Of a stretch of 64,000 bases of DNA, positions 1-64,000 are shown one piece after another. Both the position numbers and the translations under genes were made by a program. The notes below the pieces were generated by a model. That model did no database searches, was not told the DNA's origin, and was given only the letters and a program-made list of their open reading frames with translations. The DNA lies in the NCBI RefSeq assembly GCF_014858005.1, contig NZ_JACYOT010000001.1:62001-126000 (forward strand), written 5' to 3'. The stretch is from Propioniciclava soli (lineage in GTDB: Bacteria > Actinomycetota > Actinomycetes > Propionibacteriales > Propionibacteriaceae). Positions within the stretch are counted from its first letter, which is position 1. Each line of letters opens with the position of its first letter.

Positions 1-105
1 AAGACGGCGATCACACCAGGAGGGGCTTGCCTCGCGCTGGGGCCGATCATCCCCGCTCCGTGAGGATCAGGTGTGCATGGATGGGCGTCCCGCTCCAGGG
101 AGATC

Positions 106-912
106 TCAGGACGTCACGCGCTCGATGATCGCGGACGCGACGGCGTCCGGCTCGTTCTGGGGCAGCCAGTGGGTGGCGTCCAACTCGACGAACCGGTAGT
201 CAGCGGCGACGAAGTCGCGGGTCTTCTCTGCGGCGACACGGTCCAGGTAGGGGTCTCCGTTGCCCCACACGTACGTGGTGGGGACGCGGACGATCAGGTC
301 GGTGGCGGGCTGCGACAGGGGGATCGCCCGGTACCAGTTCATCGGTCCGGTCAGGCGCCCGGGGTCGGCGTAGCGCTCGGCGTACCGGCGGGCGTCCTCG
401 GCGTTGAGCCCGGACGCGGTCAGCGTCCGCTCCAGGGCGGGCGCACCCGCGCGCTCCGGCAGCCAGGGGAGCTGGAAGAACCCCATGTACCAACTCCGCA
501 GCGCCTGCTTCGAGTGAGGAATCGCCCACATCGCGGCCGAGGGGTGCGGCGTGGCCAGCACCACCAGCGACGCGACGCGCTGCGGGTGGCGGGTGGCGAG
601 ATCCCAGGCGACGCCGCCGCCCCAGTCGTGCCCGACGACGTGGGCGCGCTCGATGCCGGCGGCGTCCAGCAGGGCCAGCACATCGCCGGAGAGCTTGTCG
701 AGGGTGTAGTCGCCGCGACGTTTCGGCATGGCCCCGGGGGAGTAACCGCGCTGCTCGGGCGCGAGCGTGCGCAGCCCGGCATCGTGGAGCAACGGCGCGA
801 CGCGCTGCCAGCTCTGGGCGTCCTCGGGGAAGCCGTGCAGCAGCACGACCGGGTCGCCGGCGCCGGCGTCCGTGTAGTCGAAGGTGAGTCCGTCATGGGT
901 GTAGGTCGGCAC
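106..912 (-). CDS. Epoxide hydrolase-like alpha/beta hydrolase
   Basis: This 268-residue cytosolic alpha/beta hydrolase most resembles epoxide hydrolases, which open epoxides to diols through an Asp-ester intermediate. Visible features are the oxyanion motif HGFP (residues 26-29), a nucleophile elbow GHDWGG with Asp96 instead of the Ser of esterases, a cap-domain Tyr near 142 in a WYMGFFQ context typical of the family, and the catalytic His near 248 (DATHWLPQ). The length is normal. The start is GTG at 912. It is divergent from the flavin oxidoreductase at 988, with a near-perfect palindrome between them. A haloalkane dehalogenase is an alternative, since that family also uses Asp, but the cap Tyr favours epoxide hydrolase. 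The substrate is unknown. Confidence 0.85.
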   Translation of the reverse strand: MPTYTHDGLTFDYTDAGAGDPVVLLHGFPEDAQSWQRVAPLLHDAGLRTLAPEQRGYSPGAMPKRRGDYTLDKLSGDVLALLDAAGIERAHVVGHDWGGGVAWDLATRHPQRVASLVVLATPHPSAAMWAIPHSKQALRSWYMGFFQLPWLPERAGAPALERTLTASGLNAEDARRYAERYADPGRLTGPMNWYRAIPLSQPATDLIVRVPTTYVWGNGDPYLDRVAAEKTRDFVAADYRFVELDATHWLPQNEPDAVASAIIERVTS

Positions 913-943
913 GACCCCACGCTAACCGACGCGGCGAGGCGCG

Positions 944-961
944 GATACTCCATGGAATATC
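944..961. promoter_or_regulatory. 18-bp near-perfect palindrome, candidate operator
   Basis: GATACTCCATGGAATATC is palindromic except for one base pair. It lies in the short divergent region between the epoxide hydrolase (start 912) and the LLM oxidoreductase (start 988), so a dimeric regulator bound here could control both. No regulator gene is adjacent. The call rests on symmetry and position only. Confidence 0.4.
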
Positions 962-987
962 GGCGGCAGCGTGGGTGCTGAGGGCGC

Positions 988-2004
988 ATGAAGAACATCG
1001 GCTTCCTGTCGTTCGGGCACTGGTCGCCCTCGCCGCACTCGGCGGTGCGATCGGCGTCCGACGTGCTGCTCCAGTCGATCGACCTGGCCGTCGCCGCTGA
1101 GGAGATCGGAGCGGACGGAGCGTACTTCCGCGTGCACCACTTCGCGCGGCAGCTGGCCTCGCCGTTCCCGCTGCTGGCGGCGATCGGCGCGAAGACGAGC
1201 CGCATCGAGATCGGCACCGGCGTGATCGACATGCGTTACGAGAACCCGCTCTACATGGCCGAGGACGCCGGCGCGGCCGACCTGATCGCCGGCGGACGCC
1301 TCCAGCTCGGCGTGAGCCGTGGTTCGCCCGAGCAGGTCGTCGACGGGTACTCGTACTTTGGGCACACGCCCGAGGACGGCGACCACGCCCGCATGGCCCG
1401 CGAGCACACCCAGGTGCTGCTCGACGTGCTCAAGGGTGAGGGGTTCGCCGAGCCGAACCCGCGTCCGATGTTCCCCAACCCGCCCGGGTTGCTGCGCATC
1501 GAGCCGCACTCGCCGGGCCTGCGCGACCGCATCTGGTGGGGTGCCGGCTCGCGCGCCACCGCCGAGTGGGCGGCCGAGCAGGGCATGAACCTGATGAGTT
1601 CGACCCTGCTCACCGAGGACACCGGCGTGCCCTTCCACGAACTGCAGGCCGAGCAGATTCAGCGGTTCCGCGACGCGTGGGCCGCGGCGGGTCACACCAG
1701 GACGCCGCGTGTCTCGGTGAGCCGGAGCATCTTCCCGATCGTCAACGAGACCGATCGGGCGTACTTCGGCCTGGAATCGCGCAGCCAGGACCAGGTGGGA
1801 CGCCTCGAGGGCGGCCTTGCCCGCTTCGGCAAGACGTACGCGGACGAGCCTGATCGCCTCGCGGCCGCGCTGGCGCAGGACACCGCGATCGCCGCCGCAG
1901 ACACCCTGCTGTTGACCGTGCCCAACCAGTTGGGCGTCGACTACTGCGCGCACGTGATCGAGTCGCTGCTCACCCATGTCGCTCCCGAGCTGGGGTGGCG
2001 CTGA
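988..2004 (+). CDS. LLM-class flavin-dependent oxidoreductase
   Basis: This 338-residue protein has the bacterial-luciferase-like fold signature: the N-terminal strand MKNIGFLSFGHW, a long TIM-barrel body, the conserved segment DAGAADLIAGGRLQLGVSRG at about 90-109, and a late WGAGSRATAEWAAEQG segment. Family members use reduced FMN or F420 to oxidise small molecules. The sequence does not decide between FMN and F420, or identify the substrate. It probably acts in the cytoplasm. The ATG at 988 follows only a weak purine-rich stretch. The gene is divergent from the epoxide hydrolase-like gene and could share its regulation. Confidence 0.85.
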   Translation: MKNIGFLSFGHWSPSPHSAVRSASDVLLQSIDLAVAAEEIGADGAYFRVHHFARQLASPFPLLAAIGAKTSRIEIGTGVIDMRYENPLYMAEDAGAADLIAGGRLQLGVSRGSPEQVVDGYSYFGHTPEDGDHARMAREHTQVLLDVLKGEGFAEPNPRPMFPNPPGLLRIEPHSPGLRDRIWWGAGSRATAEWAAEQGMNLMSSTLLTEDTGVPFHELQAEQIQRFRDAWAAAGHTRTPRVSVSRSIFPIVNETDRAYFGLESRSQDQVGRLEGGLARFGKTYADEPDRLAAALAQDTAIAAADTLLLTVPNQLGVDYCAHVIESLLTHVAPELGWR

Positions 2005-2151
2005 GCTAGGTTCGTGTGCTCATCCTGAAGCCAGCCACGACGCGGTGCCGCGCAGGCTTGCGTACCTGAGCGACCGGGGGGTAGGGGTCAGCAGCGCGTA
2101 AGTGACACGTAAGCCAGCAAACATCGCGGATACGAGATGTTAAGGTCCACC

Positions 2152-2455
2152 ATGGTCAAGCGCCCCACTCCGTTCGCCACCAAGCGCGCCGGCGACAGCG
2201 TCGGTGCCAACCTCGCTGTTTGGCGCCGCCTGCTGGGCCTGCCAGCGTCGGTGGTCGCCGAGCGCGCGGGGCATCTCCGTCTCCACCCTCAGTCGCCTGG
2301 AGAACGGGGACACCGGCGTCGGTCTCGCGACGTTCCTCAACGTCGCCGGCGCGCTGGGAATCCGTGATGCCGTCGTCCAAGCCACCGACCCCTTCGAGAC
2401 CGATTTCGGCCGTGCCCGCGCCGAGCTGGCCCTACCCAAGCTCGTCCGCCGATGA
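2152..2455 (+). pseudogene. Frameshifted HTH (HipB/XRE-like) regulator
   Basis: Two overlapping frames together encode one Cro/C1-type helix-turn-helix protein. Frame 1 from ATG 2152 reads a start then VGANLAVWRRLLGLPASVVAERAG. Frame 2 then continues ISVSTLSRLENGDTGVGLATFLNVAGALGI and ends KLVRR at the stop at 2453. One extra G in the GCGCGGGG run near 2265-2272 breaks the frame between the two HTH helices. The restored protein would be about 100 residues, the size of a HipB-type antitoxin, and it overlaps the hipA fragment by ATGA, as in intact hipBA operons. This is either a real frameshift mutation or a sequencing error in a homopolymer. Confidence 0.7.
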
Positions 2456-2627
2456 GTGAACGCATCGAGGTCGCGGTCGATGTCGGTGGCCGAACCATCG
2501 CGGCAGGGACGCTCCATGTCACCGTGGGGCGGACGCTCACGAGCAGCTTCCAGTACGGGTCCGAGTATCTGCGCGACACGGACGCCTACGCGCTCGCCCC
2601 GCAGATGTCCTTGCTGGACAGACTTGT
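2452..2627 (+). pseudogene. Truncated HipA N-terminal fragment
   Basis: From ATG 2452 (ATGA overlap with the upstream HTH gene) the frame encodes a HipA N-terminal-like beta domain: a central VGRTLTSSFQYGSEYL followed by YALAPQMSLLD, the classic region before the kinase core of HipA toxins. Homology stops at about 2620, after some 55 residues, where intact HipA would continue for about 350 more. The kinase domain is absent, so the toxin cannot be functional. The open frame runs on to 2763 as low-similarity sequence. With the frameshifted antitoxin this is a decayed hipBA module. Confidence 0.7.
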
Positions 2628-2779
2628 GGCAGCAGGTGAAGACGGGGCAGGTCGAGTGAAACATCCGCGTGATCACCACCAAGAGCGCCAAAACCAGGAC
2701 CGAAGAGCCGTTCACGCTCACCGAACAGGTCCTGAGCGCCCTCCAGTCAGCCATCGACACTAGGCTCGCGGCCAAGTAG
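2625..2779 (+). pseudogene. Orphan 3' coding fragment of unknown protein
   Basis: In frame 2 the sequence reads DLWQQVKTGQVE, a TGA at 2657-2659, then NIRVITTKSAKTRTEEPF, continuing to a natural stop (TAG) at 2777. The amino-acid composition and helical C-terminus look like a genuine protein end, with the TGA plausibly replacing a TGG Trp codon. It abuts the hipA truncation point directly, so the junction at about 2620 fuses two unrelated coding remnants. I do not recognise the family. A polymorphic-toxin C-terminus paired with the small protein just downstream, or a transposase end, are both possible. Confidence 0.4.
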
Positions 2780-2789
2780 AGGAGACCTC

Positions 2790-3272
2790 ATGGTCGAGTT
2801 TCGCACGGTGCCCATCGACGCCGGAGTCCGCGCTGTGCGTGCGTGGGCCGAGATGGACTGGCCTGTCACCAGCGAGCAGGCCGCAGCGATGAGGAATCGG
2901 CTCGGGTGGTCGGAGTCGTCAGAGGACGCCCGCGCGTTCACCACCGATTTCGGACTCGATTCCCATGACGGGAGCCTGGGCGTTGACCATGGGCTGCTGG
3001 CCGAGGTGGCCTTCCGGCTGTCGACATTGGCGCCGAGGGGAACCGAAGGGGAGGTGGCGGAGCGGTCGTGGGCGGCGTTCGCGGCCTATGAGGCGGCGTT
3101 CACGGCACTGTGGGGCCGACCGAAGCAACACTCCCATCGCGGGGTGAAGAGCGATGACTGGGTACTGCCGAACGGGGCTCAGGTGATGTTGGCGGGGTTG
3201 GACCGAATGATCAAGGTCGAGGTCGAGTCGCCAGCGTTGCGCGAGATGCTGGAGGCGACCGACGACGAGTGA
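2790..3272 (+). CDS. Small acidic protein, possibly DUF6301-like
   Basis: A 160-residue acidic, Trp-rich soluble protein with no signal peptide or membrane segment. ATG 2790 follows an AGAGGAGACC ribosome-binding site. The layout (helical N-terminus with a WPVTSEQAAAMRNRLGW segment, a central AERSWAAFAAYEAAFTALWG helix, a strand-rich end) resembles small actinobacterial proteins of the DUF6301 kind, often found beside secreted toxins, but this match is from memory and weak. It begins 10 bp after the orphan 3' fragment, so it may be the immunity partner of a lost toxin. No function can be assigned. Confidence 0.5.
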   Translation: MVEFRTVPIDAGVRAVRAWAEMDWPVTSEQAAAMRNRLGWSESSEDARAFTTDFGLDSHDGSLGVDHGLLAEVAFRLSTLAPRGTEGEVAERSWAAFAAYEAAFTALWGRPKQHSHRGVKSDDWVLPNGAQVMLAGLDRMIKVEVESPALREMLEATDDE

Positions 3273-3375
3273 CGTGCTGCGGTGGTGGCACGGGGAGAGC
3301 GTGTCCTTGGCCTTCTGAGGGGTCTCTACTCGTGATCGGCCACACCTCGATCAAGCACTCCCCAGGTAGTGCCCA

Positions 3376-3540
3376 AGCGCACGTGCTGAAGACACGTCGG
3401 AGAACGCCGGACTGACGAACGGCTGGGCGGACGGGACCTTCCGGCCCTACGCCCACACCCACCGCGACGCCACGGCCGCGTTCTTCCAACGCTTCACCCA
3501 GGACAACGGCTTCTCCCACAACAGCGAGGCCAACCGCTGA
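3376..3540 (+). pseudogene. SLH-domain C-terminal remnant
   Basis: An in-frame stretch from about 3397 to the TGA at 3538 reads ENAGLTNGWADGTFRPYAHT, then an FFQRF segment, and ends SHNSEANR. It is almost identical to the last SLH repeat and tail of the large protein at 4073-6934, but on the opposite strand. No start, signal peptide or further SLH units precede it, so it is a broken duplicate, not a gene. Together with the intact copy it forms a ~110-bp inverted repeat around the monooxygenase gene. Confidence 0.8.
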
Positions 3541-4190
3541 GGCGCGGGCCTCAGCCGAGGTCCACCACCTCGTAGCTCCACAGCTCGGCGCTGAGACCGA
3601 CGGGGCGTGGGGTGGGGGACGCGGTCGGGTGCTCGCCGAACGCCGTGGGGGTCGATTCCGCGGCCGGGGAGACCCCACCGTGCTGGCGGGACAGCTCGGT
3701 GTCGCGTCCGCCGTGGGCGCCGCGGAAGTTCGAGGAGTTCATCCAGCCCTGGAACGACTCCTCGTCGCGCCAGCGCGTGAGGACGAGCCAGACGTGACGA
3801 TCGGCGTCCAGCGGCTTGAGGAGCTCGAACCCCTCGAACCCGTCCTGGCCGTCGACCGCTCCGGCGCGCTGGGCGAACCTGTGGGCGAGTTCGTCTCCGC
3901 TGTCGGCCGGGACGGTGATGGCGTTGATCTTTGCGATGGTCATGGTTGCCAGCGTGGCTCGATACTCTGCTCCGTTCAACCGCCCCCCACGGATTCTGGC
4001 TCTCAGACCAGCTTCGAGGCGGAAGTTGATTAGTTCAATTCGGTGACTCTCAGGAAGGGTGTCGGTGACCCGTTAGCGGTTGGCTTCGCTGTTGTGGCTG
4101 TAGCCGTTGTCCTGGGTGAAGCGTTGGAAGAACGCGGCCGTGGCGTCGCGGTGGGTGTGGGCGTAGGGCCGGAAGGTGCCGTCGGGCCAG
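3422..4190. repeat. Inverted repeat arms (3422-3540 and 4073-4190)
   Basis: The plus-strand sequence at 3422-3540 is nearly identical to the reverse complement of 4073-4190, the 3' end of the S-layer gene. Differences are a handful of bases, for example GGCTTCTCC against GGCTACAGC near the end. The enclosed ~530 bp hold only the monooxygenase gene at 3551-3943. No transposase or terminal target duplication is visible, so inversion or recombination between surface-protein gene copies is the simplest explanation. Confidence 0.75.
3551..3943 (-). CDS. Antibiotic biosynthesis monooxygenase-family protein (HmoA/MhuD-like)
   Basis: A 130-residue ferredoxin-like-fold protein of the ABM family. The N-terminal MTIAKINAITVP strand, the segment GFEGFELLKP and the strand VWLVLTRWRDEESFQGWMNS are typical of heme-degrading monooxygenases of the HmoA/MhuD type, which cleave heme to release iron. 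The start is ATG 3943, where family similarity begins, although the open frame extends 12 codons further upstream. A Pro/Thr-rich stretch precedes the C-terminus (SELWSYEVVDL). No clear iron-regulator box is seen upstream. The gene sits between the arms of the SLH inverted repeat. Quinol monooxygenase is an alternative role. Confidence 0.75.
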   Translation of the reverse strand: MTIAKINAITVPADSGDELAHRFAQRAGAVDGQDGFEGFELLKPLDADRHVWLVLTRWRDEESFQGWMNSSNFRGAHGGRDTELSRQHGGVSPAAESTPTAFGEHPTASPTPRPVGLSAELWSYEVVDLG

Positions 4191-6934
4191 CCGGTGGTGA
4201 TGTCGTGCTCAGCCGCCCAAGAGATCTCGGCGTAGAACGGATCGGTGGGCGCCAGATCGCGGAACGGTGACACCGTCGGTGGGGCGTACTCGGGCGAGCC
4301 GGAGTAGCGGTAGAGGAACGCCATCATCGCGTTGCGGTCGATGGGCGCGGTGGGTCGGAACGTCCCGTCGGGCCAGCCGGTGGTGACGCCCTCGTTGGCG
4401 GCCCACACGATCGCGGCGTAGTGCTCGGTCGCGGGGGTCACATCAGCAAAGGGTTCGGTCAGCCCGGCCACGGACGGCGACCCGGCCGCCCGGTACAGGA
4501 ACGCGGCCATGGCGTCGCGGTTCACCGCGGTGGCGGGCCGGAACGTGCCATCGGGCCAGCCGGTCGTGAGGCCGGCGTTCTTCATCCACACGATCGCGTC
4601 GAAGTGCTCCGTCCCGACCGGCACATCGCCGAACGGCGGCACTGCGTCCGCGCAGGGCAGCGCGCCCGCCCGCAGCGCGCCCGGCTGCTCGCCATCGGCG
4701 AACCACCACGCGGGGCGGACGCCGTCGGTGCAGAGGTCGGCCGTGGCGGTCGCGAAGCCCTCGTTGTTGAGGTTCGGCATGGACGCCGGCCGCTCGACGT
4801 GGACCAAGCCGGGGGCGTCCGTGCCGTTGAACGTGATCTGCGTCGCCAGACCGTTGCAGCCGTTGTCGCACACGGCCCACAGCACGCCGAGGTCGGTGTC
4901 CCAGTCGAGCGCCATGACGCCCCCCAGGGAGGGGATCGTCTCGCTCACCCGGGCGAACGTGCCGTCGGCGTTCAGCGCGTAGCCGTACACGTGGCCGTTG
5001 GTCTCGAGCGCCACGAAGAACAGGCCGTCACCGTGGCCGGGGTGATCGGCCGGGTCGTACGGCTTGCCGAGCGCGTCGTCCCACAGGACGCCGGCGAGGT
5101 CGGCGTCCGCCACCCACTCGACGGCCTCGAGGCCGGTGTTGGCGGACACGTCCGGCAGGTCGGCGGTGAGATCCCACTCCTGGGACGCCACGATCGTCGC
5201 GCCCGCGGCGTCCGGGTCGATCTGCAGCACCTTGTTCAGGTTCACGCCCTTGGCGTTGTTGACGCGCTCGACGGCCACGTACAGGGACCCGTCGCCCGAC
5301 ACCGTGATGCCCTCGGCGTCCGGACCCGCGGGGCCGGTGCCGGCCTGGAAGCGAATGTTCTTGCCGTTCTCCCAGCCCTGGGCCAGCGCGAAGGAACCGT
5401 CGGCGGCCACGTGGGACTTGAAGATCGTGCCGGCGTCGTTGTCGACGCCCCACAACACCGAGCCGTCGTCGGTGTGCTCGACGTCGAGGCCGGAGGAGTC
5501 GGCCAGGAAGGTGGCGGTGGTGTCGAGGACGGTCACGTCCGGCGAGCCGGGCCAGGTGATCGTGTTGATGGGCGTCTCGGGCTCCGGATCTTCCGGGATG
5601 ACGCCGTCGCACGCGTTCGGAAGGCCCTTGGTGGAAGCGATCTGGTCGACCATCGGGCCGGTGGTGTCGGGGCAGCGGCCGATCGAGACGGCGGCGTGGG
5701 CCGCCCAGGCGGACTCGGCCACGACCGTCCCGTTGGCGTCCCGGACGCTCGCCACGTCATTGGCGCCGAGGCCGAACGAGAAGTGGGTGCCCTGGTCGAA
5801 GACGAAGTACGCACCTGCCCCGAGCACGGTGCCGGACGGCAGCGGTGCGGTCTGCCCGGCGTGGCCGAAGGGGTCGTCATCCATGACCGTCCAGCCAGAG
5901 AGGTCGATCGGCGCGTCGGAGGCGTTCACCACCTCGACCCAGTCGGTGGCATCGCCGTCGGACTCGATCTCGTTGATGACGATGCCGCCGGGGCAGTCGT
6001 TGAAGCCACCGGAGGTGGTGTACGTGACGACCCACTCCTCACCAGTGACGTTCGGGCAGCGGGAGAAACCGGCGACGGCTTCGTCGCCACCGATGGCGGG
6101 GTGCGCCGTCCAGCTGAACGACTGGAGCGCGCTGGCCGGGTCGAAGGCCGTCTCGCCGGGGCCGAAGAGGTGCACGGAATCTGCGCCGCCGAGACCGAAG
6201 GTGAACGTCCCGCCGTCCACGACGAGGTAGCCGCGCGCCGGGACGGTGGTGCCGGCCGGGAACGCGTAGCGGTGCGTCTCGTCGTTGGGGGCATTGTCGG
6301 TGAGCACGTAGCCGCCGATGTCGAGGGGCTGGGTGCCGGTGTTGAAGAACTCCACCCAGTCGAGCGGGCCGGAGTCGACCTCGTTGAGCACGAGGTTGCT
6401 GGGGCCGACCTGTTCGACGTCGCAGTCGTTCGGCGCGCCGAGGGTGACGCTGTTGGCCTGGAGGAAGTCGCCGGTGCCGTCCGGACAGCGCGACCAGCTG
6501 GGCAGGGAGTGGGAGGCGAACGTGTGGGCGTCCACCACGGTGGTGCCGTCGGGGAGGTAGAGCCGAGCGGCATCGCCGTTGCCCAGGCCGAAGGTGAACC
6601 CCGGCGTGCCGTTCTGTGTCAAGACGAGATAATCCCCGGCACCGATCACGGTGCCCTCGGGCAGGGCGTCGATGCGGGTGTCGTCGTCGTCCTTGATGAG
6701 CCACCCGGAGACGTCCACGGGATCCGTGCCGGTGTTCGTCAGCTCGATCGCGTCGGCCAGGACGGGATCGTTGGTGACGATCTCGTTGATGCGGATGCTC
6801 GTCTCCGCCGCGTGGGCGTCCGGCTGGCCGGTGGGTGACAGCAGGGTTCCGGCGGCCAGGAGTGCCGCCGCCCCGGCCAGGGCAGTGAACCTGCGGGACG
6901 TGGACGGCTTCCGCTCAGACAGCATGGCTGTCAT
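4073..6934 (-). CDS. Secreted S-layer-anchored protein: lamin-tail x3, phytase-like propeller, SLH x3
   Basis: A 953-residue cell-surface protein. Start ATG 6934 (or 6925) gives a Sec signal peptide with a hydrophobic core and a DAHAAE cleavage region near 35; the longer open frame to 7174 overlaps the next gene and is not used. Three lamin-tail domains follow, each opening with a NEI or NEV strand (RINEIVTND, LNEVDSGPLDWVEFFNTG, INEIESDGDATDWVEVVN). A beta-propeller region from about 450 to 770 resembles the esterase-like/phytase-like family. Three C-terminal SLH repeats, each with GWPDGTFRP, anchor it to secondary cell-wall polymer. Lamin-tail domains often accompany secreted nucleases and phosphatases. 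The enzymatic role of the propeller is inferred only. The 3' end is duplicated in inverted form at 3422-3540. Confidence 0.85.
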   Translation of the reverse strand: MTAMLSERKPSTSRRFTALAGAAALLAAGTLLSPTGQPDAHAAETSIRINEIVTNDPVLADAIELTNTGTDPVDVSGWLIKDDDDTRIDALPEGTVIGAGDYLVLTQNGTPGFTFGLGNGDAARLYLPDGTTVVDAHTFASHSLPSWSRCPDGTGDFLQANSVTLGAPNDCDVEQVGPSNLVLNEVDSGPLDWVEFFNTGTQPLDIGGYVLTDNAPNDETHRYAFPAGTTVPARGYLVVDGGTFTFGLGGADSVHLFGPGETAFDPASALQSFSWTAHPAIGGDEAVAGFSRCPNVTGEEWVVTYTTSGGFNDCPGGIVINEIESDGDATDWVEVVNASDAPIDLSGWTVMDDDPFGHAGQTAPLPSGTVLGAGAYFVFDQGTHFSFGLGANDVASVRDANGTVVAESAWAAHAAVSIGRCPDTTGPMVDQIASTKGLPNACDGVIPEDPEPETPINTITWPGSPDVTVLDTTATFLADSSGLDVEHTDDGSVLWGVDNDAGTIFKSHVAADGSFALAQGWENGKNIRFQAGTGPAGPDAEGITVSGDGSLYVAVERVNNAKGVNLNKVLQIDPDAAGATIVASQEWDLTADLPDVSANTGLEAVEWVADADLAGVLWDDALGKPYDPADHPGHGDGLFFVALETNGHVYGYALNADGTFARVSETIPSLGGVMALDWDTDLGVLWAVCDNGCNGLATQITFNGTDAPGLVHVERPASMPNLNNEGFATATADLCTDGVRPAWWFADGEQPGALRAGALPCADAVPPFGDVPVGTEHFDAIVWMKNAGLTTGWPDGTFRPATAVNRDAMAAFLYRAAGSPSVAGLTEPFADVTPATEHYAAIVWAANEGVTTGWPDGTFRPTAPIDRNAMMAFLYRYSGSPEYAPPTVSPFRDLAPTDPFYAEISWAAEHDITTGWPDGTFRPYAHTHRDATAAFFQRFTQDNGYSHNSEANR

Positions 6935-7037
6935 CAAAGCTTGGGCGGGTGAGGGGCCGGTGTCGCGCGGGTGAACAGCCGGCCAACCGGAGTGATGGCT
7001 CGATGGGGTGGGAGCTCCGGACGCCTCTGGACGCGGC

Positions 7038-7068
7038 GACGCGCCCGGCTCAGGTGAGCGGGCGCGTC
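7038..7068 (-). terminator. Hairpin downstream of the 7101-7490 gene
   Basis: GACGCGCCCGGCTCA pairs with TGAGCGGGCGCGTC through a 14-bp stem with one bulged base and a 2-nt loop, 32 bp after the stop of the minus-strand membrane gene. No U-tract follows, as is common for actinobacterial terminators. It probably separates that gene from the S-layer gene downstream. Confidence 0.55.
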
Positions 7069-7100
7069 GGGTCGGTCGGGGGCGGGGATGGCCCCGGTGG

Positions 7101-7490
7101 TCAGCGGTGGTCGACGGGGGCGTCGACGGTGCGCGCCGCACCGGGCTTGCGGAACGCCAGGGTGGCGAGCGCAATGATGCCGATGAGGTAGATCACCCCG
7201 AAGATCTGGTGCACGAGCGTGAGGTGCAGGTGCCCGAGCACGATCTGGAGGACGCCGAACAAGGTCATCCCGAGCGCGTGCCACAACAGGCCCCGGTTGC
7301 CACTCTGCCGCGACCAGATGAACGCGGCGATGGCTCCGATGGCGGCGAACGTGGTGGTCGCCTCACCCATGCGGGGGTGCAGCGGCCACGGGCCGGCCCA
7401 GCCGAAGCCGGTGAACAGCTGGTAGAGGGCGATGAGGGCGGCCAGGACGGCCGCGATGCGGAGCAGGACGAGAGACCAGTGTGACTTCAT
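7101..7490 (-). CDS. Small four-helix integral membrane protein
   Basis: A 129-residue protein starting at ATG 7490 (MKSHWSLVLLRIAAVLAAL). Four hydrophobic segments are visible at about 8-25, 45-62, 70-92 and 96-112, the last two including LHLTLVHQIFGVIYLIG. No catalytic or ligand motif stands out. The layout resembles small DUF-type membrane proteins of actinobacteria, but I cannot name the family. It is divergent from the small gene at 7875 across a 384-bp gap, and is followed by a hairpin before the S-layer gene. Confidence 0.7.
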   Translation of the reverse strand: MKSHWSLVLLRIAAVLAALIALYQLFTGFGWAGPWPLHPRMGEATTTFAAIGAIAAFIWSRQSGNRGLLWHALGMTLFGVLQIVLGHLHLTLVHQIFGVIYLIGIIALATLAFRKPGAARTVDAPVDHR

Positions 7491-7576
7491 AGGTTTCAGT
7501 GTGGTTGATGCGAAGGGTGGGCCCAAGTCGGTGGCAATCGGGCGGTCGATCCGCCGGGTGGCGACGAAAAGACCGC

Positions 7577-7594
7577 AGTGAGTGCGCGCTCACT
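7577..7594. promoter_or_regulatory. Inverted repeat AGTGAG-n6-CTCACT, candidate operator
   Basis: Perfect 6-bp arms (AGTGAG and CTCACT) are separated by TGCGCG, a layout common for TetR-family operators. It lies in the 384-bp divergent gap between 7490 and 7875, which otherwise shows no gene, only GC-rich sequence and the ribosome-binding site AAGGAG just before 7875. No TetR gene is nearby. Confidence 0.35.
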
Positions 7595-7874
7595 CGGGGT
7601 CGCCCGCTCAGCGCGAAGCTGGATGAGAATCGAGTGTCGGCTTTTCGTCGCTGCGGCCCGGTCACTGCCGGTGCTGCCGGGGCTGCCTGCGCTGCCGGGA
7701 CGAGCGGCCACAGGCCGCCAGAGACCAGGCACCCACGGCACGCGAGCCACGACCCGGAGGGTACCGACTCGAATGCCTGCTCTCGGGTGGGAGACGCGGG
7801 CCGCCCGGATGACTACGGTGGGAAGGGCACCGGGGCGCCTTTTGCGCACCGGTTCGGCGAACGAAGGAGTCGAC

Positions 7875-8090
7875 ATGAGTGAGCAGAAGTCCGAGGTCCA
7901 GAACCTGACGGCGCCCGCGGAGGGCACCGAGACCCTCGATGCCGCACCCCCCGCGGTGGACGCCGGGCAGGTCGCTGACGGCGAGCCGAAGGACTACGGC
8001 CGCGACACCACGGGCGTCGACCAGGCGGTGGGCGCCGAGACCCAGGCCGGCGAGGAGCGCAACGACTCCCGCGGCGAGGTCATTCCCTGA
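7875..8090 (+). CDS. Small acidic hypothetical protein
   Basis: A 71-residue, highly acidic protein rich in Ala, Asp, Glu and Gly, with no Cys, membrane segment or signal peptide. ATG 7875 is preceded by GAAGGAGTCGAC, a good ribosome-binding site, which supports it as a real gene rather than the longer upstream frame. The composition (MSEQKSEVQNLTAP, then a DYGRDTTGVDQ centre, ending SRGEVIP) suggests an intrinsically disordered protein. It converges with the oxidoreductase at 8120. Function unknown. Confidence 0.6.
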   Translation: MSEQKSEVQNLTAPAEGTETLDAAPPAVDAGQVADGEPKDYGRDTTGVDQAVGAETQAGEERNDSRGEVIP

Positions 8091-8119
8091 CGGTCAGCCG
8101 AACGCGCTGATACGCGCGC

Positions 8120-9349
8120 TCAGCCCAGGCGTTCCAGCGTCAGGGTGAATCCCTGGGCGCGCAGACGGCCGACCAGCGCCTCGCCCATCGCGGACGCGGG
8201 GGTCAGGACGCCGGCGCGCTCGGGGAGGTCGTCACGCGCCAGGCTGAGCGCACTCTCCCCGAGCATGATGGCGGTGCCGTCGTAGCCCGGGTCGTGGTCG
8301 GCGGCGACGACGGCGCGGTAGCGGGCGCCGGTGGTGGTCGTGGTCGTGATGTCGAGGCGGAAGCGTCCGGTGGCGCGGCTTTCGGCGTCCGGCCCCTCAC
8401 CCGGGGCGGGCAGCAGGCGGTCCAGCAGCGTGCGGGTCGGCTTCCACGCCAACCCGGCGAACAGCACCCCCATCCCCACCGACAGGCCCCCGGCGCGCAG
8501 CACGCCGCGCGGCCCCGTGCCAAGCTCGATGAGCTCCCGATAGCGCAGCCCCCGGCCGTAGGACCAGTCGGTCAGCGTGTTCGAGAGCCGCACCACGCGG
8601 GCGTTGTGCGCGGCCATGACGAACGGCCCGAGCCACCGGCCGGTCCCCGGCTCGCGCTCGGCGGGCAGCAGCGAGCCCTTCTCCTGGGCGCCCTCCGGCT
8701 CCTCGTCGCGCCGCGGGCTGAGCAGGTGGGGGTCGGCGAGCAGCCGGCGGGCGGCCGGATCCTTGCGCCACGTGATGGCCATCTGGCGCGCCGAGTCGAG
8801 TGTGCCGCCCGAGATGCCGCCCCGCAGCGAACGGACGACGAGGGTGGTGTCGGTGAGCGTGCCCTCGCCGTCGGCGTCCGCCCGGTCGGCCAACAGCAGC
8901 ACGCCGAGATCGGACGGCACGGAGTCGAACCCGCACGAGTGCACGATCTTGGCCCCGGTCTGGCGGGCGCGGGCGGTCGCCGTGTCCACCGACCAGTGCA
9001 CGAACAACGGCTCGCCGGTGAGATCGGCGTAGTGGGTGCCCTCCTCGGCGCAGGCGCGGACGACGAGTCGGCCGTCGCGCGCGTAGGGCCCGACGGTGGT
9101 GACCACGACCCGCGTGCGGGACGCCATCGCCCGCAGCCCCGCGGCGTCCGAGGCGTCCACCTCGATCAGCGGCCAGTCGGAGGCAGCCTCGCCCAGGTCG
9201 TCGCGCAGCCGGGCCAGCCGGGACGCCGACCGGCCCGCCAGCCCGATCCGGACGCCCTCGCCGGCGTGTTCGGCCAGATGGCCTGCGGTCAGGGATCCGA
9301 CGAAACCGGTGGCACCGAGCAGGACGATGTCGAGTTCACGATCAGTCAT
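8120..9349 (-). CDS. Saccharopine dehydrogenase-like / trans-acting enoyl reductase family oxidoreductase
   Basis: A 409-residue NAD(P)-binding protein starting at ATG 9349. The N-terminus has a Rossmann motif (IVLLGATGFVGSLTAGHLAEH), followed by GLAGRSASRLARLRDDLGE. It then has VVVTTVGPYARDG and YADLTGEPLFV, the signature of the family containing mycobacterial trans-acting enoyl reductase, which reduces lipid intermediates. A hydrophobic stretch near 290-310 (LRAGGLSVGMGVLFAGLAW) suggests membrane association. No polyketide synthase lies nearby, so the substrate is unknown. Its promoter region is shared divergently with the regulator at 9434. Confidence 0.85.
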   Translation of the reverse strand: MTDRELDIVLLGATGFVGSLTAGHLAEHAGEGVRIGLAGRSASRLARLRDDLGEAASDWPLIEVDASDAAGLRAMASRTRVVVTTVGPYARDGRLVVRACAEEGTHYADLTGEPLFVHWSVDTATARARQTGAKIVHSCGFDSVPSDLGVLLLADRADADGEGTLTDTTLVVRSLRGGISGGTLDSARQMAITWRKDPAARRLLADPHLLSPRRDEEPEGAQEKGSLLPAEREPGTGRWLGPFVMAAHNARVVRLSNTLTDWSYGRGLRYRELIELGTGPRGVLRAGGLSVGMGVLFAGLAWKPTRTLLDRLLPAPGEGPDAESRATGRFRLDITTTTTTGARYRAVVAADHDPGYDGTAIMLGESALSLARDDLPERAGVLTPASAMGEALVGRLRAQGFTLTLERLG

Positions 9350-9433
9350 CGCTCCACTCTGCCATGGCCGCCACGGGTGACGGCGCAGCCCGAGGTCGAC
9401 GCCGCCCGGGGATCGCTCCGCTACCGTGGACGC

Positions 9434-10111
9434 GTGGCGCCACGACCCCGGATCCGCCTCCTCGCGGCCGACGACGACCCCCAGGTGCGGGCCGCCTACC
9501 GCGACCTGTTCGCCCACCACCCCGAGGTGGAGCTGGTCGGCGAGGCGAGCGACGGGGCCGAGGCCGTCGAGGCGTACGCCCGGCTGCGGCCCGACGTGGT
9601 GCTCATGGATCTCCAGATGCCCCGGGTCTCCGGCATCGACGCCATCGGCCAGATCCACCAGCGGTGGCCGGACGCCATCGTCGTCGCGATGACGACGTTC
9701 GGCACCCAGGAGTACGTCGTGGCCGCGATCCGGGCCGGGGCGGCGGGGTATCTCATCAAGGGGGTCGGCGGCAGCGGCCTCACCACCGCGCTGCGCCAGG
9801 CCGTGGCCGGCGACATGCCGCTCAGCTCCACGGTGCGGCGCGAGCTGGCGGCCGTCCTCAAGGGGGACGCCGCGAGCCCGCCCCCGCAGCACGACCTCAC
9901 CCCCCGCGAGACCGAGCTCCTGCGCTGGCTGGGGCACGGCTTCACCAATGCGCAGATCGGGGCCCGGATGCACCTGTCGGAGGGGTCGGTGAAGCAGTAC
10001 GTGGCGCGCATCGGCGACAAGCTGGGCGTCACCTCGCGCACGCAGATCCTGGTCCGGGCGATCCAGCTGAGGGTGGTCGACCCCAGCGACCTGCCCCCCA
10101 TCCACGATTGA
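9434..10111 (+). CDS. NarL/FixJ-family response regulator (orphan)
   Basis: A 225-residue two-domain regulator. The receiver domain (1-120) has the acidic cluster DDD at 13-15, phospho-acceptor Asp59 in VVLMDLQMP, Thr in MTTFGTQEY and Lys in YLIKG. A LuxR-type HTH follows (LTPRETELLRWLGHGFTNAQ and SEGSVKQYVARIGDKLGV). It starts at GTG 9434, just after CGTGGACGC; no strong Shine-Dalgarno is evident. There is no kinase next to it. It is closely similar to the regulator at 21896, including the rare SEGSVKQY recognition helix, so the two are paralogues and may bind related sites or answer to the kinases at 17.8-21.6 kb. Confidence 0.9.
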   Translation: MAPRPRIRLLAADDDPQVRAAYRDLFAHHPEVELVGEASDGAEAVEAYARLRPDVVLMDLQMPRVSGIDAIGQIHQRWPDAIVVAMTTFGTQEYVVAAIRAGAAGYLIKGVGGSGLTTALRQAVAGDMPLSSTVRRELAAVLKGDAASPPPQHDLTPRETELLRWLGHGFTNAQIGARMHLSEGSVKQYVARIGDKLGVTSRTQILVRAIQLRVVDPSDLPPIHD

Positions 10112-10138
10112 CGGCAGGGTCGGCGAGGACGCCCCGCG

Positions 10139-11095
10139 TCAGCCGCAGCGCTCGACGGCGGCGGTGAGCTCGTCATCCTTGAGCACCGTCGAGAACCCGG
10201 CGGGCACCGCCGCGCACACCGCGGCCGCGTCGCCGGCGTACTCGATGTGGAACACCGCCTTGCCGTCCGCCAGCATCGGGGCGTACGCGTCACACTCGGC
10301 GTACGCGACGCACTCCTCGTTCACCGCGAAGTCGACGACGCCGCCGAGTTCGGGCAGCACCTCCACGGCGTTCTTCAGCCCGAGCGAAAGGCCCCGGGCA
10401 TGAGCGGCCTCGGCGAGGGCCCGCACATAGGCCACCGTGTCGCCCCGCGTCAGGTCGAACCCCGTCTCGGCGCCGTACCCGTCGACGTTGTCGGGGTCGA
10501 CCGCGTCGAATCCCTTGGCTGCGCAGGCGTCCAGGCGCGCGGTCATGATCGGGAGCAGCACGTCGAGCTGGCGGGTGTCGAGCCAGCGCTCGCCCTCCCA
10601 GTCGTCGAGGGGTTCGCCCAGCACGGGGGCGGGAAAGGCGTCGGCGTCGGAGCGCCAGTCCTCCCAGCCGCCGGCGTTCACGTAACAGATCGTCCGTGCC
10701 CCGGACGCCTCCGCCGCGGCCACCCAGTCGGCCGGGGCGTCCTCACCGTCGACGTCGTAGACGCCGACCCCCGGCTCCAGCGCGGGCATCTCGGCGTAAG
10801 CGATCTGCCAGGGGGCGCCCTGCTCGGGAGCCCAGACCTCCGGCGTCGCCCCGGCCGTCTCCGCTGCGGGCGAGGCCGACGGCCCGCCCGAGGCTGCGAC
10901 CGGTGCTGCGGTGTCGGCCGGGGTGGGCGCGGCAGGGGATGTCGGGTGGGCACGGCGGGCGTCCGGGGACGCCGGTCCGGCGCTCGCGGCCGCGCAGCCC
11001 GTCACCCCGCAGCCCGCGATCGCGAACCCCGCGATCGCGACGAGCGCGACGACGAGCCGGGTGGGGGTGGAGCCGGCGCGCCGGGGGTGGGTCAC
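10139..11095 (-). CDS. GH114 endo-alpha-1,4-polygalactosaminidase-like lipoprotein (Ega3-like)
   Basis: A 318-residue secreted glycoside hydrolase. GTG 11095 overlaps the upstream stop as GTGA and follows GGAGG. The N-terminus has a positively charged start, a hydrophobic core and a lipobox (AIAGC), so it is probably a membrane-anchored lipoprotein, then a Pro/Ala/Thr linker. The catalytic TIM-barrel carries the GH114 signatures CYVNAGGWEDWR, ERWLDTR, FDAVDPDNVDGY, LGLKN and NEECVAYAECDAY. Characterised relatives (fungal Ega3, the hydrolase domain of PelA) cleave alpha-1,4-galactosamine polymers. Last gene of the five-gene operon; it probably trims or releases the polymer made by its neighbours. 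Confidence 0.9.
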   Translation of the reverse strand: MTHPRRAGSTPTRLVVALVAIAGFAIAGCGVTGCAAASAGPASPDARRAHPTSPAAPTPADTAAPVAASGGPSASPAAETAGATPEVWAPEQGAPWQIAYAEMPALEPGVGVYDVDGEDAPADWVAAAEASGARTICYVNAGGWEDWRSDADAFPAPVLGEPLDDWEGERWLDTRQLDVLLPIMTARLDACAAKGFDAVDPDNVDGYGAETGFDLTRGDTVAYVRALAEAAHARGLSLGLKNAVEVLPELGGVVDFAVNEECVAYAECDAYAPMLADGKAVFHIEYAGDAAAVCAAVPAGFSTVLKDDELTAAVERCG

Positions 11096-11742
11096 GGCCA
11101 CGCCTCCGGCAGCCGTGCATAGGGGTTGGGGAGGGTCGCATCGGTGACCCACACGAACGCCGCCCCGCGGCGCGCCGCGACGTCGCGTGCCGCCGTGATG
11201 TCGGCGAGGGGCACGCCGTGCACGAGGTGCCACGTGGGCCCGGCGGCAGGGCGGTCCGGCCAGGCCAGACCGGCGTAGGTGCTCCACGCGCACTCCGACA
11301 CGCAGGTGACGTCGGCTGCCGCCACGACCTCCGGCGCGCACGGTGCCCCGGGATTCAGCGCCACCTTCGTCGCCCCGTCGGCGCGCAGGGCGCCGATGAG
11401 CTCCAGCGTGGTGCTGGGCGCGTCGGTGCTCACGCAGTCCAACATCACGCCGCTCACCCCGTACCGCTCGCGCCACGTGGCGGCGTCGCGACGGACGGCG
11501 TCGGCGTCCCGCTGCCCGTACCCGGTGTTCACGTACCCGAGCAGCGGCGTCCGGATGCCGGGGCGCAGGGCCTCCGTGTAGTAGGGGTCGCCCTCCGGGC
11601 CCGGCCCGCTGGCCACGTTGACCACGGCGAATGCGAGGCCGAGCGGACCCTGCCGGAGGAACTCCCAGGCCGTGGGGTGCTCGGCCGGGTGCAGGTAGAA
11701 CGGCGCCGCCAGCTGGGGCCCGTCCGGTGTCAGGGTCACCAT
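11092..11742 (-). CDS. Spherulin-4 family glycoside hydrolase (Sph3-like)
   Basis: A 216-residue TIM-barrel protein of the spherulation-specific family 4 (Sph3/GH135 type). Signatures are APFYLHP, AFAVVNVASGPGPEGDPYY, LGYVNTGYGQRD, YGVSGVMLDC and KVALNPGAP. Sph3 of Aspergillus hydrolyses galactosaminogalactan during synthesis. ATG 11742 overlaps the stop of the membrane gene by 7 bp, and the 3' end overlaps the GH114 gene, so it is translationally coupled on both sides. No signal peptide is seen, unlike secreted relatives. The acidic residue usually following the LD of the DGIFLDE-type motif is Cys here (MLDCVSTD), so activity is uncertain. Confidence 0.85.
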   Translation of the reverse strand: MVTLTPDGPQLAAPFYLHPAEHPTAWEFLRQGPLGLAFAVVNVASGPGPEGDPYYTEALRPGIRTPLLGYVNTGYGQRDADAVRRDAATWRERYGVSGVMLDCVSTDAPSTTLELIGALRADGATKVALNPGAPCAPEVVAAADVTCVSECAWSTYAGLAWPDRPAAGPTWHLVHGVPLADITAARDVAARRGAAFVWVTDATLPNPYARLPEAWP

Positions 11743-13016
11743 GCGCTCGGGGAGGCGTGGCGCGACGCGCCGACCGCGGTGGTGAGAACGAGACTGGCCG
11801 CCATCCAGGCACCGTAGCGCACGGCGTCGGTCGAGCCGTCGGCCAGCCAGACCGCGGCCGCGAGGGTGGCCATGCCGGCCAGGCACATGAGGGCGGAGGT
11901 GGGCGCGTGCCCCGAGCGCAGCAGGATGGACGCCGCCGCCGTCAGTGCCGAGACGGCGATGGCCGCGGTGGCCAGGGGCACCGTCCACGGCAGGCCGAGC
12001 ACGGCGGCCGTGGCCCAGCCCGTGAGCTCGCCGACCCCCGTGACCGCCCAGACCGCGAGCACCCCCACGGTGCCGCTGGCCCACAGGGCGATGCGCCAGG
12101 TCGTCGACACCGAGGCCACGCTGCGCGCCGAGCGGGCGCAGAACTCGTGCAGGGGGTCGGCGGCGGCCGACGCCAGCAGGCCGGCGGTGGCGATCACGAT
12201 GAACGCGGGCCCGAGCCGGCCGAACAGCAGGGCCAGGATGCCGAGCAGGGCCGCGACCTGCAGGGTCGTCCAGCCGACCGAACGGGTCAGGGCGGGCGTC
12301 CAGGCGGGAGCGGCACCCCCGGCCCGGCGGGCGAGCACGAGCAGTGCCCAGCCGGTGGCGCCGGCGATGACGGCGTAGGCCACCGCACCGTCGAACCGGG
12401 TGCCCGGCAGGGCGAGCCCGGTCAGCGACAGTGCGGCCCCCGCGGCGACGATGCCGGTGAACCGCCAGCCGGCGAGCAGGCAGGTGCCCACCGCCCCGAC
12501 GACCCCCCACGCCGCCCAGGCGACGATCGCCGGCTGGGCCCAGGCGAGAGCGACCACCGCGCAGCACACGACCACCGCGATCGCGAGCCGCAGGGCGGTG
12601 GCGGACGCCGCGGCGAGCCGCCCCTGCCCCAGCCCCCACCACAGGACCGCGCCGAGGATCTGCCCGCCCAGCCAGGACGCCGCCCCGGCGGCGAAGACGG
12701 CGGGCGGATGGTCGCCGTTGGCGAGGGTCATGACGCAGAGCACCACGCCACCCAGCAACGCCAGCGCGCGGGCGATGGCGGGCGCGAGGCCCGCCGCGGG
12801 TCGGGGCGTCACCACGGCGCCGTGCCCCTGGTCGGCCAGCAGATGCGCCGCGTGGTCGAACGCGTCGTGGTAGCCGGCGCGGATGGCGTGGGCGTCCCCG
12901 AACCCCTGGGACTCGAGCCGCGCCGTGGCGTCGAACACGTCGACCGACCCCGCCACGGTGGCCGGAATGCTCGCCCACGCCTCCCCCGGCGTGCCGGTGT
13001 AGCCGCTGGCGCTCAT
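11736..13016 (-). CDS. Polytopic membrane protein of the exopolysaccharide operon
   Basis: A 426-residue protein starting at ATG 13016 (ATGA overlap with the GT4 gene). About 75 soluble residues (MSASGYTGTPGEAWASIP) precede roughly 11-12 hydrophobic segments, starting near 84. Size and topology match the place of PelG in bacterial Pel operons, or the membrane half of fungal Gtb3, but the sequence is very Ala-rich and I see no diagnostic motif. Coupling to the glycosyltransferase suggests a synthase-export pair moving the polymer across the membrane. Alternative: a MATE/MOP-type flippase. Confidence 0.7.
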   Translation of the reverse strand: MSASGYTGTPGEAWASIPATVAGSVDVFDATARLESQGFGDAHAIRAGYHDAFDHAAHLLADQGHGAVVTPRPAAGLAPAIARALALLGGVVLCVMTLANGDHPPAVFAAGAASWLGGQILGAVLWWGLGQGRLAAASATALRLAIAVVVCCAVVALAWAQPAIVAWAAWGVVGAVGTCLLAGWRFTGIVAAGAALSLTGLALPGTRFDGAVAYAVIAGATGWALLVLARRAGGAAPAWTPALTRSVGWTTLQVAALLGILALLFGRLGPAFIVIATAGLLASAAADPLHEFCARSARSVASVSTTWRIALWASGTVGVLAVWAVTGVGELTGWATAAVLGLPWTVPLATAAIAVSALTAAASILLRSGHAPTSALMCLAGMATLAAAVWLADGSTDAVRYGAWMAASLVLTTAVGASRHASPSAW

Positions 13017-14533
13017 GCCGGCTCCAAAACGGTGGCGGCGGCCCGGACGCCCCCCGCCCGGTCGGGCACGAGGGTTGCCACGCGCGCCGAGACGGCCCGG
13101 GCCGCAGCATCGTCGTACACCGCGCGGTAGGTGTCGGCGAACACCTGCAGCGAGAAGACCTCGAGGGCCCGCTCCCGCGCTGCCAGCCCCATGGCATGGC
13201 GGGCGTCGGCGTCGGTCAAGAGGGTGACGAGGGCGTCCGCCATCGCTGCGGGCTCGCGCGGCGGCACGATGAGCCCGGCGGCGCCGTCGCGGCCCGTGCA
13301 CTCGGCGACGCCACCGACGTCGGTGCTCACGGTCGGGCGGCCCTGCATCATCGCCTCCAGCACGGTGAAGGGCAGCCCCTCCGAGATGGACGACAACGCC
13401 ACGACCTGCCCGGCCTCGATGGCCGGACGCGCCGAGGGCGCCGGCCCCTCGAAGGTCACCACCTCGCCCAGCCCCAGCAGCGCCACCTGCTCCACGAGCG
13501 TGGCGTGGTAGGCCTCGTTGCCCGCCGGTACGGGGCCGAAGAGGCGCAGCCGGGCGTCCGGCACCCGCGCCATGACGAGGGCGAACGCGTCAATCAGGGT
13601 TGCCAGGTCCTTCAGCGGGTCGATGCGGCCGACGAAGCTGACGACCGGATCGGCGGGCTCGCTCTCCAACATCGGGAACAGGGAGGGGTCGACGCCGTTG
13701 TACACCGGTTGGATGCGCTCGGGGTCGGCGCCGAGGCGGGTCTCCCAGCGGCCGTTGAAGAAGTTCACGGGCGCGATGATCTCGGCGTCGGTGTAGGCCA
13801 GCGTGCACACCGAGCGGAGGAAGGCCAACAGCACGTACCGGACGTTCCACGGCCACCCGGCCGCGTGCAGGGCCAGGTAGCGCTCGCGCAGGAACACGCC
13901 GTGCTCGGTGAGCAGCAGCGGCGTCCCGGTGCGCCAGTGGCGGGCCAGCGCCATGAGCGCGGCCGGGCCGTTCGAGGTGGCGTGGATGACGTCCACCTCG
14001 GGCCAGTCGGCGTCCATGAGGGCGAGAGCCCGGTCGGCGTGCACGGCCGCGGCGGCGGCGTCCGACGCCGTGAGCGCCGGTGTGCCGGGCACGTGGACGC
14101 GGTGGGCCTGCCAGGCCTCCAGGATCGGACGGGTGGAGCCGGTCTGGGTGAGCAGCCAGTCCAGCGCCTGGTAGCTCGGCACGGCCAGCCGGCCCAGCGC
14201 GTCGCGGAGCCGGTCGATGTTCTCCGGGTCGGCGGGGTTGCTGGGCAGGACGGCCGCCCACAGGTCCCGCAGTGCCTCGCGGGTGCGGCGGAGCTCGCGG
14301 CCGGTCGTCCGGGGTCGCCAGGGGCGGGTGCCGACGTGTGCGTCCCACATCGGCACGCACGTCGTCGAGGCCACGTTGGCCGGGGCGTCCCACACCGGGG
14401 TGCGCTCCAGCCCGACGATCGTCACCACGTCGAAGGTGTGTTCGGGCAGGTGGGTGAGCAGCTGGTCACACCAGGTGCTCACCCCTCCCTTCGCCACGGG
14501 GTAGGTGCCCTCGTTCAGCAGTGCGATGCGCAT
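13013..14533 (-). CDS. PelF-like GT4 glycosyltransferase
   Basis: A 506-residue cytosolic glycosyltransferase starting at ATG 14533, 2 bp after the deacetylase stop. The N-terminus NEGTYPVAKGGVSTWCDQLL is the PelF signature. The nucleotide-sugar domain has NGVDPSLFP, VSFVGRIDPLKDLATLIDAF and the GT4 E-x7-E motif in SEGLPFTVLEAMMQGRPTVS. PelF of Pseudomonas polymerises GalNAc/GlcNAc from UDP-sugars; fungal Gtb3 plays the analogous role in galactosaminogalactan synthesis. Expected product: a GalNAc-containing exopolysaccharide. No nucleotide-sugar epimerase is encoded nearby. Confidence 0.9.
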   Translation of the reverse strand: MRIALLNEGTYPVAKGGVSTWCDQLLTHLPEHTFDVVTIVGLERTPVWDAPANVASTTCVPMWDAHVGTRPWRPRTTGRELRRTREALRDLWAAVLPSNPADPENIDRLRDALGRLAVPSYQALDWLLTQTGSTRPILEAWQAHRVHVPGTPALTASDAAAAAVHADRALALMDADWPEVDVIHATSNGPAALMALARHWRTGTPLLLTEHGVFLRERYLALHAAGWPWNVRYVLLAFLRSVCTLAYTDAEIIAPVNFFNGRWETRLGADPERIQPVYNGVDPSLFPMLESEPADPVVSFVGRIDPLKDLATLIDAFALVMARVPDARLRLFGPVPAGNEAYHATLVEQVALLGLGEVVTFEGPAPSARPAIEAGQVVALSSISEGLPFTVLEAMMQGRPTVSTDVGGVAECTGRDGAAGLIVPPREPAAMADALVTLLTDADARHAMGLAARERALEVFSLQVFADTYRAVYDDAAARAVSARVATLVPDRAGGVRAAATVLEPA

Positions 14534-14535
14534 GG

Positions 14536-16785
14536 TCAGCGCCCCGCTGCGACCTTCGGCGCGGTTGCCGGTTCGTGTGCCGACTCCCCCGCCATCGGCT
14601 CCTCGGGGGCCAGCGGCGCCTCGGTGAGGACGGGGAGCTCGACGGTCGGCTCCTGCGCCTCGACCGCCGGGTTCGGCGTGGCGACGGGCACGTCGGGCAC
14701 GACCGGCCAGACGACCGACGTGGCGTACCCGCTCGCCGCGGGCAGCGTCAGCGTGAGCGTCTGGCCCGCGGGGACGCTGCGGGCGCCGGACGCCTGCCCG
14801 CCGTAGCTGGGCATCGTCCAGGCCGTGCGTCCCACCGCCGCCTTCGTGCCCGCGGGGGCGGTGGCGGGCACCGTCACGGCGCTACCGGCACGGTTCGTCA
14901 CCGTCACCTGCTGACCGGAGAGCGTCGCCGAGATGCTCGCCTGCTGGGTGGGCCAGGTGCTCTGGCGCAGCAGCTCCGTCCCGGCCTCGACCATCGTGGG
15001 GTTCACCACCGGTGCGTTCGTCGCGAACAGCGCCTGGTACCGGGTGAGGATCTGGTCCACCACCGGGTAGAGGATGCGCTCCCCGGCCAAGTTGGACTGG
15101 TGCGCATAGTGCGGCCGGGGGTCGTTGGCGAGCACGTGGCCGAGGTCGATGCGCGCCTCGAGCGGCGCGATGTAGCTGTCGTACCCGGTGGCGAGGTCGA
15201 GCGGGGCGATGCACGTCGTCGTCTCCGGGTGCGCCTCGCAGTAGCCCGAACCGCCGTCGGCCGCCGCCGTGTACATCCAGTTGTACTCGTCGGCCATCTG
15301 CTGCTTCGTGGCGGCGTTGTAGAACACGGCCATCGGGTAGCGCGGCACCGTGGTGGCCGGCCCGATCGTCCGCACCGTCGATTCGCGGGAGTTGTCCGTG
15401 GCGATCCAGGCGATCTTCTGCTGGGCCAGCGCCGTCGCGAGGTTGGGGTTGTCGTTCGGCATCTGCGGCAACGCGCGGATGCCCGAGTGCTCGCCGGTGA
15501 CGAGCGCCTTGGCGTCGTAGTTGGGCAGCAGGTTCCACTGCGCGTAGCTCTTGTTCTTGCCGATCTCGGAGTTCAGGGTCGCCAGCGACGTCCACGCCAC
15601 GGCGCCGGTGGCGTCCGTGCCGCACTGCCACGTGCCGAGGGCGGTGTAGTTCTGCGTGCAGCCCAACCACGGGTGCGACCAGGTGTGGTTGATCCAGCGG
15701 AGCTGGTACTTGTTGAGCAGCAGTGCCATCTCGAGCGGGTCGATCAACGTCTTGTGGTCGTTCTTGTACTCGGTGGCCCCGAACCCGTTGTAGACCATGT
15801 CGAGCTTCACGCCGGTCCGCTTCTGCCAGGCCAGTAGCGCCGTCACGTCGGCCTTCGTCATGCGGACGGTCGCGCCCGGCCCCTCGGGCGGATACACGGC
15901 CGGGTCGCAGTCGTCACCGATGGTGCAGTTGCCCTCGACGCTCCACAGGCTGTCGGGCAGCAGGACGTCGTCGATGTGAACGCTGAGGTAGTTGCGCGAC
16001 GTGCCCAGGGTGACACCGCGGGTGAGCCACGCCACGATGCCGTGCGCGAGCACCTGGAAGTGCGCCTGGTGGCGGTTGGACGCGAACGTCGTGACCAACT
16101 GCTCGCGGCCGTCGTGGGTGAAGACGCCGAGCAGCGAGCCGGCCTCGGCCGAGCCCGGGATCGGCGCGGTCACGAGCGGCGTGAATGAGGTGGTGGCCGT
16201 CGGGGCCAGCGGTGTGGCCAGATAGCCCCAGGACTCGTCCACGCGCGGGTCGAGGTCGTCGAGGGTGAACGTGCCCTTCAGGTAGCGGAAGTCGGCGGCG
16301 AGCGCGGCCGGCGTCACGGTGGCGGTCAGCCCGTCGACGGCCCCGACGTAGCCGGGGTTGGCGGCGTAGTTCAGGCCCACCTCGGGGTGCGCCCACGTGT
16401 AGGCCGCCACCTCGCGGACGCCGAACGTGCGCTCGTACTGGGCCAACACCTGCCGCTCGGCCTCGCTGAGCTGGCTGGGCGCCTCGTTCGGCGCGACGAC
16501 GCCCGAGAACTGGCCGTGCGCACCGGCGGCGTCCGTCGTCGCGAGGAAGTCGGCGGTGAGCGTCGGCCGGTCGGCCGCGTTCAGGTCGACCACCGTGGTC
16601 GGCTGCCCCTCGGACGCCAGCCGCGCCGCCAGGGCGGCGACCATGGGCTGGCCGTCGTCGAGCACGAGCACGTTGAGCCGAATGTCGGCGCGGACGGCCG
16701 TCGCGGCCGTGGCCGGCGCAGCCGCACCGGCGAGAAGAATGATGATCGAACCGACCAGTCCGCCCCAGACGCGGACGCATGACAT
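14536..16785 (-). CDS. Agd3-like (CE18-type) secreted polysaccharide deacetylase
   Basis: A 749-residue secreted protein. From ATG 16785 it has a signal peptide (hydrophobic core VGSIIILLAGAAAPATA). GTG 16794 is an alternative start closer to the GGGGGGAG ribosome-binding site. An N-terminal domain (about 40-250) precedes the catalytic region, where HIDDVLL (His270, Asp272, Asp273) and NHTWSH (His367, His371) form the Asp-His-His metal site expected of CE4/CE18 deacetylases. HYAHQSN lies further on, and a beta-rich C-terminal domain ends in a Pro/Glu tail. The layout fits Agd3, which deacetylates GalNAc in galactosaminogalactan. It is the first gene of the operon. Confidence 0.75.
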   Translation of the reverse strand: MSCVRVWGGLVGSIIILLAGAAAPATAATAVRADIRLNVLVLDDGQPMVAALAARLASEGQPTTVVDLNAADRPTLTADFLATTDAAGAHGQFSGVVAPNEAPSQLSEAERQVLAQYERTFGVREVAAYTWAHPEVGLNYAANPGYVGAVDGLTATVTPAALAADFRYLKGTFTLDDLDPRVDESWGYLATPLAPTATTSFTPLVTAPIPGSAEAGSLLGVFTHDGREQLVTTFASNRHQAHFQVLAHGIVAWLTRGVTLGTSRNYLSVHIDDVLLPDSLWSVEGNCTIGDDCDPAVYPPEGPGATVRMTKADVTALLAWQKRTGVKLDMVYNGFGATEYKNDHKTLIDPLEMALLLNKYQLRWINHTWSHPWLGCTQNYTALGTWQCGTDATGAVAWTSLATLNSEIGKNKSYAQWNLLPNYDAKALVTGEHSGIRALPQMPNDNPNLATALAQQKIAWIATDNSRESTVRTIGPATTVPRYPMAVFYNAATKQQMADEYNWMYTAAADGGSGYCEAHPETTTCIAPLDLATGYDSYIAPLEARIDLGHVLANDPRPHYAHQSNLAGERILYPVVDQILTRYQALFATNAPVVNPTMVEAGTELLRQSTWPTQQASISATLSGQQVTVTNRAGSAVTVPATAPAGTKAAVGRTAWTMPSYGGQASGARSVPAGQTLTLTLPAASGYATSVVWPVVPDVPVATPNPAVEAQEPTVELPVLTEAPLAPEEPMAGESAHEPATAPKVAAGR

Positions 16786-16949
16786 TGGAACCACAGTGCT
16801 CCCCCCAGCACCCGTGGGGGAAACACCACAATCGGTGCCGGGAGGCCCCCCAACCGCACCGGCCCTCTCATGGTGAAACTCCCGTTCGGCCGCCGTCAAG
16901 ACCCCCTCAGGGGGGCCGGATGCCCGGCGGCGGCGCCCTTGGACGGCCT

Positions 16950-17100
16950 TCACAGGAGAGTCACAGGGGCCGCCGCGGCATCCCCAGTAGTGGCAGGGGG
17001 TGCCGCGCCCGGTTGGTCGCGTCCGGCCGGGCGAGCCGGCACGGCCGCTCGGCCGATGATCGCCCCCGAAAGTCCCCCACGGGGGTGACATGCCCACCCC
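16950..17100. other. Structured divergent leader region
   Basis: The ~320-bp gap between the deacetylase start (16785) and the chelatase start (17115) contains no gene but several hairpins. GCGGCATCCCC near 16977 pairs with GGGGGTGCCGC near 16997 (11-bp stem, one wobble). CCCCCACGGGGG lies at about 17075. CCCCCT/AGGGGGG lies just upstream at about 16904. These may be transcript leaders or terminators against read-through. I could not match them to a known riboswitch class. Confidence 0.35.
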
Positions 17101-17114
17101 GCTACCGTGGACCC

Positions 17115-17840
17115 GTGAACCAGCCAGCCGTCGTCGTGTGCGCCCACGGCACCGACGACCCCGACGGCCGCGCGACGGTGCTCGGCATCGCCGCCGCGGT
17201 GGCGGCGCGACTGCCCGGCGTCGTGGTGCGGGACGCCTACGTCGACGTCCAGAGCCCCACCCTGGGCGAGGTGGTGGACGAGCTCGTTGCGGCAGGCCTG
17301 TCCGTCGTCGTGGTGCCCGTGCTGCTCACCCTCGGGTTCCACACCGAGGTCGACGTGGCGAGGGCGGTGGGCCGCCACCCCGGGCGCGTCGTCTCGACCG
17401 GCCCGCTCGGCCCGCACGAGGCCCTCGTGGACGCCCTGCTCGGCCGGCTCGCGGAGGCGTCCGTTGCGCCCGGCACGCCGCTGGTGGTCGCGGTCGCCGG
17501 CTCGTCGCGTCCCGCGGCCATCGCCGTCGGCCACGGGGTGGGGGACGCGGTGGCCGCTCGGTGGGACGGCCCGGTCACGGTCGGCTTCCTCTCGGCGGCC
17601 TCCCCGACCGTGCCGGACGCCGTCGCGGCGGCCCGGGCGCAGACCGACGGGCCGGTGGCGGCGGCGTCCTATCTGGTGGGTCGGGGGTTCTTCCAGCGCA
17701 AGCTCGAGCGCGCGGGTGCGGACGCGGTCAGCGCACCGCTCGGCGTCCACCCGCGGCTGATCGACGTGGTGGTGGAGCGCTACCGGGCCGGAGCGTCCGA
17801 GCTGGTTCCGGACGGCCTCACGCCGCGGCCGGACGCCTGA
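17115..17840 (+). CDS. Sirohydrochlorin chelatase (CbiX family)
   Basis: A 241-residue two-lobe CbiX-type chelatase that inserts Fe2+ (siroheme) or Co2+ (cobalamin) into sirohydrochlorin. It starts at GTG 17115 with the strand AVVVCAHGTDDPDG, where His is the usual metal-binding residue. The first lobe has VVVVPVLLTLGFHTEVDV, with the second metal His in GFHTE; the second lobe has VVAVAGSSRP and AASYLVGRGFFQRKL. In this genome it probably feeds siroheme to nitrite or sulfite reductase, consistent with the HemD and nitrate genes at 29-35 kb. It converges and overlaps tail-to-tail by 23 bp with the kinase gene at 17818. Confidence 0.85.
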   Translation: MNQPAVVVCAHGTDDPDGRATVLGIAAAVAARLPGVVVRDAYVDVQSPTLGEVVDELVAAGLSVVVVPVLLTLGFHTEVDVARAVGRHPGRVVSTGPLGPHEALVDALLGRLAEASVAPGTPLVVAVAGSSRPAAIAVGHGVGDAVAARWDGPVTVGFLSAASPTVPDAVAAARAQTDGPVAAASYLVGRGFFQRKLERAGADAVSAPLGVHPRLIDVVVERYRAGASELVPDGLTPRPDA

Positions 17841-20256
17841 CCCCCGAGTCCTCGGGCGGGCGCGGGCTCGGATCCACGTGCAAGCGCGTCGGTAGCATGG
17901 CGCGCACCTGCCAGCTCTGACCCACCGGTCCCGCGGTGAGGGTGCCGCCGGTGAGCCGAACCCGCTCGTCCAGGCCCAGGAGGCCGAACCCGGTGGAGTG
18001 GTCGGAGCGCAAGGGCGTCGCGGGCAGGGCGTTGGTGATCGTGAGTTCCAGGTGGGCGTCGTCGCGGGTCGCGCGGAGCGAGCAGGACGCCCCGGCGGCG
18101 GAGTAGCGCAGGATGTTGGTCGCGGCCTCACGGATGATGCGGGTGAGGGTCTTCTGGGTGCTCGGATCGGTCAGATCGACCGCCGGATCGACGTCCACGC
18201 TCACCTGGCGGCCGGCGTCGCGCAGCGTGGCGGCCGCGGCGTGCGCGGCCCGGGTGGGGGTGAGCCACGCCGCATCGGCATCCGCGGGCGCGGCGTCCGC
18301 CGAGGCCGGTTCGGCGCGCATGACGTGCAGCAGCAGGGCCAGGTCGGCCTGGGCGGAGCGGTTGATGGTGGCGACACGCTCGAGGGTGTTCCGCACGGCG
18401 GACGGATCGCTTTCGCGGGCGTGGGCGCCGACCTGCATGGTGATCAGCGAGAGCTGGTGCGCGACGATGTCGTGCAATTCCCCGGCCAGCTCCTTGCGGA
18501 CGCTGTCTCGAGCCTCGTCGTGGCGCAGGGTCTCGTCGCGCAGCTGGCCCAACTGGTGCGTGCGGAGGCGGAGGAAGTACTGCATGACGAGGCCGATGAT
18601 CACACCCAGCCCGGGATCGACCAGGGAGAGGGTCATGAGGCGCGGGTCGACCCCGCCGAACCAGGCCGCGGTGTAGAGCAGCCAGCCGCCCGCCATCACC
18701 CACCCCCACCGGGTGTCGCGGATCACGGCCAGCGCGGTCAACACCACCAGGGATGCCTGCGCCGGTTGGCCGGCCAGCACGTCCGCGCGCGCCCAGAGGA
18801 GCGAGAGCACGAGGACGGCGACCTGCACGCCGATGCCGAGCCACCAGCGCCACACCGACGCGGTGGTGCCGAGCAGCACGAGCGCCCACAGGGCGGTGGT
18901 GTGCCACGGAGCGTGCTGCTGGTGAAGCGTGATGGCCTCGGCGGCCACCAGGACCGTCGCCGCGGTGAGGGGCAGTAGGGCGCCCCACTGGAGCACCTCG
19001 TCGAGCTTCCGGCGCCGCAACAGGTGGCGCAGTGAGTCACGGGGGGCGGCGGACGCTGCCACGGGCCGGGTCGGCAGGGTCACGCGGAGGCGCCAGAGGC
19101 CCCCGTCGGTGGTCAGGTCCATGGCGCCACCCGTCGCCTCCACGCGCTGCTGGACCGAGCGCAGCGGGGTGGTGAGCGGGGCCGGTTCGTCGAGGCTCGG
19201 GTGGGAGATCTCGAGGACGGCGGCGTCCGGGGTGTGGGCAAGGCGCAGGGTGCACTCCACGCCGGCCGGTGCGTGGGACGCCACGAGCGGGACGGCGGCG
19301 CGGAGGGCGTTGGCGAGGAGGTCGCTGCTGAAGTCGCCGGCGCCCTCGGGCGGACGCGCGATCTCCAGGGCGACCGGGTGACCATGCCCGACCAGGAGGT
19401 CCTCGGCCTCCTCGGCCACCATCACCAGATCGGTCGGTTCACCTCCGCCGTCCGCCGGGTCGTCGGAGGGACGCCCCCGCAGGGTGGACACGAGCCCCCG
19501 GAGTTGCGCCAGCGCCTCGCGGGAGGAGGCCTCGATGCCGGCGAGGGCGCCGTGCATCCCGGCGGCGTCCGGCGCGGCGAGGCTGCGGCCCAGCACGCGC
19601 TGTTGGTCGGCGAGCCCGTCGGTCAGGAGCGTCGAGAGTTCGTCGGCCAGCGCTGCCCGTTCGTCGCGGGCGATCCGCTCGGTCTCGCGCTGCAGCCGCG
19701 CGATGTCGTCCTGGACGCGGTGGCTCCGGGCAATCAGGGCGCGGGTGACGAGGCCCACGGCCACGACCCCGAGCACGAGGGCGATGCTGAGCCCGAAGGT
19801 CGAGGGCTGGGTGCGCAGGCCGACCGCCACCGTGTGGGCGAGGTACGCCGTGAGCGTCAGGAGCACCGCCCGGCGGGAACCGACCGCGGTCATGACGAGG
19901 ATGCCGACCAGCAGCGGGAGAACGCCCTGGCCGAGGATGACCACGAACGTGGAGGCCAGGGGGATGGCGGACAGGAGCACGCCGAGCTTGGGTCGGAACA
20001 CCGTGGTCACCACGGCAAGGGTTGAGGAGAGCGCGATGGGGACGGCCACCGGGGCGCCGACGCCCGAGGCCGCATGCGTCGAGAGGGTGGAGGTCAGATC
20101 GACGAGGGCCACCGCGATCAGCACCCAGCGCATCGCCCGCAGCGGTCGCGGCAGGGCGGCACGCCCGCGGCGGGCCGCGGCGTCCTTCCGGTCGATCCCC
20201 GCATCGCTCCGATCGCGAGGGTGCAGGTCAGGTTGACGGGCGGGCGAATTCCACAT
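17818..20256 (-). CDS. Tandem-fused NarX-type histidine kinase with degenerate first module
   Basis: An 812-residue membrane kinase starting at ATG 20256. It has two sensor-kinase halves. The first has five or so membrane segments (about 43-190) and a coiled dimerisation region reading ERAALADELSTLLTDGLADQ, which lacks the phospho-accepting His of ELHD. It then has a weak ATPase-like region. The second half has another membrane block, then a HisKA_3 box KELAGELHDIVAHQL with His595, the N-box IIREAATNIL and the G-box GFGLLGLDERVRLTGG. Only the second half should autophosphorylate; the first may be a sensory or dimerising module. It lies downstream of a second kinase, with a terminator between, and is probably linked to the regulator at 21896. 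Confidence 0.85.
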   Translation of the reverse strand: MWNSPARQPDLHPRDRSDAGIDRKDAAARRGRAALPRPLRAMRWVLIAVALVDLTSTLSTHAASGVGAPVAVPIALSSTLAVVTTVFRPKLGVLLSAIPLASTFVVILGQGVLPLLVGILVMTAVGSRRAVLLTLTAYLAHTVAVGLRTQPSTFGLSIALVLGVVAVGLVTRALIARSHRVQDDIARLQRETERIARDERAALADELSTLLTDGLADQQRVLGRSLAAPDAAGMHGALAGIEASSREALAQLRGLVSTLRGRPSDDPADGGGEPTDLVMVAEEAEDLLVGHGHPVALEIARPPEGAGDFSSDLLANALRAAVPLVASHAPAGVECTLRLAHTPDAAVLEISHPSLDEPAPLTTPLRSVQQRVEATGGAMDLTTDGGLWRLRVTLPTRPVAASAAPRDSLRHLLRRRKLDEVLQWGALLPLTAATVLVAAEAITLHQQHAPWHTTALWALVLLGTTASVWRWWLGIGVQVAVLVLSLLWARADVLAGQPAQASLVVLTALAVIRDTRWGWVMAGGWLLYTAAWFGGVDPRLMTLSLVDPGLGVIIGLVMQYFLRLRTHQLGQLRDETLRHDEARDSVRKELAGELHDIVAHQLSLITMQVGAHARESDPSAVRNTLERVATINRSAQADLALLLHVMRAEPASADAAPADADAAWLTPTRAAHAAAATLRDAGRQVSVDVDPAVDLTDPSTQKTLTRIIREAATNILRYSAAGASCSLRATRDDAHLELTITNALPATPLRSDHSTGFGLLGLDERVRLTGGTLTAGPVGQSWQVRAMLPTRLHVDPSPRPPEDSGVRRPAAA

Positions 20257-20296
20257 CTGTGTGCATCCTGTGGGTGGCGATTCCGTCCTCAGCGTA

Positions 20297-20326
20297 GACG
20301 ACCCCTGACGCGGGGTCAGGGGCGTC
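20297..20326 (-). terminator. Hairpin between the two kinase genes
   Basis: GACGACCCCTGAC and GTCAGGGGCGTC form a 12-bp stem with one bulge, in the 100-bp gap after the stop of the 20358-21560 kinase. A second small stem (CCCACG/CGTGGG) is adjacent. It could end the peptide-kinase transcript and let the fused kinase be transcribed separately. Confidence 0.55.
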
Positions 20327-20357
20327 CCACGGCGGACCCGCGTGGGGGTGAACGCGG

Positions 20358-21560
20358 TCATTCGTGGGGAATGGTCGCCGCGACGATCCACTCCTCGCCG
20401 ACGGGCCCGGCGCTGAAGGTTCCGCCCGTGAGGCTGATCCGCTCGCGGAGGCCGCGCAGGCCCCAGCCCCACGCCGGGTCGGCGGGGGCGTCCGAAGCCC
20501 GTGGGTTGCGGCCGTGGAACGAGACCTGGTGGTCACTGACCTGCACCTCGATCGTGCACCGCGACCCGGGCAGGGCGTGGTGCTGTTGGTTGCGGACCGT
20601 CTCGTTGATCAGCCGGGCCAGCGTCCGCTGGACGGTCATGTCGAGCCCGTCTGCCGCGGCCGGCACGCGCACGGCCGGCTCGAACCCCGCCTGGATGAGC
20701 AGCAGCTGACCGTCGGCACCCGCCTGGGTGGGCGACTCGCGTTCGGCCAGCTCGCGGATCTCGGTGCCGGACGCGCCCGTGGCCGGGTCGTCGCGGAGCA
20801 CCCGGACAAGGAGGCGGAGCTCACTCAGCGCGGCCGCGTTGGACCGCTCCACCGCGGTCAGGGCCCGGCGCAGCACTGCTGGTTCGCCGCTGCCGTGGGC
20901 CGCCATCAGGTGCAGGGAGGCGGTGGAGAGGTGGTGGACGACCACGTCGTGCAGGTCCGCCGAGAGGGCGCGACGTTCATCGGCTCGGATGCGGGCGTTC
21001 TCGGTGGCCATCCGGAAGGCTGAGCGTTCCGTCCGCTCGCCGCGTTCGCGGACGACGTGTCCCACCCATCCGGCCACCAGCCCAACCGCCAGGCTGAGAC
21101 CGAGCACGAGCAGGGTGAAGAGGCGCGGCTCCGCGCCGGGAACCACGGCGACACGCAGGGCCACGTAGCCGGCGAGGCCGGCGCTCACCAGCAGCGCCGG
21201 TCGCCGCGCGAGCTGGAGGACGGCCAGCGCGGTCACCACGGTGAGAAGCACCGCGTCCATGCTGGTCGAGGGCCAGAACAGCGCGGTGGCCAGGGGGGCG
21301 GCCGCCAGCGCCAGCCCCAACCGGGGCCGCCACAGAGCGCAGATGATCGCGACGTAGGCCGTCACGTCCATGGTGGTGACGAGCGCTCGGGTCTCGAACT
21401 CGGTGGGTGAGGTGACGCTGAGCCGGACCAGGTCGATGAGCAGGAACAGGATGACCGCCGCCAGCAGGACGCGGACGAGGTCGGTGGTCGCGAGACTGCG
21501 CAGGCGCCGAACCAGCGCGAAGGCCGTCGCCTCGGAGGTGTTCATCGAGAGGGCGCTCAT
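20358..21560 (-). CDS. NarX-type sensor histidine kinase
   Basis: A 400-residue membrane kinase. Five to six hydrophobic segments occur between about 27 and 170. The HisKA_3 box ERRALSADLHDVVVHHL has phospho-His204. The ATPase domain has an N-box-like INETVRN and the G-box WGWGLRGLRERISLTGG. It starts at ATG 21560 (MSALSMNTS), with ATG 21545 an alternative; neither has a strong ribosome-binding site. It begins 9 bp after the stop of the small secreted peptide gene and is divergent from the response regulator at 21896, so peptide, kinase and regulator probably form one signalling unit. Confidence 0.9.
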   Translation of the reverse strand: MSALSMNTSEATAFALVRRLRSLATTDLVRVLLAAVILFLLIDLVRLSVTSPTEFETRALVTTMDVTAYVAIICALWRPRLGLALAAAPLATALFWPSTSMDAVLLTVVTALAVLQLARRPALLVSAGLAGYVALRVAVVPGAEPRLFTLLVLGLSLAVGLVAGWVGHVVRERGERTERSAFRMATENARIRADERRALSADLHDVVVHHLSTASLHLMAAHGSGEPAVLRRALTAVERSNAAALSELRLLVRVLRDDPATGASGTEIRELAERESPTQAGADGQLLLIQAGFEPAVRVPAAADGLDMTVQRTLARLINETVRNQQHHALPGSRCTIEVQVSDHQVSFHGRNPRASDAPADPAWGWGLRGLRERISLTGGTFSAGPVGEEWIVAATIPHE

Positions 21561-21569
21561 GGGGGTGTG

Positions 21570-21698
21570 TCACCGGGGGCAGGCCGGAAACCACGGGAAC
21601 CAGAGGCAGGAGTCGGGCCGATCCCCGCCGACGGACGGCGCGACGGGCCCCAGGGCCACCAGCGGCCAGATCATGAGCGTGGAGAGGAACTTCTTCAT
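21570..21698 (-). CDS. Small secreted two-Cys peptide, candidate pheromone
   Basis: A 42-residue ORF beginning MKKFLSTLMIWPLVALG with AAAGG upstream of ATG 21698. It has a lysine-charged N-terminus, a hydrophobic core and a possible cleavage region around APSVGG (20-25). It ends DRPDSCLWFPWFPACPR, a 17-residue tail with Cys31 and Cys40 that could form a disulfide-closed aromatic ring. It is the first gene before the sensor kinase, in the arrangement of peptide-signal/two-component systems. Alternatives are a bacteriocin-like peptide or a leader peptide. I know no homologue. Confidence 0.5.
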   Translation of the reverse strand: MKKFLSTLMIWPLVALGPVAPSVGGDRPDSCLWFPWFPACPR

Positions 21699-21721
21699 CG
21701 GGGTGCCTTTCACGAGGGTGT

Positions 21722-21738
21722 GGTCACGGTGGGTGACC
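21722..21738. promoter_or_regulatory. Inverted repeat GGTCAC-n5-GTGACC upstream of the peptide gene
   Basis: Perfect 6-bp arms lie 24 bp upstream of the small peptide start, in the divergent region shared with the response regulator. The GTCAC half-site recurs upstream of the lanthipeptide precursors (22801-22815), so it is a candidate site for the NarL-type regulator encoded here. Confidence 0.35.
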
Positions 21739-21895
21739 TCCGCCAGCCTCCGCTTCGACGGCGGGCGGGCACCATTCACCAATGGACACAGTGGTCGTCA
21801 CGACTCGTCCGGCGCGGTCATCTCAGGGGACACGCCGAGACGTTGGCCGGAAGTGAACTGTCAGGCGGCCAGCACGCTGCCGTTGGATGGGGGCC

Positions 21896-22603
21896 ATGAG
21901 TACCGCACCCAGCACCCGAGCGGTCCGGGTCCTCGTCGCCGACGACGACGCCCTGGTCCGCGAAGCGTACCGGTCGTTCTTCAGGACGACCCCGACCTAC
22001 ACCCTCGTCGGTGAGGCTCGCAACGGCAACGAGGCCCACGACACCTACGCCACCCTGCTCCCCGACGTCGTCCTCATGGACCTGCAGATGCCGACCTGTT
22101 CCGGCATTGAGGCCACCTCGCGCATCTGTGCCCGCTGGAGCAACGCCTGCGTGGTGGCCCTCACCACGTTCGGCACCCGCGAGTACATCGTCGCGGCGCT
22201 GCGGGCGGGGGCGTCCGGCTACCTCTTGAAGGACACCGGCGCGCACAACCTCGTGGCCGGCATCGAACAGGCGATGCGTGGGGACATGCCGATGTCGGCG
22301 TCCGTGCGACGGCAGCTCGTGGACTCCGTCACCTCGGACAACCCGGTGGGCCGCCAGCCCGTCGACATCGGCCTCACCCCGCGGGAGACCGAGTTGCTGG
22401 GATGGCTGACCCAGGGGCTGACCAATGTCCAGATCGGCCGGCAGATGTACGTCTCGGAGGGGTCGGTGAAGCAGTACCTGGCCCACGTCGGCGACAAGAT
22501 GGGCGTCAAGTCCCGCACCCAGATCCTCGTCCGGGCCATCCAGCTCAACATCGTCGATCCTCATTCCCTGCCCGCCGTCAGCGAGCACATGGCTGCCCGC
22601 TGA
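21896..22603 (+). CDS. NarL/FixJ-family response regulator of the lanthipeptide locus
   Basis: A 235-residue regulator starting at ATG 21896 (upstream GGGGG; ATG 21887 is in frame but poorly placed). The receiver has DDD at 16-18, phospho-Asp62 (VVLMDLQMP), Thr in LTTFGTREY and Lys in YLLKD. The LuxR-type HTH reads LTPRETELLGWLTQGLTNVQ and SEGSVKQYLAHVGDKMGV. It is divergent from the peptide-kinase genes and sits immediately upstream of the two precursor peptides, analogous to RamR in SapB loci, so it probably activates them. A strong terminator follows. Confidence 0.9.
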   Translation: MSTAPSTRAVRVLVADDDALVREAYRSFFRTTPTYTLVGEARNGNEAHDTYATLLPDVVLMDLQMPTCSGIEATSRICARWSNACVVALTTFGTREYIVAALRAGASGYLLKDTGAHNLVAGIEQAMRGDMPMSASVRRQLVDSVTSDNPVGRQPVDIGLTPRETELLGWLTQGLTNVQIGRQMYVSEGSVKQYLAHVGDKMGVKSRTQILVRAIQLNIVDPHSLPAVSEHMAAR

Positions 22604-22636
22604 GAAGTTCGCCGGTCGCGTGCGGCCCCACCCTCT

Positions 22637-22665
22637 CGGCCCCGGAGTTGCCCGCTCCGGGGCCG
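22637..22665 (+). terminator. Terminator after the response regulator
   Basis: CGGCCCCGGAG and CTCCGGGGCCG make a perfect 11-bp stem with a 7-nt loop (TTGCCCG), 33 bp after the regulator stop, followed by TCTGTCAT. It insulates the regulator transcript from the precursor peptide genes. Confidence 0.75.
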
Positions 22666-22800
22666 TCTGTCATAGCAGTGCCGACGTTGGGGCGGACCGA
22701 TCGGGCAGGCCCCCTAACCAACGGGCAGCCTTCACTGCAATTGATTGACCCCTCCCGACCGGGGCAGTTGACTGGCGGCAGAAACACACACACATGCCGC

Positions 22801-22815
22801 GTGTGAAGGTCACAC
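22801..22815. promoter_or_regulatory. Inverted repeat GTGTGA-n3-TCACAC upstream of precursor genes
   Basis: Perfect 6-bp arms centred 33 bp upstream of the first precursor start. A possible -35 element TTGACT lies at 22768-22773, but no convincing -10 follows. The site could be an operator for the adjacent NarL-type regulator or a 5' UTR hairpin. Confidence 0.35.
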
Positions 22816-22840
22816 CGGACAGCACAAGGAGGTGAGTTCC

Positions 22841-22966
22841 ATGGCCGAGATCATCGACATGCAGAACAACGATCCCGACGTCCCCGACGAGGAGAAGGAC
22901 TCCTACGTCTCCTACTTCGCCTGCCGCAATTCCCACCAGAGCCAAGCCCTGTGCTGGCGCTACTGA
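22841..22966 (+). CDS. Class III lanthipeptide precursor 1 (labionin-type)
   Basis: A 41-residue peptide, too short for ordinary ORF calling, behind a perfect AAGGAGGTG Shine-Dalgarno. The leader MAEIIDMQNN carries an IIDMQ element like the LxLQ motif read by LanKC enzymes. The core contains two SxxSxxxC motifs (Ser21-Ser24-Cys28 and Ser31-Ser34-Cys38; SYVSYFAC and SHQSQALC), the exact pattern converted to labionin or lanthionine rings in SapB and labyrinthopeptins. Pro15 in VPDEEK precedes the core, a plausible prolyl-peptidase cleavage site. It is homologous to precursor 2 just downstream. Confidence 0.85.
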   Translation: MAEIIDMQNNDPDVPDEEKDSYVSYFACRNSHQSQALCWRY

Positions 22967-22991
22967 ATCCGTCACCCCGAGGAGGCACACC

Positions 22992-23135
22992 GTGAGCGAC
23001 GTGCTCAGGCTTCAGAATCGCTCCGACGACACCCCGGCGGTTCCGTCGGAGGAAAAGGTGTCGATGGTCAGCGTCTTCCAGTGCTACAACAGCGCCGTCA
23101 GCGTCGTGATGTGCCAGGCGTTCGGGCGGCTTTGA
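22992..23135 (+). CDS. Class III lanthipeptide precursor 2 (labionin-type)
   Basis: A 47-residue peptide starting at GTG 22992 with GAGGAGG upstream. The leader has VLRLQNR, matching the LxLQ recognition motif. The core holds SMVSVFQC and SAVSVVMC, two SxxSxxxC motifs with the same spacing as precursor 1 (both fit SxxSxxxCxNSxxSxxxC), then a short tail QAFGRL. VPSEEK before the core parallels VPDEEK of precursor 1. The two peptides differ in ring side chains, so a two-component product or two variants is likely. Confidence 0.85.
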   Translation: MSDVLRLQNRSDDTPAVPSEEKVSMVSVFQCYNSAVSVVMCQAFGRL

Positions 23136-23156
23136 CCCATCGCGCCACGGACGCAT

Positions 23157-23205
23157 CAGGGAGCCCGTGCCGGTCGGCGCCTATCCGACCGGAGCGAACT
23201 CCCTG
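23157..23205 (+). terminator. Nested hairpin between precursors and transporter
   Basis: CAGGGAG (23157-23163) pairs with CTCCCTG (23199-23205), enclosing a perfect inner stem CCGGTCGG (23170-23177) with CCGACCGG (23185-23192). Two more perfect stems follow: GCCACC/GGTGGC (23221-23234) and CACCCCC/GGGGGTG (23254-23270). Together they probably attenuate read-through, giving more precursor than transporter mRNA, or stabilise the short precursor transcript. Confidence 0.6.
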
Positions 23206-23296
23206 AACCCCCACCATCGTGCCACCCCGGTGGCCGAAAGTACATCCCCTTTTCACCCCCGCCGGGGGTGAGCCCACCACAGAAAGGTGATCGCTG

Positions 23297-25129
23297 ATGC
23301 CTTCGCACGTCTCCAGCGCCGAGCGCATCGGCGACCTCCTGACCGACCCGCCGACCCACCCGCTGCGGCGGCTCCTGCTCATTCTGCGCTCCGACCCCCG
23401 CGCCATGGTGGTCGCGTTCCTGGGCACGGTGGTCGCCTCGCTCGCGTCCCTCGTCCAGCCCGCCCTCACCGGCTCCCTCGTCGGGGCGCTGCAGTCCCTG
23501 GACATGCCGCAGCTGATCACCATGGGGAGTCTGCTGGTCGGGGCCGCGCTGTTCGCGTCCCTCGTGACCGCCGGCGTCAACCTCGTGGTCGCCTATGCGG
23601 GCAACCGGCTGGTGCGCACCTTCCGCGACCAGTCGGCGGCCATCGCGTTGCGCGTCCCGGCCGAAAAACTCGTCGAGCATCCCACGGCCGATCTCGTGGC
23701 CCGGTGCTCGATCGATTCGGACAAGATGGGCGAGGTCTTCACCCGCGGGCCGATCCAGGCGCTCGGCAGCATGGTGCTCGTCGTCGGCTCGCTCGTGCAG
23801 ATGGTGGTGCTCGACCCGATTCTCACCGTCTCCGCGGTCGGGCTGTGCGTGCTGGCCCTGGTCGTCATCATCGTCTCCTCCAGCCGCCTGACCGGCGTGG
23901 CGTTCGAGCGCCAGGAGGCGCAGGGCGCCTACGTCGCCGAGATGACGCGGGCCCTGGACTCGGTGCTGACCATCCGGGCGTTCGTCGCGAACGCGTTCGC
24001 CATCGGACGCCTCTCCGGCACCTCGCAGCGGCTGCAGGACGCGTCCAACAAGTCGGCCCGGGCCCAGGCATTCATGGAGCCGATGGTGTCCGCCCTCGTG
24101 CAGGGCACCATGCTCGTCATCATCCTCATCGCGTTCGCGCGGGTGCAGACCGGCGCCCTGGCGGTGGATTCCCTGGTCGCGTTCTTCATGTACACGATGA
24201 TGTTGATCGGCCCCATCGCCGGGTCGACGGACACGGTCATGCTGATGGCCGAGACCCTCGGGGCCCTCAAGCGGCTCGTCGAGTTGAAGGCCGTCACGGA
24301 ACGACTGCCGCGCGACACGCAGCTCATCCGCGCCGAGCTCGACGCGATGTCGCTCGAGGAGTACGGAAACCGGCCCCGCGCGAACCCCGACGTCATCGAG
24401 GGCGACATCAGCTTCCGCAACGTCTCGGTGCGGTACGCCACGGGCGGCTCCACCGACCGCGAACACGCGATCGCGGACGTCTCCTTCGACGTGCGGGCCG
24501 GCTCGTGGGTGGTGCTCACCGGCACGTCCGGCTCGGGCAAGTCGACGATCCTCTCGCTCATGGAGCGGTTCCTGGTGCCGAGCCAGGGGTTGATCCTGGT
24601 GGACGGCGTCCCCATCGAGGATCGCGACGAGGACGTCTACCGCAGCCAGATCGGTTACATCGAACAGGCCTGCCCGTTGTTCGCCGGCACCGTGCGCGAC
24701 AACCTCCTGCTGGGGCGCACCGACATCTCCGATGAGGCCTGCTGGGAGATGGTCGACCACGTCGGGCTGCTGGGCACGATCCGGGACCGCGACGAGGGTC
24801 TGGACGCCCCCGTCGGCGAGTCGGCCTACGCCTTCTCGGGGGGCGAGCGGCAGCGCCTCGCCATCGCGCGCACGCTGCTCCGCTCGCCGCGGATGCTTCT
24901 GCTGGACGAGATCACCTCCGGTCTCGACGTGCTCAACCGGATGCAGATCATGGAGCTGATCCGCACCACGATGGGCGACATCACGGTGCTCGCCGCCGGC
25001 CACGGCCGGTTCGGCACCGACTGGGCCGACCAGGTGCTCGTCATGGACCGGGGCCGGCTCGTCGAGAACGGCCATCCCACCGAGGTGGCGGCGCGATCGT
25101 CGCTGTTCCGTTCCCTCATCGCCCAGTGA
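23297..25129 (+). CDS. ABC exporter (fused permease-ATPase)
   Basis: A 610-residue type I ABC half-transporter. Six membrane segments occupy about 35-310. The ATPase has Walker A GTSGSGKST (409-417), signature FSGGERQRL (near 513), Walker B MLLLDEI and switch His in AAGHGR. No N-terminal C39 peptidase is present, so leader removal must be done by another enzyme. ATG 23297 follows AAAGG. It is placed right after the two precursors, as in lanthipeptide operons, so the likely cargo is the modified peptide, exported as a homodimeric pump. Its GTGA stop overlaps an upstream in-frame start of the protease gene. Confidence 0.9.
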   Translation: MPSHVSSAERIGDLLTDPPTHPLRRLLLILRSDPRAMVVAFLGTVVASLASLVQPALTGSLVGALQSLDMPQLITMGSLLVGAALFASLVTAGVNLVVAYAGNRLVRTFRDQSAAIALRVPAEKLVEHPTADLVARCSIDSDKMGEVFTRGPIQALGSMVLVVGSLVQMVVLDPILTVSAVGLCVLALVVIIVSSSRLTGVAFERQEAQGAYVAEMTRALDSVLTIRAFVANAFAIGRLSGTSQRLQDASNKSARAQAFMEPMVSALVQGTMLVIILIAFARVQTGALAVDSLVAFFMYTMMLIGPIAGSTDTVMLMAETLGALKRLVELKAVTERLPRDTQLIRAELDAMSLEEYGNRPRANPDVIEGDISFRNVSVRYATGGSTDREHAIADVSFDVRAGSWVVLTGTSGSGKSTILSLMERFLVPSQGLILVDGVPIEDRDEDVYRSQIGYIEQACPLFAGTVRDNLLLGRTDISDEACWEMVDHVGLLGTIRDRDEGLDAPVGESAYAFSGGERQRLAIARTLLRSPRMLLLDEITSGLDVLNRMQIMELIRTTMGDITVLAAGHGRFGTDWADQVLVMDRGRLVENGHPTEVAARSSLFRSLIAQ

Positions 25130-25155
25130 CCCCGTCGCCCCGTAGAGGAGATCCC

Positions 25156-27108
25156 GTGCTCGACCTGCCCGACCTGTCCTGGGTCGACGACCTCGACGCC
25201 GAGCAGCTGCTCGCCGCGTTGGCCACCCACGGTTGCGAGGTCGACGGGGATCCCAGCCATGCGACCCCGGGCGGTGCCGAGTCCGATGGGCCCAGCTACC
25301 AGCTCATCCCCCTGGGCGACGCCTGGCTGCGCCTCGAACCCGACAGCGGTGGTCGGCTGTGGGGGGCCATGATTCCGGACGCCCGCCACCCCGATGTCAC
25401 CAACGGTGAGCCGCCGATGCGCTTCGACGACGACGCGGAGGATCTGTTGGGCTGGATGATGGCCCGCGCCGACATCGACGGGTCGGGGCAGCGGTGGGTG
25501 ACCGTCATGCGGCGTCCGGAACGGGAGGCCTACGTCGCGCTGTTGTACGACGCGGGTACGATCCGTCCCGTGCGCCAGCTGCTGGTGAGGGGGGTCTACC
25601 CCGACATCAGCCTCATCGACGACGGCCATCACCTGGCGTTCGTGGAGCCCGACCGGGAGGTCACCGGCGGGCAGCGGGCGATCGTGGCTCGGGCCGACCC
25701 CGACCTCTTCGAGGAGTCGCGGCAGGTGATCGCCTACTCGGCCACCGGGGGCATCGGCATCAAGCCCTGCTCGGTGCGACGCTTCTTCAAGATGAGTCAC
25801 GGCATCCGCTCGGAGCGGGTGTGGGACGTGGTGGACGTGCGCCAGGACCCCCCGCAACCCATCGCCGTCCCGGGCGCACCGAAGGACCCGAGCCTGTTCG
25901 ACATGGCGTTGCTGGACGGCCTCCCCGTCCTCGTCCAGCTCTACAACGGTGACGGTTCCTGGACCCTGATGGCCAGCCTGCTCGACGACGGCCAGGTCAT
26001 GCGGTCCTGGGCGTGCGCGTCCGGCGTGGGTGCGGCCCGCGAGATCACCTCGGGGGTGGGGTACGCCGTCGTCCGGGTGAGCCGCGACGGCGAGGAGTCC
26101 CTGCACCGCGTCGACATCGACGGCTTCTCCACGGGCCGCTCCCCCCTGCTGGTCGCACCCGGGCTGCTCGACCTGCGCTACAACCAGGTGACACCGTCCA
26201 TCGGCTTCGCGGCGACCGAGATGAGCGGCGGCATCCCGCCCTTCGTCTGGTACTTCAACCGCGCCGGGGAGTGCCGCAACGACCCGGCCGACATCGCCCA
26301 GCGGGCCGCCGGGCTCGCCCGCGCCCGCCGGGAGCGCGTCACGTCCGACGACGGGTACGCCTTCGATCTCGACCTCCGGTGGCCGGCCTCGGCGGGGGAC
26401 CGCTTCGTGGGCCCGGTGGTCGTCATGCTGTACGGCGCCTACGGGCTCGATCTCGACCTGGATTCCGACCCCGACCTCAAGCAGTGGCTTGACCGGGGCT
26501 TCGCCGTGGCCACCCCCCACGTGCGGGGCGGGGGTCCGGAGCTGCGCCACCTCGCCGGCACGCGGGCGAAGCGCGGCCGCTCCCTGATGGACGCCGCCGC
26601 CGCGATCCGCCACCTGCGCGCCGGCGTGGGCGTCGTCGAGGCCACGGACATCGTGACGCTCGGGGCGTCCGCCGGGGGGTTCCTCTCCGCGACGATGGTG
26701 AACGTGTGCCCCGGTGAGGTGGACGTGTGCGTGGTCGTGAACGGGTTCGTCGACCCGCTGACCAGCCTGGTGCGACGCGACACCTTGACCTCGGCCAGCG
26801 ACGAGGACGAATGGGGTGACCCGACCAACCCGAACGACGTGGCGGTGCTGCACGCGATCTCCCCGGTGGAGAACCTGACGCCGTCGGCGGCCGAAGCGCT
26901 CGTGGTGGTGGCCGGCTGCGACGTGCGGGTCAACCCCCGCCAGGGCCTGAAGTGGGCGCTCGGCTACCGGGCCCTGGGGGGCTCGGTCGAGCTCTGGTAC
27001 GACCCGAACGGCGCCCACGACTGCTGGGGCGCCGGCATGCCGCGCACGGCGTTGGTCGACTGGGTCAGCGCCGCGGTCGCGCGCCGACGGGCCAAGGTGG
27101 CAGCCTGA
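25156..27108 (+). CDS. Prolyl oligopeptidase-family (S9) peptidase, probable leader peptidase
   Basis: A 650-residue protein starting at GTG 25156 behind GAGGAG; a GTG at 25126 overlapping the transporter stop is less well placed. The N-terminal ~390 residues look like a beta-propeller. The C-terminal alpha/beta-hydrolase domain has MLYGAYGLD, TPHVRGGG, the nucleophile elbow GASAGG (Ser505), Asp589 in GCDVRVNP and His621 in GAHDCWG. No signal peptide is seen. FlaP-type prolyl oligopeptidases remove class III lanthipeptide leaders after Pro, and both precursors have a conserved VPxEEK before the core, so it is the likely maturation protease. Confidence 0.85.
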   Translation: MLDLPDLSWVDDLDAEQLLAALATHGCEVDGDPSHATPGGAESDGPSYQLIPLGDAWLRLEPDSGGRLWGAMIPDARHPDVTNGEPPMRFDDDAEDLLGWMMARADIDGSGQRWVTVMRRPEREAYVALLYDAGTIRPVRQLLVRGVYPDISLIDDGHHLAFVEPDREVTGGQRAIVARADPDLFEESRQVIAYSATGGIGIKPCSVRRFFKMSHGIRSERVWDVVDVRQDPPQPIAVPGAPKDPSLFDMALLDGLPVLVQLYNGDGSWTLMASLLDDGQVMRSWACASGVGAAREITSGVGYAVVRVSRDGEESLHRVDIDGFSTGRSPLLVAPGLLDLRYNQVTPSIGFAATEMSGGIPPFVWYFNRAGECRNDPADIAQRAAGLARARRERVTSDDGYAFDLDLRWPASAGDRFVGPVVVMLYGAYGLDLDLDSDPDLKQWLDRGFAVATPHVRGGGPELRHLAGTRAKRGRSLMDAAAAIRHLRAGVGVVEATDIVTLGASAGGFLSATMVNVCPGEVDVCVVVNGFVDPLTSLVRRDTLTSASDEDEWGDPTNPNDVAVLHAISPVENLTPSAAEALVVVAGCDVRVNPRQGLKWALGYRALGGSVELWYDPNGAHDCWGAGMPRTALVDWVSAAVARRRAKVAA

Positions 27109-27141
27109 GCCGCGCGTCGGCCCGGCCCACCGGTCCGCCCC

Positions 27142-27300
27142 CACGTCACGTGGCGCACTGCCGCCTCACGTGGCGAGGCTTGAACCCACCTGGCGCACCC
27201 CAGCTCACGTGGCGGCCCGTGCGCGGCCCGCCACGTGGGCCCCACTGCGCCACGTGGGGTTGGGGCCCGCCACGTGAGGCGGAAGTGCGCCACGTGGGGT
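27142..27300. repeat. Mirror-symmetric CACGTG array, copy 1
   Basis: Between convergent genes. CACGTG-like hexamers start at 27147, 27167, 27187 (CACCTG), 27206, then 27232, 27251, 27271, 27291, that is spacings 20, 20, 19, 26, 19, 20, 20. The left half reads CACGTGGCG and the right half carries the inverse CGCCACGTG, so the element is also a ~150-bp imperfect hairpin. The 20-bp centre is GCGGCCCGTGCGCGGCCCGC. The same architecture recurs near 45.0 and 48.7 kb. Confidence 0.9.
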
Positions 27301-27330
27301 CATCCCGGGGGTGGCTCGGGGCGGGAGTGC

Positions 27331-28986
27331 TCACCGGCCGAACGGCTGGTGGGCGTCGTCGCAGGTCGTGCCGGGGGCCGGCAGGACGCCGTCGAGGAGG
27401 TAGGCGTCCACGTGCGCGGTGGCGCAGGGAGAGATGCCGTAGGCGGTGTGGCCCCAGTTGGTGCTCGTCAACAGCCGGCTGCGGGGGAGCAGCCGGGCGG
27501 TCGAACGGGCCGCCTCGTAGCTGGTGGCCGGGTCGTACAGGTTGCCGACGACCAGCAGCGGGTGGGCCGTCACGGTGTTGAACGGGCCGGCGTAGGCGTC
27601 CTCGTCGTGGGCACCCCACAGCTGACCGGCGCAGTAGACGGAGTTCCAGAGCCAGTACCGGCCGACGTGGGGGGCACGGGTGTCCTCAGTGTTGGCCAGG
27701 GCGTCCCAGGCCGCGGGACTGCGCGGGTTGCGGCTGTCGGTGCACATGATCGCCGGAACCTGCTCGAGGGTGTTCTCGTAGCCGGCCGCCCGGCGGAGCG
27801 AGGCCGCGGCCGTCCGGGAGTAGCGCCGGGAGAGGTCGACGCGGGCGTCCCGGGTGAGGTCGCTGGACTGCAGCTCGTCGAGCATCGCTGCCAGGGCGGG
27901 CACGGATTCGGCGCCGACGTCGGAGTACAACGAGAAGATCACCGTGGTGATGAACATCTGGTAGGTCACGTCGTAGGCGCCCTCAGGGTCGGCCACGGTC
28001 ACGGGCCCCGCCAGCAGCCGTTGCGCCACGCGGTCGAAGGTGGCTTGCGGATCGGGGACGCCGCAGGCTTCGGACGCCGCCGCGCAGCGCCGCAGCACTT
28101 CGGTGAGGGCCTTGCTCGTGGCTGTTGCCGAGTCCATCCGGACGCTCATCGGCGTCTGCGCGGTGGCGTCGGTGCCGACCCAGGCGGTCGGGTCGACGAC
28201 GCCGTCGAGGGCGATGGCCCGCACCCGGTCGGGGAACAGGTTGGCGTACACCTGCCCGAGGTACGTGCCATAGGAGAAGCCGAGGTAGGTGAGCTGCTCG
28301 TCACCGACGGCGCGCCGCAGCACGTCCATGTCGCGGGCCACCTGGGCCGTCGAGATGGCCGAGGCCACTTCCCTGCCGAAGCCGGCGCAGCTCTTCGCGA
28401 GCCTGCGGGCGGCATGGACGAAGCTCTTCTCCTCGGCCTCGGTGACGGGGAACGACATGCCGACCAGCGTGCCGGTCACCCGGTCGAGCCTCGCCACCGT
28501 GGGGAAGCACTGGGTGTTCGTGCTGCCGTTGGTGCCGCGGGGATCCATGCCGATGAGGTCGAACCGGTCGAGCACCTCCTCACCCAGCCACTCCGTGGCC
28601 CGCAGCGGAAACGCAGCACCCGACGCCCCCGGCCCGCCGGGGTTGAGGAACAGGCTGCCGAGGCGGCGGCTCTGGTCGCGGGCGGGGATCCGCGTCACGG
28701 CGATGTCGACGCTCGCGCCCCCGGGCTCGTCGTAGTCGAGCGGCAGCCGGACCGTGGCGCACTCGCCGAGCTCGCACGGCTCCCACGCCAGGGTGGGGGT
28801 GGGGACGGTGTCGACGCGGGCGCGTTCGCGCGCGGAGGTGGTGGGGGCGGCGTCCGCCGCCAGGGGTGGCACGGTCACCGTCGCCAGGCAGGTGAGCGCC
28901 AGCAGGGCGGACGCGAGCGTGCGGCGTCCGCGGGGGGTGCGAGGGCTGCGGGGGCGGGCGCGTCGGGCGCGAGGGAGCGGGGTCAT
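27331..28986 (-). CDS. Secreted TAP-like alpha/beta hydrolase (tripeptidyl aminopeptidase family)
   Basis: A 551-residue secreted serine hydrolase starting at ATG 28986 with a GGAGG ribosome-binding site. A long Arg-rich N-region (possibly Tat-like, though the twin Arg are within ARRARPRSPRTPRGRR) is followed by a hydrophobic core and ADAAPT cleavage region. The mature part has VRLPLDYDEPGGASVDIAV, the oxyanion NPGGPGASG, MDPRGTNGS, nucleophile elbow LGFSYGTYLGQ (Ser238), and the C-terminal TAP domain LLVVGNLYDPATSY and NWGHTAYG with the catalytic Asp and His. Relatives are Streptomyces tripeptidyl aminopeptidases and exported hydrolases that trim N-termini. It converges on the S9 peptidase across the repeat array. 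Confidence 0.9.
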   Translation of the reverse strand: MTPLPRARRARPRSPRTPRGRRTLASALLALTCLATVTVPPLAADAAPTTSARERARVDTVPTPTLAWEPCELGECATVRLPLDYDEPGGASVDIAVTRIPARDQSRRLGSLFLNPGGPGASGAAFPLRATEWLGEEVLDRFDLIGMDPRGTNGSTNTQCFPTVARLDRVTGTLVGMSFPVTEAEEKSFVHAARRLAKSCAGFGREVASAISTAQVARDMDVLRRAVGDEQLTYLGFSYGTYLGQVYANLFPDRVRAIALDGVVDPTAWVGTDATAQTPMSVRMDSATATSKALTEVLRRCAAASEACGVPDPQATFDRVAQRLLAGPVTVADPEGAYDVTYQMFITTVIFSLYSDVGAESVPALAAMLDELQSSDLTRDARVDLSRRYSRTAAASLRRAAGYENTLEQVPAIMCTDSRNPRSPAAWDALANTEDTRAPHVGRYWLWNSVYCAGQLWGAHDEDAYAGPFNTVTAHPLLVVGNLYDPATSYEAARSTARLLPRSRLLTSTNWGHTAYGISPCATAHVDAYLLDGVLPAPGTTCDDAHQPFGR

Positions 28987-29112
28987 GGCGGGTCCTCCGG
29001 GTCGTGGGGCGGTCACCTCCACTCCACGCCCCGCGCCGACGCCCACGCCATGGGCTTTCGGGCAGAGTCGTCGCCCGCTCACGGGGGGGTGGCCGCGTGG
29101 TGTGAAGCGGCG

Positions 29113-29128
29113 GTGACACAGGCGTTAC
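29113..29128 (+). promoter_or_regulatory. GlnR-like box upstream of the nitrate transporter
   Basis: GTGAC-n6-GTTAC lies about 87 bp upstream of the narK start. GlnR boxes of actinobacteria have the form GTnAC-n6-GAAAC repeated, so this is a partial match. A clearer match occurs upstream of the HemD fusion gene at 34241. Confidence 0.35.
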
Positions 29129-29214
29129 CGGCGGCGTCATTGCCTGCAATGCGCGCTGTCTACCGTCAGGGCAGGAGCAGCGTCGCTCACGGCCCCCGAC
29201 CCGAAGGAGCGACC

Positions 29215-30573
29215 ATGACCAGCACCGCGTCGCGCTCGACCGCCACCACGACCCTCGATCACGGCCTGCGCCGCAACCCCGGCCGTTGGATCGATGGCTG
29301 GGATCCGGAGAACCGCGACCAGTGGGAGGGCGTGGGCCGCCCCATGGCGCGCCGCAACCTGTACTGGTCGATCTTCGCCGAATTCCTCGGCTTCGCCGTC
29401 TGGGCGCTGTGGAGCATCGTCGTGCCCCGCCTCAACACGGTCGGCTTCGACCTGAGCGTGGACCAGATGTTCTGGCTCGTCAGCACGCCGGCCCTGGTGG
29501 GAGCCACCCTCCGCATTCCCTACACCTTCGCGGTGCCGACGTTCGGTGGCCGCACGTGGACGATGGTCTCCGCGCTGCTCCTGCTGATCCCGACCGGGGC
29601 GCTCGCCTGGGCCGTCCACCACCCCGAGCTGCCGTTCGGCGCCCTCGTCGCGATCGCGGCGCTCGCCGGGTTCGGCGGCGGCAACTTCGCCTCCTCGATG
29701 GCGAACATCTCCTTCTTCTTTCCGGCCCGGGAGAAGGGCGCCGCGCTCGGCCTCAACGCCGCGGGCGGGAACATCGGCACCGCGGCCGTCCAGTTCGCGG
29801 TGCCGATCGTCGTCGTGATCGGCGGCGGCATGGCGCTCGACCGGGCGGGCCTCATGTTCATCCCGCTCGCGTTGCTCGCCGCCTTCGGCGCCTGGAAGTA
29901 CATGGACAACCTGTCCCACGCCAAGGCCGACCCCCGCGCCTACGCGGCCGCGCTGAAGCACCCCCACACGTGGATCATCGCGTTCATCTACATCGGCACC
30001 TTCGGCAGCTTCATCGGGTACTCCGGCTCCTTCCCGACGCTGCTCGTCAACCTGTTCCCGCAGGTGACGCTCTCACTCGCCTTCCTGGGTGCGCTGGTCG
30101 GCTCGGTCACCCGGCCGCTGGGCGGCTCGCTCTCGGACCGGTGGGGCGGCGGCATCGTCACCGTCATCTCCTTCGGCGCCATGGCCCTGGGCGCGGTGGG
30201 CGCGATCTTCGGTTTGCAGCAGCAGTCGTTCGTGCTGTTCTTCTGCTCCTTCCTGTGGCTGTTCGTGTTCACCGGCATCGGCAACGGCTCGATCTACCGG
30301 ATGATCCCGGCCGTCTTCGCGGGCACGGCCGGCACGCAGACCGACGCCCTGCTGCACGCCAGCCGGTCCGCGGCGGGTTGCATCGGCATCGCGGGGGCCA
30401 TCGGGGCGTTCGGCGGCTTCCTCATCCCCCGCGGGTTCGCGATGTCGACGACCGCCACCGGCGGCATCCAGGCCGCGCTGTGGGTGCTGATCGGCGCGTA
30501 CGTGCTGATGGGCGTCCTCACCTGGGCGGTCTACCTGCGCCCGGGTTCGAAGCTCGCCGCCCTCAAGGTCTGA
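29215..30573 (+). CDS. narK: Nitrate/nitrite transporter (NarK/NasA-type MFS)
   Basis: A 452-residue major-facilitator protein with 12 predicted helices. ATG 29215 follows GAAGGAG. Family signatures are AFSMFGFAVW-like ILFEFLGFAVWALWS near 60, GGGNFASSMANISFFFPAREKGAALGLNAAGGN in two adjoining pieces (the nitrate signature with the Phe-rich helix), and SRSAAGCIGIAGAIGAFGG in the second half. It imports nitrate, or exchanges it for nitrite, across the cytoplasmic membrane. It sits 16 bp before the nitrate reductase gene, so the pair is probably co-transcribed for nitrate assimilation. Confidence 0.9.
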   Translation: MTSTASRSTATTTLDHGLRRNPGRWIDGWDPENRDQWEGVGRPMARRNLYWSIFAEFLGFAVWALWSIVVPRLNTVGFDLSVDQMFWLVSTPALVGATLRIPYTFAVPTFGGRTWTMVSALLLLIPTGALAWAVHHPELPFGALVAIAALAGFGGGNFASSMANISFFFPAREKGAALGLNAAGGNIGTAAVQFAVPIVVVIGGGMALDRAGLMFIPLALLAAFGAWKYMDNLSHAKADPRAYAAALKHPHTWIIAFIYIGTFGSFIGYSGSFPTLLVNLFPQVTLSLAFLGALVGSVTRPLGGSLSDRWGGGIVTVISFGAMALGAVGAIFGLQQQSFVLFFCSFLWLFVFTGIGNGSIYRMIPAVFAGTAGTQTDALLHASRSAAGCIGIAGAIGAFGGFLIPRGFAMSTTATGGIQAALWVLIGAYVLMGVLTWAVYLRPGSKLAALKV

Positions 30574-30589
30574 CACCGGACGCCGCCCC

Positions 30590-32719
30590 ATGGTCGCCAC
30601 CCACTGCCCCTACTGCGCGCTGCAGTGCGCGATGGACGTCGCGCCCACCCCGGACGGGCCGACCGTCACGCCGCTGGAGTTCCCCACCAACCGCGGCCGG
30701 TTGTGCCAGAAGGGCTGGACGGCGGCCGACGTCCTCACCGCGTCCGGCCGGCTCACCGCGCCGATGGTGCGGGGGGCGGACGGCACCCTCGCCCCGGTGT
30801 CGTGGGAGGAGGCGCTCGACCGGGTCGCGGGTGAATTGCGGCGCCTGCGTGCCGCGCACGGCCCGGAGTCGGTGGCCGTGTTCGGCGGCGGCGGGCTCAC
30901 CAACGAGGAGGCCTACCAGCTCGGCAAGTTCGCCCGCGTGGCGCTGGCCACGCCCAACATCGACTACAACGGCCGCTTCTGCATGGCCTCGGCCGCGGCG
31001 GGCGGACGCCGCGCGTTCGGCCTCGACCGGGGCCTGCCCTTCCCCCTCACCGACCTCGACGGGGCCGAGGCGATCCTGCTCGTCGGCTCCAACCCCGCCG
31101 AGACGATGCCACCCTTCGTCACCCACCTGGCCGGCGCCCGCGAGGCCGGTGGGCTGGTCATCATCGATCCCCGGCGGACGCCGACGGCCGACCTGACCCA
31201 GGACGGCGGCGGCCTGCACCTCGCCCCGCTGCCCGGCACGGACCTCGTCCTACTGCTCGGCATCACGCAGATCCTGTGGGCCGAGGGGCTTGTGGACCGC
31301 GGCTACCTCGCCGAGCGGGCCAGCGGGGTGGACGCCCTGCGCGCCAGCCTGGCCGCCTGGTGGCCCGAGCGGGTGGAGCGCGTCACCGGCGTCCCCGTGG
31401 TGCAGCAGCGGGCGGCCGCGCGGTTGCTCGCGGCGGCCAGCCCGGCCCGGGGTGGGCGCGGCGGGTACGTGCTCACCGGGCGCGGGGCCGAGCAGCACGC
31501 GCACGGCACGGACACGGTGACCGCGGCGGTCAACCTCGCGCTGTGCCTCGGCCTGCCCGGCCGGGAGGGCTCGGGGTACGGCTGCCTCACCGGGCAGGGC
31601 AACGGGCAGGGTGGGCGCGAGCACGGCCTCAAGGCCGACCAGCTGCCCGGTTACCGGACGATCACCGACCCGGACGCCCGCGCCCACGTCGCCGGCGTGT
31701 GGGGCGTGGACGCGGATTCACTGCCCGGGGCGGGGCCGCCCGCGGTGGCGCTGCTCGCGTCGCTGGCGACACCGGGCGGGCCGCGGGCGCTGCTCGTCCA
31801 CGGCGCGAACCCCGTCGTCAGCGCGCCGGACGTGGGGCCGCTGACCGAGCGGTTACGTGCCCTGGAGCTCCTGGTGGTGTGCGACTTCGTGCTGTCGGAG
31901 ACCGCGGCGCTGGCCGACGTCGTGCTACCCGTCACCCAGTGGGCCGAGGAGACCGGCACGATGACCAATCTGGAGGGCCGTCTACTGCTGCGCGACGAGG
32001 CGGTGCCGCCGCCCGAGGGCGTCCGGACCGAACTGTGGGTCTGGCGCGAGCTGGCCCGGCGGCTGGACGCGCCGATCGACTTCTCCGAGGACGCCGCCGA
32101 GGTCTTCGCCGAGCTGGCCCGGGCGAGCTCGGGCGGCGTGGCCGACTACACCGGCTTCTCCCACAAACGCCTGCGCGCCGGGGAAGCCCTGTACTGGCCC
32201 TGCCCCGAGCCCGGCCACCCGGGGACGCCGCGGACGTTCCTCGACCGCTTCGCCACCCCCGACGGCCGCGCCGTGCTGCATCCGGTCGACGAGACCCCGC
32301 CCGACGACCTGCTGGACGCCGAGTACCCCCTGTATCTCGTGACCGGCCGCGTCCTGCAGCACTACCAATCCGGGGCGCAGACGCGGCGGGTGGCCGCCCT
32401 GAACTCCGTCGAACCCGAGAGCTACGTCGAGCTGCACCCGTTGCTGGCCCAGCGGCTCGGCGTCGAGGCGGGCGAGCGCGTGGGCGTTCACTCGCGGCGC
32501 GGGTCGTGCGAGGCGGTGGCCCGGCTCAGCGAGGGCATGCGGCTCGACACGGTGTTCATGCCGTTCCACTACCCCGGACGCGGCGCGGTCAACCGGGTGA
32601 CGAACCCGGCCGTCGATCCGGTCTCCGGCATGCCGGAGCTGAAGGTCGCGACCGTCCGGCTGGAACGGCTCGTGGACGCGCCGCATTCGTTCGCACCCGC
32701 GCCGGGAGACGCCGCATGA
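30590..32719 (+). CDS. nasA: Assimilatory nitrate reductase, molybdopterin catalytic subunit
   Basis: A 709-residue molybdopterin oxidoreductase. The N-terminus HCPYCALQCAMD with Cys6, Cys9, Cys13 and Cys39 binds one [4Fe-4S] cluster. Then come NYNGRFCM-like NIDYNGRFCMASAAAGG, the bis-MGD binding regions LVGSNPAETMPP and GSGYGCLTGQGNGQGGREHG, DVVLPVTQWAEETGTMTNLEG, and the C-terminal beta-barrel LVTGRVLQHYQSGAQTRRV. The length and lack of a Tat signal point to a cytoplasmic assimilatory enzyme. ATG 30590 has little ribosome-binding site, suggesting coupling to narK. It overlaps the next gene by ATGA, consistent with a reductase/electron-donor pair. Confidence 0.9.
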   Translation: MVATHCPYCALQCAMDVAPTPDGPTVTPLEFPTNRGRLCQKGWTAADVLTASGRLTAPMVRGADGTLAPVSWEEALDRVAGELRRLRAAHGPESVAVFGGGGLTNEEAYQLGKFARVALATPNIDYNGRFCMASAAAGGRRAFGLDRGLPFPLTDLDGAEAILLVGSNPAETMPPFVTHLAGAREAGGLVIIDPRRTPTADLTQDGGGLHLAPLPGTDLVLLLGITQILWAEGLVDRGYLAERASGVDALRASLAAWWPERVERVTGVPVVQQRAAARLLAAASPARGGRGGYVLTGRGAEQHAHGTDTVTAAVNLALCLGLPGREGSGYGCLTGQGNGQGGREHGLKADQLPGYRTITDPDARAHVAGVWGVDADSLPGAGPPAVALLASLATPGGPRALLVHGANPVVSAPDVGPLTERLRALELLVVCDFVLSETAALADVVLPVTQWAEETGTMTNLEGRLLLRDEAVPPPEGVRTELWVWRELARRLDAPIDFSEDAAEVFAELARASSGGVADYTGFSHKRLRAGEALYWPCPEPGHPGTPRTFLDRFATPDGRAVLHPVDETPPDDLLDAEYPLYLVTGRVLQHYQSGAQTRRVAALNSVEPESYVELHPLLAQRLGVEAGERVGVHSRRGSCEAVARLSEGMRLDTVFMPFHYPGRGAVNRVTNPAVDPVSGMPELKVATVRLERLVDAPHSFAPAPGDAA

Positions 32720-34206
32720 GCCACCGCATCGTCGTCGTCGGCCACGGGATGGTCGCGCACCGCTTCGTCGCGGAGCTCCTCGCCCACGGGCTGCCGGACG
32801 TGACGCTCACCGTTCTGGGTGATGAACCCGAGGCGGCCTACAACCGCATCCTGCTGCCCGACGTGCTCCCCGGGCACCTCGACCTGGCCGGCCTCACCCT
32901 GCCCGCCCACCCCGGCGTGGACGCGCGCGCCGGCGTCCGGGCCACCGCCATCGACCGGGGACGCCGGGTCGTCACGGACGATGCCGGGGGCGAGCACCCC
33001 TTCGACACGCTCGTGCTCGCGACGGGGGCGGCCCCGGTGTTCCCGACGATCGAGGGGCTGCGGGATTCGGCGGGGCAACCGATGCCGGACGTCACGGCGC
33101 TGCGGAGCTGGGCGGACGCCCAGCACATCCGCGCGGCGGCGGCCGAGGGTGCGCGGGTGGTCGTGCTCGGGGGCGGGCTGCTGGGCATTGAGGCGGCGGT
33201 GGCGCTGCGGCGGGCGGGCTGCGCGGTGACGGTGATCCACCGGGGCGGGGCGCCGCTGGATCGGCAGTTCGACGCGCTCAGCGGCCGGGTGGTGGCCGCG
33301 AGCCTGGCCGACCACGGCGTCGCGGTGCTCACCGACTGCCGCATCGCCGGCATCGAGCGCCGCTGGAACCACGCGCTGAAGAGCATCCGGCTCACCGACG
33401 ACCGGCGTATCGAGGCCGATCTCATCGTCGTCGCGATCGGCGTGGAGCCCCGCATCGAGCTGGCGGCGCGCGCCGAGCTGGCCGTGCGCCGCGGCGTCCT
33501 CGTGGACGACCTGTGCCGCACCGACGACCCCGACATCCACGCCATCGGCGATTGCGCCCAGACCGGTCGCGGCTGCCAGGGCCTCGTCGGCCCGGGCTGG
33601 GAGCAGGCGCGGGTCGTGGCGCACCACCTGGCCGAGAAGATCGGCGGGCGGGCGCGGCCCCGGCCGACGCTGGGGTTCGACGCCGGCGTGGTGCGGCTCA
33701 AGGCCGACGGGGTGGACGCCGTGACCATGGGCGCGTTCCCCGCCGATGAATTCGGCCTGGGGGCGCCCCGGGTGCTCGGCTTCGTCGATGCGGCCGGACG
33801 CCGCCGCGTCCGCATCGCCGTCGCCGACGGCGTACTGGTGGGGGCGACCTGCGTCGGCGACCCGCAGATCGCCGCCGACCTGACCGTGGCCTTCGACAGC
33901 CGGATGCCGGTGCCGGCCGATCCGGCCGCGCTGCTGGCCCGGCCGCTCGCCGGGGCCGCGCCGGCGGCGTCCGTGCTGGACCTGCCGGACGAAGCGGTCA
34001 TCTGCCGCTGCAACGCGGTGCCCAAGCAGGCGATCGCCGCGGCGGTGGGCGGCGGGGCGGCGTCCGTGCCGGAGGTGGCCGAGGTCACGCGGGCCACCAC
34101 CGGGTGCGGGAGCTGCACGAACGACGTGTGCCGGCTGGTGGAGGCGCTGGGGGCGGCACCGTCGGCCCTTGTGACCGAGAAGGAGGGCGCGTTCGCGGTG
34201 GCCTGA
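32716..34206 (+). CDS. FAD-dependent oxidoreductase with C-terminal BFD-like [2Fe-2S] domain
   Basis: A 496-residue flavoprotein coupled by ATGA to nasA. It has two dinucleotide-binding motifs (IVVVGHGMVAHRF near 5 and VVVLGGGLLGIEAAVAL near 150), ATGAAP, and IHAIGDCAQ, typical of the NirB/rubredoxin reductase family. The last ~70 residues are a BFD-like [2Fe-2S] domain with CRCN and GCGSCTNDVC. It lacks the siroheme and sulfite-reductase domains of NirB, so it is not a nitrite reductase. It probably carries electrons from NAD(P)H to NasA, like NasB-type partners. Confidence 0.85.
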   Translation: MSHRIVVVGHGMVAHRFVAELLAHGLPDVTLTVLGDEPEAAYNRILLPDVLPGHLDLAGLTLPAHPGVDARAGVRATAIDRGRRVVTDDAGGEHPFDTLVLATGAAPVFPTIEGLRDSAGQPMPDVTALRSWADAQHIRAAAAEGARVVVLGGGLLGIEAAVALRRAGCAVTVIHRGGAPLDRQFDALSGRVVAASLADHGVAVLTDCRIAGIERRWNHALKSIRLTDDRRIEADLIVVAIGVEPRIELAARAELAVRRGVLVDDLCRTDDPDIHAIGDCAQTGRGCQGLVGPGWEQARVVAHHLAEKIGGRARPRPTLGFDAGVVRLKADGVDAVTMGAFPADEFGLGAPRVLGFVDAAGRRRVRIAVADGVLVGATCVGDPQIAADLTVAFDSRMPVPADPAALLARPLAGAAPAASVLDLPDEAVICRCNAVPKQAIAAAVGGGAASVPEVAEVTRATTGCGSCTNDVCRLVEALGAAPSALVTEKEGAFAVA

Positions 34207-34240
34207 CCGGGCGGGTCGGGCTGGGAGGTGTGAGCGGCCC

Positions 34241-34278
34241 GTCACACGGCCGAAACACGGGCGTCGCCGGGCTGTCGC
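34241..34278 (+). promoter_or_regulatory. GlnR-like box upstream of the HemD fusion gene
   Basis: GTCAC-n6-GAAAC-n6-GTCGC-n6-GTCGC with exact 6-bp spacers. The first half matches the actinobacterial GlnR consensus (GTnAC-n6-GAAAC) perfectly; the second half is weak. It lies about 55 bp upstream of the start and would put the gene under nitrogen control with nitrate assimilation. Confidence 0.5.
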
Positions 34279-34333
34279 GCCGACGCCGTAGATTTCGGGA
34301 CGCCCCCGTGCCCGCCCCCACCCAGGAGGTCCG

Positions 34334-35497
34334 ATGGAACAGCCGACGACGCCCCCGGTGCCGCCCGGTGTGCCCGACCCTGCAGCGGTGGGTCCGGACC
34401 AGGCGTTGGCCGGGTGCCGGGTGCTGCTCACCGCGAAGCGGCGCGCCACGGAACTGGGGACGGCGCTGCAGCGGCGGGGGGCCGAGATCGTCCACGCGCC
34501 GGTGCTGTCGATCGTGCCGCACGCCGACGACGAGCAGCTGCTCGCCCAGACGCGGGCGCTCATCGCCGATCCACCCGATGTGGTGGTGGCGACGACCGGC
34601 GTCGGGTTCCGGGGCTGGCTGGAGGCGGCGGACGCGGCCGGCGTCCACGCGGAGTTGCTGGCGGTGTTGCGGGGGGCGCGCCTCATCGCGCGGGGCCCCA
34701 AGGCGCAGGGGGCCATCCACGGCGCCGGGTTGGTGGCCGACTGGGTGGCCCAGTCGGAGACCGCCGCCGAGATCAAGGAGCTCTTCGAGGCCGAGGGGGT
34801 GGCGGGCCTGCACGTCGGCGTCCAGCACCACGGGTCGGGAGCCGACGGCATCGACGAATTGCTCCTGGCGCTCGGCGCGCGGGTGACGCCGCTGGTGGTG
34901 TACCGCTGGGGGCCACCGCCTGATCCGGAGGCCGTGCGGCGCGGCGTGCGGCTGGTGGCGGACGCCGCCGTGGACGCGGTGGTGTTCACGGCCGCCCCGG
35001 GGGCGGTGGAATTCCTGGCTGCAGCCGAACGCGCGGGGTTGCGGGACGCGGTGATCGCCGCCCTGGCCGGGCCGGTGTTGCCGGCGACGGTGGGCCCGGT
35101 GACGGCCGCTCCCCTGGTGGAGGCGGGGTTGACCCCGCTGATCCCAGACCGGTTCCGGATGGGCGCGCTCGTGCGGGAGCTGACGGCGGCGTTGACCGGG
35201 CGCGGGGTGGTGGAGGTGGGGACGCCGGGGGGCGTCCTGCGGTTGAAGCGGAGCTGGGCCAGCCTCGACGGCCGGGTGTTGCCGCTGAGCCGGGTGCAGT
35301 TCGACGTGCTGGCCGCCCTGGTGGGGGCGGCAGGTCGGGTGGTCACGCGCGAGGACATCTTGGCGCTGTTGCCGGGAACCTCCGCCGATCCCCACGCCGC
35401 CGAGGTCGCCATCGCGCGCCTGCGGGACAGCCTGGGGAACCGGGCCGTGGTGACCACGGTCCCGCGGCGCGGGTACCGGCTGGATCTGGCGTCCTGA
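34334..35497 (+). CDS. Uroporphyrinogen-III synthase fused to a winged-helix domain
   Basis: A 387-residue fusion. Residues 25-285 form a HemD-type two-lobe domain (CRVLLTAKRRATELGTALQR, ATTGVGFRGWL, VYRWGPPPDPEAV, VVFTAAPGAVEFL), which closes hydroxymethylbilane to uroporphyrinogen III, the precursor of siroheme. Residues 300-387 are an OmpR/PhoB-type winged helix (PLSRVQFDVLAALVGAAGRV, ADPHAAEVAIARLRDSLGN, VPRRGYRLDL). ATG 34334 follows AGGAGG. Fusions of this kind occur in actinobacteria, some described as nitrate-related regulators. It follows the nitrate reductase operon and carries a GlnR-like box. Whether it acts as enzyme, regulator or both is unknown. Confidence 0.9.
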   Translation: MEQPTTPPVPPGVPDPAAVGPDQALAGCRVLLTAKRRATELGTALQRRGAEIVHAPVLSIVPHADDEQLLAQTRALIADPPDVVVATTGVGFRGWLEAADAAGVHAELLAVLRGARLIARGPKAQGAIHGAGLVADWVAQSETAAEIKELFEAEGVAGLHVGVQHHGSGADGIDELLLALGARVTPLVVYRWGPPPDPEAVRRGVRLVADAAVDAVVFTAAPGAVEFLAAAERAGLRDAVIAALAGPVLPATVGPVTAAPLVEAGLTPLIPDRFRMGALVRELTAALTGRGVVEVGTPGGVLRLKRSWASLDGRVLPLSRVQFDVLAALVGAAGRVVTREDILALLPGTSADPHAAEVAIARLRDSLGNRAVVTTVPRRGYRLDLAS

Positions 35498-35562
35498 CTC
35501 CGCGCGCCGCGTCCGGGGAGCGCGTCAGGCGGCGGGGGAGGCCCGGATCGTGCGGCCGGGCC

Positions 35563-35865
35563 TCAGAGGCTGGTGAGGGCGAAGGCGATGCCGCCCAGCA
35601 GGGCCCCGGCGAGGGCGACCATGACGGCGAGCGCCGGGACGTTCTTGTCCCGCTCGGCGACGGTGAGGGCCGCCAGCGCGAGCAGGAAGCTGCCAGGCAG
35701 CAGGTACCACCCGGCGGTTGCGGTCGCCGGAACGAGCGCGAGCAGGGAGCCGACGAGAGCCAGCGTCAGGGCGACGATGCCCGGAAGGTTGCGCGGGTGG
35801 CGGGGTGCGACCCACGGGTCCGCGATCGGCGCGGTGGCGGCCGGAATGATCGAGATGGTGCTCAT
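35563..35865 (-). CDS. Small membrane protein
   Basis: A 100-residue protein with three hydrophobic segments at about 28-45, 50-68 and 80-98 (IVALTLALVGSLLALVPATA, then GSFLLALAALTVAERDKN). ATG 35865 follows GGGGGGAAA. The N-terminal ~25 residues are Pro-rich and cytosolic. It resembles the DUF4190-type small membrane proteins of actinobacteria in size and layout, without a diagnostic motif. The upstream region contains two TGAANNTTCA palindromes, so it may be controlled by a TetR-like repressor. Confidence 0.6.
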   Translation of the reverse strand: MSTISIIPAATAPIADPWVAPRHPRNLPGIVALTLALVGSLLALVPATATAGWYLLPGSFLLALAALTVAERDKNVPALAVMVALAGALLGGIAFALTSL

Positions 35866-35885
35866 CGGATTTCCCCCCAGACAGT

Positions 35886-35925
35886 TAAGTGAACATTCAA
35901 CCAACGCCCACAGGTGAAGATTCAA
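35886..35925. promoter_or_regulatory. Two TGAANNTTCA palindromes (direct repeats)
   Basis: AAGTGAACATTCAA (35886-35899) and AGGTGAAGATTCAA (35912-35925) each contain TGAA-NN-TTCA and lie 26 bp apart, 20-60 bp upstream of the small membrane protein start. A third, weaker GTTGTTGAA lies at about 35963. This AT-rich patch stands out in a GC-rich genome and looks like a repressor operator or promoter. The rest of the ~300 bp up to the kinase start at 36171 shows no gene. Confidence 0.45.
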
Positions 35926-36170
35926 CCATCCGGAGGTGTCTTGTCAAATTTCCTCACTGGGTGGTTGTTGAAGGGGCAGGAGGACGGGGCTGCGACGCCC
36001 GAACCGCCGCGGGCTCCGCGGCCCGCGAGGGTGACCCCAACGTCGGACACCTCAGGGTCGAGACGGTGGGTTAAGGTGCCCCCAGCACGCGACCGCGGCG
36101 GACGGCACACCGGTCAGTCGTCGCGCGACGCGTGTTCTGGACGCACAGCCCGAACCGACGAGGAGCGCCC

Positions 36171-38141
36171 GTGGAGTGGCTCGCCATGCTCGCAGCCCTG
36201 GTCGACGTCACGATCTGGACGGTGCTCTTCTTCGGCCTCACGTGGCTGGTGGCCCAGACCGTCCGGCGCGTCCTGGGTGTGCGCGTCGGCTGGCCCCGCA
36301 CCATCGCGGTGTGCGGCATCGCCATCCTCGTGCTGGTCGGAGTGATGGGTGACGTCATCACCAGTCAGCCGCGGGAGGGGGCGGTCGGCGCCGGCACGCT
36401 GGCCCACCTCGGCGTCCTCGTGCTGTGGGCGTTCGCAGCGTCGGCCGCCGTGCTCCTGATGGCGGAGATCGTCGTGCCGACCGGGGCGATCCCACCCGTG
36501 CGCGCCTGGCTGCTGGGGTGGCGGCGCCGGACGGCGCGGGCCCGCCGGTACCACCAGATCACGATGATCGCGGCGCGCCACGGCCTGGGCGCGCCCTTGC
36601 GCGGGCTGCGGCCCGCGCGGCGCGACGACGAACTCGCGGCCTCGCTCCGCCGCGCTCTGCAGGAGGGTGGGGTGACGTTCGTGAAACTCGGCCAGATGCT
36701 CTCCACGCGCTCCGACCTGCTGCCCGAGCCCTTCGTCCGGGAGCTCAGCCATCTCACCAATCGCGCCGAGCCGGAGCCGTGGGACGTCCGCGCCGTCGTG
36801 GCCGATGAGCTCGGCCGACCGATCCAAGAAGTCTTCAGCAGCGTCGAAACCGAGCCGCTCGCGTCGGCGTCCGTGGCCCAGGTGCACGCCGCGACGCTGG
36901 CCGACGGCCGCCCCGTCGTCGTCAAGGTGCAGCGGCCCGGCGCGATCGCCCAGGTTGCGGCCGACCTGGATCTGCTCGACCAGGTGACGCGCTCCCTCGA
37001 CCGGAACGCCGGCTGGGCGCGCGCCATCGGACTGAACGACCTGGCGCGCGGGTTCGCCGCCTCGCTCACCGAGGAGCTCGACTACCGCGTCGAGGTCGAC
37101 AACATGGCGGCGGTGCGCGCGTCGCTCGCCGCGCGGGGCGTCCGGGTGCCGTGGGTGGCAGACGCCTTCTGCTCCTCCCGTTTGATCGTCATGGAGCGTT
37201 TCGACGGTACGCCGGTCGCGCAGGCGTCCAACCTGATCGCGGGGCTGGACGCCGGCGTCCGCACCGCCGCCGCCCAACGGTTGCTGGACGCCGTGCTCGG
37301 CCAGATCGTCGGGGACGGGGTGTTCCACGCCGACCTGCATGCCGGCAACGTCGTGATCTGGCCGGACGGCAGCGTGGGCCTGTTGGACTTCGGGTCCGTC
37401 GGACGCCTCGACGCCGTCTCGCGCCGGACGCTGGGCATGCTGCTGTGGGCCATCGACGCCGACGACCCGGTGAGCGCCACCGATGCCCTGCTGGAGCTGC
37501 TCGACCGCCCCGACGGGCTCGACGAGCGGGCCCTCCAGCGGGAGATCGGCACCCTGATGACGCGAGTGCGCGGCGGCCTGGGCTCCGGCGGATCGCTCAA
37601 GGTGTTCGGCGACCTGCTGTCTCTCGTGGTGCGCCACGGCTTTCGCGTGCCGCCCGCGATCGCCGCCGCGCTGCGCTCCCTGGGCGCGCTCGAGGGCACG
37701 CTGCGCCTGATCGACCCCCACCTCGACCTCGTCGCCGCCGCCCGCGAGGCCGGCCGCGACGTGCTGGGGGATCTGTCGGCCGAGCGCGTCCGCGCCGAGC
37801 TCACCCAACGCGCCCTGCACCTGCTGCCGCTGCTCGACCACCTGCCCCGCCGGGTCGCCAAGATCACCGAGGACCTCGAGCGGGGCCGGCTCACCACCCA
37901 CGTCCGCGTGCTGAGCGACCCCGACGACCGCGGCTTCCTGCTCGGACTGGCACAGCAGGTCGTGGCCGCGGTGCTGGCGGCGGCGGCCGTGCTGGGTGGC
38001 ATCCTGCTCGCGACCGCTCCGGGCGGGGTCCAACTCGGCTCCGGCGTTGGCCTGTACCCCGTGCTGGGCTCCCTCCTCGCCTTCGCCGGCTTCGTCCTGG
38101 CGCTGCGCTGCGTCGCGCTGGTGTTCGGCCCGCGTCACTGA
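36171..38141 (+). CDS. AarF/UbiB (ABC1) family atypical kinase
   Basis: A 656-residue membrane-associated protein. GTG 36171 follows GAGGAGCG. Three hydrophobic segments occur near the N-terminus (5-30, 45-62, 77-97) and two at the C-terminus, flanking the ABC1 kinase core. Core motifs are the KxGQ motif FVKLGQMLSTRSDLLP, the Ala-rich loop ASASVAQVHAATL, VVVKVQRPG, and catalytic HADLHAGNV and LLDFGSVGRL. Characterised relatives are ATPases supporting quinone biosynthesis or lipid homeostasis. The Ala-rich nucleotide loop implies low protein-kinase activity. I considered and rejected a role as lanthipeptide synthetase. Confidence 0.9.
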   Translation: MEWLAMLAALVDVTIWTVLFFGLTWLVAQTVRRVLGVRVGWPRTIAVCGIAILVLVGVMGDVITSQPREGAVGAGTLAHLGVLVLWAFAASAAVLLMAEIVVPTGAIPPVRAWLLGWRRRTARARRYHQITMIAARHGLGAPLRGLRPARRDDELAASLRRALQEGGVTFVKLGQMLSTRSDLLPEPFVRELSHLTNRAEPEPWDVRAVVADELGRPIQEVFSSVETEPLASASVAQVHAATLADGRPVVVKVQRPGAIAQVAADLDLLDQVTRSLDRNAGWARAIGLNDLARGFAASLTEELDYRVEVDNMAAVRASLAARGVRVPWVADAFCSSRLIVMERFDGTPVAQASNLIAGLDAGVRTAAAQRLLDAVLGQIVGDGVFHADLHAGNVVIWPDGSVGLLDFGSVGRLDAVSRRTLGMLLWAIDADDPVSATDALLELLDRPDGLDERALQREIGTLMTRVRGGLGSGGSLKVFGDLLSLVVRHGFRVPPAIAAALRSLGALEGTLRLIDPHLDLVAAAREAGRDVLGDLSAERVRAELTQRALHLLPLLDHLPRRVAKITEDLERGRLTTHVRVLSDPDDRGFLLGLAQQVVAAVLAAAAVLGGILLATAPGGVQLGSGVGLYPVLGSLLAFAGFVLALRCVALVFGPRH

Positions 38142-38184
38142 CGAAGTCCCTCGGGCGAGCGGGTGCGGGTTTAGCATCGGGCCC

Positions 38185-40821
38185 ATGGGCGATCCCTGCG
38201 TAGTGCTCCCGCTGGCTGACGTCGGACGCGAGGACATCCGCCTCGCCGGTGGCAAGGGCGCGAATCTGGGGGAGCTGCTGCGGGCGGGGTTCCCCGTGCC
38301 CGACGGGTTCGTGGTCACGACGGCTGCGTTCGATGACTCTTCAGCTGGGTCGGGGTCAGGTGGGTCGGGGTCAGGTGGGTCGGGATCAGTGCGGCCGGTG
38401 TCGGACGCCCTCGCCGGCGTGGTGGCCGCCGCCTACGCGTCGCTGGGGGGCGGCCCGGTGGCCGTCCGCTCCTCGGCCACCGCGGAGGACCTGCCCACGG
38501 CGAGCTTCGCGGGGCAGCAGGACACCTATCTGGGCGTCGTCGGCACGGACGCGGTGGTGGACGCCGTCGCCCGCTGCTGGGCGTCGCTGTTCACCGAGCG
38601 GGCCGTGGCCTATCGCGCTGCGGCCGAGCGCGCCGGACGAGATGCCCCCGGGCACCTCAGCATGGCGGTGGTCGTGCAGCTTCTCGTGGAGGCCGAGGTG
38701 GCGGGCGTCCTGTTCACCGCGCACCCGGTCACCGGGCGCCGCGACGAGAGCGTCATCACCGCCGCGTGGGGCCTGGGTGAGAGCGTGGTGGGCGGCACGG
38801 TCGAACCCGACGAGTTCGTGGTGGGGGCGGACAGGATCCGCGTCACGATGGGGAGCAAGCAGTCCATGACGGTCGCCACCGATGGCGGGGTGACGCAGCG
38901 GCCCACACCGGACGACCGGCGTCGCGCCCGGACGCTGACCGACGACCAGGCGCGCGCGCTGGCGTCACTGGGCGCGCGCATCGCTGCTCACTTCGGGTCG
39001 CCCCAGGACATCGAGTGGGTGTTGGCCGGCGGGGAGTTCCAGATCGTGCAGGCGCGTCCGATCACCGCGTTGCCGGAGCCCTCCGGCCCGGTGCCGACCA
39101 CGTGGCCCGTGCCCCGCCCGGGCAGCCTGTACTTCCGGGCCAGCATCGTTGAGCACCTCCCCGACCCGCTCAGCCCCCTGTTCGCCGACATGGCGGCCAC
39201 CGCGGTGCCGGCGGGGCTGCAGGGCCTCGTCGCGGAGCTGAGCCCGCGCACCGCCACGCTCGATGTGGAGTTTCCGACCATCAATGGGTACGCGTTCTAC
39301 GACTACAGCCGCCGCGCGTGGAACCAGATGTGGTCGTTCACGCCCGCGGGCCTGGCGCACCTGTCGCGGAGCGGGTTCGTCCACGACCGGTGGTGCGACC
39401 GAGAGCTGCCCCGCTTCCGGCGGACGGTCGCTGCCTGGGACGCGAAGGAGGCGGCCGCGCTGGCGTCCGTGGAGCTGCTGACCGGTGCGCAGGAACTGGT
39501 CGACGCGACCTGCCTGTACTACACGACGGTGCAGTCGATCATCCCGGTCGCCGCGATGGCGGAGATCGCCTGGACGACGCTGCACTCCCGCGTGCTGGCC
39601 AGGCCCCACGGGCCGGACGCCGCAGCGTTCCTGGTGGGCTTCGACTCCGAGCCGATCCGGGCGGAGAAGTCGCTGTTCGACCTCGCCGCCTGGTGCCGGG
39701 AGCATTCCGAGCTGGCCTCGTCGCTGACGACTCCGGCCCTCCAGATCGGCGACGCCGCGCCCGAGGGGGTGGCCGCGGAGGTGTGGGCCGAATTCCGCCG
39801 GCAGTGGGATGCCCACCTCGCCGCCCACGGCCACCTGCTGTTCAACCTCGACCTGATGAATCCGGTGCCGGCCGACGACCCCGAGCCCGTGCTCGTCGGC
39901 CTGCGGTACGCGCTGGAAGGTCAGTCGGGCGACCCGCATGCGCGGCAGCGCGCCCAGGCCGTGCTGCGGGAGAGGATCACCGCCGAGCTGATGGGCTGCC
40001 TCGACCCCGTGCTGCGCCGCCTCGCGCGGCGCTCGCTCGCGTTGGCGCAGCGGTGGGCGCCGATCCGCGAGGACGCTTTGGCCGCGCTCGGCCTGGCCTG
40101 GCCCACGGCCCGGCGCCTACTGCGCGAGCTGGGTGGCCGGTTGGTCGGCGCCGGCGCGCTGGCGTCCGCCGAGGACGTGTACTGGCTCACGCGCGCGGAG
40201 GCCGAGGGGTTGGCGTCCGACCTCGACCGGGGCGCGCCGGTCGCGCCGCACTCCGAGATCGTCGAGGCACGGCAGGTCGCGTGGCGGGGGCAGCGCCGGG
40301 CGACGCCGCCGCAGTACCTGCCCCAGGGCGGTGGCCTGCGGTGGCTGGAGTCGATGATGCCGGCGCGGGAGTCCGGCGACGGCCCGGTGCTGAGCGGCAC
40401 GACGGGCAGCGGCGGCACCGTCACGGGCCGGGCGCGGGTGGTGGCCGGGCCGGAGGACTTCGCTGCCTTCGCACCCGGTGAGATCCTCGTCGCCGCGATC
40501 ACGACCCCGGCCTACACGCCCCTGTTCGCGCGGGCCGCGGGCGTGGTGACCGACATCGGCGGCGTCCTGAGCCACGGGTCGATCGTGGCGCGCGAGTACG
40601 GCATTCCGGCGGTGCTGGGCACGGGTGCGGCCACCCGCCGGATCGCGACGGGCGACGAGATCACCGTGGACGGCGTCGGGGCACGGGTGGTGCTGGATGA
40701 GGCCGAGGCTACGCCGGCCACAGCGGACGCCGCTGGGCGGGTCGCTGCGGCCCTGGCGACGGCCGTCGCCCTGGGCGCCGTCGGTGCTCTGTCGGCATCA
40801 GTCTGGAGACGACGTCACTGA
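38185..40821 (+). CDS. PEP-utilising dikinase of rifampin phosphotransferase-like architecture
   Basis: An 878-residue protein with an N-terminal PPDK/PEP synthase ATP-grasp domain (GGKGANLGELLRAGFPVPDG, AVRSSATAEDLPTASFAGQQ, TAAWGLGESVVGGTV), a long central domain (about 310-770), and a C-terminal swivelling His domain (GGVLSHGSIVAREYGIPAV with phospho-His). It lacks the PEP/pyruvate TIM barrel that ends true PEP synthases. ATP-grasp, central domain, C-terminal His is the order of rifampin phosphotransferases, which inactivate rifamycins. A Gly-Ser repeat (about 54-68) interrupts the ATP-grasp domain. Resistance function is inferred. The start is ATG 38185. Confidence 0.75.
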   Translation: MGDPCVVLPLADVGREDIRLAGGKGANLGELLRAGFPVPDGFVVTTAAFDDSSAGSGSGGSGSGGSGSVRPVSDALAGVVAAAYASLGGGPVAVRSSATAEDLPTASFAGQQDTYLGVVGTDAVVDAVARCWASLFTERAVAYRAAAERAGRDAPGHLSMAVVVQLLVEAEVAGVLFTAHPVTGRRDESVITAAWGLGESVVGGTVEPDEFVVGADRIRVTMGSKQSMTVATDGGVTQRPTPDDRRRARTLTDDQARALASLGARIAAHFGSPQDIEWVLAGGEFQIVQARPITALPEPSGPVPTTWPVPRPGSLYFRASIVEHLPDPLSPLFADMAATAVPAGLQGLVAELSPRTATLDVEFPTINGYAFYDYSRRAWNQMWSFTPAGLAHLSRSGFVHDRWCDRELPRFRRTVAAWDAKEAAALASVELLTGAQELVDATCLYYTTVQSIIPVAAMAEIAWTTLHSRVLARPHGPDAAAFLVGFDSEPIRAEKSLFDLAAWCREHSELASSLTTPALQIGDAAPEGVAAEVWAEFRRQWDAHLAAHGHLLFNLDLMNPVPADDPEPVLVGLRYALEGQSGDPHARQRAQAVLRERITAELMGCLDPVLRRLARRSLALAQRWAPIREDALAALGLAWPTARRLLRELGGRLVGAGALASAEDVYWLTRAEAEGLASDLDRGAPVAPHSEIVEARQVAWRGQRRATPPQYLPQGGGLRWLESMMPARESGDGPVLSGTTGSGGTVTGRARVVAGPEDFAAFAPGEILVAAITTPAYTPLFARAAGVVTDIGGVLSHGSIVAREYGIPAVLGTGAATRRIATGDEITVDGVGARVVLDEAEATPATADAAGRVAAALATAVALGAVGALSASVWRRRH

Positions 40822-40871
40822 CGCCGGCGCGACCCGGGGGAGGTTGGCGGACAGTGGCCGGGCGTGAAGTT

Positions 40872-40886
40872 GTACAATCTTGTCCA
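40872..40886 (+). promoter_or_regulatory. Probable leaderless promoter/operator of the toxin-antitoxin pair
   Basis: TACAAT (40872-40877) is a good -10 hexamer only 8 bp before the ATG, so transcription should begin at or near the start codon. It lies inside the palindrome TTGTACAA, suitable for autoregulation by the antitoxin. Confidence 0.5.
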
Positions 40887-41167
40887 TGTCAGTACCGATC
40901 AGTGTGGCTCGCGCCCAGTTGGCCCACCTCGTGGAACAGGTGGAGGCCGGTGACGAGGTGGTGCTGACGCGGCACGGCCGGCCGGTCGCGGTGATGGTCC
41001 ATCCGTCCGCCATCGCGGTCCGGCGAGCGGACGCCGCGCTGGCGGAGGCTCGCTCCCTGAGGGACACCCTCGCCAGCGCCCGGGCGGCCGGGGTGCTCCA
41101 ACCGCGGCTGTCGGAGGCGGACGCCCAGGCCTTGGTGGTCGATGTCCGACGCGGCCGCGACGGGTGA
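40886..41167 (+). CDS. Phd/YefM-family antitoxin
   Basis: A 93-residue antitoxin. The N-terminal DNA-binding part MSVPISVARAQLAHLVEQVEAGDEVVLTRHGRPVAVMV is the Phd/YefM signature; the C-terminal half (LAEARSLRDTLASARAAGVL) is helical and probably wraps the toxin. It starts at ATG 40886, without a Shine-Dalgarno and just after a -10-like element. The stop at 41165 is 1 bp before the toxin ATG, so the two are coupled. It should neutralise the PIN toxin and repress the operon. Confidence 0.85.
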   Translation: MSVPISVARAQLAHLVEQVEAGDEVVLTRHGRPVAVMVHPSAIAVRRADAALAEARSLRDTLASARAAGVLQPRLSEADAQALVVDVRRGRDG

Positions 41168-41168
41168 C

Positions 41169-41597
41169 ATGGACGCCTTTGACGCCGACGTCCTGATCTA
41201 CGCGGCAGTGCCCGACCATGTGCTGGGCCGCCGAGTTCTGCCCCTGCTGCGAAGCGACGCGCCACGCGTCGGCTCGACCGTGCTCCTGCCCGAACTCCTG
41301 AGCAAACCGCTGCGCGAGGGAGCTCATGACCAGGCCGGCGTTCTCGCGGAGGTGCTCGGCCGCCTCACCTTGCTTCCCTGCACCGAGGTCGTCGGGGAGC
41401 TCGCATCGGTTCTGGGGGCGAAGTACAAGCTGAAGGCCGCGGACGCGATCCACCTCGCGACGGCGGTCAACGCCGGTGCCGAGCGCTTCATCACCAACAA
41501 TGCCCGTGACTTCGGCACGTCGATCGCGGAGATTGACATCGTGCGCCCGGCAGCGCTGCCTGATGCGGACGCGCCCCCCGGCCCGGGTGGGATCTGA
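41169..41597 (+). CDS. PIN-domain toxin ribonuclease
   Basis: A 142-residue PIN-domain protein of VapC type. The acidic metal site is visible as FDADVLIYAA (first Asp), LLPELL (Glu), KAADAIHLATAV (Asp) and FITNNARDFG (last Asp). Such toxins cleave specific RNAs with Mg2+. ATG 41169 is 1 bp after the antitoxin stop; an in-frame ATG at 41142 overlaps it but adds residues outside the PIN fold. Length and motifs look intact, unlike the decayed hipBA module at 2.2-2.6 kb. Confidence 0.85.
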   Translation: MDAFDADVLIYAAVPDHVLGRRVLPLLRSDAPRVGSTVLLPELLSKPLREGAHDQAGVLAEVLGRLTLLPCTEVVGELASVLGAKYKLKAADAIHLATAVNAGAERFITNNARDFGTSIAEIDIVRPAALPDADAPPGPGGI

Positions 41598-41600
41598 CGC

Positions 41601-41705
41601 GACGCGTTCGACCAGGCGCACTTCAGCCGCGACTTCCGCCGGGTCACCGGCCTCACCCCGGCGGCCTACGCGAGCCGGCACGGGGCGGCGTCCGCCACCG
41701 GCTGA
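41601..41705 (+). pseudogene. AraC-family C-terminal remnant
   Basis: In frame from 41601 the sequence reads DAFDQAHFSRDFRRVTGLTP then AAYASRHG and a stop at 41703. This is the second HTH helix and end of an AraC/XylS-family regulator (DQAHFSRxFRRxxGxTPxxYR). The rest of the ~250-residue protein is missing and the preceding sequence belongs to the PIN gene, so it is a deletion remnant. Confidence 0.8.
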
Positions 41706-41714
41706 CGGGCCCCC

Positions 41715-42302
41715 TCAGAGGTCGATGCTGACCACGGCTCGGCGCTTCGAGGGCCGGTGCACCACGGTGAACCCGGCGTCGAGGTAGACCTGCAGCGGGC
41801 CGGGATGCTCCTCGCCCCACGTCGCCTGGGCCACGGTGATGGGGTAGGCCTCGAGCCGCCGGGCGCCGCGCTCGCGGGCGAAGCCGACCGACGCGGCGGC
41901 GAGCGCCCGGGCCACGCCCCGGCCGCGCATCCCCACCCGGGTCAGCAGGCACGTCACGGCCCACACCGATGCGTCGTCCCGGTCCTCGCTCCGGCCGCGC
42001 CACGCGGTCTGGTTGGCGTTGCGCACGAGCCCGCCGTACGCCGGCCGCGGGGCGACCGCACACCAGCCACACGGTTCGTCGTCCAGGTAGGCGACCAGCC
42101 CGCTGGTGGTGGACGCCGAGGCGTCCCCGCACGCCGTCTGCTCGCGCAGCCGCTGGGCGCGTTCCTCGACCGGGGTGTTCCCGAAGGCCTCGCCGCGCGC
42201 CAGCCGGTACCGCTGGCACTGGCACTCCGCAGCCGCACCGCGCGTCCCGAACACCGCCGCTATGTCCTCACATGCCGCTTCATTGGCGGGGACGATCAGC
42301 AT
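41715..42302 (-). CDS. GNAT-family N-acetyltransferase
   Basis: A 195-residue GNAT protein starting at ATG 42302. The acetyl-CoA motif is VTCLLTRVGMRGRGVARALAAASVGFARERGARRLEAYPI, shown here in two adjoining pieces, with RxxGxG/A as RVGMRGRG; QVYLDAGFTVVHRPSKRRAVV closes the fold. The N-terminal half has CQCQRYRLARGEAF, typical of a small GNAT subfamily with a Cys-rich start. The substrate is unknown. It is 8 bp downstream of the YdeI-like gene, so probably in the same operon. Confidence 0.85.
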   Translation of the reverse strand: MLIVPANEAACEDIAAVFGTRGAAAECQCQRYRLARGEAFGNTPVEERAQRLREQTACGDASASTTSGLVAYLDDEPCGWCAVAPRPAYGGLVRNANQTAWRGRSEDRDDASVWAVTCLLTRVGMRGRGVARALAAASVGFARERGARRLEAYPITVAQATWGEEHPGPLQVYLDAGFTVVHRPSKRRAVVSIDL

Positions 42303-42309
42303 GGCGCCG

Positions 42310-42573
42310 CTACCCTCCGTCCCTCTCCCGGTGGCTGCAACCGGGCCAGCAACACGGACGCCGCTGCCCCTCCTCCAGCTCCTCCCGGGTGCGGCGGACG
42401 CGCCGCGCGCGCGTCTGTTCCTTCTTGGCGTCCTCGACCCAGCAGATGAATTCGTTGCGGGCCAGCGGGGTGATGTCGTGCCACGCTGCCAGCGCCTCGT
42501 CGTGCGCGGACAGCTCGGTGCGCAGGTCGGCGGGCAACGCATGGACCGTCCCGCCGGGGAGCTTCGTCGTCAC
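42310..42573 (-). CDS. YdeI/OmpD-associated family protein (short form)
   Basis: An 87-residue protein matching the C-terminal part of YdeI/OmpD-associated proteins: LPADLRTELSAHDEALAAWHDITPLARNEFICWVEDAKKEQTRARR, given here over adjoining pieces, then RTREELEEGQRRPCCWPGCSHRER. The Cys-Cys-x3-Cys cluster near the end is usual for the actinobacterial short form. Function is unknown; Gram-negative relatives have been tied to antimicrobial peptide resistance. ATG 42573. It precedes the acetyltransferase and is divergent from the phytase-like gene. Confidence 0.8.
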   Translation of the reverse strand: MTTKLPGGTVHALPADLRTELSAHDEALAAWHDITPLARNEFICWVEDAKKEQTRARRVRRTREELEEGQRRPCCWPGCSHRERDGG

Positions 42574-42624
42574 GCGCTCAGGTTAGTCAGCCGAGGTGCG
42601 ACGAGGAAGGGGGCCGCAACGGGA

Positions 42625-42664
42625 GGCCATCGGCCTGGCCCCCTCCGGGCCCAGGCCGATGGCC
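42625..42664. other. Perfect 14-bp hairpin between divergent genes
   Basis: GGCCATCGGCCTGG (42625-42638) and CCAGGCCGATGGCC (42651-42664) are exact inverse copies around a 12-nt loop, in the 164-bp gap between divergent starts (42573 minus, 42738 plus). It is as strong as any terminator in the window, but no gene ends here. It may be an operator, a 5' UTR structure or a relic. Confidence 0.6.
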
Positions 42665-42737
42665 GACCCCGCCCGTTCATCCAATGCTCATCTCAGGTGA
42701 GTCCCGCGGAGCGCCCGGGTGGCCCTAGCGTCCGACC

Positions 42738-44966
42738 ATGCGCATCCTCCACCGTGCCGCCGCCGGGTTCCTCTCCGCGGCCGTGTGCCTCTCGCTGGCC
42801 GCGACCTCGGCCCCGTCCGCCGCCGCCGCCCCGGCGAAGCAGAAGAACGTCCGCGTCGTCGTTCCCACCCTCGCCGCCCGGGCGACGCTCTCGGCCGACC
42901 ACCTCGAGGAGGGGCCGCCATCGGGGGCGCTCGCGTCCCCGGGCAACGGCCGCCAGGGCCCGTGGCCGGGCCAGGTGATCCCGGGTTTCTCGGCGATGAT
43001 CGAGAACGCCGACGGCACGTTCTGGGGGATGCCCGACAACGGGTTCGGCACCCGCGCCAACTCCGCCGACTTCCTGCTGCGGCTGTACCTGGTGCAGCCG
43101 CACTGGCAGGTCGCCTCGGGCGGCAGCGGCGAGATCGAGGTGCTCTCCCACATCTCGTTGCGCGACCCGCAGCGCCGCGCCGGCTTCCCGCTCGTGAACG
43201 ACGCCACGCCCGAGCGGCTGCTCACGGGAGCGGACTTCGACATCGAGTCGGTCGTGCGCGCCGACGACGGCACGTTCTGGATCGGTGAGGAGTTCGGCCC
43301 GTTCCTGCTGCACTTCTCCGCCGACGGCGTCCTGCTCGCGGCGCCGGTGGCGCTGCCGGGCGGGCTGAAGTCCCCGTCCAGCCCCTTCCTGGCGCCTGGC
43401 GAGACCCCGACCGTCCGCGGGTCCAAGGGGTTCGAGGCACTGGTGGCCCAGGGCCGCTACCTCTACCCGATCCTCGAGGGCTACCTGCCGAACGACACCG
43501 ACAAGCGCCGCCGGATGATCTACCAGTTCGACACCCGCACGGGCACCTACACGCAAAAGACATGGGAGTACCGCGCCGACACCGACGACGCGCTCGTCGG
43601 TGACGCCTTCGCGTTGCGCGGCAACCAGCTGCTCGTGCTCGAGCGCGACGACTTCTGGGGGCCCGAGGCCGTGACCAAGCGCGTCTACCGCGTCAACCTG
43701 GCGAAGACCGAGGCGGGCGGCCACCTGGCCAAGGAACTCGTGGTCGATCTGCTGAAGATCGACAACCCCGATCGCATCGGGATGGAGAACAACGCGGACG
43801 CCTACGGCGTCGGGGAGACGTTCGCGTTCCCGCAGCAGTCGGTGGAGACCGTCGTCCAGTTGCGGGACGGGCGCCTGCTCATCGCCAACGACAACAACTA
43901 CCCCGGCAACGACGCCCGCTACCCGGGCGTCCCGGACGACACGGAGATGATCATCGTCGACCTGCCCACCGTGAAGCGGAAGGCGGACCACACGGTGCCG
44001 GTCGTCGCACACCGGGGGGCGTCCGGCTATCGCCCGGAGCACACGCTGGCCGCCTACCAGCTCGCCATCGAGCAGTGCGCGGACGCGATCGAGCCCGACC
44101 TGGTGATGACGGCCGACGGCGTGCTCGTCGACCGGCACGAGAACGAGATCGGCGGCACCACCGACGTGGCGACGCGGGCCGAGTTCGCCGGACGGCGGAC
44201 GACGAAGACCATCGACGGCACCGCGGTGACTGGGTGGTTCACCGAGGACTTCACGCTGGCCGAGCTGCGGACGCTGCGGGCGAAGGAGCGGCTGCCGCAG
44301 CTGCGCCCGGGCAGTGCGGAGTTCGACGGGCTGTACGTGGTGCCGACGTTCTCCGAGGTGGTCGACCTGGCCCGTCACTCCCGCACGTGCGACGGCCAGC
44401 AGGTGGCCGTGGTGCCGGAGATCAAGCACCCCTCCTACTTCGGGTCCATCGGCTTGGCGATGGAGGACGCCGTCGTCGACACCCTGCGCGCGGCGGGCCT
44501 CAACCGGCGCTCGGCACCCGTGGCGATTCAGAGCTTCGAGGTGAACAACCTCGTGTACCTGAGCCAGCGCTCGCCGGTCACCCTGGTGCAGCTCGTCAAC
44601 TGCTCCGGCGGCCCGGCCGACCGGCCCGAGCTGACGTACGCCCAGATGGTGACGCGGCAGGGGATGCGGAACGTCGCGAGCTACGCCGACAAGATCGGCT
44701 TCTGCAAGGACGTGATGATCCCGCGCCTGGCCGACGGCACCCTCGGACGCCCCACCGCGGCGATCCGCAACGCCCACCGGGCCGGGCTGTCGGTGGTGGG
44801 GTGGACGTTCCGCGCCGAGAACCAGTTCCTGCCGGTGGAGTACCGCTCGAGCGCCAACCCGGCCGACCACGGCGACCTGGCCGCGGAGATCCAAGACTTC
44901 TTGGCGGCGGGCATGGACGAGTTCTTCACCGATCAGCCCGACCTGGGGGTCGCGGCGGTGCGGTGA
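42738..44966 (+). CDS. Secreted phytase-like / glycerophosphodiester phosphodiesterase fusion
   Basis: A 742-residue secreted protein. It starts at ATG 42738 with signal peptide MRILHRAAAGFLSAAVCLSL and an AAAAPA cleavage site near 31. Residues 60-410 are an esterase-like/phytase-like beta-propeller (PGFSAMIENADGTFWGMPDN, FDIESVVRADDGTFWIGEEFGP, ERDDFWG). Residues 425-742 are a GDPD TIM barrel with VVAHRGASGYRPEHT, EPDLVMTADGVLVDRHE, VPEIKHP and MDEFFTDQPDLG, which carry the catalytic His/Glu/Asp residues for hydrolysing glycerophosphodiesters. The fusion suggests scavenging of phosphate from lipids or teichoic-acid-like polymers outside the cell. Confidence 0.9.
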   Translation: MRILHRAAAGFLSAAVCLSLAATSAPSAAAAPAKQKNVRVVVPTLAARATLSADHLEEGPPSGALASPGNGRQGPWPGQVIPGFSAMIENADGTFWGMPDNGFGTRANSADFLLRLYLVQPHWQVASGGSGEIEVLSHISLRDPQRRAGFPLVNDATPERLLTGADFDIESVVRADDGTFWIGEEFGPFLLHFSADGVLLAAPVALPGGLKSPSSPFLAPGETPTVRGSKGFEALVAQGRYLYPILEGYLPNDTDKRRRMIYQFDTRTGTYTQKTWEYRADTDDALVGDAFALRGNQLLVLERDDFWGPEAVTKRVYRVNLAKTEAGGHLAKELVVDLLKIDNPDRIGMENNADAYGVGETFAFPQQSVETVVQLRDGRLLIANDNNYPGNDARYPGVPDDTEMIIVDLPTVKRKADHTVPVVAHRGASGYRPEHTLAAYQLAIEQCADAIEPDLVMTADGVLVDRHENEIGGTTDVATRAEFAGRRTTKTIDGTAVTGWFTEDFTLAELRTLRAKERLPQLRPGSAEFDGLYVVPTFSEVVDLARHSRTCDGQQVAVVPEIKHPSYFGSIGLAMEDAVVDTLRAAGLNRRSAPVAIQSFEVNNLVYLSQRSPVTLVQLVNCSGGPADRPELTYAQMVTRQGMRNVASYADKIGFCKDVMIPRLADGTLGRPTAAIRNAHRAGLSVVGWTFRAENQFLPVEYRSSANPADHGDLAAEIQDFLAAGMDEFFTDQPDLGVAAVR

Positions 44967-44990
44967 GGCCCAGGTGGCCCAGACCGCGCA

Positions 44991-45140
44991 TACCTGGCGC
45001 GGGCGGAGTCCACGTGGCGCGGTCTGGCATCACGTGGCGCGCTCGGACTTCACGTGGCGCAGTGGAACCCACCTGGCGGCCTGTCCAAGGCCCGCCGGGT
45101 GAGCTCCGCTGCGCCACGTGGGGTTGAGGCGCGCCACGTA
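44991..45140. repeat. Mirror-symmetric CACGTG array, copy 2
   Basis: Hexamers at 44991 (TACCTG), 45011, 45031, 45051, 45070 (CACCTG), then 45096 (CGGGTG), 45115 and 45135 give spacings 20, 20, 20, 19, 26, 19, 20. The centre GCGGCCTGTCCAAGGCCCGC matches the other copies. It fills most of the ~310-bp gap between two plus-strand genes (44966 and 45276); the remaining ~130 bp show nothing recognisable. This copy has one extra left unit and lacks the last right unit. Confidence 0.85.
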
Positions 45141-45275
45141 GCCGCCGCGGGCGTCAGGCACCGCGACCGCACCGCCCCGGGCCCTCGAGCTCTCCCTCGT
45201 TTTCCACGCGGGCGCACCGTGGGGACGGCCCCCCACTCAGGATTGTCAGAGCCGCGGGCTAGGCTCGCGGGTGCC

Positions 45276-48200
45276 ATGACGACCTATCCGGACTGGGTGC
45301 GCACCCTCGACGAGAACACCCTGCAGCGCCGCTTCGGGCACGACACGCTGGAGCGCGGCCGGCGGTATGCCGACGAAGGCCGCCTGCAGCGCATCCGGCG
45401 GGCGGACAATCTGGTGATGGCCGCGGTGCGCGGCTCGCAGTTCCAGACCTACCAGACCTCGGTGGTCTGCCAGGCGGGGCCGGCGTCGCTGGTCGCGACC
45501 TGCACGTGCCCGGTGCGCCGTGACTGCAAGCACGCGGCGGCGCTCATCGTCCACATGCGCGAGGCCCAACCGCGGCGTGAGGTGTCCGGCTGGCAGCAGG
45601 TGCTCGATCCGCTGCTGACGCGGGCGGCGTCCGCCCGGGGTGGCACCCCGTTGGCGTTGCAGGTCGACGACGACGTCCAGGGCATCAGCCTGCGCCCGCT
45701 GCGCCTCGGGGCGCGGAACACGTGGGTGAAGTCAGGCGCGACGTGGGCCGACCTGCGCGGGCCGGAGGCTGCCTCGTTCGACCAGGCGCAGCTCGCGGCG
45801 CTGGTGGGGCTGCTGGAATCGCGCCGCCGCAACGACTTCTACTACGGCCACCGCGTGGACGCCCTGCCCCTGGCCGAGCTACGGCCCGACGCGTGGGGCG
45901 TCCTGGAGCGGGCCGTCACCGCCGGCGTCCGGCTGCTGGGTGGGGAGGACCGGATGCGCCGCCGCATGCCCGACCCACTGCTGGCGAGTGAGCCGTTCGT
46001 GCCCGCGATGCGGGTCGACAGGGCCGACGAGGGCCTGCGGGTCACGCCCGCGTTGGCAGGCAATGAGGAGATCGGCCCGCTCGACGGGGTGTCGTTCATC
46101 GGACGCCCCCCGCACGGTGTCAGTGCCAAGACGCCTGAGGGACGCCTCGTGCTCAGCCGGTTGAGTCGCCCGCTCGACCAGGCCGAGGCGCGGTTGTTCG
46201 AGGGGGGAGCGATGGCGATCCCCGCCGCGGACATCCCCCTGTTCGCCGCCGGTTTCCTGCCCCAGTTGCAGGATCGGCTGGCCGTCCGGGTCGACCCGGA
46301 GCTGGACCTGCCCACCGCGCAGCCGCCGCGGTTGCTCTGTCGGGTCACGTTCTCCGATCGGCGCGCCCAGGTGGCGTGGGGGTTCGCCTACCGGGTCGGC
46401 ACCGAGGTCCACGAGCTGGGGGTGCGACCGGCGGCGTCCGACCCGCCGTTGCGCGACGCCGGAGCCGAGGCCGCGCTCGCGGCGTCCGTGCCGCAGGGGC
46501 CGTGGCGCACCGGGGGTGCGCTGCCGGAGCTGCACGAGACCACGGTGATCGGCCGCGGGCTCATCGCGTTCACCACCGATGTGCTGCCGGGGTTGCTGGA
46601 GCGCGACGACGTCGACGTCACGCTCACCGGCGAGCCGCCGACCTTCACCGAAGCCGAGGAGGCGCCGCGCGTCGAGCTCACCGTGACCGACTCCGAGGTG
46701 GGGGACTGGTTCGACCTCGGCGTCGAGGTGTGGGTCGGGGACGAGCGGGTGCCGTTCGGGATGCTGTTCGCCGCGCTGTCGGTGGGTCAGGACCACCTGA
46801 TTCTGGAATCGGGCACCTGGTTCGACCTGGCGATCCCGGAGCTGGAGGAGCTGCGGGCGCTCATCGATGAGGCCCGCGAGCTCGTCGACCACGACGGCGA
46901 CACCTTCCACCTACGGCCCGAGCACGCCGGGTTGTGGGAGGAGCTGGTCGGGCTGGGCGTCGTGGGGGAGCAGTCCGCGGCGTGGCAGGAGGCCGTGACC
47001 GCGCTGCTCGACGTCGAATCGCTGCCGGAGGTGGCACCGCCGGTGGGGTTGCGTGCTGAGTTGCGCCCTTACCAGTTGACGGGATTCCGCTGGCTGTCGC
47101 TGCTGTGGCGCTCCCGGTTGGGCGGCATCTTGGCCGACGAGATGGGGCTCGGCAAGACCCTGCAGGCCTTGGCGATGGCGCAGTCGGCGTTCGAGGCCGG
47201 TGAGCTGGAGCGGCCGATGCTGGTGGTGGCACCCACCTCGGTGATCGGCACGTGGGCGTCCGAGGCCGCCCGGTTCACGCCCGACCTGCGGGTGGTGGCG
47301 GTCGACGGCACGGTCAAGCGGCGCGGGCACACGCTGGCCGAGGCGATCGAGGGGGCGCACGTCGTCGTGACGTCCTACACACTGTTGCGGCTGGAGGCGG
47401 ACGCCTACGCCGAGCAGCCCTGGTCGGCGGTGATGCTGGACGAGGCGCAGTTCGTGAAGAACCACAGCTCGCAGGCGTACAAGGCGGTCCGGCGGCTGCG
47501 GGCGCGCATGAAGGTGGCGCTGACCGGCACCCCGCTGGAGAACAACCTGATGGACCTGTGGTCGCTGCTGTCGATCACCGCGCCGGGGCTGTTTGTCGAC
47601 CCGAAGACGTTCACCGACACCTATCGCAAGCCGATCGAGAACGGTGACGCTGAGGTGTTGGCCCGGTTGCACCGTCGGATTCGGCCGCTGATCCTGCGGC
47701 GCACGAAGGCGGCCGTGGCGAAGGAGTTGCCCGACAAGCAGGAGCAGGTGCTGCCCATCGAGCTGAGCCCGGCGCACCGCAAGCTCTACGACAAGCACCT
47801 GGCGCGCGAGCGGCAGAAGGTGCTGGGCCTGGTGGGGGATCTGGCGCGCAACCGGATCACGATCCTGCGGTCGCTGACGCTGCTGCGGCAGCTGGCGCTG
47901 GCACCCGTGTTGGTGGACGAGAGCTATCCGGAGGCCTCGGCCAAGGTCGACGCCCTGGTCGAGCGGCTGGGCGAGGTCATCTCGGAGGGTCACCGGGCGC
48001 TGGTGTTCAGCCAGTTCACCGGGTTCCTGGGGTTGGTGCGGCGGCGGCTGGAGGCGGAGGGCATCGCGTTGGAGTACCTGGACGGCCGGACGCGTGACCG
48101 CGCGGCGCGGATCGCATCATTCCGGGAGGGCGAGGCGCCGGTGTTCCTGATCTCGCTGAAGGCCGGGGGGTTCGGGCTCACGTTGACCGAGGCCGACTAC

Positions 48201-48443
48201 GTGTTCATCCTCGACCCGTGGTGGAACCCGGCCGCGGAGTCGCAGGCCGTCGACCGTACCCACCGCATCGGGCAGGACAAGCCGGTCAACGTCTACCGCC
48301 TCGTCGCGGCCGACACCATCGAGGAGAAGGTCGTCGCCCTGCAGGAGACCAAGCGCCACCTGTTCGACCAGGTGGTCGGGCAGGCGTCCGACATTGCGGC
48401 TCCGTTGAGCGCCGCCGACATCCGGGGGTTGCTGGACGCCTGA
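45276..48443 (+). CDS. SWIM zinc finger / SNF2-family helicase
   Basis: A 1055-residue Swi2/Snf2 ATPase starting at ATG 45276. A SWIM zinc finger lies near 72-90 (CTCPVRRDCKHAAAL, the CxCx6CxH pattern). A ~500-residue variable region follows. The helicase core begins near 590 (LRPYQLTGFRWLSLLW), with Walker A DEMGLGKT near 620, LDEAQFVKN near 722 (DEAQ box), LTGTPLENN, then the second RecA lobe LVFSQFTGFLGLVRRRLEAEG, LKAGGFGLTLTEADYVF and HRIGQDKPVNVYRL. Relatives act on DNA-protein complexes in repair or transcription recycling; the exact role is unknown. Confidence 0.92.
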   Translation: MTTYPDWVRTLDENTLQRRFGHDTLERGRRYADEGRLQRIRRADNLVMAAVRGSQFQTYQTSVVCQAGPASLVATCTCPVRRDCKHAAALIVHMREAQPRREVSGWQQVLDPLLTRAASARGGTPLALQVDDDVQGISLRPLRLGARNTWVKSGATWADLRGPEAASFDQAQLAALVGLLESRRRNDFYYGHRVDALPLAELRPDAWGVLERAVTAGVRLLGGEDRMRRRMPDPLLASEPFVPAMRVDRADEGLRVTPALAGNEEIGPLDGVSFIGRPPHGVSAKTPEGRLVLSRLSRPLDQAEARLFEGGAMAIPAADIPLFAAGFLPQLQDRLAVRVDPELDLPTAQPPRLLCRVTFSDRRAQVAWGFAYRVGTEVHELGVRPAASDPPLRDAGAEAALAASVPQGPWRTGGALPELHETTVIGRGLIAFTTDVLPGLLERDDVDVTLTGEPPTFTEAEEAPRVELTVTDSEVGDWFDLGVEVWVGDERVPFGMLFAALSVGQDHLILESGTWFDLAIPELEELRALIDEARELVDHDGDTFHLRPEHAGLWEELVGLGVVGEQSAAWQEAVTALLDVESLPEVAPPVGLRAELRPYQLTGFRWLSLLWRSRLGGILADEMGLGKTLQALAMAQSAFEAGELERPMLVVAPTSVIGTWASEAARFTPDLRVVAVDGTVKRRGHTLAEAIEGAHVVVTSYTLLRLEADAYAEQPWSAVMLDEAQFVKNHSSQAYKAVRRLRARMKVALTGTPLENNLMDLWSLLSITAPGLFVDPKTFTDTYRKPIENGDAEVLARLHRRIRPLILRRTKAAVAKELPDKQEQVLPIELSPAHRKLYDKHLARERQKVLGLVGDLARNRITILRSLTLLRQLALAPVLVDESYPEASAKVDALVERLGEVISEGHRALVFSQFTGFLGLVRRRLEAEGIALEYLDGRTRDRAARIASFREGEAPVFLISLKAGGFGLTLTEADYVFILDPWWNPAAESQAVDRTHRIGQDKPVNVYRLVAADTIEEKVVALQETKRHLFDQVVGQASDIAAPLSAADIRGLLDA

Positions 48444-48454
48444 GGCGGTCCCCC

Positions 48455-48660
48455 TCAGCCCGGGAGGATCAGCGCGGGACGCTCACGCCCCGCGCGGTCG
48501 TGCGTTCCAGATGCCCACCTGCGAAGTCCCAGCGCTGCGGGATGTGTCGCGGACGCGGCCAGATCGGCCTGCTCCAGCGGAGCGGTCTCGGCGACGGGGA
48601 TGGTGGCTTGGCGGCGAGGTCGCACGGTGATGGCCAGCTTGCTCCACCAGTGCTCGACAG
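48455..48660 (-). pseudogene. Possible coding remnant
   Basis: On the minus strand an open frame from the repeat array to 48455 encodes VEHWWSKLAITVRPRRQATI then PVAETAPLEQADLAA and ends ALILPG. The composition looks more protein-like than random high-GC sequence, but there is no start, no ribosome-binding site and no family I recognise. It may be the 3' relic of a gene cut by the array insertion. The remainder of this ~500-bp gap is the array plus ~110 bp without features. Confidence 0.25.
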
Positions 48661-48666
48661 CTGTGC

Positions 48667-48830
48667 CGGCCCACGTGGCGCACCTCAGGCCCACGTGTCG
48701 CACCTCAGCCCCACGTGGCGCAGTGCAACTGACGTGGCGGCCCGTGCAAGGCCCTCCACGTGAGCGGCGCTGTGCCACGTGAAGCGTGGGTGCGCCAGGT
48801 GACGCGGAGAGGCGCCACGTGGAGGGGTCA
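48667..48830. repeat. Mirror-symmetric CACGTG array, copy 3
   Basis: Hexamers at 48672, 48692, 48712, 48731 (GACGTG), then 48757, 48776, 48796 (CAGGTG), 48816 give spacings 20, 20, 19, 26, 19, 20, 20, identical to copy 1. The centre is GCGGCCCGTGCAAGGCCCTC. It lies in the gap between the helicase (ends 48443) and the convergent HsmA-like gene (ends 48944). Confidence 0.9.
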
Positions 48831-48943
48831 TGGCCGCCGCGGGCGTCCCACCCCCGGGGCTTGCCCAATTGGACCCGAGCACATGGCGCCATGGCACCGT
48901 TTCCTCGGGGCCAAATGCCCCGTGGGGCAGGAGACCAGCCCGG

Positions 48944-49339
48944 TCAGAGCATGGCGCCGATCATGCCGGTGAAGTACGGGATCAGCCAGATGGCCCACAC
49001 GATCACCGACAACCGGTGGAAGGTGCGCAGCTCGGCGTCCCGGTTGCGGACGAGCACGACCACGGCCCACAGGAAGTGCACGGCCATCAGCACGAGTGCG
49101 ATGAGCCCGGTCACGGCCATGACGTTCATCAGGACGCCGCCGGTCGCGGTCGCGCTGTCGTGCGTGCCGGCCTGCGCGATGAGGGACATGAGCCACGTGC
49201 CGGAGGCGTCGAAGGCCAGCCCGGCTCCAAACAGCACGACGTGGAAGGGGCGCAGGCGTCCGGCGATGCGCTCGGCCCACACGCCGGCGGTGTAGGCGAC
49301 CAACGCCAGGGAGATGAGAATGATGGCAGCAACAAGCAT
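48944..49339 (-). CDS. HsmA-family (TIGR03987-like) membrane protein
   Basis: A 131-residue protein with four membrane helices at about 2-20, 30-52, 68-95 and 105-128. The N-terminus MLVAAIILISLALVAYTAGVWAER, given as one helix, is followed by LRPFHVVLFGAGLAFDASGT and LRTFHRLSVIVWAIWLIPYF. The conserved His, Asp and Thr in these helices match the small HsmA/TIGR03987 membrane family. Function is not established. ATG 49339 has no strong ribosome-binding site. It is preceded by the P450 gene on the same strand. Confidence 0.75.
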   Translation of the reverse strand: MLVAAIILISLALVAYTAGVWAERIAGRLRPFHVVLFGAGLAFDASGTWLMSLIAQAGTHDSATATGGVLMNVMAVTGLIALVLMAVHFLWAVVVLVRNRDAELRTFHRLSVIVWAIWLIPYFTGMIGAML

Positions 49340-49417
49340 GCCTCCACCCTCGCCTGAGCAGGGGTTTCACCGACACCGCCGGGCATCCATCCTTCGATGG
49401 ACCCCCGGATGCCGGGG

Positions 49418-50608
49418 TCAGGAGACGGTGATCTCGAAGTCCCGCAGCGCGTACCCGGCGACGATCTCGTCCCATTCCAGGCGCGGTTCACGCACGAGCG
49501 CCACCTTGTGGGAGAACAGCCGGGTGAGAAACAGATCGGTCTCGCGCAGGGCGAGCGCGTTGCCCGGGCACTTGTGGGCGCCGTCGCCGAAGCTGATCAT
49601 CTCCTCGCTGTACCCGCGCGGCAGCTCCCGGCCGGGGCACAGCGCGTCCGGCTGCTCGCCGACGATCCGTTCGTCGGCGTTGGTCCGGCGCAGGGAGAGA
49701 TCGATCAGGGCGCCCTCGTGGATGACGTGGGTGACGTCGCCGTCGGTCACCTCGATGGCGCGCTGCGCGCGGCGGTACAGGTGGCCCACCACCGGTTCGA
49801 GGCGCAGCACCTCGCCGAGCATGGCGAGGCGCTCGGCCTCCCCGGCCACCACGAAGCGCTCGCGAAGGGCGTCGTTGCGCAGGAAGTGCAGCGTGGCCAT
49901 GGAGATGAACTCGCGCGTCGTCACCATGCCGGCCGCGCCGTAGGTGATGCACTCCATCACGATGCCCATGTCGGAGTAGCCCTCGTCGATCAGGTGGCTG
50001 ATGACGTCCTCGCGGCGCTCGGCCTTGCGGGCGCGGATCGCCGGGCGCACGTCGCGCAAGTAGAACACGAGCACCGGCAGGTTGCCGGTCAGCACCGCGC
50101 GCAGCGACTCGAAGCGGGAGCGGCCAAGACCCGGCTCGGCGAGGTCGAAGGGGGGCTGGTCGAAGAACTTCTCCAGCCGGTTCGCCATCGCATCGGTGTC
50201 GGAGTTCGTCAAGCCGATCACCTGGGCGGCCACGTCGACCGAGAGGCGCAGGGTCACATGGTCGAGTTGCACGGTGTCGGCCGCGACCATGGCGTCCACG
50301 AGGGCGTCCACCCGCTGGGTGATCAGCTCGGAGTAGCGCGTCGAGACGACCTTCGGGGCGAAGTAGCGGGCCACCTTGGCCCGCTGCTGGCGGTGCGCCT
50401 CGCCGTCCATGAACAGAATCGGGGTGTCCGTCATCCGCCCCTTCATCGACTCCGCGGTGAAGCCGGCCTGCGTGGTGGCGTCGCGCTCGCGCAGAACCTG
50501 GCGCGCCACCTCTGCGGAGCGGACGTGCCAGACGTCGCCCACCTTCTCCACGCGCGGCGTGGTGCGCTCGCCCTCGCGCTGGGAGACGCGGTCACAGGGA
50601 CCAGTCAT
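49418..50608 (-). CDS. Cytochrome P450
   Basis: A 396-residue soluble bacterial P450. It starts at ATG 50608; a TTG four codons upstream is possible. The I-helix oxygen-activation motif is GAAGMVTTREF, the K-helix ExxR is GEVLRLEP, and the heme loop is FGDGAHKCPGNALALRE with the axial Cys. EAHRQQRAKVARYFAP is the C-helix. The substrate is unknown. No ferredoxin or reductase gene is adjacent, so electrons come from elsewhere. The neighbouring genes do not form an obvious biosynthetic cluster. Confidence 0.92.
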   Translation of the reverse strand: MTGPCDRVSQREGERTTPRVEKVGDVWHVRSAEVARQVLRERDATTQAGFTAESMKGRMTDTPILFMDGEAHRQQRAKVARYFAPKVVSTRYSELITQRVDALVDAMVAADTVQLDHVTLRLSVDVAAQVIGLTNSDTDAMANRLEKFFDQPPFDLAEPGLGRSRFESLRAVLTGNLPVLVFYLRDVRPAIRARKAERREDVISHLIDEGYSDMGIVMECITYGAAGMVTTREFISMATLHFLRNDALRERFVVAGEAERLAMLGEVLRLEPVVGHLYRRAQRAIEVTDGDVTHVIHEGALIDLSLRRTNADERIVGEQPDALCPGRELPRGYSEEMISFGDGAHKCPGNALALRETDLFLTRLFSHKVALVREPRLEWDEIVAGYALRDFEITVS

Positions 50609-50687
50609 GCACCCATTCAACCCTGTATCCGGCCGCGTGCGCAGCCCCGCCGCCCCGGGGGCGGGGGTTTTGCCCGTTCGGGTGGGC

Positions 50688-51341
50688 TCAGCCGGCGGCT
50701 GCGGCGTCCAGTGCCTCGCTGTCGGCCCACTCCCAGAGCGTGCCCGGACGCCCCCGCCCCAGCACGACGCGCTTGTGCGCCACGCGCAGCTCCGGGATGG
50801 ACGCCAGTCGACGGTTCAGGTTGCCGCGGTCGGGCTCGACGCCGTGGAGCGATCGAGTGACCGCGACCGCGGCCGAGACCGGGAACTGCGGGCCGGTCAG
50901 CGCGCGGGTGAAGGCGAGGTTGCGCCACAGCCGGTCGATGAGCAGCGGACGGCCCACCGTGACCATCTGGTCGTGGTCGAACGCCAGGTGGGGCACGGCG
51001 TCGAGGCGGTGCCACGTGACGTCGGGGTGCGGTTCGGCGTCGTCCGCCACGGCCCACATGACCACCGACAGCGTGAAGCCGCGCGGGTCACGGTGCGGTT
51101 CGTCGAACACGGTGAGCTGCCCCAGGTCGCGGACGCCGACGCCCAGCTTGGTCGCCACGGCGCGCCGCGAGGCGTCCACCAGACGCTCGCCCTCCAGCAG
51201 GGTCACCCCCGGCAGGGCCAGCTGCCCGATGTAGGGCTCGGTGGCCCGCGGGTAGACGGCGATCTCGACCTCGCGGCCGGCCTCGTCGTAGCGCAGGGTC
51301 AGCACGTCGACCGAGACGTTCGACGTGGGGCGGGGATCCAT
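50688..51341 (-). CDS. NrtR-like Nudix-domain regulator
   Basis: A 217-residue protein starting at ATG 51341 behind GAGGA. Residues 10-140 are a Nudix fold with LPGVTLLEGERLVDASRRAV in place of the Nudix box; the paired Glu residues of REUxEE are missing (RRAVATKLG), so hydrolysis is unlikely. The C-terminal ~75 residues (FPVSAAVAVTRSLHGVEPDR, then NLNRRLASIPELR) look like the winged helix of NrtR regulators, which control NAD or sugar metabolism by sensing ADP-ribose-type ligands. The target genes are unknown. Confidence 0.75.
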   Translation of the reverse strand: MDPRPTSNVSVDVLTLRYDEAGREVEIAVYPRATEPYIGQLALPGVTLLEGERLVDASRRAVATKLGVGVRDLGQLTVFDEPHRDPRGFTLSVVMWAVADDAEPHPDVTWHRLDAVPHLAFDHDQMVTVGRPLLIDRLWRNLAFTRALTGPQFPVSAAVAVTRSLHGVEPDRGNLNRRLASIPELRVAHKRVVLGRGRPGTLWEWADSEALDAAAAG

Positions 51342-51419
51342 CGTGTCGTCCTCGTGCAGTTCCGGCGGGTGGGCGGGGCCCATGCTAGTCGCCGAGCCCG
51401 GCGGGGGGCGGCGCGGTCG

Positions 51420-52331
51420 TCAGCCGGTCAGATCGTCCGTGGGCAGGCCATCCGTGGGCAGGGGCGCCCAGCCGCGCTGGACGACGACACCGCCGGCGTC
51501 CAGTTGCGCGAGCACCGCCCGCTGCAGGGAGGTGGCGCGGGGCAGGGAGGCGAGGTCGACGTGCTGCCCCGAGCGGGTCTCGCGGTGGAAACCGAAGTAC
51601 AGGGCGTCGCGCCGCCCGTCGCGCGGGGTGCCGTACCGGGTGAAACGGCCAGCGAAGCGGGCCATGTTGGACGCCGGGTCGAGCCGGGCGACCATGCTCG
51701 GGTCGAGTAACCACGATTCGCAGGTGATGCGGCTGATGGGGAAATCGGCGAACGCGGTGTCCGCCAGGTGGCGGGCCTGGCGGAAGGAATCGTCGACGGC
51801 GGCGGGCGTCAAGGAGCCCGTCTCGGGGATGTGGCAGCCGAGCACCCAGCCGAACACCTCGTCGCGCTCCAACGTGTACTGCAAACGCCCCAACCAGACG
51901 AGGCCGCCGGCGAAATTGGGCGCATTCCACCCGGTGGTGCCGAAGCCGAAGCGGCCGTGGACGCGGCGATGGACGGCGACCTGCTGGCCGAGGTCGGCCA
52001 CCGAGCGCCAGGCGACGTCGGGGGTGACACCGCGGCGCACCAGCTCGTGCTGCACCTGCGGAGCGGCCGCGACGAGGGCGGCCAGGCCGAGCAACTCGGG
52101 GGCAAGCGGATGGTCGATCGGCTCGCCGTGGAGGGGGTTCGGCCGGTCCTCCAGGAGGCCGACACGGGCGGCGAGCAGGCCGTGGAGGCGCTCCACGGTG
52201 GCCCAGTCGGCGTCGGTGAACGCACGCAGGCAGTCGGTGAACGCCGCGGCGTCCTCGGGGCGGAACGCGAGGCGTCCGAGGAGTTCGGGCAGCGCGGTGC
52301 CGTCGGGATTCAGGGTCGTGCGTGCTGACAC
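51420..52331 (-). CDS. Acyltransferase domain-containing protein (NAT_N/GNAT_C type)
   Basis: A 303-residue protein starting at GTG 52331 behind AGGAG. Its two-part layout, a helical N-terminal domain (LLGRLAFRPEDAAAFTDCLR) and a C-terminal half with FGTTGWNAPNFAGGLVWLGRLQYTL, VLGCHIPETGSLTPAAVDDS and ITCESWLLDPSM, matches actinobacterial acyltransferases of the NAT_N/GNAT_C pair. The substrate is unknown. It is divergent from the Tad pilus operon across ~220 bp. Confidence 0.75.
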   Translation of the reverse strand: MSARTTLNPDGTALPELLGRLAFRPEDAAAFTDCLRAFTDADWATVERLHGLLAARVGLLEDRPNPLHGEPIDHPLAPELLGLAALVAAAPQVQHELVRRGVTPDVAWRSVADLGQQVAVHRRVHGRFGFGTTGWNAPNFAGGLVWLGRLQYTLERDEVFGWVLGCHIPETGSLTPAAVDDSFRQARHLADTAFADFPISRITCESWLLDPSMVARLDPASNMARFAGRFTRYGTPRDGRRDALYFGFHRETRSGQHVDLASLPRATSLQRAVLAQLDAGGVVVQRGWAPLPTDGLPTDDLTG

Positions 52332-52459
52332 GGTGCTCCTCGCGCTCGGTCGGGAGGCCGGCTCCGGACGGTGGTGACCCAACGTACCCATGCGGACGCG
52401 GTGCCGGGCCAGCGGCCGGCGGATCGGCTCCGCGGAGCGGTGAAAAGAAACGTGCCAAG

Positions 52460-52468
52460 TTATCCACA
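52460..52468 (+). promoter_or_regulatory. Perfect DnaA box in the Tad operon upstream region
   Basis: TTATCCACA, the strong DnaA-box consensus, lies 91 bp upstream of the first Tad gene in the divergent region, within an unusually AT-rich stretch. It is a single box, so not an origin, but it could tie expression to DnaA-ATP levels or be chance. Confidence 0.4.
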
Positions 52469-52550
52469 CCACATCCCGGACAGGTGGATTTCCCCCCGCG
52501 TGTCCGCTTACCGTGGCCCTCACGTTGTTGTTTCGACCACGCGGAGATCA

Positions 52551-53189
52551 ATGTCCACCGTCGCACCGGATGCCCGTCGTCCTCGTCTGCGCCTGCGGCG
52601 CAACCCCTTGTGGCTGCTCGCCGGCATCTTGGCCGTCGCCCTCGGGGGGCTCGCCTCGGCCTACCTCTACACGAGCGTGGCCTCGACCGAAGAGGTGTTG
52701 CGTGCGACACGGACGATCCATCGTGGCGAGCCCATCGTTGCCGGGGACCTGACGGTGGTGTCGGTGGGCACCGGGTCGGGCGTGGACACCGTGCCGGCCG
52801 ACGACCTGGCCAGCGTCGTCGGGCAGCGGGCGACCCTCGACATCGCGAACGGCTCGTTGCTCGTCGGCGGCACCTACGGCGACGGTGCGCTGCCGGACGG
52901 GATGGCGCGTGTGGGCGTCCGGCTCGAGGCGGGCCGCTTCCCGACAGGCCTGACGGCGGGCACGAACGTGCTGGTCGTGGCGCTGCCCGACGCCAACGCG
53001 CAGAGTGCCTCGACCGAGCAGGCGGCGCTGCCGGCGAGCGTGCCAGCGACCCTCACGAGTGCGCCGGCGACGCAGAACGACGGAGCGGTGGTCATCGACC
53101 TGACGCTCTCGGCGACCCAGGCCGAGTCGGTGACCCGGCTGGCCTCGGCCAACCGGGTGTCCCTGGTGGAGCAGGACGCGGGCGCATGA
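52551..53189 (+). CDS. SAF-domain (CpaB/FlgA-like) pilus assembly protein
   Basis: A 212-residue protein starting at ATG 52551 with GGAG upstream. A short basic N-terminus precedes one membrane helix (NPLWLLAGILAVALGGLASAYLYTSV), with the rest outside. The SAF domain follows (RTIHRGEPIVAGDLTVVSV, then GQRATLDIANGSLLVGG). CpaB/RcpC-like proteins assist Flp pilus assembly at the surface. It is first in a nine-gene operon where nearly every junction overlaps (here ATGA with the next gene). Confidence 0.8.
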   Translation: MSTVAPDARRPRLRLRRNPLWLLAGILAVALGGLASAYLYTSVASTEEVLRATRTIHRGEPIVAGDLTVVSVGTGSGVDTVPADDLASVVGQRATLDIANGSLLVGGTYGDGALPDGMARVGVRLEAGRFPTGLTAGTNVLVVALPDANAQSASTEQAALPASVPATLTSAPATQNDGAVVIDLTLSATQAESVTRLASANRVSLVEQDAGA

Positions 53190-54010
53190 GCACCGTGGTG
53201 CTGGCGAGCGCGTCGGGTGCGCCGGGCGTGACCACGACGGCGCTCGGGCTCACGTTGGCGTGGCCCAGGGACGTGCTGCTCCTGGACGCCGACCGCAGCG
53301 CGGCGCACACGGTGCTCGCCGGGTACCTGCGGGGCCAGGCGCCGCACGCGCTGGGCGTCCAAGGATTGCTGCAGGCCTATCGGGAGCGCCTGCCGATGGG
53401 CGAGGCGCTGCTGGCCAACGCGGTGGCGCTGCCGGACGCCCCGGCCTCCCGGGCCGCCGAGGACCCATCGGTGCCGGATCGCCGCTTCGTCCCGGGTTTC
53501 ACGCACCTGGGTTCGGTCGGTCTGTTCGACGGGGTCTGGGGGTCGTTGCTGGAGGCCGGCAGGGGGAGCGAGCGTGATCTCGTGGTGGACGCCGGTCGCC
53601 TCGGCCCCGCAGGACTGGCTGGCGAGCTCGCCGGCGGTGCCGACGTGATCGGTCTGGTCTGCCGCACCACGCTGGTCTCGCTGGCGGCCCTGCGGTTGCA
53701 CCTGCCGCCGCTGGTGGACTCCGGCCCGCCCGGCCGCGTGGGTCTGGTGCTGGTGGGCCCCGGGCGTCCCTACGGGGCGCGGGAGGTGGCCGACCAGTTC
53801 GGCGTCCGCGTGTTGGCCGAAATTCCGTGGGAGCCCAAGGCTGCCGCCGACCTCATCGAGGCCGGGTCGCTGCCGCGCAACTGGTCGCGTCAGGGGTTGG
53901 CGCGGTCGTATGCGCGGACGGCCGAGCAGCTGCGCGCCGCCATGATCGAGGGGCTCACCCTGCCCCAAGCCGCGGCAGCGACGACCGTTGGGGCGGGGGG
54001 TGCGGCATGA
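53186..54010 (+). CDS. CpaE/TadZ-like ParA-family ATPase, degenerate Walker A
   Basis: A 274-residue deviant ParA/MinD-like protein. The Walker A region reads ASASGAPGVTTTALGL; the Lys of GKGGxGKT is replaced, so nucleotide binding may be altered. LLLDADRSAAHTVLA and DLVVDAGRLGPAGLAG correspond to Walker A' and switch regions. CpaE/TadZ proteins localise the Tad machinery to the cell pole or membrane. It is coupled upstream and downstream by ATGA overlaps. Confidence 0.8.
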   Translation: MSTVVLASASGAPGVTTTALGLTLAWPRDVLLLDADRSAAHTVLAGYLRGQAPHALGVQGLLQAYRERLPMGEALLANAVALPDAPASRAAEDPSVPDRRFVPGFTHLGSVGLFDGVWGSLLEAGRGSERDLVVDAGRLGPAGLAGELAGGADVIGLVCRTTLVSLAALRLHLPPLVDSGPPGRVGLVLVGPGRPYGAREVADQFGVRVLAEIPWEPKAAADLIEAGSLPRNWSRQGLARSYARTAEQLRAAMIEGLTLPQAAAATTVGAGGAA

Positions 54011-55425
54011 ACCCGGCTGCGCGGCCGCTGGCGGAGGTTCCGCTGCTCCAAGGGGCGGACTATGCGCTGTCGGCTCCCGAGATTCGGCGGGCCGAGGCCG
54101 TGGTGCCCCACGACACGGCCATCGACTGGGGGCTCGTCGTCATCCTGCGGCGGAAGGCGAGCGAGGAGATCACCCGCGAGACCGAACTCCAGGCCCAGGC
54201 GTCCGGGGGCGTGGTGGCGGAGGCCGACCGCCGGCTGCTGGGGCGATCGGTCTGCCGACGGATCGTGCGTCAGCATGCCGAGGGCCAGAGCCACCTCGGG
54301 GAGCTGTGGCCGCTGGAGCGCGAGCGCGCCTACGCGGTGGCGCTGGAGGACGCGATCTTCGGCTACGGCCGGCTGCAGCCCCTGTTCGCGCTGCCCGACG
54401 CCGAGAACATCGAGATTCACGGCTGCGACTCGGTGATGGTGCAGTACGGCGACGGTCACCGCGTCGCCCACCCGCCGGTGGCCGACTCCGACGAGGAGCT
54501 CGTCGAGGCGATCCGATTCTTGGGTGAGTCGGTCACCCCGCCGCGTCCATTCGACGACGCTCACCCCACGATGACCCTGGCGCTCGGCAACCGGCACCGC
54601 CTGCACGCCATCGGTTTCGGCCTGAGCTACCGGCCCAGTGTGACGATCAGGCAGCACATCCTCACCGCGATCGACCTGCCCGAGTTGGTCGACCGCGGCA
54701 TGTTGCCCGACGACGTGGGCCGCCTGCTGCACGCGGCGATCCTGGCGCGCATGTCCATCGTGATCGCCGGTGACCAGGGCGCGGGCAAGACGACGTTGTT
54801 GCGCGCGCTGATCGCGTCCATCCCGCCCAACGAGCGCTTCGGCACCCTGGAGACGGACTATGAGCTCCTCACCCACCTCCAGCCCGGACGCCGCAACATG
54901 CTGGCGCTGCAGGCACGGGTGGGGCTCGGTGAGATCTCCGACGGCCGCTCGGTGGGCGAGTTCTCGGTGGCGGACCTGATTCCCGAGGCGCTGCGTCAGA
55001 ACCTGTCCCGATTGGTCGTGGGCGAGGTGCGTGGTGTCGAGGCCGGTGCGATGTTCGAGGCGATGCAGGCCGGCGCGGGCACGTTGAGCACGACGCACTC
55101 CCACTCCGCCGCCTCCACGATGGACCGATTGGCCGCGCGCGTGGCGCAGGGTGGCGTCCTCACCATGGACGAGGCCTACCGGCAGATCGCACTCCACATC
55201 GGCCTGATCGTGCACGTGCAGCTCGACGACGACACGTGGCGCGGGGGCGTCCGCAACCGGTATGTCTCCGAGGTGCGCGCGCTGACCGGAGCGGTGGAGG
55301 GCAACCGGCCGGTGACGCACCTCGTGTACACCGCGGGCGGCCCGGCAACGGCGTCGGCGTACCACCCCGAGGCCGCGCTGCTGGAGCAGCTCGAGCCGTT
55401 CTGGGGCACTTGGAGGCAGTCATGA
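54007..55425 (+). CDS. TadA/CpaF secretion ATPase
   Basis: A 472-residue type II/IV secretion ATPase that powers pilus extension. The N-terminal domain contains LEDAIFGYGRLQPLFALPDA and IEIHGCDSVMV. The motor domain has Walker A GDQGAGKTTLL (near 258), the Asp-box FGTLETDYEL, Walker B-like LSRLVVGEVRG and the His-box TLSTTHSHSA. It should form a hexamer at the membrane with TadB and TadC. The start is ATG 54007 and the stop overlaps the next gene. Confidence 0.92.
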   Translation: MNPAARPLAEVPLLQGADYALSAPEIRRAEAVVPHDTAIDWGLVVILRRKASEEITRETELQAQASGGVVAEADRRLLGRSVCRRIVRQHAEGQSHLGELWPLERERAYAVALEDAIFGYGRLQPLFALPDAENIEIHGCDSVMVQYGDGHRVAHPPVADSDEELVEAIRFLGESVTPPRPFDDAHPTMTLALGNRHRLHAIGFGLSYRPSVTIRQHILTAIDLPELVDRGMLPDDVGRLLHAAILARMSIVIAGDQGAGKTTLLRALIASIPPNERFGTLETDYELLTHLQPGRRNMLALQARVGLGEISDGRSVGEFSVADLIPEALRQNLSRLVVGEVRGVEAGAMFEAMQAGAGTLSTTHSHSAASTMDRLAARVAQGGVLTMDEAYRQIALHIGLIVHVQLDDDTWRGGVRNRYVSEVRALTGAVEGNRPVTHLVYTAGGPATASAYHPEAALLEQLEPFWGTWRQS

Positions 55426-56285
55426 CGACGGCCGCGGTGGTGCTCGCCAGCATGCTGACGATCAGCGGGATCGTGCTGATCCTGGCCTGGTCGTTCGGGG
55501 TGATCGGTGCGCCGTCGGCCACGGCGTCCTCCACAGGGCTGTGGACGAAGGCTGTGGACAAGTACCAGCGCATCCCGCGCCGGACCCTCGTGCTGACGGG
55601 GGTGTCCACCGTCGCGGCGGTGCTCGTGACCGTGTGGACGGGCTGGCCCCTGATGCTCGTCGTCGTGCCCCTGGCCGTGCTGGGCCTGCCCCACCTGCTC
55701 TCGGCGCCGCGCAACGTCGAGATCGAGTTGCTCGGTGCCCTCGACCGCTGGGTGCGCGGCATGACGGCCACCATGGCGACCGGCAAGTCCATCACGGACG
55801 CCCTGCGCCTCAGCGCCCGCCAGGCCCCGCCGGAACTCAGCGATGCGATGGTGCTGCTCGTGCGGCGGCTCGACGACCGCTGGACGCCCTCGGACGCACT
55901 GCGGGCGCTGGCCGACGAGCTGGACAGCGCGGACGCCGACACGGTCATCGCCAGCCTGATTCTGGCCGTGCAGCGCGGCGGGAGCGGTGCCATCGTGACC
56001 CTCGCGGCGCTCGCCGACTCGGTGCAGGAGCGGCTGCGCGCGCTGCGCGAGGTCGAGGCCGAGCGCGCCAAGCCGCGGGCGGTCGTCCGCCAGGTGACGC
56101 TCATCACGCTCGTGGTACTGACGGGCGCCTTCCTGTTCGGGCGCGGCTTCTTCGCTCCCTACGGCACCCCGCTCGGCCAAGTGCTGCTGGCCGTGTTGCT
56201 GACCCTGTACGTCGGCTCGCTGGTGATGCTGCGGCGGATGACGCTGCCCCGCCGCCGCGAGCGCATCCTGCGGGCACGCGCATGA
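55422..56285 (+). CDS. TadB pilus membrane platform protein
   Basis: A 287-residue T2SSF-domain protein. Membrane segments occur near 5-27, 55-88, 222-244 and 248-268; between them lies the cytosolic F domain (LLGALDRWVRGMTATMATGK, then LVRRLDDRWTPSDALRALAD). It pairs with TadC to form the inner-membrane platform that transmits ATPase motion to the pilus. ATG 55422 overlaps the ATPase stop. Confidence 0.85.
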   Translation: MTTAAVVLASMLTISGIVLILAWSFGVIGAPSATASSTGLWTKAVDKYQRIPRRTLVLTGVSTVAAVLVTVWTGWPLMLVVVPLAVLGLPHLLSAPRNVEIELLGALDRWVRGMTATMATGKSITDALRLSARQAPPELSDAMVLLVRRLDDRWTPSDALRALADELDSADADTVIASLILAVQRGGSGAIVTLAALADSVQERLRALREVEAERAKPRAVVRQVTLITLVVLTGAFLFGRGFFAPYGTPLGQVLLAVLLTLYVGSLVMLRRMTLPRRRERILRARA

Positions 56286-57163
56286 ACGCCCTGCTGGTCG
56301 TCGGCCCCGGGCTGTTGCTCGCGCTGGGGCTCGTGCTCATCGTCGGGGCGTTCCTGCCCCAGCACGTGCGGCTGGCGGACGCCCTCGGTGTGCTCGGCGA
56401 CACGGCCCCGCCCGAGCCTGAGACGGACCTGGAACAGACCCGGCTCGAGTCGGTGGGCAGCTGGTGGCTCGACCGGCGTCCAACCGTGGTTCCCGCCGAG
56501 CTGACACGGCAGTTGCAGCTCCGCGGGCGGAGCCTCGCGCGGCATGTCGGCATCAAGCTCGTCTGCGCGCTGGCCGGCTTCCTGCTGCCCGTCGTCGGCG
56601 CGGTGACCTACTGGGTCGTGACGGGTCAGCTGGCGCTCGTGCCGGTGCTGGCGAGCCTGCTCGGTGGGCTGATCGGGTTCATCGCGCCCGACCTGCTGCT
56701 GCGCGCCGCGGACCAGACCACGAGCTCGGACGCCACGGAGGCGCTGCTCGTGTACTTCGACCTGGTCACCCTCGAGCGGTTGGCCAACCAGTCCGCCACC
56801 CAGGCCCTGCACGCGGCGGCGTCCCTGTCCGACATCGCGATCTTCGCCACCATCCGCTCCGCCCTGGACCGGGCGCGCCTGCAGCAGCGCATGCCGTACG
56901 CGGAGCTGCGGGAGGTCGGCGCCCAGCTTGAGTTGCCGGCGCTCGTGGACCTGGCCGACGTGATGCGGCTCGACGAGTCGGGGGCGTCGCTGTCGGGCAC
57001 CCTGCGGGCCCGCGTCAAGGAGCTCCGCGACGCGCACCTCACCACCGTCAAGATGGCCGCCGCCGAGACCTCCGAACGGATGACGCTCTTCATGGTCATC
57101 CCGAGCCTCGTCTTCGGTTTGTTCTTTCTCGTGCCCCCGCTCCTGACCCTGCTGAGCAGTTGA
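56282..57163 (+). CDS. TadC pilus membrane platform protein
   Basis: A 293-residue T2SSF-domain protein and partner of TadB. It has an N-terminal helix (ALLVVGPGLLLALGLVLIVG), a pair of helices near 95-140, and a final helix (MVIPSLVFGLFFLVPPLLTLL). The F domain carries ALLVYFDLVTLERLANQSATQ and RMPYAELREVG. ATG 56282 overlaps TadB. The next gene, the pilin, starts after 25 bp and has its own strong ribosome-binding site, which suits its need for high expression. Confidence 0.85.
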   Translation: MNALLVVGPGLLLALGLVLIVGAFLPQHVRLADALGVLGDTAPPEPETDLEQTRLESVGSWWLDRRPTVVPAELTRQLQLRGRSLARHVGIKLVCALAGFLLPVVGAVTYWVVTGQLALVPVLASLLGGLIGFIAPDLLLRAADQTTSSDATEALLVYFDLVTLERLANQSATQALHAAASLSDIAIFATIRSALDRARLQQRMPYAELREVGAQLELPALVDLADVMRLDESGASLSGTLRARVKELRDAHLTTVKMAAAETSERMTLFMVIPSLVFGLFFLVPPLLTLLSS

Positions 57164-57188
57164 AACACCACCAATGAAAGGAAACACC

Positions 57189-57383
57189 ATGGAAACCGTC
57201 CACCGACTCATCGGTTCCGCCCTCGTGCTGAAGAACAGCATGACGGAGGCCGCACGCGATCAGCGGGGCCTCTCCCAGTCGACCGAGCAGGCGATCCTGC
57301 TGGCCGGCGTCGTCGCGATCGCGATCGGCATCGTGACCCTCATCACGGGCTTCGTGAACGGCAAGCTCGCGGGGATCGGCTGA
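57189..57383 (+). CDS. Flp-type pilin subunit
   Basis: A 64-residue protein with AAAGGA upstream of ATG 57189. About 27 basic/polar residues (ending ARDQRG) lead into LSQSTEQAILLAGVVAIAIG, a single hydrophobic helix, and a tiny tail GKLAGIG. The RG-x5-E layout places Glu one residue later than the usual Gly-x4-Glu prepilin peptidase site. The size and position right after TadC identify it as the major pilin candidate. No prepilin peptidase gene is in the window. Confidence 0.8.
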   Translation: METVHRLIGSALVLKNSMTEAARDQRGLSQSTEQAILLAGVVAIAIGIVTLITGFVNGKLAGIG

Positions 57384-57388
57384 CCGAC

Positions 57389-57760
57389 GTGACCCGCCAC
57401 GACGAGCGGGGCATGACGGATTCGGTCCAGTGGGCCATCCTGACGCCCCTGCTCCTGCTCACCGTGCTCGGCATCATCCAGGCCGGGCTGTGGCTCCACG
57501 GGCGCACCATCGCGTCCAGTGCCGCCATCGCGGGCGCCGAGGAGGCCGCCGTCCTGGGCGCCACCGACAGCGCCGCGGTCGCCATGGCCGAGCGCCTGGC
57601 CGATGGGGGTGGGCTCGCGGACGTCACCGTGTCCGTCGAGCGGAGCACCGAGCGGGTTCGCGTCGTCGTCAGCGGGCAGATGCCCACGTTCGTCGACCTG
57701 GGGCAGACCCGGGTCAGCGAGCAGGCGACCCGGCCCGTGGAGCGGGTGACCCGGCCATGA
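57389..57760 (+). CDS. TadE-like pseudopilin
   Basis: A 123-residue protein starting at GTG 57389. The N-terminus reads DERGMTDSVQWAILTPLLLL, a TadE-type processing site and helix in which the conserved Glu of SVEF is Gln (SVQW). A periplasmic-type beta domain follows (ERVRVVVSGQMPTFVDLG). TadE proteins are minor pilins. The missing Glu may alter processing or assembly. It overlaps the next gene by ATGA. Confidence 0.8.
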   Translation: MTRHDERGMTDSVQWAILTPLLLLTVLGIIQAGLWLHGRTIASSAAIAGAEEAAVLGATDSAAVAMAERLADGGGLADVTVSVERSTERVRVVVSGQMPTFVDLGQTRVSEQATRPVERVTRP

Positions 57761-58203
57761 CGCACCCGCAGCGGGAGACGCGCCGGGGGGAGCGCGGCGC
57801 GGCCTCGGTCGAGTTCGTCGTGATCGTCCCGGCGTTGCTCCTGATCATCAGCCTGGTGCTGGCGGGCGGACGGCTGGCCCTCGCCCGATCGGCCGTGCAG
57901 CAGATGGCCGACTCCGCAGCCCGGTCCGCCTCGCTGGCTCGGGACGCCTCCACGGCGCGGCAGCACGCGCTCGAGGTCATCGGGGCGGACGCCGCTGCGG
58001 CCGGGCTGCGGTGTTCCGGCGGTCTGGATCATGTGATCGGCACCTCGGGGTTCTTTGTGTCGGTGGGCCAGGAGGCGCGGGTCGAGGTGCAGGTGCGCTG
58101 CGCCGTGACGCTGGGTGACCTCCTCGTTGCAGGCCTGCCAGGCACGTGGGTGATCGAAGGGCAGGCCAGTTCCGCCATTGACCGCTACCGGGGGAGACGA
58201 TGA
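57757..58203 (+). CDS. TadE/TadG-like pseudopilin
   Basis: A 148-residue protein with the canonical ERGAASVEFVVIVPALLLII processing site and membrane helix, including the Glu lacking in its neighbour. The exported part contains two Cys (GLRCSGG and VEVQVRCAV) that may form a disulfide. ATG 57757; the stop overlaps the following gene (ATGA). It is a minor pilin of the Tad system. Confidence 0.85.
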   Translation: MTHPQRETRRGERGAASVEFVVIVPALLLIISLVLAGGRLALARSAVQQMADSAARSASLARDASTARQHALEVIGADAAAAGLRCSGGLDHVIGTSGFFVSVGQEARVEVQVRCAVTLGDLLVAGLPGTWVIEGQASSAIDRYRGRR

Positions 58204-61200
58204 TCAGACGTTCGGCGGCGTTCGCCGCACTGGTCGGCCTCGTGGTCGCACCGCCGTTGGTGTTGCTCGCCATCGGTTTCCGCGACTGGGCCACGCTCAG
58301 CCTCACCGGCGTCACCGACATCCGGCTCCTGCTCGCCCTCCTGACCGTCGTCGGCTGGGTGGCGTGGGTGGGGTGGGTGGTGGCTGTCATCTGGGAGCTC
58401 GTCACGCTCCTGGCCCAGGGGGGTGCCGTCCCGCGCCGCGCCGCCACCGAGCGGGGGGGGTGGGCGGTCATCACCGGGCCCCGGGCCCTGGCGGCAGCCC
58501 TGTTGGCCGCCGCATTCGTCGCCCAGGTGACGCCCGTGGCGTCCGGTACGCCCGGGGACGCCGCTGGTGCCGCCACAGCGGGTGGAGGTCGGCTGCACCT
58601 GACCTGCGCCGGTGCGGACGCCGGGCCGGTTGCCGGGGAGCATGGCGGCGGTGACCGTGGACGCCAGACCGCGGGGGAGCCGGACGGATCGATCGAGACC
58701 GTGGGGGGTGCCGGATCAGACGCGACCCGTGCCGGGGCGCTGGCCGCCCGAGGGCAGTCCGGTGCCACGGCGTTACGAGCCACCGTCCACACGGTGCGTC
58801 CAGGTGATGACCTGTGGAGCCTGAGCGCGCGCTACTACGGCGATGGTGCGCAGTGGCGCCAGATCGTCGCCGCGAACCCGAGCCTGGGGGCCGACCCTCT
58901 GGCAGATCTCGCGCCCGGCGCCCAACTCACGATCGCCGAGCCCGTCATGCTCGTCACCGTGCGGGCCGGGGACACGCTGAGCAAGCTCGCCCTGCGTCAC
59001 CTCGGTGAGGCGGATCGTTGGCCCGAGATCCACGCCCTCAACCGCGACCGTGTCACGGATCCCGACATGATCGACATCGGCTGGGTCCTGCGCGTGCCGC
59101 TCCTGCTCGCGGCCGACACCGCTCCTGAGGCACCGGCGCCCGTGCCCGCCGAGCAATCGACCGACGCCCAGGCCGACGGGTCGGCGGACGCGCCTGGTGA
59201 CGGTGTCCAGGAGGCCGCGTCCAGTGCGTCCGACGATGGCGCTCCGACGGATGCCGCTCCGGAGGGGGACGCGACGGACGCGACCTCGGCGGGCCAGGAG
59301 CCGGGCGGTCCGGCGTCCACCGACGGGGCGGGGTCCACCAACGGGGTGGGGACTCCCCCCGCGAGCGCCCCCTCCGCCCCCGCGGCGCCGCCGACGGCTC
59401 CGGTGCAGCCTCCAGCCCCGGTGCAGCCCACAGCCCCGATGCAGAGCACCGTGCCCACGGCGGACAGCCTCGCGCCCGAGCACGACCAGCGGGCCGTCGC
59501 TCGCCTCGTGGGTGGGCTGACGACGCTCACGGCGTCAGCGGTGCTGGGGGGTCTGGCGCTGCGGCGTCGCTGGCAGGAGGCATCGCGGCCACTGGGCCGG
59601 CGGATCGCCCCGCCGGAGGCGGAACTGACGCGTTTCGAGTCGGCGCTGGGGCTGGTGCCGAACCACCATGAGCCGGATCGCGAGGATCTCATCGAGCGGG
59701 CCATGCGCCACCTGGCGCGGCACTGGTGGCAGCAGGGTTTGCTGGCGCCGGTGCTGGCCGAGGTGGTCGTGGGGCCGGACGACGGTGAGTTCCGCTTCGT
59801 GGCCGACCCGGGTTCCGCGCCGCCCGGATTCCAGAAGGTCGGTGACCGGCTGGCCGTCACGTGGGCGGCGCTGCGCGAACTCGACGACCCCCCGCACCCC
59901 GTCGCCTACCCGGCGTTGGTCACCCTCGGTGAGGACGTCGGTGAGAACCTCGTCATGGTCGATCTGGTGGCCTCCGGAACACTCGGCGTCCGCAGCGAGG
60001 GGGCCACGCTGGCGTCCGAGGCGCTCTCGGCGATGCTGGTGGAACTCGCGTGTGCCCCGTGGTCGGCCGAGTTGCAGCTGCTGGTGGTCACCGACGACGA
60101 GGCGTTCACCCACGTCGCCGGCACCCATCGCGTCCGCACCACCACGGACGCCGAGGCCGCAGTCGCGGAGGTGGAGCGGATGGCGCACGCCCGCCAGGGC
60201 CTGCTGGGCCAGGAGGCCTGGGATCGCGTGCGCCTCGATCCCGACCGCGCGGATGCCTGGGCCCCGTGGGTCGTGCTGTTCGAAGTGCGGCCGTCGCCGG
60301 CACACGTCGCCCGCATCCAGGCGGCCACGGAGGGCACGGCGGTGGGTCTCGCCGCCGCACTTCCGGTGGGCGCCGAGGCCGGGCAGGCCACCTGGGAGCT
60401 CACCGAGAACGAGGAAGGTCGCGGTGTGCTGGCCGGCGAGCGCTCCCTCGTGCCCCAAACCCTCCCGTCGGCGACGCGCGCCGCGATCAGCAACCTGTAC
60501 GCGCTCGCCGATTCCACCCTCACCCACCCAGCCCCCTGGTGGTCGTCCGACGACCCGGAGGAACCCGTGAACATCGTCCAACTCCACCCCCGCCCCGCCG
60601 ACACGCACGCCCCCCGCGTGCTCCTGCTCGGCCCGCTCGACCTGGTGGGTGCCACCGGGGAGGCGCCCGCCCGCTCGACCCGGGCCTGCGTCGAGTACTG
60701 CGCGTGGCTCGTCGAGCACCCCGGCGCCACCCCGTCCCACATGTCGACGGACCTCTTCGTCACCGATGGGACGCGGCGCTCCAACCTCAGCCGGCTGCGG
60801 GCCTGGCTGGGCTCCGATCCCGACGGGCGGCCCTACCTTCCCGAGGCCTACTCCGGCCACATGCGGCTGCACCCCGAGGTGACCTCGGACTGGCGTGACA
60901 TGCTGACCCTGACGCGGGGCGGCGTGAACACGATGTCGCTGGAGCGGCTCAAAGCCGCGCTGACCCTGGTGCGCGGAGCGCCCCTGGCCGATGCCGCCCC
61001 GGGGCAGTGGGGTTGGGCGGAGCACCTGCGTTCCGAGATGGCGGCGCTGATTCGCGACCTGGGGGTCGTCACGGCGCGCCTGGCGCGGGAGAAGGGCGAT
61101 CTGGACGCCGCCCGCTGGGCCGCGAATCGCGCCCTCATGGCGGCGCCGGACGACGAGTTGTTGCTCGGCGAACGGATTCGCGCCGAACAGGCCGCCGGCC

Positions 61201-61334
61201 GTTACGACGAGGTGGAACGGCTCGTCGGACGCCTCCACCGGCAGTCGCGGCTGCTCGGGGTGGACCTGTTGGACGAGACGGTCGACCTCATCCAGGAGAC
61301 GGTCGAGGGGCGGCTGCGGGCGCGCGAGGCCTGA
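58200..61334 (+). CDS. Membrane LysM-BTAD fusion protein of the Tad operon
   Basis: A 1044-residue protein. Two or three N-terminal helices (about 5-30, 42-68, 95-112) precede two LysM domains, near 197-240 (TVRPGDDLWSLSARYYGDG) and 252-298 (TVRAGDTLSKLALRHLGEA). A long Pro/Ala/Thr linker follows, then another helix near 440 (ALVGG-type LTTLTASAVLGGLALRRR). The C-terminal ~600 residues end in a winged-helix and BTAD-like region (STDLFVTDGTRRSNLSRLRA; LKAALTLVRGAPLADAAP; AARWAANRALMAAP). Combining a peptidoglycan-binding face with a transcription-factor-like cytosolic domain suggests a cell-wall sensor or assembly scaffold controlling pili. Confidence 0.85.
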   Translation: MIRRSAAFAALVGLVVAPPLVLLAIGFRDWATLSLTGVTDIRLLLALLTVVGWVAWVGWVVAVIWELVTLLAQGGAVPRRAATERGGWAVITGPRALAAALLAAAFVAQVTPVASGTPGDAAGAATAGGGRLHLTCAGADAGPVAGEHGGGDRGRQTAGEPDGSIETVGGAGSDATRAGALAARGQSGATALRATVHTVRPGDDLWSLSARYYGDGAQWRQIVAANPSLGADPLADLAPGAQLTIAEPVMLVTVRAGDTLSKLALRHLGEADRWPEIHALNRDRVTDPDMIDIGWVLRVPLLLAADTAPEAPAPVPAEQSTDAQADGSADAPGDGVQEAASSASDDGAPTDAAPEGDATDATSAGQEPGGPASTDGAGSTNGVGTPPASAPSAPAAPPTAPVQPPAPVQPTAPMQSTVPTADSLAPEHDQRAVARLVGGLTTLTASAVLGGLALRRRWQEASRPLGRRIAPPEAELTRFESALGLVPNHHEPDREDLIERAMRHLARHWWQQGLLAPVLAEVVVGPDDGEFRFVADPGSAPPGFQKVGDRLAVTWAALRELDDPPHPVAYPALVTLGEDVGENLVMVDLVASGTLGVRSEGATLASEALSAMLVELACAPWSAELQLLVVTDDEAFTHVAGTHRVRTTTDAEAAVAEVERMAHARQGLLGQEAWDRVRLDPDRADAWAPWVVLFEVRPSPAHVARIQAATEGTAVGLAAALPVGAEAGQATWELTENEEGRGVLAGERSLVPQTLPSATRAAISNLYALADSTLTHPAPWWSSDDPEEPVNIVQLHPRPADTHAPRVLLLGPLDLVGATGEAPARSTRACVEYCAWLVEHPGATPSHMSTDLFVTDGTRRSNLSRLRAWLGSDPDGRPYLPEAYSGHMRLHPEVTSDWRDMLTLTRGGVNTMSLERLKAALTLVRGAPLADAAPGQWGWAEHLRSEMAALIRDLGVVTARLAREKGDLDAARWAANRALMAAPDDELLLGERIRAEQAAGRYDEVERLVGRLHRQSRLLGVDLLDETVDLIQETVEGRLRAREA

Positions 61335-61360
61335 GCCGGGGCGTCCGGCGTCCGGAGGGG

Positions 61361-61909
61361 TCAGTCGGTGAGCAGGTGGGCGGGTACGAACTCGACGCCG
61401 GCCACGCCGGCCAGCAGCCGCGGGTCGACCTTCTCGCCGCGCCGGATGACCGTGACGCCGCCCCGGGGCTCCAGCACCACGACACCGGCGTCCTCGAGAT
61501 GGCGGACGCCGGCCGAGCGGAGCCGGGCCATGAGGTCGGCCTCGGAGACCAGCAGCTCCCGCGCCGGACGCGACACGAACCGGCCGTTGACCATGACCAC
61601 GCGGGGCTGGTGGCGGCGGGAGACGGCGGCGATGCGCCGCAGCCTGCCGAGCAGCGCTTCGAGAACGAGCAGGGTGGTCGATGCGACGAGCGCCCCGGCC
61701 AGGGTGGGGGTCGGCCCCAACATCCCGCGGGCGATGAGGCTGCCCAGAACGGTCAGCAGGGCGAGGCTGAGGGTCGATGAGCTGGAGAACAGCCGGGGGC
61801 CCGACCACGCGAGCACCAGCGAATAGGCCAGGTAGAGCACCGTGGCGGCGATCACGACTCCCAGCGCGTCCCACGGTGTCATGCCGATGTGCGTCCAGAG
61901 CTCACCCAT
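61361..61909 (-). CDS. DUF421 (YetF-like) membrane protein
   Basis: A 182-residue protein starting at ATG 61909. Three membrane helices (about 15-35, 45-62, 72-90) are followed by the DUF421 cytosolic domain: PRVVMVNGRFVSRPARELLV, SEADLMARLRSAGVRHLEDA, and GVTVIRR. YetF-type proteins affect membrane or spore properties in Bacillus, but biochemical function is unclear. It converges with the Tad operon. Confidence 0.85.
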   Translation of the reverse strand: MGELWTHIGMTPWDALGVVIAATVLYLAYSLVLAWSGPRLFSSSSTLSLALLTVLGSLIARGMLGPTPTLAGALVASTTLLVLEALLGRLRRIAAVSRRHQPRVVMVNGRFVSRPARELLVSEADLMARLRSAGVRHLEDAGVVVLEPRGGVTVIRRGEKVDPRLLAGVAGVEFVPAHLLTD

Positions 61910-62022
61910 GGCTCCATTGAACCGCAGCCTCGGGGGGCCGGGAGGTGGCTCGGTGCGGAGCGCAGCGTGCCTGGGCCGGGGGCGGGTGCGGAGCCACCTC
62001 ACCCACGCCGTAGCCTTGTCGC

Positions 62023-62949
62023 ATGGGGGAAGCCGCATTCTGTTACGTCGTCATGGCCCACAACCCGGACGGGGTGGACCGGCTGGTGCGCCGTATCCGG
62101 AGCCTCAGCCCCAGCGCGAACGTGCTGGTGCGGTTCGAGCCCCACCAGGGGTTCGACGCCGAGGCGCTCCGTGTGGCGGGCGCACACCCGCTGGCGTCGG
62201 CGATCCACGTCCGCTGGGGGTCCTGGGAACTGACCGCGGCGATGATCGAGGCGCTGGCGACCGCCGAGGCGGAGTTCCACGCCGAGCACTACGTGCTGGT
62301 CTCGGGCACGGACTATCCCATTCGCTCCCTGGCGGCCTGGGAGCGGGAATGGGTCGACCAGGGTGCCGATGCGCTCGTCGAACAGACGCCCGACCAGCCC
62401 GACAACTGGCGCTTCCGGTGGTTTCTGCCCGAGGTGCGCTTCCCGAGCCAGCCGTCGCTGTACCGCGCGGTCCGTCACGTCGGCTGGCGCATCGGCACGC
62501 TGACCCGACCGGTCCTGCAGGTGTTGCCCCGGTTCGTCGAGGGCGACCGCCGCTGGTTTGTGGGCGTGCGGCGTCCGGGCGTGAGGCCGCCGGTACCGAT
62601 CGTGAAGGCGAGCCAGTGGATGACGCTGTCGGCGCGCGCGCTGCGCCGCGTCCTGGATCGGGACGCGCGCGAGTCGCAGCTGCGCCGCTGGTTCCGCACC
62701 GTGCGGATCACCGACGAGATCTACCTCCAGTCGCTGGTGCACGACGACCCGGAACTCCGCGTCGTCCAGGGGCCCACCACGCTGAAGGAGTTCGGTGAGG
62801 ATCCCTCCAGCCCGCTGTGGTTGGACGCCGACCGCCTCCGCCGCCTGACCGACGGCGCGCGGGCCCCCTTCGCCAGGAAGTTCGCCCCGGACGCCCCCGC
62901 GGAGCTTTTCGCCGCCGCCGACGCCTTGGCCGACGCAGAACGATCCTGA
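62023..62949 (+). CDS. GT14-like beta-1,6-N-acetylglucosaminyltransferase (Branch family)
   Basis: A 308-residue soluble protein with the core-2/I-branching signature: CYVVMAHNPDGVDRLVRRI, VRWGSWELTAAMIEAL, YVLVSGTDYPIRSL, VKASQWMTLSARALRRVL and TVRITDEIYLQSLV, where Asp-Glu-xx-Phe/Tyr is the usual acidic motif. Bacterial members add sugars to surface glycans. ATG 62023. It lies 8 bp before the APH-like kinase, so the pair probably works together on a surface carbohydrate. Confidence 0.85.
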   Translation: MGEAAFCYVVMAHNPDGVDRLVRRIRSLSPSANVLVRFEPHQGFDAEALRVAGAHPLASAIHVRWGSWELTAAMIEALATAEAEFHAEHYVLVSGTDYPIRSLAAWEREWVDQGADALVEQTPDQPDNWRFRWFLPEVRFPSQPSLYRAVRHVGWRIGTLTRPVLQVLPRFVEGDRRWFVGVRRPGVRPPVPIVKASQWMTLSARALRRVLDRDARESQLRRWFRTVRITDEIYLQSLVHDDPELRVVQGPTTLKEFGEDPSSPLWLDADRLRRLTDGARAPFARKFAPDAPAELFAAADALADAERS

Positions 62950-62957
62950 GAGGCACC

Positions 62958-63935
62958 GTGGCTGACATCGTCCGGCACTGGAACTCCCCGGCTTGGTTCG
63001 CCGAGGCCTCGACGTGGATCCTGGCCACCTGCGCCCGACTCGGGCTGCGGGTGGTGGCACCGGTGGCACACCATCGGGTGCGGTTCTGGTCGGTGCTGCT
63101 CACGGTGGAGACGGCCGAGGGCCGGGTGTGGTTCAAGGAGAACAATCCGGGGCAGCGGTTCGAGGCCGCCCTCACCATGGAGTTGGTCGGCATCGCCCCC
63201 GGTCAGATCCTGCCGCCGCTCGCGGTCGATCGGGACCACGGCTGGATCCTCACCGCCGACGCCGGCCCAGTGCTCCGCGAGCGCGGGCCGCTGACCGAAC
63301 CGGTGCTGCTCGACTTGGTGCACACCTGCGCCAACGTCCAGCGCCGCGCAGCCGAGCACGGGACCCGGTTGCGTGCCGCAGGGTTGCCGGCGCGACCCAG
63401 CGGCGACGCCGTCGGATACGTGCGCAGGCAGGTCGAGTGGCTGGCGCGGTTGGATGCGACCCACCCACTGCACCTGGATGCCGCCGCGGCGTCCGAGCTG
63501 CTGGCAGGGCTGCCCCGGTTGGACGACGCGGTCGCGCAGGTGGCAGCGCTGGGGCTGCCGGACAGCGTGGAGCACAACGATCTCCACACCGGCAACGTGT
63601 TCGTGGCTCCTGACGGGCGGCTCCTGCTGTTCGACTGGGGTGACGCCGTGTGGGCCAACCCTGTGGGTTCCCTCCTGGCACCGCACCGGATTCTCACCGT
63701 GCACGGTGATCTCGGGGGCGATCCACCCTTGGCGCGCACGGTGGACGCCTACCTCGAACACTGGAGCGATCTCGCGCCGATGGGTGAGCTGCGCGCGGCG
63801 GTTCCGGCGGCCCTGCGCGTGGCGGGAGCGCAGCGTTTCGAGACCTTTCGTCGCCTCATGGACGCGATGGACCCGGAGCATCTCGTCGGCTGGCGCGACC
63901 CGATCCTGTCGTGGCTGCGGTCCACGGTCGCGTAA
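62958..63935 (+). CDS. Aminoglycoside phosphotransferase (APH)-fold kinase
   Basis: A 325-residue APH/choline-kinase-like protein starting at GTG 62958. The catalytic loop VEHNDLHTGNVFV (Asp and Asn) and metal site LLFDWGDAVWANP are intact; WFKENNPGQRFEAALTMEL is the N-lobe region. Many such proteins phosphorylate small molecules or sugars rather than antibiotics. Its coupling to a glycosyltransferase favours a role in cell-surface carbohydrate metabolism. The ~65 bp after it show no feature. Confidence 0.85.
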   Translation: MADIVRHWNSPAWFAEASTWILATCARLGLRVVAPVAHHRVRFWSVLLTVETAEGRVWFKENNPGQRFEAALTMELVGIAPGQILPPLAVDRDHGWILTADAGPVLRERGPLTEPVLLDLVHTCANVQRRAAEHGTRLRAAGLPARPSGDAVGYVRRQVEWLARLDATHPLHLDAAAASELLAGLPRLDDAVAQVAALGLPDSVEHNDLHTGNVFVAPDGRLLLFDWGDAVWANPVGSLLAPHRILTVHGDLGGDPPLARTVDAYLEHWSDLAPMGELRAAVPAALRVAGAQRFETFRRLMDAMDPEHLVGWRDPILSWLRSTVA

Positions 63936-64000
63936 CGGCGTGATCCTGCCAAGGCATCTCAGACCCGGTCGCCACCCCCGCCAGCTCAGGACACACCCAT

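Follow-up and report, generated by a model that had tools for sequence, protein, structure and literature searches.

We found that a five-gene operon of Propioniciclava soli probably directs the synthesis of a partially deacetylated alpha-1,4-GalNAc-type exopolysaccharide that would act like Pel and the fungal galactosaminogalactan (GAG), the sticky galactosamine-type polymers found in biofilms of Pseudomonas and moulds. We put the probability of this reading at about three in four. A cationic GalNAc-type product, proposed before in a sequence-only reading of this DNA, holds as our best guess for the identity of the polymer. The operon lies in a window, by which we mean the whole stretch analysed, of 64,000 nucleotides. 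Its five genes span positions 10139-16785 of the minus strand, with the gene ends taken from the sequence:

14536..16785, minus strand: Agd3-type polysaccharide deacetylase, 749 aa (profile, AlphaFold model, residues)
13013..14533, minus strand: PelF-type GT4 glycosyltransferase, 506 aa (NF038011, PF11997)
11736..13016, minus strand: polytopic membrane protein, 426 aa (N-terminal helical domain and 12 long helices)
11092..11742, minus strand: spherulin-4/GH135-type hydrolase, 216 aa (PF12138, phmmer to Sph3)
10139..11095, minus strand: GH114 endo-alpha-1,4-galactosaminidase-type lipoprotein, 318 aa, GTG start (PF03537, phmmer to Ega3)

The deacetylase and GT4 genes are separated by a 2-bp gap, while the following junctions are overlaps of 4 bp (ATGA, GT4/membrane protein), 7 bp (membrane protein/spherulin-4) and 4 bp (GTGA, spherulin-4/GH114). 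All four junctions had been described correctly in the sequence-only reading, and we infer from the overlaps that the five genes are co-translated. A gene-neighbourhood survey, which that reading had called for, was based on the 80 named loci that ranked highest among at least 592 pattern matches, of which 584 were confirmed; Streptomyces is named in 70 of the 80 titles. A locus was taken as informative if its sequence continued downstream of the deacetylase gene for 9 kb or more (67 of 80), and the 13 with less than 9 kb were left out. All five genes occur in the same order and on the same strand in 49 of these 67 actinobacterial loci from the best 80 matches, which rules out a chance grouping. 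At least one downstream gene is missing in 18 of the 67, so that not all five are always needed. Seen from the spherulin-4 side, in 27 regions covering 28 of 37 Spherulin4 hits, a PelF-type GT4 is present in 26 regions (the exception is a 5-kb contig) and the deacetylase in 19, with a fragment in one more.

Among the 56 loci of the best-80 set that have both the membrane-protein and the spherulin-4 gene, 27 show a gap of at least 2 kb between the two and 29 do not. The inspected gaps hold genes for an SDR/LegB-like dehydratase, a sugar nucleotidyltransferase and an NAD(P) oxidoreductase, and a special sugar may be used at such loci. Moreover, the sequence of the GT4 does not fix its donor sugar, and its specificity cannot be read from it. 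The operon could accordingly make another aminosugar polymer of the cell wall or capsule, for example a GlcNAc-rich or a mixed GalNAc/hexose one, and resemble GAG and Pel in its enzyme families only. We consider this unlikely, as the three additional genes are all absent from the window form and, according to the sections of the literature consulted, the characterised relatives of the GH114, spherulin-4 and Agd3 proteins act on alpha-1,4-GalN(Ac) polymers. In the consulted sections of PMC7229062, galactosamine polysaccharides are reported for Streptomyces cell walls and an endo-galactosaminidase for S. griseus.

Shown directly are the protein families, the fold of the deacetylase, the conserved residues, the gene order and the presence or absence of leaders, on which the GalNAc-type reading is built. 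The four families named in the sequence-only reading (Agd3-like, PelF-like GT4, spherulin-4 and GH114) were borne out by profiles and the model. The deacetylase has a hydrophobic N-terminal leader, followed by CBM87-like, CE18-like and beta-rich domains. No direct link from the single protein to a known family was obtained: no Pfam or NCBIfam family was matched above the cut-off, and phmmer at E 1 returned no PDB chain. Agd3 was reached via a profile, homologues and the model. A 15-row profile matched Agd3 (6nwz) in two stretches with an E of 2.8e-21, and among 22 homologues at E 0.01 the Pfam model Agd3_CE was found in 14 and CBM87_Agd3 in 6; the window protein itself matches neither model at this threshold. 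In the AlphaFold model (pLDDT 82.2, pTM 0.81) the three-domain build of Agd3 is seen, with an N-terminal alpha/beta/alpha CBM87, a CE barrel and a C-terminal beta domain. Its best PDB match is Agd3, over all three domains (768 alignment columns, TMt 0.71, E 1.6e-28), at an identity of about 17%.

The metal-site motifs of the deacetylase, HIDD at residues 270-273 and HTWSH at 367-371, provide D272/D273 of the CE18 catalytic motif CM1 and H367/H371 of CM2 (HxxxH). H562 belongs to CM4, and R467 was assigned to CM3 by position and not by superposition. These six residues are invariant across 22 rows; in 15 more diverse rows five of them are invariant (15/15) and R467 varies. Tyr560 stands where Agd3 has M666 of CM4. 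Mutation of M666 abolished the activity of Agd3, and this residue is described as highly conserved, not universal, in the consulted part of PMC7229062. Overall, the protein models as an Agd3-type deacetylase with the main catalytic residues present.

Both hydrolases are recognized by their own sequences. The GH114 protein reaches 259.5 bits with PF03537 (cut-off 27) and an E of 6e-54 to Ega3 (6oj1) by phmmer. The DPDN and VNE stretches are common to both proteins, and the catalytic Asp189 and Glu247 of Ega3 presumably have their counterparts in the window protein. A lipobox-like IAGC pattern predicts a lipoprotein. The spherulin-4 enzyme scores 72.3 bits with PF12138 (cut-off 30.2) and matches Sph3 (5c5g) at E 1.1e-6. 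Its D102 and E150, kept in 63 of 63 proteins, take the positions of the Sph3 catalytic Asp and Glu in the alignment; the nucleophile of Sph3 at the position of D102 is presumably Asp166. E150 corresponds to Sph3 Glu222. Directly behind the aligned nucleophile, Sph3 has Glu, whereas 63 of 63 operon proteins have Q, R or C. The Asp printed for Sph3 in the consulted part of PMC12054363 is Asp196.

The leader search covered start codons lying at most 60 (GT4, spherulin-4), 70 (deacetylase) or 90 (GH114) residues ahead of the domain. A leader-like hydrophobic stretch was found in none of 62 spherulin-4 homologues, nor in the window protein, while 74 of 80 deacetylases (the best 80 of at least 592 matches) and 47 of 56 GH114 proteins have one. 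The spherulin-4 enzyme is therefore expected to be active in the cytoplasm; the membrane anchor and extracellular place of fungal Sph3 are not predicted for it. The missing secretion signal had been overlooked in the sequence-only reading. Our literature search retrieved neither a cytosolic spherulin-4 enzyme nor an exporter of such operons.

The GT4 passes the NCBIfam PelF equivalog cut-off (NF038011, 167.1 bits, cut-off 100) as well as that of PF11997 (155.2 bits, cut-off 23.3). None of its 74 homologue matches has a leader-like stretch, and so it is predicted to be cytosolic. For the membrane protein, which the sequence-only reading had left without identification, a threshold of E 1 gave no match to a Pfam or NCBIfam model. 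Its structure was modelled with medium confidence (mean pLDDT 65.7). The membrane alignment A2 comprised 24 of 28 non-redundant homologues, and the alignment A3 comprised 20 of 24 plus L123. With Foldseek the best matches were WzxE/MATE at TM 0.3-0.4, none at E 0.001. With VIA, 41 of the first 42 rows were MATE, DinF, ClbM, Aq_128, WzxE or MurJ, the remaining one being named only 'protein A'. The Z-scores of these rows run from 15.5 to 8.8 with the first unrelated row at 8.6, and helical models reach 13-14 by arrangement alone. This suggests, at medium confidence, a 12-helix fold of the MOP superfamily (MATE/Wzx/MurJ), to which PelG belongs according to the consulted part of PMC13254593, and we infer that the protein is a probable polymer exporter and counterpart of PelG.

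A PelF-type GT4 next to a membrane protein modelled with a MOP fold, like PelG, might also be expected of a divergent true Pel operon of the pelDEADAFG type. We regard this as very improbable, and the canonical Pel operon is ruled out on the missing PelG: PF16933 has no match anywhere in the genome, while among 14 control genomes Thermotoga maritima matches. In addition, no pelD or pelE is named alongside in the annotation of the relatives. The hydrolase is GH114, not GH166, the family founded by the hydrolase domain of PelA according to the consulted part of PMC12054363; the earlier assignment of the PelA hydrolase to GH114 was thus mistaken. The deacetylase, too, is of another kind, namely Agd3-type; according to the sections consulted, CE26 was founded by B. 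cereus PelADA, and CE21 is the family of P. aeruginosa PelA. What the operon has in common with the Gram-positive pelDEADAFG operon, as far as described in the consulted parts of PMC7112168 and PMC13254593, is the PelF-type GT4, a putative MOP-type exporter (here by model) and a secreted three-domain deacetylase. It differs in having no PelG by sequence, a deacetylase of another CE family and the additional GH114 and spherulin-4 hydrolases.

For the GalNAc-type polymer we propose the following route. UDP-GalNAc would be supplied by a galE-type epimerase encoded elsewhere in the genome (a galE match over the cut-off lies on contig C64, outside the operon) and polymerised in the cytosol by the PelF-type GT4. 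The MOP-like membrane protein would export the chain, the secreted Agd3-type enzyme would strip acetyl groups outside to give a cationic polymer, and the GH114 lipoprotein, sitting at the cell surface, would cleave the polymer where it is deacetylated. On the cytosolic side, fully acetylated chains still awaiting export may be cut by the leaderless spherulin-4 enzyme. The consulted part of PMC11356417 reports acetylated GAG as the substrate of GH135 and deacetylated GAG as that of GH114. Whether the two hydrolases are in fact divided between compartments in this way, with spherulin-4 inside beside PelF, GH114 outside and a nameless MOP-type exporter family between them, seems to us an even bet. 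In that case spherulin-4 would act inside the cell either to terminate chains or to clear them, a role that it does not have in fungi. For no bacterial operon of this kind did the sections of the literature consulted report a purified activity or polymer.

The arrangement is of a kind already described by Bamford et al. 2020 (PMC7229062). The consulted sections of that paper report bacterial Agd3 operons with a cytoplasmic glycosyltransferase, a multi-spanning membrane protein and GH114, including spherulin-4 in some Actinobacteria, and our operon shows no essential difference from them. The words PelG, flippase and Kocuria are absent from the main text, and the consulted section on bacterial operons is silent on the exporter fold, the missing spherulin-4 leader and plasmids. 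What is added here beyond the 2020 report is the probable fold of the membrane protein, the leaderless spherulin-4 enzyme, and the patchy spread of the module with its plasmid-borne copy in one Kocuria.

The operon is clearly a distant relative of the fungal GAG set (uge3, sph3, ega3, agd3, gtb3), with which it has Agd3, spherulin-4, GH114 and a polymerising glycosyltransferase in common. It has no epimerase gene, a uge3-type UDP-glucose/GlcNAc 4-epimerase being absent among the five genes. Its glycosyltransferase and membrane part are separate, whereas for Gtb3 the text consulted speaks of an integral membrane glycosyltransferase. Its spherulin-4 enzyme is leaderless, whereas the fungal Sph3 is bound to the membrane and presumed to work outside the cell (PMC12054363, consulted in part). 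The sequence-only reading had offered the operon as a possible source or relative of the fungal pathway. Only the second part stood. A transfer from bacteria to fungi was backed by Bamford et al. in the sections of PMC7229062 consulted. In a GH114 tree of 33 rows, Ega3 belongs to an open group of five rows, the others being Vibrio, Burkholderia, Pseudoalteromonas and a Fusarium sequence (support 82/69). Six long or partial rows (G018, Thermus, Deinococcus aquaticus, D. ficus, Phyllobacterium and S. angustmyceticus) were dropped for a second tree of 27 rows, 20 of which are the actinobacterial operon set. Here a position of Ega3 inside the operon set was rejected (AU p 0.007), while the operon set alone as a clade (AU p 0.17) and the two fungal rows together (AU p 0.37) were not; 13 of 24 inner branches are open. 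The tree thus speaks against this set as the source of the fungal cluster, for one gene and with only two fungal sequences, both partial.

The module is patchy in its distribution, and in one Kocuria it is carried by a mobilizable plasmid, flanked by two transposase copies. A search for an empty site in congeners found none; the upstream neighbour matches congeners at 28-71%, with the best match at a contig end, and the regulator downstream has many paralogues. If our reading is right, a Pel/GAG-like cationic matrix polymer would be a common trait of streptomycetes and their relatives, able to ride on plasmids. The operon would also supply a leaderless spherulin-4 enzyme and a nameless exporter family, and it would bear on how fungi acquired the GAG cluster.

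The operon at 10139-16785 consists of five minus-strand genes, transcribed in the order deacetylase, GT4, membrane protein, spherulin-4 hydrolase and GH114 hydrolase; the successive junctions measure +2, -4, -7 and -4 bp. The earlier description of genes, order and junctions was correct in each point when read from the sequence. Since the nearest genes on either side lie on the plus strand, the operon stands alone. The features are:

4073-7174, minus strand: very long open reading frame in which lamin-tail-like stretches recur and the C-terminal end carries three SLH-like repeats (by eye); judged from sequence, the product is probably a cell-surface protein
10139-16785, minus strand: the five-gene operon
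12831-13016, minus strand: N-terminal helical domain of the membrane protein
adjoining the deacetylase gene, plus strand: CbiX-like chelatase gene (read by eye)
adjoining the GH114 gene, plus strand: LuxR-type response regulator gene (read by eye)

Family searches of the proteins agree with the sequence-only reading of a PelF-like GT4, a Sph3-like spherulin-4 hydrolase and an Ega3-like GH114 hydrolase. The GT4 exceeds the NCBIfam equivalog cut-off for PelF, the spherulin-4 hydrolase matches PF12138 with 72.3 bits and Sph3 at E 1.1e-6, and the GH114 hydrolase matches PF03537 with 259.5 bits and Aspergillus Ega3 at E 6e-54. As a single query, the deacetylase gave no certain family or PDB match, a heparan sulfate N-deacetylase match lying below cut-off. 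It matches neither Agd3_CE nor CBM87_Agd3 at E 0.01, the threshold at which 14 of 22 homologues match Pfam Agd3_CE and 6 of 22 match CBM87_Agd3. The proposed likeness to Agd3 is borne out by a 15-row profile that reaches Agd3 at E 2.8e-21 and by the AlphaFold model (pLDDT 82.2, pTM 0.81), for which Agd3 ranks best in the PDB (E 1.6e-28), followed by human NDST1 and PelA. The catalytic base, metal ligands and acid described for Agd3 (PMC7229062) are kept; the CM4 methionine described there is not.

The membrane protein has no Pfam or NCBIfam match at E 1, and 24 homologues gave single stray matches only. In its model (mean pLDDT 65.7), residues 10-62 form a small helical domain predicted with confidence; the 12 long helices that come next are less certain. 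WzxE and MATE transporters were the top Foldseek matches, at weak scores (best E 1.4e-2, TM 0.3-0.4). With the second aligner, VIA, 41 of the 42 leading rows (Z 15.5 to 8.8) are MATE-type transporters, WzxE or MurJ, the other being named only 'protein A'; nearly all align 278-339 residues (one MurJ row 142), and designed helical bundles follow from Z 8.6. Because helical models without kinship can still give Z 13-14, the assignment to the MOP superfamily is based on the near-unbroken run of one superfamily and not on Z; the modelled protein likely has this fold. PelG is a 12-helix MOP protein (PMC13254593). Together with the MOP-like model, this leads us to read the membrane protein as a putative polymer exporter that would do the work of PelG while belonging to another sequence family, although a PF16933 (PelG) search of the P. 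soli genome gave no match. The N-terminal domain, with pLDDT mostly 74-92 and invariant residues ahead of the 12 helices, is perhaps a docking site for the GT4.

Scanning one genome per species for the deacetylase gave at least 592 matching stretches, at least 584 of them confirmed relatives. We surveyed the best 80 named matches, a sample biased towards Streptomyces (70 of 80 titles), and 67 of these loci have 9 kb or more downstream. Among these 67, drawn from the best 80 of at least 592 matches, the five-gene order recurs in 49, so that the grouping noticed in P. soli is not a chance one; GH114 is absent from 7, spherulin-4 from 3, the operon ends after the membrane gene in 3, only spherulin-4 and GH114 are present in 1, and 4 have none of the genes downstream on the deacetylase strand. 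Outside Streptomyces, the complete operon occurs in Dermacoccus, Kitasatospora, Actinacidiphila and Dactylosporangium, while Kocuria dechangensis lacks GH114 and Streptacidiphilus lacks spherulin-4. A search of 296 genomes of the class found spherulin-4 in 23 of them, belonging to 7 of 115 genera; none of 14 control genomes has it. Around its hits, a PelF-type GT4 was found in 26 of 27 regions fetched and the deacetylase in 19, with a fragment in 1 more.

The operon also varies in form. Within the same best 80 of at least 592 matches, in 27 of the 56 loci having both membrane and spherulin-4 genes these two lie at least 2 kb apart; in the cases read, the intervening DNA encodes an SDR, a sugar nucleotidyltransferase and an oxidoreductase. 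This long form, in which genes for an SDR/LegB-like dehydratase, a sugar nucleotidyltransferase and an NAD(P) oxidoreductase follow the membrane gene, suggests the use of a modified sugar; it is also found on plasmids of Streptomyces californicus (L165 12667-17510) and Deinococcus aquaticus (L164 3189-7471). Five loci of large-genome relatives (L066, L067, L068, L069, L070) have GT4, membrane and spherulin-4 genes, no Agd3-type gene was detected in their 19-kb stretches, and they perhaps represent a second operon type. On the mobilizable Kocuria rosea RP1 plasmid NZ_CP126484.1 (L163 7708-16776), a copy of transposase WP_284563886.1 lies on each side of the five-gene module, the two pointing in opposite directions, like a composite transposon. 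On a Pseudoalteromonas sp. THAF3 plasmid (L167 5884-12398), a stand-alone GH114 gene adjoins a pel operon with pelG, pelF and PelD genes.

Within the order, the deacetylase is patchy, matching at E 0.001 in 8 of 245 genomes, two of them with short C-terminal matches and no operon, and in 0 of the 6 congeners sampled. All 13 Propioniciclava genomes have some GT4, and the full PelF-type protein occurs in P. soli alone: its self-match is 1124.6 bits, and partial matches in the congeners do not exceed 75.7 bits, two of the congener genomes being only 72-73% complete. Among the loci compared, the closest relatives of four of the five proteins are those of Dermacoccus, which ranks second for spherulin-4. 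Next for four of the five proteins come Kocuria and two genomes of P. soli's own family; the deacetylase differs, being closer to Kocuria and to a genome of another family than to those two. Since the rankings mostly agree, with deacetylase and spherulin-4 deviating, the kin of the five genes are largely, not strictly, shared. We infer that the operon was acquired by transfer.

Bacterial agd3 genes were previously described in or near operons that also encode a glycosyltransferase and a multi-spanning membrane protein; GH114 accompanies them highly consistently, and some actinobacterial operons include spherulin-4 (PMC7229062). The present operon is therefore a further case of a reported type. 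That study takes such operons as support for transfer from bacteria to fungi, an idea raised already in 2016 (PMC4817252). Ega3 shares 35-46% identity with operon GH114 proteins, except for those of one genome with a partial sequence (28%) and the D. aquaticus plasmid (27%), and 43% with those of Vibrio and Pseudoalteromonas. In the trimmed GH114 tree, a single-gene tree whose two partial fungal sequences are not enough to decide where the fungal cluster came from, a position of Ega3 inside the actinobacterial operon set was rejected (AU p 0.007), and the set alone as a clade was not (AU p 0.17). The tree does not favour the actinobacterial operon as the source of the fungal cluster, which the sequence-only reading had considered possible. 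The literature passages and listings consulted held no statement on the fold of this operon's membrane protein or on the missing spherulin-4 leader.

Using a Kyte-Doolittle mean of 1.6 or more over 15 residues, with start codons up to 60-90 residues ahead of the domain, we found a leader-like hydrophobic stretch in 74 of 80 deacetylase and 47 of 56 GH114 homologues, and in 0 of 74 GT4 and 0 of 62 spherulin-4 proteins; at 2.0 the counts were 37, 42, 0 and 0. The P. soli spherulin-4 gene starts before the membrane gene has ended, and the frame upstream of its start lies within that gene. Fungal Sph3, in contrast to the bacterial enzyme with no predicted leader, is membrane-bound and thought to act outside as the polymer exits Gtb3 (PMC12054363). 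Because acetylated polymer is the substrate of GH135 and deacetylated polymer that of GH114 (PMC11356417), the pattern fits the substrates: the presence or absence of leaders would sort each hydrolase to the side where its form of the polymer should be.
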